Below, piece after piece: positions 1 through 32,015 of a stretch of 32,015 bases of DNA. The notes beneath the pieces are model-generated. The model was not told where the DNA came from. It worked only from the letters and a program-made list of their open reading frames with translations, and ran no database searches. Both the position numbers and the translations under genes were made by a program. The stretch covers positions 1 through 32,015 of the forward strand of contig JACRPZ010000008.1 of the NCBI GenBank assembly GCA_016222905.1. The letters are read 5' to 3'. The stretch comes from Nitrospirota bacterium. GTDB lineage: Bacteria; Nitrospirota; Thermodesulfovibrionia; UBA6902. Every line of letters starts with the position of its first letter. Position 1 is the first letter of the stretch.

Positions 1-71
1 AAAAAATCGTAACAAGGCAAGAAAGTTTAAGTAAAAACAGGAAATAACGATAGACTTATAAAAACAGAAGA

Positions 72-89
72 CGGATTTTAAAAAATCCG
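72..89 (-). terminator. Possible intrinsic terminator after the TIR-STAND gene
   Basis: The arms cggatttt and aaaatccg form a perfect 8-bp inverted repeat around a 2-base centre, 21 bases past the stop codon of the minus-strand TIR-STAND gene. Read on the minus strand, a short T-run (GTTTTTATA) follows about six bases after the stem. The stem is AT-rich and the T-run is not immediately adjacent, so it may be only a weak terminator. Confidence 0.4.
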
Positions 90-110
90 GCATGGAAAAA
101 CTGAAAATCT

Positions 111-2555
111 CTAAATGACTTTTTCAGGAGTCTCAATTTGAAGGTTTTTATTGTACCACATTAACATTCCATGCTTTAATAAAAATGAGGCTGGCGTATT
201 TTCTTTATTGCAGACCTTCTCTATAATTACTGTCAGTTTATTAGAGCCTAAAGATTTCACAATTTTATCAATAAAACCATACACAACAAAGAAATTCATA
301 TTCCAGAATATAATTTTGGACAATTTATCTAACTTTTCTCGACTCAGAGGTCTTGGCTTTTGTTGGTGCTCCTCATTCTTTTTTTCATTATCTTCAATAA
401 TCTTATTTAATCTTTCCGAAATAAATTTAACAAACTCCTGCTGTTCGTCTTCATTTTTTATAAGTTCAAAAAATGATGTTAAAATTCGCAAGTGAACTTT
501 TATAGCTTCTTCGAATATAAATTCAAGTCTTGATTTTTCCAATGATCCAGCACGATTTTTTACTATGTGTCCCATAACCTCAACCGTTTTAATGCTTCTT
601 CTCAATTCCATTGCCAAATTATGTTCACTGTCTCCTTCTTGAGCAATGTTACTTTTTACATCTCCTTTGATTTCTTCATTCATATCTTGAGTTGCTAACC
701 TAGTAGCTCTTTCTTTTTCTGCTGTCGTATCCGTTGGTGGTAAAACTGCCTTAACTATAATATCTACCTGTTTATCAAAAAAACTAAGATCTTCTTTGCT
801 CAATGTTGCAGGTTTATATTTATCAAATAAGCTTGAAGCGTTAAGAATAACTTCATCTAAAATATAGTCATTCTTGGAGTGGTGAGATATAAAAATGGCA
901 ATATAAGCATTTTCGTCTTTATGGAGATTGTTTATAATGAAATTTATAATTTTCTTATTATGCTCAACGTGTTCAGCAAGATACTTTGCGACAAAAAAAT
1001 AATAAAGGTATGGATAGCAGAAACTGTAATTATTAAAACTGTCTAATGCAATTATTTGTGTTTGCTGTAAGTTCTTTAATAGGGTTTCTTTCTTTATAGG
1101 GAAATTATACTTATCAAAATATATCTTCATGAAGGAATTGAATTCATCTATTGAAAGCTCATTCTTCTTTTCTGTATAAAAAAAGAATGCAAACTCCGTA
1201 AGAAAGTTGATATACGTATCTATTTCATCATTTTTCACTCCTTGTTTTCTTAAATACATGTATATAAGAGCTTGATAACAATAGCCTTGTGAAGTAATTT
1301 CTTGCTCAAGTGGTCTTTCAAATGTTTCATAAATACTAATAACAGATAGAATAAAAAAAGGATATGCGGGCATAATGCCACTACCAAAAACCTTGCCTAA
1401 TGCGGCATTAACTAATTCTGTTTTATGATCAATATGTTTGTATATTTCATTTGTATTACGATTACCATCGTACTTTCTATCTGACAGGTGTGTCCATTTA
1501 GTAATCAATTGATTTCTTAATGATGGGATAAATTCCTTTATTTTAAAGCGAGTAAAAGACTTGATAATATTTTCGTCTTTGAAATTTAGGCTAAAAATAT
1601 CATCAACAATAATAATCTGATGACCATATGAGGACAAATCAAGTATATGTCTTTCCTTGTTTTTAGCAAAGTGGAAATCATCCATAATTGGAACTATCCT
1701 TTGCCTATCAATTTCTTCTATTGAAATTGTTTCGTATTGTTCTTTATATGCTTTTGATATTTTATTTTCTATCTTTCCTTCTTGATTGGCTTTGACAGAA
1801 ATATAAACGGGAACATAGTTTTTCTCTCGCAACTCTATAAATATTTTCTTACATAAGGTTGTTTTCCCTGACTGATCTTCTCCCGCTATAAGAATCTTTG
1901 GATAATCACAGAAACCATCTATTAATTTCTCAGAGCTATCCTTTTTCTCGTATTCTCCTAAATCATCATATTTTGCTAATACAGGATAAACAAAGATGTC
2001 CTCTAAAAGAACTTTATCTTTTTGAGAATGGGCTTTAGTTAATAATTCTGTATTTTGCAGAAAAGATAAAAACTGTTCTTTAATGTTTAGTTGTTTGATT
2101 TTAATCTCTTTTTCAATTACATCTTTCAGCCCATTATATACACTATTCCAGGCGTCGTTGGCATCTGTAAATTCTGAAATCGGCTTTCCGTCAGTAGGTA
2201 GAACCAACAATGAAGATAGCTCTTTATCATCTAACCACCCACATTTAGATAAAATAACTGGAACAACCGCAATTCCTTTCTTTTTCTTTAATTCTAAAGC
2301 ATTCTTTTTTTCATTCATACAAGCAGTTGATGAAAGGAAGTTTGCTGAGATAAACAGGCAAACGATGTCTGCTTTTTCCAATTTATTATCTATGTCGTCT
2401 CGATAGTCATAACCTGCTACTATTTTTCGGTCATACCAGTCCTCTATTAAACCATTGGTTTTTAATGGCGCAATATGGATTCTAAAATTATTAATATGTG
2501 CTTCGTCTAAATGCGAATAACTAATAAAAAGTTTTAATTTTTCATTTTGTTTCAT
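111..2555 (-). CDS. TIR domain-STAND NTPase, probable NLR-like immune protein
   Basis: An 814-residue protein with an N-terminal TIR domain (about residues 5-150). The first strand reads KLKLFISYSH, and SSTACMNEKK carries Glu82 at the position expected for the NAD-cleaving glutamate. A P-loop NTPase module follows: Walker A GEDQSGKTT at 225-233, and a Walker B-like VPIMDDF around 288-294, with a second acidic strand IIIVDDI near 314. The remaining ~450 residues look helical and have no recognised repeat. The architecture matches TIR-STAND proteins known as phage sensors that deplete NAD+ when activated; that role is inferred here. The ATG start follows an AGGGGA ribosome-binding site. The gene is AT-rich compared with the housekeeping genes beyond 3.7 kb, which suggests horizontal transfer. 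It lies 197 bp downstream of a second TIR gene on the same strand, so the two may act together. Which ligand it senses cannot be told from sequence. Confidence 0.85.
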   Translation of the reverse strand: MKQNEKLKLFISYSHLDEAHINNFRIHIAPLKTNGLIEDWYDRKIVAGYDYRDDIDNKLEKADIVCLFISANFLSSTACMNEKKNALELKKKKGIAVVPVILSKCGWLDDKELSSLLVLPTDGKPISEFTDANDAWNSVYNGLKDVIEKEIKIKQLNIKEQFLSFLQNTELLTKAHSQKDKVLLEDIFVYPVLAKYDDLGEYEKKDSSEKLIDGFCDYPKILIAGEDQSGKTTLCKKIFIELREKNYVPVYISVKANQEGKIENKISKAYKEQYETISIEEIDRQRIVPIMDDFHFAKNKERHILDLSSYGHQIIIVDDIFSLNFKDENIIKSFTRFKIKEFIPSLRNQLITKWTHLSDRKYDGNRNTNEIYKHIDHKTELVNAALGKVFGSGIMPAYPFFILSVISIYETFERPLEQEITSQGYCYQALIYMYLRKQGVKNDEIDTYINFLTEFAFFFYTEKKNELSIDEFNSFMKIYFDKYNFPIKKETLLKNLQQTQIIALDSFNNYSFCYPYLYYFFVAKYLAEHVEHNKKIINFIINNLHKDENAYIAIFISHHSKNDYILDEVILNASSLFDKYKPATLSKEDLSFFDKQVDIIVKAVLPPTDTTAEKERATRLATQDMNEEIKGDVKSNIAQEGDSEHNLAMELRRSIKTVEVMGHIVKNRAGSLEKSRLEFIFEEAIKVHLRILTSFFELIKNEDEQQEFVKFISERLNKIIEDNEKKNEEHQQKPRPLSREKLDKLSKIIFWNMNFFVVYGFIDKIVKSLGSNKLTVIIEKVCNKENTPASFLLKHGMLMWYNKNLQIETPEKVI

Positions 2556-2752
2556 AATATATTCCCCTATTTCTATTTTTACAGTGAACCCATCAATTTT
2601 AGAAAGAATATGTTACACATGACGCTCAGCGAATCTACCCACTGCAGCTTATCAAAAAGCAAAACAACAATTTATAAACCTCAAACAATTACTGGCTAAA
2701 AAATGCCGCGTAGTTCTATTTCACTGCACTAACGTGTTATGTCCCAGTTTGT

Positions 2753-3553
2753 CTATTCATTCAAAATAAAGCTATCTAGTTTATTTAAAGCATTTAATAA
2801 TGCCATTGCGGAAGATATTGTAATATCAGTACCCACTCCATGACCAACAGCTATTTTTTTGCCTTGCATAAGAGTTACAAAAACTTGACCGAGTTCATGA
2901 TCTCCTATAGTCATTTCTCTTACTTTATACTTCAACAGCTTACTATTAGATTTTGATATTTTCTGAATTGCCTTATAAGTGGCATCTATAGGACCATCAC
3001 CGACTGAAGTCGCTGTTCGTAATTTATCTCTAACTTTTATCTTAACAGTTGTCTTAGGCATTTCATGTGTACCAGTTGTAACACTCATATTTATGAGTTT
3101 GTACGTTACGGGATAATCTATCTTGTCATCGACATAGCCAAGTTTCTCACAGACCAAGTCAGCAACGTTTTCTATTGATTGGTTTCTTAAATCTATATAG
3201 CCAATGGTACTTGCTAATCCAGGGAGAATTGTATCATCAAGGCGCACTGGCAGGATATACTCTTGTGTTATTTCTTGAAGAGCACGCTCTTGGGCGCTTC
3301 TTAATTCATGATTAGTCCAAAGTTTTCTTGCGTAGGAATCTGAAATAATTATAATGCAATAACGTGCACTTGATTTGTAAATAGTGGAAAGATGCTGATA
3401 AAGGTCCTTACCCCAAAGTTGAGCTTTTAAATTTTCATCAAAGAAAACATCAACCCCTTTTTTCTCCAAACAACTTGCAATTGATCGTGCATACTTACGA
3501 TCTTCTCCAGCAAATGATATAACTACGTCATAAGTATAATTAAGATTTTTCAA
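2753..3553 (-). CDS. TIR domain fused to a LeuA-type allosteric dimer domain
   Basis: A 266-residue two-domain protein. Residues 7-140 are a TIR domain: YDVVISFAGEDR opens it, and WTNHELRSA places Glu83 where TIR NADases have their catalytic glutamate. Residues 149-262 match the C-terminal regulatory (LeuA dimer) domain of 2-isopropylmalate/citramalate synthases: SVGDGPIDATYKAI at 183-196, LLKYKV at 206-211, LGQVFVTL at 221-228, and GHGVGTDITISSAMALLNAL at 237-256. In LeuA this domain dimerises and binds the feedback amino acid. The catalytic TIM barrel is absent, so this is not a biosynthetic enzyme. The inferred role is a TIR NADase gated by a small-molecule sensor. The only in-frame start is TTG at 3553, since a TAG lies three codons upstream. 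No strong ribosome-binding site is visible. The gene precedes the TIR-STAND gene on the same strand. Domain calls are firm; ligand and function are unknown. Confidence 0.85.
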   Translation of the reverse strand: MKNLNYTYDVVISFAGEDRKYARSIASCLEKKGVDVFFDENLKAQLWGKDLYQHLSTIYKSSARYCIIIISDSYARKLWTNHELRSAQERALQEITQEYILPVRLDDTILPGLASTIGYIDLRNQSIENVADLVCEKLGYVDDKIDYPVTYKLINMSVTTGTHEMPKTTVKIKVRDKLRTATSVGDGPIDATYKAIQKISKSNSKLLKYKVREMTIGDHELGQVFVTLMQGKKIAVGHGVGTDITISSAMALLNALNKLDSFILNE

Positions 3554-3705
3554 GTTTATCTAATTTATCAAGTCTTGGATGCAATCAATAAACTATACGT
3601 AATAATATACAATTTTATAGACATAACTTTCTGGAGCATGTAGTTGGTGATAGCCAGTTTTTAGATAGCCATAAACCGACCTAATAATATTACCTTTGAG
3701 ACTCT

Positions 3706-5823
3706 TCAAATATCCCTCAACCTAATCTCAAACCCAAACTTCCCTCTTTTATCCCCAGGAATAAAAATAAACGTTGTCCCCTGATATATCTTCTCAATAC
3801 CACCTTCTGAGAGCGAGACAGTCTCAACAGGGAAATGCCACAGGTCAATCGCCGCGTCAAAATCAAAAGTGATGGATACGCCTAGGTATTCATCCTTAAT
3901 GGAGAATGAACGAATCCCCTTACATTCACGGGCTGTGTTTATTGCATAAGGCGCGGACTTCTTTCTTCCGACTAATGTATCAGGGTCAATTGTGATTGTG
4001 GGATAAGGAGAACCCAGAAGCGAGATGTTAAATTCCGTGCAGAAAAATACACCCTCAGGAGAGTTAACATCATACTCCACTCTTATGGAAGGACGGTTAT
4101 CGCTTATGGATATCTTCTTTTTAACAAAAGCAGACGTGCAGAGAACTGTTCCCTCGCTATCAAATTCAGCGGTAAGCAATTTTTTGCTCTTCGCGGTCTT
4201 GACGGCATAAGGCTTCCCCATCTGGTCCCATAGTTCCTGATGAAGCCCATCTTTAAATTGAGCAAAGGTCGTATTCTCAGGAAGGAAGTGATCGATCAGA
4301 GAAGCCTTGCGGCATGGATCAAATATAAGATCGGCTGTTATGCTCTTGTCTTTAAGCTTGATGCTGTCATGTATCGTGCCTGTATCCTGACTATCTATAG
4401 CGCTTAATATTTTTTTATGGTACGGCTCATGCCTTCTACTTAATGTATCCAGTATGTTGACCGCTTTACTCTTGTACGACATTTCACACAGATTGCCGCC
4501 TGCTTCACTAAAAAAGAGGCTTAAATATTTCGTGCTGACAAAGAGGTCATTGTAACCGTCTTTATCAATATCTCCCCTCTTTACTGTAAATGACGCAGGC
4601 GCAATAATATCTTCCGCCAGCTTTTCGGCTTTAAGCATATGCCTGTAAAGCGATGACCGGAGATGCGGCAGATATAAACCGCCGAAAATGCCGTGCCAGT
4701 ACGCGTCATTGCACTGTCCCTGCCAGAGTTCATTCAGCATAGTGCCGGCCTTCTTTATCCCTTTGTGACTCTTATCTGCGGCTTTAACTCTCCTGACCGC
4801 CTGATGGACCTTTCTGCTCACAAAGAACATCCTCTTGTGTATATGATTCGACTCAGGATATTTTGTGAAGAAATTCTTCCAAATACCTCCCCTGAGAAGA
4901 GACTGCGCCTTGCTGCTGCCGAATATCTTTTTCATCTCTTCAAGGTCGCTCTCATACTCTCTCGAGCCATCGGACATCATAGACCATTCCCCCATTTCCC
5001 TGTATGATGCGGTCGGAAGGTATATGCGTCCAAGAGGAGGGTTTTTTGAGATATACTCTTCATAGGTGGTTGTTTCAAGCCAGTCCGAGTTCGCCGCAAG
5101 CGCCTGAAAAAATTGCTCCAGCCAGCCGTCGGTGTAGACAAGCTTGTAAGTGCCGGGCCATATGCCGAACTTCTCGCCGTCATCAGCCATGCTTAGCATC
5201 ACCGGACCGGACTCTTCATACACCATCTTCAAATATGAGATAGCATCTTTTACTTCATGAAACGGGATCCTATAGCGCAACTCCTCGCTGCCCGGAAAAA
5301 TTTTGACTGTGGAGCCTCCGCTTTCAGTGATGTAATATCCGCGGAGCTCTTTCTCGTTCAGGCCCGTGAGTTTGAAGTGGTAATCGTCAACAGGCAGGTA
5401 GGAGACTCCGGCCCTGGCAAGATATTCAGGCATATCCGGCTCCCATACCCTCTCAGCCAGCCACATGCCTTTTGCCTGATACCCTAACTCATCTCTGATA
5501 AAACCGGTGAGTTTCCTGATCTGTCCTGTCCTGTCATTACCGGGAATGGAAGATAAGAGGGGCTCATAAAAACCGCCAGTCAGAAACTCCGCCCGGCGTT
5601 CTCTTGCAAGCGCCTTGAGAGAATCGAGGAACTCCTTGTGATTGGCTTTGATCCATGAAAGAAGGCTGCCTGAATAATGGAGCACAACTTTTATATCAGG
5701 ATGCCTCTCAAGAACTTTTAGAAACGGCAGATACGACTTCTGATATGCCTCTTCAAAGACATTATCAAAGTTTCCAACAGGCTGGTGATTGTGAAAGGCA
5801 AGTATGAGGCGCAGTTTATTCAT
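3706..5823 (-). CDS. GH57 4-alpha-glucanotransferase / alpha-amylase
   Basis: A 705-residue cytoplasmic glycoside hydrolase family 57 enzyme acting on alpha-1,4-glucans such as glycogen or maltodextrin. The N-terminal catalytic domain opens with the family motif FHNHQPVGNF. WLAERVWEPD supplies the nucleophile at Glu124, and MLSMADDGEKFG supplies the acid/base at Asp214. These positions agree within one residue with those of the Thermococcus 4-alpha-glucanotransferase (Glu123/Asp214). The C-terminal half (about 400-705) is the beta-sandwich found in the DUF1925/DUF1926-bearing branch, so glucanotransferase is more likely than pure amylase, though sequence alone does not separate them. There is no signal peptide. 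It is the last gene of the long minus-strand block, separated from mlaD by repeat DNA, and probably has its own promoter. GC content rises clearly here compared with the TIR genes downstream. Confidence 0.9.
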   Translation of the reverse strand: MNKLRLILAFHNHQPVGNFDNVFEEAYQKSYLPFLKVLERHPDIKVVLHYSGSLLSWIKANHKEFLDSLKALARERRAEFLTGGFYEPLLSSIPGNDRTGQIRKLTGFIRDELGYQAKGMWLAERVWEPDMPEYLARAGVSYLPVDDYHFKLTGLNEKELRGYYITESGGSTVKIFPGSEELRYRIPFHEVKDAISYLKMVYEESGPVMLSMADDGEKFGIWPGTYKLVYTDGWLEQFFQALAANSDWLETTTYEEYISKNPPLGRIYLPTASYREMGEWSMMSDGSREYESDLEEMKKIFGSSKAQSLLRGGIWKNFFTKYPESNHIHKRMFFVSRKVHQAVRRVKAADKSHKGIKKAGTMLNELWQGQCNDAYWHGIFGGLYLPHLRSSLYRHMLKAEKLAEDIIAPASFTVKRGDIDKDGYNDLFVSTKYLSLFFSEAGGNLCEMSYKSKAVNILDTLSRRHEPYHKKILSAIDSQDTGTIHDSIKLKDKSITADLIFDPCRKASLIDHFLPENTTFAQFKDGLHQELWDQMGKPYAVKTAKSKKLLTAEFDSEGTVLCTSAFVKKKISISDNRPSIRVEYDVNSPEGVFFCTEFNISLLGSPYPTITIDPDTLVGRKKSAPYAINTARECKGIRSFSIKDEYLGVSITFDFDAAIDLWHFPVETVSLSEGGIEKIYQGTTFIFIPGDKRGKFGFEIRLRDI

Positions 5824-5874
5824 AAATATTGGTTTGGAATTCCCTCTTTAATCTTGCTACAGGAGTTCCTGTAA

Positions 5875-5970
5875 TCCCCTCTCCCCTTGAGGGAGAGGGT
5901 TAGGGAGAGGGGGATAAGATGTCATTCCATTCACCCTCCCCTTAGTCCCCTCCCCTCAAGGGAGGGGAAC
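5875..5970. repeat. Inverted pair of GC-rich intergenic repeat units
   Basis: Two related units of about 38-41 bp lie in the mlaD-GH57 gap. Unit 1 (5875-5915) contains CTCCCCTTGAGGGAGAGGG followed by TTAGGGAGAGGGGG. Unit 2 (5932-5970) is a diverged copy in the opposite orientation (CCCTCCCCTTAGTCCCC, then TCCCCTCAAGGGAGGGG). Each unit folds on itself and the pair can fold together. The consensus resembles the CCCTCTCCC...GGGAGAGGG elements dispersed between genes in many proteobacterial-type genomes. Further along in the same gap, a short CCCTGC/GCAGGG stem lies at 5981-6001. Confidence 0.7.
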
Positions 5971-6091
5971 TTTTTGGATACCCTGCGGTCTTACAGCAGG
6001 GAAATACAATCTGTGTTAGTCTGTGGCCAACTGCTTTTTAAGGCAGCGATATATTCGGCAAACTCCCGAAGAGATATTTAAAATCTTCATC

Positions 6092-7513
6092 CTAATACTT
6101 AAGGCCTCCGCCTATATATAATCCCCTGCGGTCTTCATTCAAAAAATTATCAATGCCGCCGCTTATAAATAAATGTTTAAAGAGATTATAGTCCACGCCT
6201 ATCTTTGCGTGCGCGGTAGTTGTGTCCACTTCTTCGGCATTAAAGTCCCACAAGTTAAGGCTTACCATTCCCCTGTCATACGGAAATAAATAATCTGCGC
6301 CCATGCCGAATGTACTCTCTATCATGCCGATCCTCAGAACAAGATCTTTAAACCGTCTCGCAAACTGGGCGTTGAATTCAAATTTGTTCTCCACTTTTTC
6401 TTCATAAGAGTCAACGCCGTTTAATGTTGTATTGATCGTCTCAACCGACCCCTTCGGGTCATTTACAACGCCAAGCAGATAGTATCTGTCCCTATTAGGC
6501 TGCAAGGTCAGGTTAAAACTTTCCTTCCCTTTGGAATCTTTAAAGTTAAATTCAGTCCTTAAATCCATAAACATCCTGAGCCTCTCAACAGCATCCAGCG
6601 TCTTGCCGGCCCCTTCCGCAACCTTGCTGAGGGAGTCATAAAGTTTTTCATTTGCCAGCAGCTTGCCTAATGTCCCCTCTCCTGCGTCTATCTTCCTGGC
6701 AATACTATCAGCGCTCTTTGCGGCTGATCTGATATTCTCCATTCCTTCTTTTATGGTATTTCTGTTCTCCTCTATCAGCGCACTAAGTTCATTTGCTGCC
6801 TTACCAAGGTCATCTGCAAGCGTCGGTCCTTTATCTCCGAGGGCTTTTGACAGCCTGCTTAGATTGTCAATAAGTCCGGGGCCTTTATCACCTAACGCCT
6901 TTGAAAATTTTTCAAGGTCCCTCAGCGTATTGTGCAGGGGAACCCTCTCCTCATGTATGATATGCTCAAGCCCACTGGTTGCTGCTTCGAGGTTATTGAT
7001 GGTCTCGGCAAGAGACTTCCTTTCGGTATCTCCGAATATATCTTTAAATATCTCCGCCATATCCCCGATATCGGAAGCCGCGGATTTAAGCTCATTTGTG
7101 AGTTCATCAATATCCGTGGAAGGCATAACATTATTAATTTTGTCCCCGTCTTTCAGAAGCGAATTTTGAGAAGTTCCCTGGGATAACGCAAGATACTTGT
7201 CTCCCAGAAGCCCTGACATCCGAAGCGTAGCCTCTGCGTCGCTGTAGACCTTCACGTCAGGCTCTATTAAAAGCGTCAGTTCCGCTTTGCCGTCCTTCAA
7301 TATGATCTTTTCCACTGTTCCTGAATCAACGCCTGCGATCTTTATACGCGATTTCTCATCAAGCCCCTTTATATCATCGAAGTTTGCATATAGCCTGTAA
7401 CCTTTGTCCCATGTAAAAGGCAGGCTCCCGACCTTAAATGTCATGTAAGACAGGATAAGAACTACAATAATTGCAAATACACCTACTTTAAGTTCAGGGG
7501 ACAAGTTTTTCAT
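6092..7513 (-). CDS. mlaD: MCE-family lipid-transport protein with beta-rich C-terminal extension
   Basis: A 473-residue MlaD-like subunit of the Mla phospholipid transporter. One N-terminal membrane helix (about residues 9-27) is followed by an MCE domain (about 38-115: NFDDIKGLDEKSRIKIAGV and SGLLGDKYLAL). A long helical stretch (about 135-310) contains the duplicated segment SKALGDKGP, spaced 23 residues apart, and probably oligomerises. Residues about 320-473 are unusual for E. coli-type MlaD (about 180 residues): a run of amphipathic beta strands (LRTEFNF, FNLTLQP, YYLLGVV, FEFNAQF) ending in GLYIGGGLKY with a terminal aromatic, like the last strand of an outer-membrane barrel. Long MCE proteins with such tails occur in deltaproteobacterial-type genomes. 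The start overlaps mlaF by 4 nt (ATGA), so the two are translationally coupled. A trans-envelope reach is inferred. Confidence 0.85.
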   Translation of the reverse strand: MKNLSPELKVGVFAIIVVLILSYMTFKVGSLPFTWDKGYRLYANFDDIKGLDEKSRIKIAGVDSGTVEKIILKDGKAELTLLIEPDVKVYSDAEATLRMSGLLGDKYLALSQGTSQNSLLKDGDKINNVMPSTDIDELTNELKSAASDIGDMAEIFKDIFGDTERKSLAETINNLEAATSGLEHIIHEERVPLHNTLRDLEKFSKALGDKGPGLIDNLSRLSKALGDKGPTLADDLGKAANELSALIEENRNTIKEGMENIRSAAKSADSIARKIDAGEGTLGKLLANEKLYDSLSKVAEGAGKTLDAVERLRMFMDLRTEFNFKDSKGKESFNLTLQPNRDRYYLLGVVNDPKGSVETINTTLNGVDSYEEKVENKFEFNAQFARRFKDLVLRIGMIESTFGMGADYLFPYDRGMVSLNLWDFNAEEVDTTTAHAKIGVDYNLFKHLFISGGIDNFLNEDRRGLYIGGGLKY

Positions 7514-8268
7514 CTTTTTATGCCTTCCAAGGTTATCGGGCCTTCAGCGCTGCCTTCAATAAACTGCCTGACCACAGGATCTGAGGTATTTTTTATCTCC
7601 TCAGACGATCCTCTCTCAATTATAAGTCCATTATAAAGCATGGCAATTGTATCTGCAATCTTAAAGGCGCTCTTCATGTCGTGTGTAATTGCAATGGAGG
7701 TTATATTCAGCCTCTCTCTCATCTCAATTATAAGTTCATTTATGGCATCCGCCATTATAGGGTCCAGGCCGGTCGTGGGTTCATCGTAAAGAAGTATCTG
7801 AGGCTCCATGGCGATCGCCCTTGCAAGTCCAACCCTCTTTCTCATTCCTCCAGAGAGTTCAGAAGGCATCTCATCTTCAACGCCGACAAGCCCAACCATC
7901 CTGAGCTTCTCCACCGCAATATCTTTTATCTCTTTATTTTTAAAATCCGTATGCCGTTTCAGGCCGAATCCGACATTCTCCCACACTGACATTGAATCAA
8001 AGAGCGCAGATGACTGAAAAAGCATTCCGAATTTTTTCCTTACTTCATTCAGGCCGTCTTCATCAAGCTGCGAAAGTACGTCTGAGTCAACTATCACTTC
8101 TCCTTCATCAGGTTTTGTAAGTCCGATTATATGCTTCAAAAGCACGCTCTTGCCTGAGCCGCTTCCGCCTATGACAACAAGGCTTTCCCCCTTTTTAATG
8201 TCAAGGTTGACCCCGCGTAAAACATGATTTCCGCCATAAGATTTATGTATGTTCTTTAATTCGATCAT
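7510..8268 (-). CDS. mlaF: Mla/MCE ABC transporter ATP-binding protein
   Basis: A 252-residue ABC ATPase powering phospholipid movement between the membranes. Visible motifs are Walker A GGSGSGKS at 34-41, Q-loop LFQSSALFD near 83-91, signature LSGGMRKRVGLAR from 138, Walker B ILLYDEPTTGLDP at 158-170 with catalytic Glu163, and H-loop AITHDM. The FQ-SSALFDSM-VWENV and SGGM-KRVGLARA forms are typical of MlaF/Ttg2A rather than of importer ATPases. It lies 12 nt downstream of mlaE and overlaps mlaD, so the gene order is mlaE-mlaF-mlaD. No mlaB (STAS) or mlaC gene is seen nearby. Confidence 0.93.
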   Translation of the reverse strand: MIELKNIHKSYGGNHVLRGVNLDIKKGESLVVIGGSGSGKSVLLKHIIGLTKPDEGEVIVDSDVLSQLDEDGLNEVRKKFGMLFQSSALFDSMSVWENVGFGLKRHTDFKNKEIKDIAVEKLRMVGLVGVEDEMPSELSGGMRKRVGLARAIAMEPQILLYDEPTTGLDPIMADAINELIIEMRERLNITSIAITHDMKSAFKIADTIAMLYNGLIIERGSSEEIKNTSDPVVRQFIEGSAEGPITLEGIKR

Positions 8269-8280
8269 ATAAGCCCTTAT

Positions 8281-9054
8281 TTAAAACAGCCACGCTGACA
8301 GAAAGTAATCGGATATAAGTATGGTCATTGATGATATAACCACAGCTCCGGTTGTTGCACGTCCAACGCCCTCAGCCCCGCCTTTTGCGTAAAAACCTTT
8401 ATAGCAGCTTATAAGTGTGAACGCGGCTCCAAAAAAGGCCGCCTTTATAAGTCCATTGTAGATATCCTCCACCTCCAGAAAATCCCAAGTAGCCTTCATA
8501 TATGACGTAGAACTTGTGCCAAGCAGCACAACAGTCACAAAATAACCTCCTATTATTCCTACAATATCGCTTATCACGGCAAGGGCTGGAAGCATGATGA
8601 TCCCCGATAAAAATCTCGGCACAACAAGATACTTTACCGGATTTGTGGCGAGCGTCTCCAGCGCGTCGATCTGCTCTGTAACTCTCATTGTCGCTATCTC
8701 TGCGGCCATGGAAGCGCCTGCGCGCCCGGTAACTATGAGGGCGGCAAGCACGGGACCAAGCTCTCTCGTCATTGAAAGGGCGACAACAGAACCCACAAGT
8801 CCCTCGGCTCCGAACCGTTTGAAGCCTGTATAGCTCTGAAGCGCCAGGACCATGCCTGTAAAGACCGCTGTAATGAGAACAACCGGCAGGGAGTTGACGC
8901 CGATCTCAAGCATCTGTTTTGCGATATTCCTCAGCTCAAAAGGCCGTCTTGCAATCCATTTAAAGACAGAACCCTGAAGCAGAATGATCCTTCCTGTCTC
9001 CTCCAGAGGGCCTTTAATAGCCGTCCCGATAAATTCAATCAGTTTAATGAACAT
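8281..9054 (-). CDS. mlaE: Mla/MCE ABC transporter permease
   Basis: A 257-residue MlaE-family (DUF140) inner-membrane permease with about five hydrophobic helices. Family hallmarks are visible: an N-terminal amphipathic stretch (RRPFELRNIAKQMLEIGVN), the TGMVLALQSY segment, MTRELGPVLAALIVTGRAGA and EIATMRVTEQIDALETLA. The last two form the conserved cytoplasmic region that couples to MlaF. It is the first gene of the mlaE-mlaF-mlaD unit and starts 85 bp downstream of rodA on the same strand. It may therefore be read from the rodA transcript or from its own promoter in that gap. No clear ribosome-binding site precedes the ATG. Confidence 0.93.
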   Translation of the reverse strand: MFIKLIEFIGTAIKGPLEETGRIILLQGSVFKWIARRPFELRNIAKQMLEIGVNSLPVVLITAVFTGMVLALQSYTGFKRFGAEGLVGSVVALSMTRELGPVLAALIVTGRAGASMAAEIATMRVTEQIDALETLATNPVKYLVVPRFLSGIIMLPALAVISDIVGIIGGYFVTVVLLGTSSTSYMKATWDFLEVEDIYNGLIKAAFFGAAFTLISCYKGFYAKGGAEGVGRATTGAVVISSMTILISDYFLSAWLF

Positions 9055-9139
9055 AAATGTTGATATTCCATGTTCTCTGCCACAAGGTGATTAATTAATG
9101 TTCGATTATACGATATTTTTATCTTTTCCGTTATCTACC

Positions 9140-10261
9140 TCAATACGACAAAAAAGACCTCCGCATCCTTATGCTCTCAATAAAACCGAGAGAGATAAAG
9201 TTTGAGATCAGGGCTGTCCCTCCGTAACTCATCAACGGCAGTGGTACGCCTACAACAGGCGCCATTCCGAGGGTCATCCCGATATTTATAACAAAATAAA
9301 AAGTGAACATTGATGTTATCCCGACGGCAAGATAGCATCCCGCCTTATCGCTTGCGACCCTTGCCGTATGAAATCCCCTTATGATAATGAATAAATAAAG
9401 CAAGAAAAGGAATACGCTTCCCATGAATCCCCACTCTTCGGCAAAGATCGCGAAGATAAAATCCGTATGCCTTTCCGGCAGAAATCTTAACGGCCCCTGA
9501 GTCCCTTTCTGAAAGCCCTTGCCTGAAAATCCGCCGGAACCGATAGTGACCTTTGACTGAATTATATGATAGCCGATTCCGCGCGGATCAACTGAAGGGT
9601 CAATAAAAGCTACTATCCTGTACTTCTGATATCCTTTCAGGCTCTGGAACATTATATTGCCGATAAAGGGCACGGATATTATCCCGATAATTACTACCAA
9701 CGCAATTATCTTCTTCCTTATACCAAATATCATAACCATTGAGATGAATATAAATATGAGCATGAGGGCTGTCCCAAGATCAGGCTGCATTATTATGAAT
9801 GCGACGGGAAAGAGCAAAAAAATAGCAGTGATCTTTGTCAGTTTGCGCAAGTCAAGTTCGCTTTCCTGTTCCATCTCGGAAAGATAGCGTGAAATTGCGA
9901 GAATGAAGAAGATTTTGAAGAATTCCGAGGGCTGAAACGAGAAATACCCGATGGATATCCATCTCTGGGCTCCCATTCCTATCCTTCCAGCAACTAGCAC
10001 AATAATAAGAAGGGCTACGCCGATGCCGAAAAAAATATAAGCTAATTGCAGAGGCCGCCTGTAATCCAGACTTGCCACAAAAAAGAGGGCTAACAGGCTC
10101 AAGCCTATCCAGGTCAGCTGCTTCAGATAAAAGGTCTGCTGTTCAGCATCAAGTACCGGCCTTGTTGCGCTGTAAATCGTCATTACCCCTATCAATGATA
10201 TGACAAGCGCAACAAACAGGAGCCCAAGGTCAAAATTCTTTAAAAGCCTTCGATCTAACAT
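9140..10261 (-). CDS. rodA: Rod-shape glycosyltransferase RodA (SEDS family)
   Basis: A 373-residue SEDS-family peptidoglycan glycosyltransferase with about ten membrane helices. It polymerises lipid II during lateral wall growth together with the PBP2 encoded directly upstream. Conserved segments are visible: QPSEFFKIFFILAISRYL, IIMQPDLGTALMLIFIF, the long periplasmic loop with GIGYHIIQSKVTIGSGG and FLPERHTDFIFAIFAEEWGF, and the C-terminal VGVPLPLMSYGGTALISNF. The start codon is one base after the PBP2 stop, which fits obligate co-expression. Adjacency to mreBCD and PBP2 makes it RodA (MrdB) rather than FtsW. Confidence 0.95.
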   Translation of the reverse strand: MLDRRLLKNFDLGLLFVALVISLIGVMTIYSATRPVLDAEQQTFYLKQLTWIGLSLLALFFVASLDYRRPLQLAYIFFGIGVALLIIVLVAGRIGMGAQRWISIGYFSFQPSEFFKIFFILAISRYLSEMEQESELDLRKLTKITAIFLLFPVAFIIMQPDLGTALMLIFIFISMVMIFGIRKKIIALVVIIGIISVPFIGNIMFQSLKGYQKYRIVAFIDPSVDPRGIGYHIIQSKVTIGSGGFSGKGFQKGTQGPLRFLPERHTDFIFAIFAEEWGFMGSVFLFLLYLFIIIRGFHTARVASDKAGCYLAVGITSMFTFYFVINIGMTLGMAPVVGVPLPLMSYGGTALISNFISLGFIESIRMRRSFLSY

Positions 10262-10262
10262 T

Positions 10263-12059
10263 TTATGTCCCGGCGTCAGGTGTTTGGGCTTCCGGCTCTT
10301 CGTCCTCGCACTCGGCCTTCCCCAATTTGCAATTAAAATATTTTTCTATAACATTCTTGGCTATAGGCGCTGCGGCAGAGCCTCCATGTCCTCCGTGTTC
10401 AACAAAAACCGCTACCGCTATTTCAGGATTATCCACAGGGGCAAATGCAACAAACCATGCATGGTCCCTGTATTCTTCCGGGTTAGCGCTTCTCTTTTCA
10501 GGCATTGCTATTACCTGAGAGGTGCCTGTCTTGCCGCCTATGCTGACAAGTTTCGAACGCGCCCTTCCGCCCGTCCCCTCTGTAACAACACCGGCAAGCG
10601 CCCTTTTTAATAAATAGATATTCTCGGCACTCAGGTTGAGCCTCTTCTCCGTATTATTCTCAAAAAAGAAGTCCTTTAATATATGCGGCCTGTAAAGTTT
10701 TCCTCCGTTAACTGCTGCCGTAACAAGCCTCGCCATCTGGATCGGGGTTGCTGTCACATATCCCTGTCCTATAACTGCGTTCAACGTCTCCCCTCTATAC
10801 CACTTCTCTTTCTTTGTTTTGAGCTTCCATTCGGTGGTGGGGACTGTGCCGGACCTCTCTCCTTCAAGTTCAATACCTGTAGGCTCTCCAAGTCCAAAAT
10901 CAAAGGCGTACCGCGCGAGTTTGTCAATAGATATCCTCTTGCCTATCTCATAGAAATAGACATCGCAGGAGCCTACAAGCCCCCTATAGAGATCAACGCC
11001 GCCTCCATGTCCGCCGTCTTTCCAGCACCTGAATCTCCTGCCGAAATTAATAGAGCCGCTGCAATTAAAACTAGTTGAATCCGTTATCACTCCCTCCTCC
11101 AGAGCTGCAATCGCGGAGACTATCTTGAAGGTTGAGCCAGGCGGATACTGACTCTGAATTGCCCTGTTAAGAAGCGGTTTTTGGGGATCATTCAGCAGCG
11201 CCTGCCAGTCTCTGTAATTTATGCCTTTTGCAAAGAGATTAGGATCAAAGGCAGGCGCGCTCGCAAGCGCAAGCACCTCGCCGGTATTGGCGTTGAGAAC
11301 AACTACCGCTCCTGTGCTTCCGAGGAGGTTCTTCTCAGCTTCCTGCTGAACATTCTTATCAATGGTAAGCCTGATATCCCTTCCCTTAACAGGGTCATTA
11401 ATACCCATATCCTTAATGACTCTGCCGACAGCGTCAACCTCGATTATCTTCTTGGCAGCCGTGCCCCTTAATAAAGTGTCATAATTCTTCTCTGTTCCCC
11501 ACTGGCCAACAAACGCCTCTCTGGGGACATCGTCGTACTCAGGCGAACTCGCCTGCGCAAGCGTGAGACGTCCGAGATATCCTATGACATGCCCGGCAAG
11601 CTGTCCGTATATGTAATCCCTGCTGACCGTCACATCAACCTGAAGACCGGGGAAATCAATCCTTCGAGCCTCAGCCATAGCAACGTCTTTGAAAGTAGCG
11701 TTCTGCTTCAGCCTGACCGGCTCAAGCGAGCCCTTGCCGCCCTTCTTTATCCTCGCCATTACATCCTCAGGCTCAAGCCCTATGAGCCTTCCAAGGGACG
11801 CGAGGCTCTCATGGTCTTTCGGCAAGTTCTCCCTATCAAATGATATATCGAAGGACTGGATATTTCTTACAAGAGGGAGGTTATTCCTGTCGTATATTAT
11901 CCCTCTTGGAGCGGGGGTCTCCACCACTCTCAGCCTGTTGCTTTCAGCGAGCTTTCTGTACTTCTCGCCTTTAATTACCTGGAGGTCCCAAAGTCTTACA
12001 AGAAAAGCGCAGAAAATAGCGATTACAATATAAATGCTGATGACGATCCTTCTATCCAT
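10263..12059 (-). CDS. mrdA: Penicillin-binding protein 2 (elongasome transpeptidase)
   Basis: A 598-residue class B penicillin-binding protein that crosslinks peptidoglycan in the elongasome. One N-terminal membrane anchor (about residues 5-22) precedes the pedestal domain (RLRVVETPAPRGIIYDRN) and a transpeptidase domain. The active-site serine lies in PPGSTFKIVS (Ser309 to Lys312), the second motif is SCD at 364-366, and the third is GKTGTSQ with Lys510-Thr511-Gly512. The GEVLALAS and YPPGSTFK context and the partner rodA identify PBP2 rather than PBP3. The protein ends in an acidic, low-complexity tail (EDEEPEAQTPDAGT). The gene sits between mreD and rodA in the usual order. Confidence 0.95.
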   Translation of the reverse strand: MDRRIVISIYIVIAIFCAFLVRLWDLQVIKGEKYRKLAESNRLRVVETPAPRGIIYDRNNLPLVRNIQSFDISFDRENLPKDHESLASLGRLIGLEPEDVMARIKKGGKGSLEPVRLKQNATFKDVAMAEARRIDFPGLQVDVTVSRDYIYGQLAGHVIGYLGRLTLAQASSPEYDDVPREAFVGQWGTEKNYDTLLRGTAAKKIIEVDAVGRVIKDMGINDPVKGRDIRLTIDKNVQQEAEKNLLGSTGAVVVLNANTGEVLALASAPAFDPNLFAKGINYRDWQALLNDPQKPLLNRAIQSQYPPGSTFKIVSAIAALEEGVITDSTSFNCSGSINFGRRFRCWKDGGHGGGVDLYRGLVGSCDVYFYEIGKRISIDKLARYAFDFGLGEPTGIELEGERSGTVPTTEWKLKTKKEKWYRGETLNAVIGQGYVTATPIQMARLVTAAVNGGKLYRPHILKDFFFENNTEKRLNLSAENIYLLKRALAGVVTEGTGGRARSKLVSIGGKTGTSQVIAMPEKRSANPEEYRDHAWFVAFAPVDNPEIAVAVFVEHGGHGGSAAAPIAKNVIEKYFNCKLGKAECEDEEPEAQTPDAGT

Positions 12060-12095
12060 ATCAACCGGTCCGGATAAACGGCGGCTATTGACAGC

Positions 12096-12587
12096 CTAAC
12101 GCATTGCTCCTCTAAGTTTAAATTTTTTGCCTTCATCTCCACGATTAAATATAGGGTACATTAAAAGGCTGAAGGCCGATGTATAAAAAATCTGAAAGAT
12201 CAATGCCTCTAAAGGGGTGTTGTTAATCGGAAGTTCCGAGAATATCTCAAAACATATACGGACAACAAATATATCAAGCAACGATAAAATAATTATCACT
12301 ATGGTGTTTAAGACTATATTCCAGTAAAAAACCTTCTCTCTTATAACTCCTACGAGAAGACCCGCCATAGATTTGCTGAAGATATTCGGGCCGAGGATAA
12401 AGCCGCTTAAAGAGTCAATAAGAAAACCTGTTAATGCCCCGTAAGCCATCCCTTTGTTCTGTCCATGCCTTAAGGAGTAACAACATACCAATACGAGCAC
12501 AAAATCGGGTCTTATGCCTTTGAAAAGAGTCGCCTGAAGAGAGAGACCTAACGGCGCGAGAAAGAGGTAGAGTATAAAGTCCTTCAT
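12096..12587 (-). CDS. mreD: Rod shape-determining protein MreD
   Basis: A 163-residue hydrophobic inner-membrane protein with about five helices, of normal MreD size and in the normal place. Recognisable segments are IRPDFVLVLVCCYSLRHGQN followed by GALTGFLIDSLSGFILGPN, the typical MreD pattern of a charged pair then a glycine-rich helix. It links MreC and the cytoplasmic MreB to the elongation machinery. The start overlaps the end of mreC by 4 nt, so translation is coupled. Confidence 0.9.
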   Translation of the reverse strand: MKDFILYLFLAPLGLSLQATLFKGIRPDFVLVLVCCYSLRHGQNKGMAYGALTGFLIDSLSGFILGPNIFSKSMAGLLVGVIREKVFYWNIVLNTIVIIILSLLDIFVVRICFEIFSELPINNTPLEALIFQIFYTSAFSLLMYPIFNRGDEGKKFKLRGAMR

Positions 12588-13363
12588 CGCCTGAGTATTA
12601 CAACCTCCTCAACAGCGTTAAGATCCTGCGCCGGCTTAACCTCTACATCCCAAAAGAACTCACCGCTCTTCTTTTTTATGCCGGTTATGTAACCGACTAA
12701 GAGCCCTTCAGGATATATTCCGTCAAGCCCTGACGTTACAACAGGCAGCCCTATCTCAATCTCAGCATCCTGCGGTATATACTTCAGATAGCAGTTTCTG
12801 ATGCCTCGTCCCTCGAGAATGCCGTCTATGCCAAAAGGTTGTATCTTTACTGCAGCGGCTGAATTGACATCAGTCAGAAGAATGATGCTTGCCTTACCGC
12901 CTAAGACCCTATAGACCCTGCCGACAACGCCGGCGTAAGTAACCGCCGCCATATCTTTTGATATCCCGTCTGTCAGTCCCTTGTTTATCCATAGCATCTG
13001 AAACCAGTTGGTAGGGTCCCTTGCAAAGACCTCGGCAGCAGTTACAGTGTCAGTCCTTTCAGACTTCAGATCGAGGAGCGCTCTCAGTCTGCTGTTTTCA
13101 GACTCAATCGCCGAGTACTTGCTTGCCTCACTTGAAAGTCTGCGCGCCTTATCCAGAAGTCGCCTGTTTTCGTCCTCTTTGCCGATGCCGAGAATGTTCT
13201 TAACGCCATTGATGACAGCTGAATCAGCCTGCATGATTAAACTAAGCGGGTAAACAGCAAGGTTTGAAAAGCGGCTCTCCCCTTTTAAACTCTGGTAAGT
13301 CAGCAACGCAAAAACAAGAAGAATGAGGACAATTATAATAAGGGGTCTCTTCTTAAAGAGCAT
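12584..13363 (-). CDS. mreC: Rod shape-determining protein MreC
   Basis: A 259-residue bitopic protein. It has a short cytoplasmic tail, one membrane helix (about residues 8-23: IIIVLILLVFALLTYQ), a coiled coil rich in Arg/Ser/Glu (about 68-95) and a periplasmic beta-rich core. Core motifs typical of MreC include VFARDPTNWFQMLWINKG, VTYAGVVGRVYRV and LTDVNSAAAVKIQ. MreC forms filaments that activate PBP2. The gene follows mreB by 29 bp and overlaps mreD by 4 nt. Its length and domain order are normal. Confidence 0.94.
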   Translation of the reverse strand: MLFKKRPLIIIVLILLVFALLTYQSLKGESRFSNLAVYPLSLIMQADSAVINGVKNILGIGKEDENRRLLDKARRLSSEASKYSAIESENSRLRALLDLKSERTDTVTAAEVFARDPTNWFQMLWINKGLTDGISKDMAAVTYAGVVGRVYRVLGGKASIILLTDVNSAAAVKIQPFGIDGILEGRGIRNCYLKYIPQDAEIEIGLPVVTSGLDGIYPEGLLVGYITGIKKKSGEFFWDVEVKPAQDLNAVEEVVILRR

Positions 13364-13392
13364 CTATTTTTATAACAGCCGGGTCAGACTTA

Positions 13393-14409
<1,017 letters not shown>

Positions 14410-14465
14410 CTATCCCTCCCTAAATTAATTCACAAAATGTATCTAAGAAAATGCAGATTTCCGGA

Positions 14466-14918
14466 TTAAGCGTCAACAACTATGGTTTTGGCGATCTCAT
14501 CGCCGAATCTCATGCCCTTCTCATTTCCGATAATAATAAGCCCTTCCAGAGACATAATTAAAATTGCAACAATAGCCGAGAGCACCCAGCCCAAAAATGG
14601 GATAACCCTTAAGACGCCGTAAAGCAGAAATCCAACAGCAAGAGGGGCATTTCTGATAATTGATTCTTTATAGCTGCAGACAGCAGATGTATCAAGGATA
14701 AAAACTTTCAGCCCTATAATTTTCTTGCCTATGCTCCTGCCTTCAAATAACCCGTCCGCAATAAGAATGTATAAAAGGCCGGCAAAATAACCCGCTACAG
14801 GTATTACCTCAAGCAGGGCGCCTGCAATCAAAAGATCAATGCTCCTGGCGATTATTCTATTCAGAACCTTTGCTTTTACAATCGTCTTCTGCGCATTAAT
14901 TGTCTCTGATGAATTCAT
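14466..14918 (-). CDS. RDD-family membrane protein
   Basis: A 150-residue membrane protein of the RDD family. RIIARSIDLLIAGALLEVIP carries the Arg and Asp that define the family, followed by GRSIGKKIIGLKVF. It has about three hydrophobic helices and no enzyme motif. RDD proteins are poorly characterised; some have been linked to ion exchange. I chose ATG at 14918, preceded by GGATTGAACTTGAG; an in-frame TTG at 14942 would add eight residues but has no ribosome-binding site. The 150-bp gap upstream (14919-15068) shows only a short AGCAATTGCT palindrome at 15024-15033 and no convincing promoter or terminator. Its position just before mreB may be incidental. Confidence 0.8.
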   Translation of the reverse strand: MNSSETINAQKTIVKAKVLNRIIARSIDLLIAGALLEVIPVAGYFAGLLYILIADGLFEGRSIGKKIIGLKVFILDTSAVCSYKESIIRNAPLAVGFLLYGVLRVIPFLGWVLSAIVAILIMSLEGLIIIGNEKGMRFGDEIAKTIVVDA

Positions 14919-15068
14919 CTCAAGTTCAATCCATAGTACCAAAAAGGGACTTTTATTTCAAGGATGTTACTTTCAATAACCTCTTAATATTTAAGAATTT
15001 TAAGACTAAAAACCAGATGAACAAGCAATTGCTGATTTACTTAGCGGCTCAAATATAACGAACTGAAA

Positions 15069-16103
15069 TTAAGGCAGATTAACAGGAAATCCTTTTCCTT
15101 CTTTATAAAACCTCAGCAGTTTTTCAGCATATCTTCTCTCAACCTCAAATCCATAATCACCGGCAAGCTTCAGCGATCTTTCAAACGCCCTCTTGGCCGT
15201 GCCTTTATTGCCGTTCAGATAATCCAGTTCCCCTATTCCGAGAATACAGTAAATCTTCCCTCTCGGATCTCGTGTCTGCTCAAAAAAATCATATGCTTCT
15301 TTGAAGCTCTTGGCAGCATCCTTATATTTGCCCAGCATTTTATGCGAAGTGCCTATGCTCCAGAGAGTGTACGCATAACTGACCTTGTCGCCGATCTGCT
15401 TGTACAAGACCTCCGCCTTCTTGAAGTAACTCAACGCGTTTCTATAATCCCCGTTCATACGGCAGACATTGCCGAGGCCGCAATAGGAATACGCGAGTCC
15501 GAAGCGGTCCTTTAATTTTTGAAAACTTTTATTAGCCAACGTATAATACTTCTTCGAATCACCGAACCTTTCCGCTATCCTCGAACTGCCTCCAAGCCCG
15601 CAGTATGAATATGCGATGCCTGACTTGTCTTTAAGCGTCCTGAACATTTTAAGCGCAGCGTGTAAATCCGTCAGCGCCCTCTTTATATCTCCTTTTATCC
15701 TGTAAGTTCCCCCTCGCGCCCATGTTGAGAAGGCTTCGCCTCTCTTGTCGCGGAGGGTCTTGTAAGATTTATTTGCTTTACTTATGAGCTGCAGAGCATC
15801 CTTCCAGTTGCCTAAAGCCCTCAGAGAAAGACCGAGTCCTACAAGCGCATCAGCAGCAGAAGATATATCAGAAAGAATATCGGCAAGCTCCAGCCCTTCC
15901 TCGTAATATTTTTTTGCATTTATGAATTCACCCTTTGCCCTGAATGTATCGGCAAGAGAAATTATGCAATCAAGTGTGCCGTCAATATCCGATTCTTTTT
16001 TGAAAAGCGCGAGAGCTTTTTGATACAATTCAATCGCCTTTACATATTCAGCGGATTTCCGATGCTTCTCGGCTTTGTTAAATAAATCCCTGCTCATTTG
16101 CAT
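15069..16103 (-). CDS. Tetratricopeptide-repeat protein
   Basis: A 344-residue soluble protein built almost wholly from about eight 40-residue TPR units of the kinesin-light-chain/LGN type. Successive units read AIELYQKALALFKKES, AKKYYEEGLELADILS, ALQLISKANKSYKTLR, ALTDLHAALKMFRTLK, SKKYYTLANKSFQKLK, ALSYFKKAEVLYKQIG and AAKSFKEAYDFFEQTR. The near-identical repeats SGIAYSYCGLGG and FGLAYSYCGLGN show recent internal duplication. There is no signal peptide or membrane helix, so it is a cytoplasmic scaffold with unknown partner. It overlaps the end of rpe: an ATG at 16103 has AAGGG close upstream, while the ATG at 16097 forms an ATGA overlap with the rpe stop. Either may be the true start. Confidence 0.85.
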   Translation of the reverse strand: MQMSRDLFNKAEKHRKSAEYVKAIELYQKALALFKKESDIDGTLDCIISLADTFRAKGEFINAKKYYEEGLELADILSDISSAADALVGLGLSLRALGNWKDALQLISKANKSYKTLRDKRGEAFSTWARGGTYRIKGDIKRALTDLHAALKMFRTLKDKSGIAYSYCGLGGSSRIAERFGDSKKYYTLANKSFQKLKDRFGLAYSYCGLGNVCRMNGDYRNALSYFKKAEVLYKQIGDKVSYAYTLWSIGTSHKMLGKYKDAAKSFKEAYDFFEQTRDPRGKIYCILGIGELDYLNGNKGTAKRAFERSLKLAGDYGFEVERRYAEKLLRFYKEGKGFPVNLP

Positions 16104-16747
16104 CTTTCCCTTACAATCCTCACTGTCTCAGCGTAATCCTTTGAATTATAAAACGCGTTTCCCATTACTACAATATCCGCGCCTGCTTTGTTGATTTCAG
16201 CAACATTATCAATGGTCACACCGCCGTCAATCTCTATTTCAGCTTTAAATTTATTCTCAACAATTATTTTTTTGAGATCTTTTATCTTCTGAAGAACCTC
16301 AGGGATAAATTTCTGTCCGCCGAAACCAGGGTTAACAGACATCAAAAGCAGCATATCAACGATGGGGAGAATGAACTCAATGCTGCTTAGATGGGTTGCC
16401 GGGTTAATTGAGACAGCAGACCTCACTCCGCACTCTTTTATAATCTGAATGCTCCTGTGTAGATGCACGCTTGCCTCTGCATGAACCGTGATAATATCCG
16501 CTCCGCTATCTGCAAATTCTTTTATGTATCTGTCAGGCGACTCGATCATGAGATGCACGTCAAGCGGTATCGTTGCAACTTTTTTTACTGCCTTTACTAC
16601 AAGCGGTCCGATTGTGATATTCGGGACAAAGTGCCCGTCCATTACATCAACGTGGATAAAATCTGCCCCGGCCTTTGCCGCTGCCTTAATCTCTTCACCA
16701 AGCCTTGAAAAATCTGCCGACAAAATAGAAGGCGCTATCTTTACCAT
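16094..16747 (-). CDS. rpe: Ribulose-phosphate 3-epimerase
   Basis: A 217-residue TIM-barrel enzyme of full length that interconverts D-ribulose 5-phosphate and D-xylulose 5-phosphate in the pentose phosphate pathway. Signature segments are APSILSADFSRLGEEI, HVDVMDGHFVPNITIGP (metal ligand His32, catalytic Asp34), DVHLMI (His65), VNPGFGGQKF and IEIDGGV (Asp174, the second catalytic acid). In Geobacter-type genomes rpe also follows a PASTA gene in the def-fmt cluster. Here a 95-bp palindrome separates it from the PASTA gene, so part of its expression may be set there. Confidence 0.96.
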   Translation of the reverse strand: MVKIAPSILSADFSRLGEEIKAAAKAGADFIHVDVMDGHFVPNITIGPLVVKAVKKVATIPLDVHLMIESPDRYIKEFADSGADIITVHAEASVHLHRSIQIIKECGVRSAVSINPATHLSSIEFILPIVDMLLLMSVNPGFGGQKFIPEVLQKIKDLKKIIVENKFKAEIEIDGGVTIDNVAEINKAGADIVVMGNAFYNSKDYAETVRIVRERCK

Positions 16748-16766
16748 ATTATCCCCTTAACTAAAA

Positions 16767-16878
16767 TAGATTTAAGATAATGCAGATGTTGTGAAACAAA
16801 ATTGTTTTTCGATACCTTATTATAAATAATAAATCATCGAGTTAAACAATTTTCTGAGCAATGTCTGCATTAGATTTA
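16767..16878. repeat. 95-bp imperfect palindrome flanked by TAGATTTA repeats
   Basis: In the 140-bp gap between rpe and the PASTA gene, two arms of about 47 bases (16778-16824 and 16826-16872) are imperfect reverse complements. The outer TAATGCAGA pairs perfectly with TCTGCATTA. Further in, AAAATTGTTT pairs with AAACAATTTT, TCGAT with ATCGA, and the centre is TTATTATAAATAATAA. The octamer TAGATTTA occurs at both edges (16767-16774 and 16871-16878), as a target-site duplication would, although the right copy overlaps the outer arm by two bases. It could be a MITE-like insertion or a transcribed hairpin; no coding region is present. Confidence 0.6.
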
Positions 16879-16887
16879 TCATTGTTA

Positions 16888-17568
16888 TTAAAACCAGAGC
16901 CCCCAGCTCCGGCTTAAGGTAACCTCAACTGAATCGCCTCTGTTTATGACAGTCCCTGCCTCAGGCTTCTGAGACGTTACCCTGTTTCCCGTTTCCAGTT
17001 CAATAAGTGTAAGTCCAAGCAGACCTGCCAGCCCCCTGGCATCGTCTATCGACTTATTAACAAATGAAGGACAAATATAGGATACATTGTACATGCCCTT
17101 GCTTACAAGAAAATTCACTTCATTCCCGGCTGCGTTGCCCGGCAGAGGTCTCTGAGCAATTACCCTGCCCGCTTCAACTGTTTCAGAACTCACTCGTGTG
17201 ACCTTGCCTATCTTCATCCCCAGATTAATTAATGTCAGCTTTACTTCATCAAGAATTTGCCCTTCAAAGGAAGGCATTGAGACCTTCACCGCGCCGCTGC
17301 TGACAAAGACCCTTATTGCGGATCCTCGCTTTATCTCCTTGCCAGGCTTTGCATCCTGCCTTATAATCTGGCCTTCCGGAATAGCAGGATCATAATCCTC
17401 CCCTTCAACAATTAAAGATAATCTTTTATCCCTTAAAAGCCTCTCCGCCTCATTAACGCTTTTGCCGGCAAGTATCGGGACTTTCACCGGCCCGTAAAAA
17501 TCAACCGCCTTGTAAATAATGAGAGCAACTGCAATTAAGCCGATAATATATAAAAGTTTCTTAAACAT
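16888..17568 (-). CDS. Membrane-anchored three-PASTA-domain protein
   Basis: A 226-residue protein with one N-terminal membrane helix (about residues 4-22) and three tandem PASTA domains (about 27-92, 94-158 and 161-220). Each domain has the hallmark spacing: V/C-P or M-P, a helix such as VNEAERLLRD or IDDARGLAGL, then GxVIxQ-PxxG and a closing hydrophobic strand. PASTA domains bind muropeptide or uncrosslinked peptidoglycan in Ser/Thr kinases and some PBPs. There is no kinase or transpeptidase part here, so it is probably a wall-sensing or scaffold protein in the periplasm. ATG at 17568, 4 nt after the DUF116 stop, is preferred over an upstream in-frame start at 17595 that would add hydrophilic residues before the helix. 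Confidence 0.85.
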   Translation of the reverse strand: MFKKLLYIIGLIAVALIIYKAVDFYGPVKVPILAGKSVNEAERLLRDKRLSLIVEGEDYDPAIPEGQIIRQDAKPGKEIKRGSAIRVFVSSGAVKVSMPSFEGQILDEVKLTLINLGMKIGKVTRVSSETVEAGRVIAQRPLPGNAAGNEVNFLVSKGMYNVSYICPSFVNKSIDDARGLAGLLGLTLIELETGNRVTSQKPEAGTVINRGDSVEVTLSRSWGLWF

Positions 17569-17572
17569 AATT

Positions 17573-18109
17573 TTAGGCGGAACCCTTTCCTGCAAAAAAC
17601 TTTATCGCATCTTTCACCTTTTCAATATCAACGCTGGTGTTAAAACACGGGCCAAACGGTCTATCATTTGTCACGCCCAGCACAGGAAGAGGATACGTAT
17701 CAATTAAGCCGCCGATCAGATCACGCTCGCACGCAACCGCAACGATAGCGTCGGATTTCGTATCGTCCACTATCCTTCTTGCGATAGTCCCCCCTGTTGC
17801 AACAAAAAGAGGGAGATTTATTTCCTTTGCCAATTGCGTAAAATCCTTTATAATGCATTTGCCGCAGCCCTCACAGTTATAAACATTCCGAGTAATCCTT
17901 ATCTTGCAGTCGCTGTTCTGGATGCAGTGAGGAAGCAGAAGAAGCAGATTCTTCACCTTTGCCGGGCCTGAATTCAGGACAAGCCTGTTATTAACATTTA
18001 TCATGAACTTCTGGAGCCTCCACTTCTTTATCCTGAAGAGCCAGCCAAACCCAAAGGCAAACGGGCAGCAGACCTTCAGGAAGACCCCTCTAATTAAGTG
18101 GTTCATCAT
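17573..18109 (-). CDS. DUF116 family cysteine-rich protein
   Basis: A 178-residue protein of the DUF116 family, whose function is unknown. It has a hydrophobic, basic N-terminus (LIRGVFLKVCCPFAFGFGW) and a cysteine set likely to bind metal: LLPHCIQNSDC (Cys62, Cys68), YNCEGCGKC (Cys79, Cys82, Cys85), VAVACERDL (Cys127) and PFGPCFN (Cys155). The NCEGCGKC spacing resembles Fe-S ligands. ATG at 18109 is spaced 9 nt from GGGGA and overlaps the fmt 3' end by 20 nt; a TTG at 18112 is an alternative. In Geobacter-type genomes DUF116 lies between fmt and the rRNA methyltransferase gene rsmB (sun). That gene is missing here. Confidence 0.8.
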   Translation of the reverse strand: MMNHLIRGVFLKVCCPFAFGFGWLFRIKKWRLQKFMINVNNRLVLNSGPAKVKNLLLLLPHCIQNSDCKIRITRNVYNCEGCGKCIIKDFTQLAKEINLPLFVATGGTIARRIVDDTKSDAIVAVACERDLIGGLIDTYPLPVLGVTNDRPFGPCFNTSVDIEKVKDAIKFFAGKGSA

Positions 18110-19025
18110 CAAACTTCATCCCCTCTTTCAGGCTTCTGCCCTGCATAAACAACCTGACATCCATAACAGGCTTCCCGGCCGGCTGCACCTCAATCAGACG
18201 AAGCAGGCCTTTTCCTGTTCCAACAAACAGTTCATCCTTTTGAGCTTTACATATAATTCCGGCTTCTCCGCTTCCATTCACGGATGCGGCCTTCAGTATC
18301 TTAATTCTTTTCCCATCAAGAAATGTGTACGCCCCGGGCCACGGGTTTACGCCTCTTATGAAATTGCCAAGCTTATCGGCAGAGAGCGGCCACTTAATAA
18401 GTCCATTATCCTTTCTTAATAACGGAGCGCTTGATGCATCCCTGGTTTGGGGCACAGGTTTTATAAGCCCCTGTTTGAGCATATCCAAAGTCTTTATCAG
18501 AGCTTCAGCTCCAAGCAATGAGAGCCTCTCCGATAGACTGCCTGCAGTATCTTCATCTCTTATGGCCTCTTCTCTGTGCAATAATATCGGGCCGGTATCC
18601 ATGCCCTCATCCATAAGCATTATGGTTATTCCAGTCATCTTATCTCCATTGATAATTGCCCAGTTAATTGGAGCGGCGCCGCGGTATTTTGGAAGAAGCG
18701 ATGCATGAATATTTATACATCCAAACTTCGGCAAATGGATAATGCCTGACGGCAGCAACTGTCCATATGCCGCTGTAACTATGGCTTCAGGATTAAACCT
18801 CTTTAATTCTTCAATAAAACCGGACTCCTTCACCTTGTTTGGTTGAAGTATAGTGAGTCCCGCACTTTGAGCTTCACTCTTAACAGGCGTCAAGGCCAGA
18901 CGTCTTCCGCGGCCGCTTCTCCTGTCAGGCTGAGATACAACAGCAAGCACCTCATGCTCGGAATTTATAAGGGCTTTTAAAGCGGGAACAGCAAACTCAG
19001 GCGTACCGAAAAAAATAAGCCTCAT
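18090..19025 (-). CDS. fmt: Methionyl-tRNA formyltransferase
   Basis: A 311-residue full-length enzyme that formylates initiator Met-tRNA using 10-formyltetrahydrofolate. The N-terminal Rossmann domain opens MRLIFFGTPEFAVPAL. The catalytic core is NIHASLLPKYRGAAPINWAI with Asn105 and His107, plus MLMDEGMDTGPILL with Asp143. The C-terminal OB-fold domain (about 205-300) includes FIRGVNPWPGAYTFLDGKRI. The start overlaps the def stop by 4 nt (ATGA), and the 3' end overlaps DUF116 by 20 nt, so the three are one translationally linked unit. Confidence 0.97.
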   Translation of the reverse strand: MRLIFFGTPEFAVPALKALINSEHEVLAVVSQPDRRSGRGRRLALTPVKSEAQSAGLTILQPNKVKESGFIEELKRFNPEAIVTAAYGQLLPSGIIHLPKFGCINIHASLLPKYRGAAPINWAIINGDKMTGITIMLMDEGMDTGPILLHREEAIRDEDTAGSLSERLSLLGAEALIKTLDMLKQGLIKPVPQTRDASSAPLLRKDNGLIKWPLSADKLGNFIRGVNPWPGAYTFLDGKRIKILKAASVNGSGEAGIICKAQKDELFVGTGKGLLRLIEVQPAGKPVMDVRLFMQGRSLKEGMKFDDEPLN

Positions 19026-19543
19026 GACAATGATGCTTTCAGGCTCTCATACTCTCTCTTGTAGCGTTTCTTGAAAAATTCTTTCTTAATGCGTCCGATC
19101 CTGTCAATCAGCAGGATGCCGTTAAGGTGATCTATCTCATGCTGAAGCGCCCGTGCGAGGATCCCGTCCCCTTCGATCTCAATCTCTTTGCCCTCCCTGT
19201 CACAGCACCTGGCTATTACTTTTTCAGCCCTCTTTACAACCGTGGTATAACCGGGTATGCTCAGACATCCTTCTTCAATGGAAGCCTCACCTTCAAAATG
19301 AATTATCTCAGGATTTACAAGCACAATCAAAGATGTCTCTTCATCTTTTCCGCTTACATCAATGACCGCCACCTGCTTTGATACGCCTACCTGATTGGCC
19401 GCAAGACCTACTCCGGGTGCGGCATACATAGTCTCGATCATGTCGTCAATTAAGCGTTGCAGCCCAGCATCAAATGTTGTAACCGGCGCGGTCTTCTTCC
19501 GTAATATGTTATCCGGATATTTCCTTATCTCAAGCAAAGCCAT
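19022..19543 (-). CDS. def: Peptide deformylase
   Basis: A 173-residue type I-like deformylase that removes the N-formyl group from nascent proteins, reversing in effect the step catalysed by Fmt. All three family motifs are intact: GVGLAANQVG (Gln51), EEGCLSIPG (metal ligand Cys93) and QHEIDHLNG (metal ligands His135 and His139, catalytic Glu136). The length is normal. It begins the def-fmt-DUF116 unit. The 79-bp gap upstream toward the half-MFS gene holds one copy of a 34-bp dispersed repeat. Confidence 0.97.
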   Translation of the reverse strand: MALLEIRKYPDNILRKKTAPVTTFDAGLQRLIDDMIETMYAAPGVGLAANQVGVSKQVAVIDVSGKDEETSLIVLVNPEIIHFEGEASIEEGCLSIPGYTTVVKRAEKVIARCCDREGKEIEIEGDGILARALQHEIDHLNGILLIDRIGRIKKEFFKKRYKREYESLKASLS

Positions 19544-19564
19544 ACAATTAATTTAACCAATTCA

Positions 19565-19598
19565 TAGCGGAAATAACAAGTTAGAGGCGATTTAAAAC
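19565..19598. repeat. 34-bp dispersed repeat, copy 1
   Basis: The sequence TAGCGGAAATAACAAGTTAG followed by AGGCGATTTAAAAC matches 26771-26804 at 31 of 34 positions in the same orientation. A second shared 13-mer, GAGGAACGCTTTA, follows at 19613-19625 and recurs at 27632-27644. Both copies lie in gaps at gene ends, so this may be a small intergenic repeat family of this genome. Confidence 0.65.
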
Positions 19599-19622
19599 AA
19601 GGCGGGGAATAGGAGGAACGCT

Positions 19623-20192
19623 TTACCCCTTTTTATCTCCTTCATGCATGAAGAGCAAAAGTATGGTTGAAAGCGCCACAACAGCAGAGGCAAGATAAAA
19701 GAGGTATTTAAGCCCATACAGTTTAACAAGATAGCCGCCGCAAAAAAGGCCCGCCGCTGAAGAAAGGCTCACAAAGGCTTTGAACTTGCCGATACTCTTG
19801 CCCCTCTTCTCCGTCATTGTCAGATCACCCAAGAGAGAAGTGCTTACGGTCTCTCCCACTCCGTTAGTTACGCCGAGAAGGGCCTGAAGAATATATAGCT
19901 GATAGGGTTCAGTTATTACCGTATACATAAAGAGCACGGCTGCATCAGCATAGGCCGTCAGAAAAAGGAATGGTTTTCTGCCTAATTTGTCGGAGAAATG
20001 GCCGGCGAGATATGTGGAACCGGACTGAACCAGAACCATAATGCTGAAGGCCAGGCCAAGCTTCTCTACTCCGCCGCTCAGCCTCTCCACCTGTAACACA
20101 TAAAAAGGACCGATAAACCCCATGACAACCGCCCATAAAGAGCTTACGGTCGTAAATAATATAAGATTATTTCTGGCTGACTCAGAGTTCAA
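19623..20192 (-). CDS. Half-size (six-helix) MFS transporter, possible peptide exporter
   Basis: A 189-residue membrane protein equal to the N-terminal half of a major facilitator transporter. It has six predicted helices. The loop after the second helix carries motif A-like GHFSDKLGRKP at about 64-74, and GVTNGVGETVSTSLLGDL lies in helices 4-5. It ends in LLLFMHEGDKKG, where the central loop of a 12-helix MFS protein would begin. The def gene follows after only 79 bp, so there is no room for a second half even in another frame. It is either a half-transporter that dimerises or a stable truncation. The TTG start overlaps the maturase stop (TTGA), which ties it to the precursor-maturase operon. 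Export of the modified peptide is inferred from position. Confidence 0.75.
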   Translation of the reverse strand: MNSESARNNLILFTTVSSLWAVVMGFIGPFYVLQVERLSGGVEKLGLAFSIMVLVQSGSTYLAGHFSDKLGRKPFLFLTAYADAAVLFMYTVITEPYQLYILQALLGVTNGVGETVSTSLLGDLTMTEKRGKSIGKFKAFVSLSSAAGLFCGGYLVKLYGLKYLFYLASAVVALSTILLLFMHEGDKKG

Positions 20193-21493
20193 CTGTTGTC
20201 AATCTCCGGAGTATACTTTATATCCTGCAGAATAAATGCCTCTAAAGTGGCATCGAGGTACGGCTTTTTGCAATCCACACCATCTATCTGCCCGTCCCTG
20301 AGCAGCTTCATAAACCTGCACCCTCCATAACATATAGGGAGGTATGCACATTCAAGACATTCCTGTCTCTTCCATATATCAAGCCTGTGCGACTCCCTGT
20401 AGTCAGTTATGCCTCTCTGCAGGTCACCGGCTTCAAGCCCCTGCCAGCCTATAAGCGCCGGGCATTTGTAAAAGGTCCCGTTATAGTTAACTACAATATC
20501 ATCCTTATTTTCTATCATACACGTGGACGGCATGATCCTGAGGGTCTGAAAGCCTCTCTTCAGAATCTCCTCCCTCAAAAAAAGGCTCGCCTCAAAGACC
20601 CACGGCTCATTAATGGATTCAGTCCCGTCCCTGAAATCAGGCAGTGCAACCTCCTTGCGGGGTTGAGTCACAGGGTCAAATTTCACATAAGATATCTTAT
20701 CCGGTGTTATCCCGTGATCAATAAGATAGTCAAGAAGGCGGGGAAAGTCTTTATAGTTCTCTTGTGTATAATTGCCGCCTATCTGGATGCCGATATTCCC
20801 GCAGGCATTCCTGATATTCCTTATAATTATGTCAAAACTGCCTGAACCTGATTTAAAGGGCCTGAACCTGTCATGGTTTCCCTTTAAACCATCAACCGTT
20901 ATTTTTGCATCCATAAGCCCGAGCGATGCCAGTTCCTTTGCTCTCTTTGCGGTCAGGAGCGTCCCGTTGGTCACGAGGTTAAAGGTATACGCCAGTCCCA
21001 GTTCTCCTGCCAAGGCCCTCAGCTTCTCTGAGATATACTTGATAAGCTCATAACTGAGGAGCGGCTCTCCTCCATAGAAGTCAAAATGGACCTTTTTGCC
21101 ATTGGAAAGATAACGGTCCTCGGTAAAGCTTATCAGAGCATCCGCTGTATCACGAGACATATAGTGTTTCCCCTTCATCATGCCTTCATAACAGTAAGTA
21201 CAGCGCAGATTGCAGTCAAGGTTCATGACGACAAGGGCGCTAAATGCTTTTCTCTCTCTATTTGCCGTGTCAATCGAGCGCAGCATCTCATTCTTCTCCT
21301 CATCAGGATCATCAACCAGGAAGCCGAGATCAAATAGAGTGTCGGCATCAGAAGGCTCAAGATTTCCGTCTTCAACTGCCTTTAATGTGGATTCAGGGAC
21401 AAGGGCGCTTGAGGCCTTTTTTGTGGAATACAGGAGGAGATAACCGGGTTCTTCATGATACGGGAATATCTTTATGTAATTCGATAACTTCAT
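20189..21493 (-). CDS. Radical SAM/SPASM peptide maturase (geopeptide-maturase type)
   Basis: A 434-residue radical SAM enzyme. Residues 1-62 form a small N-terminal domain (PGYLLLYSTKKASSALVP) of the kind that may bind the leader peptide. The radical SAM core holds CNLRCTYC (Cys94, Cys98, Cys101) for the [4Fe-4S]-SAM cluster, and FYGGEPLLS and LVTNGTLL for SAM binding. The C-terminal SPASM domain has Cys325, Cys344, Cys379, Cys382, Cys388, Cys392 and Cys408 for auxiliary clusters. The sequence resembles what I recall of the putative geopeptide maturases of Geobacter. It is preceded by a 31-residue peptide gene and overlaps the half-MFS gene by 4 nt, so the likely job is to modify that peptide, perhaps by a thioether or carbon crosslink at its cysteines. 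The ATG lacks a clear ribosome-binding site and follows a terminator-like hairpin closely. Confidence 0.9.
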   Translation of the reverse strand: MKLSNYIKIFPYHEEPGYLLLYSTKKASSALVPESTLKAVEDGNLEPSDADTLFDLGFLVDDPDEEKNEMLRSIDTANRERKAFSALVVMNLDCNLRCTYCYEGMMKGKHYMSRDTADALISFTEDRYLSNGKKVHFDFYGGEPLLSYELIKYISEKLRALAGELGLAYTFNLVTNGTLLTAKRAKELASLGLMDAKITVDGLKGNHDRFRPFKSGSGSFDIIIRNIRNACGNIGIQIGGNYTQENYKDFPRLLDYLIDHGITPDKISYVKFDPVTQPRKEVALPDFRDGTESINEPWVFEASLFLREEILKRGFQTLRIMPSTCMIENKDDIVVNYNGTFYKCPALIGWQGLEAGDLQRGITDYRESHRLDIWKRQECLECAYLPICYGGCRFMKLLRDGQIDGVDCKKPYLDATLEAFILQDIKYTPEIDNS

Positions 21494-21509
21494 AAATCAG
21501 CAAAAAAAT

Positions 21510-21533
21510 AAAGGGGAGAAGAATCTCCCCTTT
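21510..21533 (-). terminator. Terminator-like hairpin between precursor and maturase
   Basis: A perfect 10-bp stem (aaaggggaga / tctccccttt) with a 4-nt loop is followed on the minus strand by TATTTTTTT, the form of an intrinsic terminator. It lies 22 bp after the precursor stop and 16 bp before the maturase ATG. Partial read-through would give much precursor mRNA and less maturase mRNA, a common arrangement in RiPP operons. That regulatory use is inferred. Confidence 0.75.
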
Positions 21534-21555
21534 GAGATCGAATACAGCATTATCA

Positions 21556-21651
21556 TTATCTTCTAAGTGGTAAAAAAGCCCCCGCACAGCAGGTGGCCGC
21601 GGGACCAACGGCCTTTTTTATCCCCTTGCTAAGCACTATAATCTTCTTCAT
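21556..21651 (-). CDS. 31-residue RiPP precursor peptide (geopeptide-like)
   Basis: A short ORF encodes MKKIIVLSKGIKKAVGPAAT followed by CCAGAFLPLRR. The ATG follows a near-perfect ribosome-binding site, GGAGGTAACA, five bases away, far stronger than that of the downstream maturase. The peptide has a basic, hydrophobic leader-like half (residues 1-15) and a core-like half with adjacent Cys21-Cys22 in a small-residue stretch. It lies 62 bp upstream of the radical SAM/SPASM gene on the same strand, as precursor peptides of such enzymes do, and is separated by a terminator hairpin. It is short enough to be missed by automated gene calling. Assignment rests on position, ribosome-binding site and composition; the modification and biological activity are unknown. 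Confidence 0.75.
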   Translation of the reverse strand: MKKIIVLSKGIKKAVGPAATCCAGAFLPLRR

Positions 21652-21700
21652 TGTTACCTCCTGATAAAGGTTATCCTCCTACAAACCGGAGTACAATTTA

Positions 21701-21706
21701 ATTATA
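21701..21706 (-). promoter_or_regulatory. Candidate -10 box for the precursor-maturase operon
   Basis: On the minus strand, GTTGTATAATTAAATTG contains a perfect TATAAT about 50 bases upstream of the precursor ATG, just beyond the end of the TonB receptor gene. The -35 region at 17-bp spacing (TTTTAA) is a poor match, so an activator or another sigma factor may be needed. Confidence 0.45.
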
Positions 21707-21723
21707 CAACTTCTTCCCTATTA

Positions 21724-23625
21724 TTAAAATCTCAGCCCAACCCCTCCCTCTACCCATCTCAGGGGGTTCCTGAATGTTTCAAGCAGATACTGGGAGCCGT
21801 TAAAGATGTTGTGTGCGGAAAGGAAAAGCTCGGCATTGATCCTGTCATTCTTATATACCCTCTTTTTGAGATTGATGTCCCATACAAATGAGTCGAATTT
21901 GCCTTCGTCAAAATCTTCCGGGTTCCACCAAATATAGCGGCCCTTGAGCGATGCGCTGAAGGATTTATTGTCATTATAAAAAATGCCGATGTCATAAGTA
22001 TATTCAGGGCTACCTTTAAGCCTCACCCCTGTATTAGTGTCCCTTACGTCAATATAGGCAAAACCTGCTGAAAAAGATGTGTTATAAAGCGGCGTTGTCT
22101 TCACCTCGATTTCAAGACCCTGCCTCCTCTGTTTATCCCTGTTAACAGATGTAAATGTGCCGTCCGGCAATTCCTCTTCAAAGATAGCATCTGATATATT
22201 ATGTCTGAAGAGATTCACCCTGTAAAAGAGGTATTTCAGGTCCGAGGATTCTATCCCGGCCTGCATGGACCAGACCTTTTCAACCCCAAGATCAGGATTC
22301 GGCATGAAGAAGAAGCCTGTCCCGAAGGTATTAAAAAGAGGCGGGATACTGAAGCCCCTTGCTGCATATCCCCTCAGGATGGTCTTGTCGTTGAGTTTAT
22401 AGGTGATCCCGATACTCGGACTCAGAAAGTCGCTGTTTGTGCTCGTACTGTCATACCTTACACCGGGAGTAACAGTGAACTTTTCATAGGACATGGTGTC
22501 ATTTACAAAGACCGCCCATTTCTCAATACCCTGTTTGCCGTCTGTAATGCTTTCTGATTTTAGTTCTCCGTTATCAAAATCAGCGCCCACAACCATATTG
22601 TGCATCTCTTTCTTTAATGAGAGCTTTACGCTTCCGCCGTAGTTTGATTCATCCAAGGTATTTGCTGCCACTTCAGCGCCGTCGCTTAACTGGCGCAGAA
22701 AGAACCCTGTCGCCTGCCTTAATGTCCTTAAAGATATATGAAGATCAGCCTCGTCAGCAACCTTATAATTCAGCGAGAGCGTGGAGAGGAGGTATTCAAA
22801 CTCATCTTTGAATGAGAGGTCGAAAAGAGGGTATTCGCCGTCTCCTCTATCCCCCTTGTTGTATCCAAAGGTAAAGACAAGGTTTGCCTTTGCGTTAACG
22901 TCCCATTTCAGCTTTGCATAGAGATTGTCCTCATCAAAGTCTGTATTTGGCGTGAGACCGTCGGTCATGAGGTTTCCGGCATATATATAATATCCGACTT
23001 TGCCGCCCTTGCCTGAGGCCTCAGCCCTGTAGTCCTGTGTATTCCCCTCTCCAAAAGATGCTGAGAGAGCGCCCTCCGGTTTTTCCTTGTCACCGGCGGG
23101 CTTTGTTATGATATTTATCACGCCCCCGAGCGAAGAGCCCCATGAGGAGGAGGCAGGCCCCTTTATTATCTCTATCTTTTCAATATGCTGTACGGGCATC
23201 GCGCTCAAATCAGCAAAGCCGTCCGAGAGGTTATTCAGTTCAACCCCGTCTATTGTAACAAGCACATGCCTGAACTCAGACCCCTGAATATGAGCATTTG
23301 CACCGCTCCCGGGGCCTCCTCTTAAATCCATCTGCACCCCGGGGATGGTGTTAAGAACGTCCGTAAGAGTGTGCGCGTTCATCTCCTTTATCTCTTTTGC
23401 CGTAATAACCGTGATATTCTCCGCAACCTGAAAGACCGGCTTCGGGCTCCTTGAAGGAGACACAACAAGATCTTCAGGGTTATAGAACATCCGGAGCACC
23501 TGCAGCTCCTCTTCAGAGGCTGCATAGACGGAAGGGCAGAGAAAGAGGAGAGCCGATATTACAGTTATCAGAGATAACAGCAAGGCGTCTGTTTTGAGAT
23601 AAATCTTGCGCACAGGGAATCTCAT
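21724..23625 (-). CDS. TonB-dependent outer-membrane receptor
   Basis: A 633-residue outer-membrane receptor. The start at 23625 gives a clean signal peptide (MRFPVRK, then a hydrophobic run ending SVYA). The reading frame stays open to 23829, but the upstream extension is implausible: it would precede the signal peptide by 68 residues and cross the promoter. The TonB-box-like EDLVVSPSRS leads into the plug domain (AENITVITAKEI, TLTDVLNTIPGVQMDL, VLVTIDGVELNN, IEIIKGPASSSWGS). A 22-strand-type barrel ends in WVEGGVGLRF with the terminal Phe. The plug resembles BtuB/vitamin-type receptors, but the substrate cannot be named. It is divergent from a binding protein and a sensor kinase. A perfect consensus promoter overlaps the first in-frame ATG (23637), so the transcript would start only a few bases before the 23625 ATG. 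Confidence 0.88.
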   Translation of the reverse strand: MRFPVRKIYLKTDALLLSLITVISALLFLCPSVYAASEEELQVLRMFYNPEDLVVSPSRSPKPVFQVAENITVITAKEIKEMNAHTLTDVLNTIPGVQMDLRGGPGSGANAHIQGSEFRHVLVTIDGVELNNLSDGFADLSAMPVQHIEKIEIIKGPASSSWGSSLGGVINIITKPAGDKEKPEGALSASFGEGNTQDYRAEASGKGGKVGYYIYAGNLMTDGLTPNTDFDEDNLYAKLKWDVNAKANLVFTFGYNKGDRGDGEYPLFDLSFKDEFEYLLSTLSLNYKVADEADLHISLRTLRQATGFFLRQLSDGAEVAANTLDESNYGGSVKLSLKKEMHNMVVGADFDNGELKSESITDGKQGIEKWAVFVNDTMSYEKFTVTPGVRYDSTSTNSDFLSPSIGITYKLNDKTILRGYAARGFSIPPLFNTFGTGFFFMPNPDLGVEKVWSMQAGIESSDLKYLFYRVNLFRHNISDAIFEEELPDGTFTSVNRDKQRRQGLEIEVKTTPLYNTSFSAGFAYIDVRDTNTGVRLKGSPEYTYDIGIFYNDNKSFSASLKGRYIWWNPEDFDEGKFDSFVWDINLKKRVYKNDRINAELFLSAHNIFNGSQYLLETFRNPLRWVEGGVGLRF

Positions 23626-23635
23626 CGTATTATTC

Positions 23636-23663
23636 ATTATATACCAATAATTTAATTTGTCAA
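23636..23663 (-). promoter_or_regulatory. Consensus sigma-70 promoter of the TonB receptor gene
   Basis: The minus strand reads TTGACA (23658-23663), a 16-bp spacer and TATAAT (23636-23641). Both hexamers match the consensus exactly. Initiation about 7 bases downstream would fall at roughly 23627-23630, only 2-5 bases before the ATG at 23625, giving a nearly leaderless message. Confidence 0.7.
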
Positions 23664-23728
23664 ACTCCGGGTGAGGACTATTGAAGGACTCTAAAAACGA
23701 GTTGTAATTTTCAGCAAAAGATTTATTC

Positions 23729-23737
23729 TGGTATAAT
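23729..23737 (+). promoter_or_regulatory. Extended -10 promoter of the binding protein-kinase operon
   Basis: TGGTATAAT is a perfect extended -10 element (TGn-TATAAT), about 57 bases upstream of the TTG start of the binding protein. There is no good -35 box, as is usual for extended -10 promoters. It faces away from the receptor promoter; their -35/-10 regions are about 66 bp apart, so one regulator could control both. A short GCAAC/GTTGC hairpin lies in the leader at 23761-23775. Confidence 0.5.
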
Positions 23738-23758
23738 GCAATTAAGGAAACTAAAACC

Positions 23759-23788
23759 ATGCAACGCCGGGTTGCAGGAATACGGTAA
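23759..23788 (+). CDS. Possible 9-codon upstream ORF in the binding-protein leader
   Basis: ATG at 23759 opens a nine-residue frame (MQRRVAGIR) ending with TAA six bases before the TTG start of the binding protein. An AAGGA lies about 10 bases upstream of the ATG. Because the main TTG start has no good ribosome-binding site, this ORF could deliver ribosomes by termination-reinitiation. Short ORFs occur by chance, so confidence is low. Confidence 0.25.
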   Translation: MQRRVAGIR

Positions 23789-23794
23789 TTTATC

Positions 23795-24751
23795 TTGACC
23801 ACAACATTTAACAAAAAAGAAGCCGTCATTTTTATTGCTGAGAGCTTCCGGAAATTTCATTTCCTGACCATATGCGTTGCGGTTATTCTCATGACTCTTC
23901 TGCTGTGCCAGCCTGCAGCGGCCTCAGGAGGGATCATCGCGGTCCAGAGCTCAAATATCAAACCCTATAATGATGCCCTGAGAGGTTTTGAAAGCGCCTG
24001 CAATTGTGACACAAAGCATTTATTAATATCCGAAGTGGAAGAAAGGGATCTACAGACGATAATTCACAGGGCACAACCCGACCTTATTCTTGCTATAGGA
24101 GTTGACGCGCTAAACAGGGTCAAGTCAATCAAGGACATACCGATTGTATACCTGATGGTTCTTGACCCTCAATTGCATGCTTCCAATTACAGGAATATCA
24201 CCGGTATCAGCATGATAATATCTCCTGAGATACAGTTAGCTTTGATAAAGCGGTTCCTGCCTGATGCAAAAAGAGTCGGGGTATTATACGACCCGCTCCG
24301 GACAGACGATTTCGTAATAAAGGCGAGAAAGGCTGCCGCATCAGCAGAGATTAAACTCATTACAAGTGAAGTCCACAGCCCTAAGGATGTTCCTGAACAA
24401 TTAAAAAATATGGGGACAAATATTGATGTCTTCTGGATGCTGCCCGATATTACCGTTATCACCCCTGAGACAGTTGAATTTTTACTCCTCTCCTTAATTG
24501 AAAATAGAATACCTGTGGTCACATTCTCAGATAAATATCTTACAATAGGAGCGGCAATGTCGTTGATGGTTGATGCCTTTGATACAGGGAAACAGGCATG
24601 GGAAATAACCGAAAAGGTTCTTGCCGGGACAGAGATAAAGAAAATAGAAAGTACCTTCGCAAGAACCCCCGTTGTAACGATCAACAGGGATATAACAAAC
24701 AAGCTGGGGATATCTGTCAGTGACAAATTCCGCAATGATAAAGATAAATAA
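23795..24751 (+). CDS. Periplasmic ABC-type substrate-binding protein (ABC_sub_bind family)
   Basis: A 318-residue exported protein. A hydrophobic signal segment (LTICVAVILMTLLLC) ends in QPAAASGG. The mature two-lobed fold has segments typical of the ABC_sub_bind (TrpX-like) family: IAVQSSNIKPYNDALRGF, QPDLILAIGVDAL, DIPIVYLMVLDP, RVGVLYDP and NRIPVVTFSDKYL. There is no permease or ATPase gene nearby. Instead a membrane hybrid kinase begins 4 nt after the stop. The protein probably presents a ligand to the kinase, or feeds a transporter encoded elsewhere. The start is TTG at 23795; no in-frame ATG precedes the signal segment. Ligand unknown; some relatives bind aromatic amino acids. Confidence 0.82.
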   Translation: MTTTFNKKEAVIFIAESFRKFHFLTICVAVILMTLLLCQPAAASGGIIAVQSSNIKPYNDALRGFESACNCDTKHLLISEVEERDLQTIIHRAQPDLILAIGVDALNRVKSIKDIPIVYLMVLDPQLHASNYRNITGISMIISPEIQLALIKRFLPDAKRVGVLYDPLRTDDFVIKARKAAASAEIKLITSEVHSPKDVPEQLKNMGTNIDVFWMLPDITVITPETVEFLLLSLIENRIPVVTFSDKYLTIGAAMSLMVDAFDTGKQAWEITEKVLAGTEIKKIESTFARTPVVTINRDITNKLGISVSDKFRNDKDK

Positions 24752-24754
24752 CCG

Positions 24755-26752
24755 ATGAACTCATTTAATTTTCTGAGGCACTATCGGGAAAGTTTCGGCG
24801 ACAAGACCTTCTATCTGTTTACCTTGTTTATTATCGCTATATCTGTAACTTTCATAGGGTTCTTTATTAATCATCAGAACAGGATGTTAAAGAATAATCT
24901 TATACATGACGGCAAACAGCTTGCAGGTTTTCTCTCTTACACCTCAAAACTGGCCGTGTTTGCAGAAAACAGGGATTTGCTTGTGGATATGGTTGAAGGC
25001 GTTATGCAAAACAAGGAGGTAGTTCTGGTTCAGATATTTAATGCCGGCGGCAAAGAGTTAATAGCGCGGCAAAGGAAGCATGATAAGATCATCGAAAACC
25101 CTGAAAAAATGGATCCTGCCCGTCAGACAAAAGAGATCGAAACGCTCAGGATATCCGTATCACCGCTGTATTCTGAAAATGATAATGAGATCGAATTTCT
25201 GGCGCCGGTTATTCTTAAAGAGCATCTTATTGTAGAAGAGACCATGTTGTCCGGTGAAAATTCATCACGAGGGAAAGATAATTTTATAGGGTTTGTCAGG
25301 ATAGTATTTAACAAAGAACCGCTGCACAAAAGCCTTTCGGTCATTTTGTTAAATAACATACTGATTCTGGTCAGTTTTATAATATTCAGTTCTTTCATCA
25401 TATATTATCTGGTCAGGCAGAAGATAACAAAACCGCTTAATAGTCTGGCTGAAAGCGCCCAGGCATTAGGCGAGGGGGATTTCTTCAGAAAGGTTCCTGT
25501 TGACTCAACTGATGAGATAGGCAGGCTTGCAAAGACCTTTAACGATATGGCTGAATCGTTAGGGAGAAGAGAGTCTGAAAAACAGTATCTCTTAACCGAG
25601 CAGAGGAGACTCGAGGAACAGCTGCGTCATGCCCAGAAGATGGAGGCGATCGGCCAGCTTGCCGGAGGGGTAGCGCATGATTTCAACAACATCCTCACAG
25701 CGGTCATGGGCTACGGCCATCTGTTACAGATGAAACTGAAGGGAGACGATCCGCTGAAACACAATGTTGACCAGATACTCACGGTAACGAAGCGCGGGGC
25801 CGATCTCACCAGGAACCTGCTTGCCTTCAGCAGGAAACAGGCAATCGAGCTCAAGCCTGTAAACATCAATAAAATTATAGAAACCTCGGTTAAGCTCTTA
25901 CCGGGACTGATAGGTGAGAGGATAGAACTGAAGACAATACTTGCAGATGAAAATCTGACTATGCTGGCAGACAGCTTTCAGATAGAGCAGGTAATATTGA
26001 ATCTTGCATCAAACGCGCGTGATGCCATGCCTGAAGGGGGCGCTTTAACTATTGCAACCGAAAGTATGGAGATGGACAGAAAATATATAAGCGTCCACGG
26101 CTATGGAAATCCTGGCGCATACGTGTTGCTTTCATTTACAGACACGGGTACCGGGATGGATGAAGAGACAAAGAAGAAAATATTTGATCCCTTTTTCACG
26201 ACTAAAAAGGCAGGGGAGGGAACAGGGCTGGGGCTTGCGATGATATACGGTATCCTGAAGCAGCATAACGGGTATATAACAGTCGACAGTGAAGAGGGGA
26301 AGGGAACGACATTCAGGATATATTTTCCATTAGTTGACGGTAAGGAAGAGGATGAAGTTGCGGAAGCTTCTGCCCCGGCAGGAGGGAAAGAGACAATACT
26401 TATTGCGGAAGATGATGCAGCGGTGAGGGAGCCTTTAAAGGCTGCGCTGGAAATATTCGGGTATGATGTGATAGAGACGGTTGACGGGGAAGATGCTGTT
26501 GCGAAGTTTAAAGAAAATAAAGAGAGGATCAAGCTGCTTCTGTTTGATGTAATCATGCCGAAGATGAACGGCAAGGAGGCCTATGAAGAGATAAAGTTAA
26601 TAAGGCCTGAAATTAAAGTTATATTTACGAGCGGATATACAGCGAACACGTTCCAGGCAAAGGAAATAGTTAAGAAGGAGTTGACCTTTATATCAAAACC
26701 TGTTTCGCCGAACAACCTGTTAAGAAAGATAAGGGAGGTGCTGGATAAATGA
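24755..26752 (+). CDS. Membrane hybrid histidine kinase with C-terminal receiver
   Basis: A 665-residue inner-membrane sensor. The first helix is at 19-38, a periplasmic sensor of about 160 residues follows (FLSYTSKLAVFAENRDLL near its start), and the second helix is at about 199-220. A HAMP domain (221-273) and a short coiled coil lead to the HisKA core AGGVAHDFNNIL with phospho-acceptor His308. The ATPase domain has N box ASNARDAMPEGG, G1 DTGTGMD, F box FDPFFTTK and G2 GTGLGLAM. The receiver (about 547-665) has acidic pocket AEDD, phospho-acceptor Asp598 in LLFDVIMPKMNG, and Lys648 in ISKP. It is co-transcribed with the periplasmic binding protein just upstream. No DNA-binding regulator is next to it, so the phosphorelay output lies elsewhere. 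Confidence 0.92.
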   Translation: MNSFNFLRHYRESFGDKTFYLFTLFIIAISVTFIGFFINHQNRMLKNNLIHDGKQLAGFLSYTSKLAVFAENRDLLVDMVEGVMQNKEVVLVQIFNAGGKELIARQRKHDKIIENPEKMDPARQTKEIETLRISVSPLYSENDNEIEFLAPVILKEHLIVEETMLSGENSSRGKDNFIGFVRIVFNKEPLHKSLSVILLNNILILVSFIIFSSFIIYYLVRQKITKPLNSLAESAQALGEGDFFRKVPVDSTDEIGRLAKTFNDMAESLGRRESEKQYLLTEQRRLEEQLRHAQKMEAIGQLAGGVAHDFNNILTAVMGYGHLLQMKLKGDDPLKHNVDQILTVTKRGADLTRNLLAFSRKQAIELKPVNINKIIETSVKLLPGLIGERIELKTILADENLTMLADSFQIEQVILNLASNARDAMPEGGALTIATESMEMDRKYISVHGYGNPGAYVLLSFTDTGTGMDEETKKKIFDPFFTTKKAGEGTGLGLAMIYGILKQHNGYITVDSEEGKGTTFRIYFPLVDGKEEDEVAEASAPAGGKETILIAEDDAAVREPLKAALEIFGYDVIETVDGEDAVAKFKENKERIKLLLFDVIMPKMNGKEAYEEIKLIRPEIKVIFTSGYTANTFQAKEIVKKELTFISKPVSPNNLLRKIREVLDK

Positions 26753-26770
26753 GACAGGACAAAATTGTTG

Positions 26771-26804
26771 TAGCGGAACTAACAAGTTAGAGGCGGTTTA
26801 AAGC
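26771..26804. repeat. 34-bp dispersed repeat, copy 2
   Basis: TAGCGGAACTAACAAGTTAG followed by AGGCGGTTTAAAGC, with three differences from the copy at 19565-19598. It lies 18 bp past the end of the hybrid kinase gene. CTAAC-AA-GTTAG inside this copy is a short palindrome that copy 1 lacks. Confidence 0.65.
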
Positions 26805-26841
26805 GATGTTTTATCAAATACCCCTGCCGGTTTTGCCCGAA

Positions 26842-26880
26842 TTGACTTTATTTAGAAAATGACCATATTATATAGTCATT
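26842..26880 (+). promoter_or_regulatory. Toxin-antitoxin promoter with overlapping palindromic operator
   Basis: TTGACT (26842-26847) and TATTAT (26866-26871) are spaced by 18 bp. The -10 box lies inside an inverted repeat, AATGAC (26858-26863) and GTCATT (26875-26880) around an 11-bp AT-rich centre. A repressor bound there would block initiation, the usual autoregulation by Phd-type antitoxin with toxin. A strong AGGAGG follows before the antitoxin ATG. Confidence 0.6.
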
Positions 26881-26893
26881 AGGAGGTGTTCAT

Positions 26894-27163
26894 ATGGCAA
26901 CAAAAGAGGTGACCATTACTGATGGTAAAAAGGGGTTCACGGGGCTTATAAAAGAGTCTGTGGCTAACAATGAAGATATTGTCATTACGAAGAGGGGACG
27001 GCCTGTTGCCGTCCTTTTGCCTTATAAAGAATATGCAGACCTGAGAAAGTTGAGAACTTATCTCAAGATGCTTGAAATTTCTACGGAAATGAATAAAACA
27101 GGCATTAAGGCAAAAAATGTTTATGCGGCATCAAAGAAAGAACTTGAAGGAAGAGGGCTGTGA
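26894..27163 (+). CDS. Phd/YefM-family antitoxin
   Basis: An 89-residue type II antitoxin. The N-terminal Phd/YefM fold (residues 1-60) shows the usual pattern: a short strand, a helix (FTGLIKESVANN), then DIVITKRGRPVAVLLPYKEY. This part dimerises and binds the operator. The charged C-terminal helix (about 60-89) would wrap the toxin. A strong AGGAGG ribosome-binding site lies 7 bases upstream of the ATG. The stop overlaps the toxin GTG (GTGA), giving coupled translation with antitoxin first. Confidence 0.9.
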   Translation: MATKEVTITDGKKGFTGLIKESVANNEDIVITKRGRPVAVLLPYKEYADLRKLRTYLKMLEISTEMNKTGIKAKNVYAASKKELEGRGL

Positions 27164-27603
27164 TTATAGTAATTGATTCAGGAGTTTTACTTAAAGCCTA
27201 TTTCCCGGATGAAGAGGGGCATAGAGAAGCGCAAAGCCTTATCCGTGACTATGCAAAGGGAGACATCATATTTCATGCTCCAACACTTATTACCTACGAA
27301 ATAATCAATGCCTGTCTTGTTGCATCGAGGATGGCCCGCTTTCCAAAGACAAGGGCAAAAGAGTTAATGAATGAAATGCTCGGTATCGAGATTGTCACAG
27401 AAGACATTGAACGCTTAAAAGAGAGAATTTTTGATATATCTATAAAACACAGCAGAAGCGCATATGATGCAGCCTATATAGCCCTTGCCGAGTCACGAAA
27501 TCTGCCTTTCATCACAGCCGACAAGAAGCTCTTTAATAGCCTGAAGAAAGATTTTGCCTTCGTGAATTGGATAGAGAATTATCCTCATGCATTGAATAAG
27601 TGA
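27160..27603 (+). CDS. vapC: PIN-domain toxin, VapC family
   Basis: A 147-residue PIN-domain ribonuclease. The acidic metal-binding set is complete: Asp6 in VIDSGVLLKAY, Glu47 in TLITYEIINA, Asp103 in SAYDAAYIALA and Asp121 in FITADKKL. VapC toxins commonly cut tRNA or rRNA loops; the target here is unknown. The start is GTG, overlapping the antitoxin stop by 4 nt. The following 159-bp gap (27604-27762) contains a 13-bp sequence shared with 19613-19625 and nothing else I recognise. Confidence 0.88.
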   Translation: MIIVIDSGVLLKAYFPDEEGHREAQSLIRDYAKGDIIFHAPTLITYEIINACLVASRMARFPKTRAKELMNEMLGIEIVTEDIERLKERIFDISIKHSRSAYDAAYIALAESRNLPFITADKKLFNSLKKDFAFVNWIENYPHALNK

Positions 27604-27762
27604 ACTTTGATTATGCTCCCTTTTAAAGTTTGAGGAACGCTTTAACCTTAGGCATCATTCCTAAACAAAATCTTCACAACAAACCATAATCACATGACGA
27701 GCCTGCAGGATAAGGCGAAATGACATATATCAACCCTCCACCCCACCACATATCATTACCCC

Positions 27763-28551
27763 TTAAAGGATAAAATCCCCAATAATACTCATCATATCCG
27801 GGATATACCCTGCACGGGAAATTTCCTCCGCAGAATTCGCTGTCCAATACTCTGTCTGGTTCTTGATTGTACTACCGTAATATGTATGTAACCTGTTTGC
27901 ATGCCCCCAATAATCATTTGTTGTGTCAACCCTTACCCAACTACTGTATAAACTGTAGACAAACTGATAGCTGATTGATTGATAGTCATCACTGAGAATA
28001 TATAATGGTGTTACGAGGTTCCCCCGCGTGAGATATGTTACCTTAACATCATAATTGGTTGATGAAGCAGCTTGCGGACTGCTGACTGAAGAAACCTTTA
28101 CATATATGTTCTTCTGGTCATGTGGATAAACATCATATTCGTTGGCGCCATATGCTATTCCATCCTGGTTTACGTCCACCTGTGCTATTGCTTCAGGGCT
28201 TCCGGCAACATACCAGTTATTGTAAAGGCATATCCAGTCCGTATTGCTAAAAATGTCTATGGGCGTGGGCTCGCTGATGTCTTTATATCCAACGGCAACT
28301 GCGTCTGTCTCATTTCCGAGAGTGCCTTTATACACGACTTGAAGATAAACATCCACAGCATAAAGAGGGATAGGGTTCTGGGTTAAGTCAAAATTAAGCT
28401 CTACAGTTGTGTTTTTGGGGATGGAGTGTACATTGTTCTCAGGGACTACTATATATGAGAAATCTGCTGCTGTTGAAACAGGGATAGAATGAAAGGGATC
28501 TTCAGAGGCAAGTTTATATTTCACAACAAGTTCTATGTTTCCGTCAGTCAT
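27763..28551 (-). CDS. 3' part of a frameshifted phospholipase C-like gene
   Basis: A 262-residue frame with no start signal of its own, overlapping the end of the upstream ORF by 8 bases. Its frame stays open upstream of the nominal ATG, reading LKNTTSNGDE before MTDGNIELVV, and this joins naturally to the previous protein. The encoded region is beta-rich, resembling tandem Ig-like or beta-sandwich modules (IELVVKYKLAS, VELNFDLTQNPIPLYAVDVYL, NIYVKVSSVSSP), with no catalytic motif. Removing one base from the A5 run at 28574-28578 (minus-strand sense) fuses the two frames. It is either a disrupted tail, a sequencing error, or a slippage product; it is unlikely to be an independent gene. Confidence 0.6.
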   Translation of the reverse strand: MTDGNIELVVKYKLASEDPFHSIPVSTAADFSYIVVPENNVHSIPKNTTVELNFDLTQNPIPLYAVDVYLQVVYKGTLGNETDAVAVGYKDISEPTPIDIFSNTDWICLYNNWYVAGSPEAIAQVDVNQDGIAYGANEYDVYPHDQKNIYVKVSSVSSPQAASSTNYDVKVTYLTRGNLVTPLYILSDDYQSISYQFVYSLYSSWVRVDTTNDYWGHANRLHTYYGSTIKNQTEYWTANSAEEISRAGYIPDMMSIIGDFIL

Positions 28552-29665
28552 TTCGTCGCCATTGGATGTTGTATTTTTCAGAGTAAACTGGTCTTAATGC
28601 CTGCTTTTTTAGGTCACCAGGAAGAAATTTATACAACCATCCGCCTAAGGCAAGATGTTCTATGTGGTCACCATTGCCGACTTGCCCGCCGTCGGTTTCG
28701 CCTTGTCCAAGTTTCCTCAAATACGTCCTCTTTTTCCCATCAATTGTTTCGTCATATTCAACCACGCTTCCTAAATTAGGATAAGGGAAGGCAGAAGTAA
28801 AGTAACTGTCGGGGCTCAAAAAATTGGCATTCGTATATTCGGAAAGGCCGATATTTGATAAGAGATTACCGTTTGGGTCTATTACGAGATTCGTGGTGAC
28901 GTTTGGATCAGGGTTTGGGTTATTATATTGATTAGTATCAAAAAGATTGGCGACAGGGATAGAGGCAAGGGGATTAGGATTTCCAATCGCTGATGAATCA
29001 AAATAAATTGGGGTATATTGTGAAATATCTGCTATAGTCTTTATAGTTTCTTTAACCCATTTCTCATAATTGTAAAAGAAATAGTGGCCGTCATCTCTCG
29101 TATGCTCCGGTACTGACAAGTCTTCGACTAAATGCATAAGCTGTCCGAGCCCCCTGAACATTTCAGCATAATAATTATCTCTTGATGCTTTGTTCGTATT
29201 CGTAAGCGCTTTATAAAAATAATCTCTACTATCATACCAGGAATAGTTCCCACTGCCGAGCACTTGAATAGTTTGTGCCCCAAGAGGCCACTGCGACCAC
29301 TGAATAGAAGAAACCCCAGAAAGAGATCCTGAACCCCATATACCGCTAAAGCCCTCGTCAGTCAATGGGTTGTGAAAGTGATTAACAGAACGCAAATAGG
29401 GCATCCACCAATAAGGCTTGTCTTCGTATTCACCGCCTTTTCTTAACCACCACCATAATTCATGGGCGTTAAATTTTTCTTCGATGCCTCCCTGTACCCC
29501 TAATCGTTCTTTCACGTATGCATCTAATGAAAAACTATTAAGTGTATTTCTTGCAATATATTCATTGAAATTTTCATGTGTATCTGTCTCTAAGGCATAA
29601 CAGAAGGAAGCACCGCTGTATATAATCACTATTATTAATAACAATTTTTTCATCATTCTACTCAT
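28544..29665 (-). CDS. Exported zinc-dependent phospholipase C-like protein, 5' part of frameshifted gene
   Basis: A 373-residue frame with a signal peptide (MMKKLLLIIVIIYSGASFCYA). The catalytic-type domain has histidines and acids in the pattern of zinc-dependent phospholipase C: His30 in ETDTHENFN, NHFHNPL with His96 and His98, and HLVEDLSVPEH with His178, Asp182 and His188, spaced as in HxxxDxxxxxH of the family, plus His194. The lipase/esterase role is inferred; substrate unknown. The frame ends in an out-of-family tail (EKYNIQWRRND) just after an A5 run, where a one-base indel would join it to the beta-rich frame at 27763-28551. The start lies 2 nt after the upstream gene; ATG at 29656 is an alternative. 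Confidence 0.7.
   Translation of the reverse strand: MSRMMKKLLLIIVIIYSGASFCYALETDTHENFNEYIARNTLNSFSLDAYVKERLGVQGGIEEKFNAHELWWWLRKGGEYEDKPYWWMPYLRSVNHFHNPLTDEGFSGIWGSGSLSGVSSIQWSQWPLGAQTIQVLGSGNYSWYDSRDYFYKALTNTNKASRDNYYAEMFRGLGQLMHLVEDLSVPEHTRDDGHYFFYNYEKWVKETIKTIADISQYTPIYFDSSAIGNPNPLASIPVANLFDTNQYNNPNPDPNVTTNLVIDPNGNLLSNIGLSEYTNANFLSPDSYFTSAFPYPNLGSVVEYDETIDGKKRTYLRKLGQGETDGGQVGNGDHIEHLALGGWLYKFLPGDLKKQALRPVYSEKYNIQWRRND
28574..28578 (-). other. Likely frameshift site (A5 run)
   Basis: On the minus strand, CTCTGAAAAATACAAC contains five A residues. With four, the phospholipase frame would read on through SENTTSNGDEMTDG into the downstream beta-rich frame. Homopolymer indel error, true mutation and programmed slippage are all possible. 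Confidence 0.55.
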
Positions 29666-29667
29666 AC

Positions 29668-30324
29668 TTAATCTTCATTGCCTACTGCTTCTAAACCAAA
29701 ACGTTGGCGTTCTTCATTTATTGCTTTATATAAAAGAGGCATTTCCTTTGATTGAACGTCTCCATAAGGATATGTTATCGCCTTCAACCTCTCTTCCCTC
29801 GTCTTCAGCTTAGGCAGTTCTACGAGGCCAAAGGTAACTTTGATCGTTTCTATCTTTCTCTGAACCAATGCCTCTAATTCTCCAGCACTACCGATCCCTT
29901 TTGAGAAAAATATATATTCACTTTCAGCATTAAGTCCATGAGGCGTTACTTGATAGTTAGGATAACTACCATATCCCGGCTTATAAATAATAAATTCAGC
30001 ATAATCCTCTATTGAATTGGGCTGAATTACAGTAGTATAAGATGGAAAATAAAATTCACCCTTTTTATCAGTTAAAGTCTCTTTGATTTTTATTACAGAT
30101 GAATACCCTCCCCCGGGGCCGCTTATCAAGGAATGTTTTTTGTAAACAACCACGACTACAGCCCCTTCTATCGGCTCCTTGGTTTCTGCGTCAATCACTT
30201 TACCTTTAAACTCCGGTTTATTGTAAATAAGCCAGCCAGCAACGCTCTCAGATGTTAATAAAAGAACAATACCAACAATAACAAAAAAACATTTCAAACG
30301 ATAGTTAATATTTCTATGAGTCAT
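29668..30324 (-). CDS. Exported carboxypeptidase-regulatory-like domain protein
   Basis: A 218-residue protein with an N-terminal signal segment (LKCFFVIVGIVLLLTSESVAG). A beta-sandwich of the carboxypeptidase-regulatory-like (CarboxypepD_reg) type follows: FKGKVIDAETKEPIEGAVVV, later TDKKGEFYFPSY. The C-terminal half (about 135-218) is helical and charged, and I do not recognise it. Such domains are usually accessory, found in cell-surface or periplasmic proteins. It lies 2 nt upstream of the phospholipase-like gene and 26 bp downstream of another exported protein, so these form an operon of envelope or secreted proteins. Confidence 0.6.
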   Translation of the reverse strand: MTHRNINYRLKCFFVIVGIVLLLTSESVAGWLIYNKPEFKGKVIDAETKEPIEGAVVVVVYKKHSLISGPGGGYSSVIKIKETLTDKKGEFYFPSYTTVIQPNSIEDYAEFIIYKPGYGSYPNYQVTPHGLNAESEYIFFSKGIGSAGELEALVQRKIETIKVTFGLVELPKLKTREERLKAITYPYGDVQSKEMPLLYKAINEERQRFGLEAVGNED

Positions 30325-30350
30325 TTTTCAATCCTTGGAAAAATTTAATT

Positions 30351-30899
30351 TCATAGATGAGGCTGTTTCGTAAAGAGATAGTCAGGTAGTTCGCCTGGTG
30401 ATGCTATCAAAATAAATGTTATCACCTTCTCTCCCCCTATAGAAATCCCATATTTTTTATACCAACACATTTCTTTTCTTATTTCACATTCTCCGTAGTA
30501 TTTATTTACGTGTTCCATAGAATCTCCTAGACCAATACCTTTCGTTGTTTTGCCCTTGTAAGCAGGGATGCCTTCTCCTGACCAGACAATTTCCATTACT
30601 TCCACTTTGCTATTTCTTGTGAATATAAAAAAACCAGCATGGCTATCCAGCCCGTAACTTAGCACTTTTAATTTTCCTATTGAGGAAGGAATGTCCATAA
30701 AATTTGATCGTATTTCGTCAGGAAATCCTAAGACTTTCCATATATCTGATTCGGAATCGCCTATTTCAATTCCAAGCATAGATTTGCCTTCCACTATCGG
30801 TTGATTTAAGGCTTGCTCTTTTTGAGCGTTGACATAAGAGGGTACTGCAGCTATTACAAATACAAGAAGCAAGAACATGTTAACTCGAGTAAACTTCAT
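30351..30899 (-). CDS. Exported hypothetical protein with two GDS repeats
   Basis: A 182-residue protein with a signal peptide (MFLLLVFVIAAVPSYVNA). The mature part has two related units, GIEIGDSESDIWKVLGFPDE (from about residue 43) and GIGLGDSMEHVNKYYGE (from about 121), each followed by beta strands. The pattern of G-x-x-x-GDS, a helix, then a yG/lG turn resembles the BamE/SmpA-like and periplasmic repeat folds, but I cannot assign a family. Cys138 and Cys145 in YYGECEIRKEMCWY could form a disulfide. The ATG lies 40 bp after the next protein, on the same strand. Confidence 0.6.
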   Translation of the reverse strand: MKFTRVNMFLLLVFVIAAVPSYVNAQKEQALNQPIVEGKSMLGIEIGDSESDIWKVLGFPDEIRSNFMDIPSSIGKLKVLSYGLDSHAGFFIFTRNSKVEVMEIVWSGEGIPAYKGKTTKGIGLGDSMEHVNKYYGECEIRKEMCWYKKYGISIGGEKVITFILIASPGELPDYLFTKQPHL

Positions 30900-30939
30900 A
30901 GTATTCTCCTCTTAATAGATTCTCTATTATGAAAACCCA

Positions 30940-32015
30940 TTAAAAATCCTGTATCATCCATATACCATTCTCGTTCTTTATAAAGATTACCTCATAAGAA
31001 TATATTATTCCGCCTTCTGAGGTTACAAGTTCATATTCTGCAACATTTTCTTTAATAGAAATAAGAGTAAATGCTGTTTGTGTTGTTACTATAGATGGAA
31101 GTTGATCTACCACAGCGTTAAACATCTCATCATACGAAGCTCGGGTTTCAGAGGATATATAAATCAGGGCAGTTGTTGTATCTTGAATACTTAGACTACT
31201 CCTCATCGCCTCCCACTTTGCACTGAGCAACGCATCAAGCTGCGTTGCATTAAGCACTACTATTACTATCGTATCTGTATAGGTATTGCTTTGAGAATCT
31301 GTAATCGTTATTGTCGGGTAATATATGCCCTCTGCTGTATATGTGTGACTTATGTTATCGAATGTTGTCCCTGTGTAATCAATAGTTGAGTCTCCTTCGT
31401 AGTCCATCTGATAGGATGTCACTGCATTGGGTATATACGTTGATACCGAGAAATATGTTGTAAGAGGCGGGATGCCTGATTCTATATTCGCTGTTAAGGT
31501 TACATGAGACGCTGTTGTATTTGCATTGACTGATATTGAGGTTGATGCGGTGTATCCTGTTGTATCGGTTGCGGAGGCTGTAATAATATTCTCTCCTTCT
31601 TCCAGCGGCACGCTGTTTACAAAGAATTCATTATTATAAATATTGGCTGTTATCCCGTTTACTGTTACCCCTGTTTCACTGAGCGTGGTATTTGTAACTG
31701 TTCCTTTAACCATCACGTCAGAGTTGTTTATTGTTTGTCCAGGTGAGGGAGATATTATTGTCAAAGTTATAGGCGGAGTTGTAAAGCTCATAGGATCGCC
31801 ATAAGTTGTTCCTCCAGAATTGGCAGCGACAACCCTGTAATAATAAGGCGTGTTTGGGGAAAGCCCTGTTATATCGGCTGATACGCCAACATCTATAGTT
31901 CCATTTCCTATTTGCAGATCAGGTTCAGGTGTTCTAAATTCATAAGATGTGCTTGTTCCGTATTGAAAAAATACTGTTGTTGCTGCGCCGTTTGGATTGA
32001 CTGTTCCGTTTAATG
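30940..32015 (-). CDS. FN3/Ig-like/PKD surface protein, 5' end cut by the window
   Basis: The frame is open to the end of the window, so only the C-terminal 358 or so residues are seen. Before the first internal Met (31791) lies a fibronectin type III-like domain (LNGTVNPNGAATTVFFQYG and PYYYRVVAANSGGTTYGDP). Next is a bacterial Ig-like domain of the glucodextranase type (ISPSPGQTINNSDVMVKGTV, NSVPLEEGENIITASATD), then a PKD domain (SGIPPLTTYFSV, YEGDSTIDYTG, ISHTYTAEGIYYPTITITD). The C-terminal ~100 residues (LDALLSAKWEAMRSSLSIQD onward) form a helical plus beta module that I do not recognise. It is probably a large secreted or surface protein and the first visible gene of the exported-protein operon. 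Confidence 0.75.
   Translation of the reverse strand, partial: LNGTVNPNGAATTVFFQYGTSTSYEFRTPEPDLQIGNGTIDVGVSADITGLSPNTPYYYRVVAANSGGTTYGDPMSFTTPPITLTIISPSPGQTINNSDVMVKGTVTNTTLSETGVTVNGITANIYNNEFFVNSVPLEEGENIITASATDTTGYTASTSISVNANTTASHVTLTANIESGIPPLTTYFSVSTYIPNAVTSYQMDYEGDSTIDYTGTTFDNISHTYTAEGIYYPTITITDSQSNTYTDTIVIVVLNATQLDALLSAKWEAMRSSLSIQDTTTALIYISSETRASYDEMFNAVVDQLPSIVTTQTAFTLISIKENVAEYELVTSEGGIIYSYEVIFIKNENGIWMIQDF

Follow-up and report, generated by a model that had tools for sequence, protein, structure and literature searches.

In-frame fusion of a TIR domain with a LeuA-type regulatory domain: a possible ligand- or assembly-controlled NADase

Introduction

The active site of TIR NADases forms between neighbouring TIR domains, and the best-studied ligand-gated bacterial TIRs respond to purpose-made nucleotide messengers. 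In its parent enzymes, the regulatory domain of LeuA forms dimers and has an amino acid as its ligand. In a window of 32,015 nucleotides, the whole stretch of DNA that was analysed, both kinds of domain are encoded by one gene (2753..3553, minus strand), here called TIR-LeuA. This raises the question of what a TIR effector might do with a domain from amino-acid feedback control. The original prediction had been a TIR effector gated by a leucine-like or other small ligand, or by a metabolite altered by phage.

Results and Discussion

One reading frame encodes a TIR and a LeuA regulatory domain

The gene is a single open frame without Ns that codes for 266 amino acids from a TTG start, two codons past an in-frame stop. 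Pfam assigned a TIR_2 domain to the N-terminal and a LeuA_dimer domain to the C-terminal part, and a structure model calculated with AlphaFold placed a low-confidence linker (residues 143–147) between the halves. The motifs quoted in the original prediction were found as written on this strand. An HMGL-like TIM-barrel catalytic domain was absent from the 266 residues according to Pfam, and full-length NCBIfam LeuA models matched the C-terminal half only, far below their cut-offs. TIR-LeuA is therefore not an isopropylmalate synthase. The general design, a TIR with a small-molecule regulatory domain, is already known; the pairing with LeuA_dimer (PF08502) found no mention in the literature searched and appears to be undescribed.

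The TIR domain covers residues 10–130 (3164..3526, minus strand) and matched TIR_2 with an E-value of 4.4e-21. Its best solved relative by sequence was AbTIR, to which Foldseek gave a fold match with a TM-score of 0.76, normalised to the target. Glu83, proposed earlier to sit at the catalytic position, aligned with the glutamate of WTNYEL in AbTIR and of WTEYEL in a second TIR structure (7uxr). Of 116 TIR segments from the subfamily, which were aligned from fetched loci, 115 have E at this position; like Trp79, Trp47 and Asp39, Glu83 is nearly invariant among them. AbTIR (7uwg/7uxu/8g83) thus has a good fold match and the glutamate motif in common with TIR-LeuA, whereas the match spans the TIR half only and the matched AbTIR sequence has no counterpart of the LeuA domain. 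ThsB-like TIRs also matched this half, and no ThsA was noticed among the open reading frames of the window, at whose position 1 the contig begins. Thoeris-type TIRs produce signals rather than merely depleting NAD, and a signal-making TIR instead of simple NAD depletion is a Thoeris-like alternative for TIR-LeuA.

The LeuA allosteric (dimerisation) domain extends over residues 148–259 (2777..3112, minus strand). It matched PF08502 with an E-value of 2.2e-28 and 99.2 bits against a curated cut-off of 24.9. The whole-protein AlphaFold model, based on an alignment of 25 LeuA and 5 TIR rows, had a mean pLDDT of 83 and displayed a TIR fold in the N-terminal half; its pTM of 0.57 is low, and the relative placement of the two domains is therefore not predicted. 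The LeuA half folded into two β-β-β-α units with strands at residues 151–161, 164–174 and 177–184 and a helix at 188–200, followed by strands at 205–214, 222–230 and 233–241 and a helix at 244–263. Top Foldseek matches were the regulatory domains of leucine-bound MtLeuA (3fig) and isoleucine-bound LiCMS (3f6g/3f6h), all with E-values below 1e-6; MtLeuA 1sr9 was matched as well. When modelled alone, the LeuA half reached a pLDDT of 85 and a pTM of 0.80, and only MtLeuA and LiCMS chains matched below an E-value of 1e-6, the latter with TM-scores of up to 0.80. The half keeps 35 of the 54 positions that are strongly conserved (at least 85%) among 55 LeuA domains compared. Since these positions as well as glycine and pocket residues are retained, it represents a folded domain rather than debris. 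The TIR domain with its glutamate and the LeuA pattern of the C-terminal half were hence both recovered by significant profile and fold matches, and the gene lies outside a leucine operon. Like the regulatory domains of LeuA and citramalate synthase (1sr9, 3fig, 3f6g/h), the C-terminal half combines this fold with a GDGP motif and several pocket residues. Unlike these enzymes, it comes without TIM-barrel or linker subdomains and is attached to a TIR, and its pocket loop and two contact positions are changed.

The pocket loop is remodelled on a retained fold

In MtLeuA, leucine is contacted by L535, A536, V551, Y554, A558, A565 and A567, and changes of G531, G533 or A536 abolished feedback in yeast (PMC2704214). 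A profile alignment to 1sr9, which has a weak local score (domain E-value 0.13) and good anchors (GDGP/GNGP, LxxY and the D-A loop), assigned these contacts to I189, D190, L206, Y209, E213, E220 and G222 of TIR-LeuA and the two glycines to G185 and G187. I189, L206 and Y209 of the pocket shell as well as G185/G187 are kept or conservatively exchanged. D190 is ordinary for bacterial-type LeuAs, as Asp is also present in the LeuAs aligned at the position of Ala536, and Gly222 at the A567 position is the residue of most of them. Changes are found in a segment comprising residues 207–222 (LKYKVREMTIGDHELG; 2888..2935, minus strand). Here, Glu213 and Glu220 occupy the positions of A558 and A565, where LeuAs carry small residues. 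All 55 LeuA domains compared have Asp at position 219 and Ala at position 220, and TIR-LeuA has H219 and E220. Judged from the alignment, the pocket loop is remodelled on a retained LeuA fold, because the 35 conserved positions are kept while the D-A loop became H-E.

The replacement of small residues by Glu213 and Glu220 at leucine-contact positions makes a plain leucine sensor unlikely, and leucine gating as put forward in the original prediction is not supported as stated. Given the two new glutamates, a ligand of the domain would probably not be leucine in its usual pose; the same residues could also mean that the pocket has lost all binding.

A proposed switch and its competitors

The reading that we prefer, and which we consider about equally likely to hold or to fail, is a TIR NADase under ligand or assembly control by a repurposed LeuA module, acting as a single-protein switch of immune type. 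It draws on the identity and fold of both domains, the retained glutamate, the pocket substitutions, the foreign base composition and the defence-like neighbour. The N-terminal TIR, derived from a modular bacterial subfamily, would be the NAD-cleaving effector. The LeuA-type domain, freed from its parent enzyme, would pair two protomers, and a small ligand at the amino-acid pocket would set the arrangement of the two TIRs, by which the composite NADase site would be formed or blocked. This ligand would probably be another amino acid or a metabolite, the level of which changes in infection or stress.

We favour such control because the LeuA domain fits the role of the ligand-binding partner domains in Cat1 and PycTIR. 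Cat1, a TIR-CARF protein of type III CRISPR systems, likewise combines a short TIR with a ligand-binding domain that is dimeric. Its CARF dimers stack around cA4, and this ligand-driven assembly makes the NADase site (PMC12162218), as we propose for TIR-LeuA. CARF binds cA4 made by Cas10, whereas the putative sensor of TIR-LeuA is an amino-acid regulatory domain. In PycTIR, the CNBD-TIR protein of Pycsar, cUMP leads to dimerisation and filaments (PMC11224242); here too, a ligand domain of metabolic-regulator type governs TIR oligomerisation. Unlike in TIR-LeuA, the CNBD is N-terminal, binds cUMP and is accompanied by a partner cyclase gene; in the window, we saw no gene for a signal synthase. 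Cyanobacterial TIR-GUN4 proteins (L034, L050; PMC7159879) carry a TIR of the same subfamily with 50–53% identity, followed as in TIR-LeuA by a domain taken from metabolic feedback control. GUN4 is a separate domain family that binds tetrapyrroles, and tetrapyrrole regulation or allostery of the GUN4-TIR fusions was proposed, not demonstrated (PMC7159879).

In a more specific form, which we advance only tentatively, an immune TIR NADase would be gated by an amino-acid feedback domain with a pocket retuned to a new metabolite. It would then directly sense either the metabolic state or a small molecule that a phage has altered, with no second-messenger synthase dedicated to it. If true, a TIR wired to such a domain would represent immunity that senses central metabolism itself, and TIR-LeuA would be a compact protein for testing ligand, assembly and NADase activity together.

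The chief competitor of the ligand- or assembly-controlled switch is a dimeriser that works without a ligand. The LeuA half would then be a constitutive scaffold that lost ligand binding, and sensing would fall to another component, such as a protein of the phage or the TIR-STAND protein encoded 197 bp downstream. A pocket loop altered so strongly on a kept core, with H-E in place of the D-A of all 55 LeuAs and Glu213 at the A558 position, would be expected of such a scaffold, and the very long branch of the LeuA half relative to LeuAs in our trees points in the same direction. We nevertheless regard it as rather unlikely, since a pure dimeriser would not need the pocket-lining or pocket-framing GDGP motif, L206, Y209 and GxGTDI stretch, all of which are retained, and co-occurrence with a STAND protein was not observed elsewhere, no STAND-region partner being found near other TIRs of the subfamily.

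The signal might still be leucine or isoleucine, to which LeuA and citramalate synthase respond, with the TIR reading the levels of branched-chain amino acids. The fold matches to leucine-bound 3fig and isoleucine-bound 3f6g/h and the preservation of several hydrophobic contact positions are consistent with this possibility, but the glutamates at two of the leucine contacts, including the position that is Ala in 55 of 55 LeuA domains, render it quite improbable.

Base composition and origin of the fusion

TIR-LeuA and the neighbouring TIR-STAND gene are located in an AT-rich accessory segment (1..3700; 31% GC) at the end of the contig. GC3 values of 25% for the TIR half, about 24% for the LeuA half and 26% for the TIR-STAND gene compare with 44–52% in the nearby host genes measured. 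GC contents by codon position were 48/34/25 and 44/34/23 in the two halves and 51/38/49 in the host LeuA domain. The composition of the fusion gene is thus foreign to its host. A separate complete leuA is present in the host genome (contig C44). Its product shares 46% identity with the LeuA half, and a long DNA match between the two was not found. With this missing match and the differing composition, a recent capture of the host leuA appears unlikely, and so does an assembly seam, as the halves are in frame, free of Ns and alike in GC by codon position.

At the protein level, the LeuA half has its nearest relatives among LeuAs of its own class (40–48% identity, compared to 27–37% for five LeuA domains from other phyla). 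The attachment of the half in trees shifts with sampling, from host-family LeuAs in one tree to another family in a larger sampling, and an origin within the class is therefore not claimed. We infer that TIR-LeuA is an old, horizontally moved fusion with a source LeuA from the same or a related lineage.

The proximity to own-class LeuAs and a pocket that has changed within a preserved shape would also suit an integrated decoy, a reading that parallels the integrated domains of plant NLR receptors. The LeuA half would mimic host LeuA, and a LeuA-binding phage factor or other factor would trip the TIR instead. The shifting tree placement and the base composition unlike that of host leuA argue against it, we know of no phage factor that targets LeuA, and we consider a decoy very unlikely. 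Still less credit is due to the idea of a functionless gene, whether a fusion that arose by chance or is decaying or a chimera of the assembly: the single example in all collections searched and the nearby contig end would allow it, but both halves are joined in frame without Ns, resemble each other and not the host LeuA domain in GC by codon position, lack a long DNA match to host leuA and preserve the conserved LeuA core.

A widespread TIR subfamily and a single TIR-LeuA

The search for a second TIR-LeuA covered about 1,650 whole genomes, a figure in which some genomes are included repeatedly. None was detected in the host's own order (47 genomes), class (230) and phylum sample (296), or in Bacteroidota (296), Pseudomonadota (398), Cyanobacteriota (214) and a Poribacteria-centred group (85). 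Plasmid collections, phage collections and IMG/VR contained none either, and a LeuA-side scan of IMG/VR revealed no relative. For a scan of 84,980 species, TIR peptide patterns were used with a confirming sequence that included the LeuA half, so that a true fusion ranks first. It returned 398 stretches and no TIR-LeuA among the best 80 of 343 relatives; divergent examples may exist, because the patterns are exact and the best 80 of 343 relatives are listed. A LeuA domain beside a TIR was encoded at none of the fetched loci. Short-frame LeuA matches in two genomes were discarded, their frames being cut by contig ends. As TIR-LeuA is the single example found, its function lacks support from conservation or co-occurrence.

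The TIR subfamily itself is widespread and modular. Elsewhere it is fused to EAD1 in Scytonema, to the tetrapyrrole-binding regulator GUN4 in cyanobacteria, to TPR repeats in a Poribacterium and to many unclassified tails. Joined to such different modules, the TIR behaves as a swappable plug-in effector, and the subfamily takes up regulatory domains from biosynthetic pathways, GUN4 and now LeuA. The host genome encodes a third TIR protein of 370 aa (G000:C55:37411-37746, L180) with a different C-terminal half. Dozens of Aquimarina species have one closely similar TIR protein each (L051, L053-L055, L057-L059 and further loci up to L123), in which the TIR is followed by a tail; for the tail of L051, a weak macroglobulin-like match was obtained. 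This gene is unusually constant for a TIR and may belong to the core genome of the genus. A zinc-ribbon-like CPxC tail (ECPACGTVQLLSE type) recurs after TIRs of the subfamily (L032, L043, L045, L056, L078, L100, L126) in viral contigs as well as genomes, and gave no Pfam match where scanned (L078). Subfamily TIR genes are often found near a second TIR gene (L032 7114-8399, L036 1505-3417, L060, L106), as is the case in the window.

Genes surrounding TIR-LeuA

The gene downstream of TIR-LeuA (111..2555, minus strand) encodes a TIR-nSTAND4 protein of 814 aa, a candidate anti-phage protein. Pfam reported TIR_2 (2.2e-12) and nSTAND_NTPase4 (4.9e-11), and PADLOC reported PDC-S60 (3.9e-69). Residues 148–809 matched NCBIfam DS8_antiphage with an E-value of 1.4e-133 and 447 bits, below the curated cut-off of 790, which by sequence classifies the protein as a DS-8/PDC-S60 relative by its STAND region and not as a full equivalog. 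These matches give TIR-LeuA surroundings that resemble a defence locus, in agreement with the original idea of a TIR effector joined to a regulatory domain of LeuA type. Because strand and base composition are common to both TIR genes, they likely constitute a defence cluster, and the two proteins may be functionally linked. The TIR of the STAND protein stands in place of the N-terminal region of the DS-8 model, suggesting effector swapping on its STAND sensor.

Upstream of TIR-LeuA, a gene of the GH57 alpha-amylase/4-alpha-glucanotransferase type (3706-5823, minus strand) has a host-like GC content; no counterpart turned up in the 36 other family genomes that were searched. The GH57 gene is followed by genes that, from their translations, we take to be mla, rod and mre homologues. 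At 19623-21493 (minus strand), the gene of a radical SAM protein (434 aa) overlaps that of a 189-aa MFS-type protein, about half the usual size of an MFS transporter. Overlapping genes for a Phd/YefM antitoxin and a PIN-domain toxin at 26894-27603 (plus strand) probably form a type II toxin-antitoxin pair.
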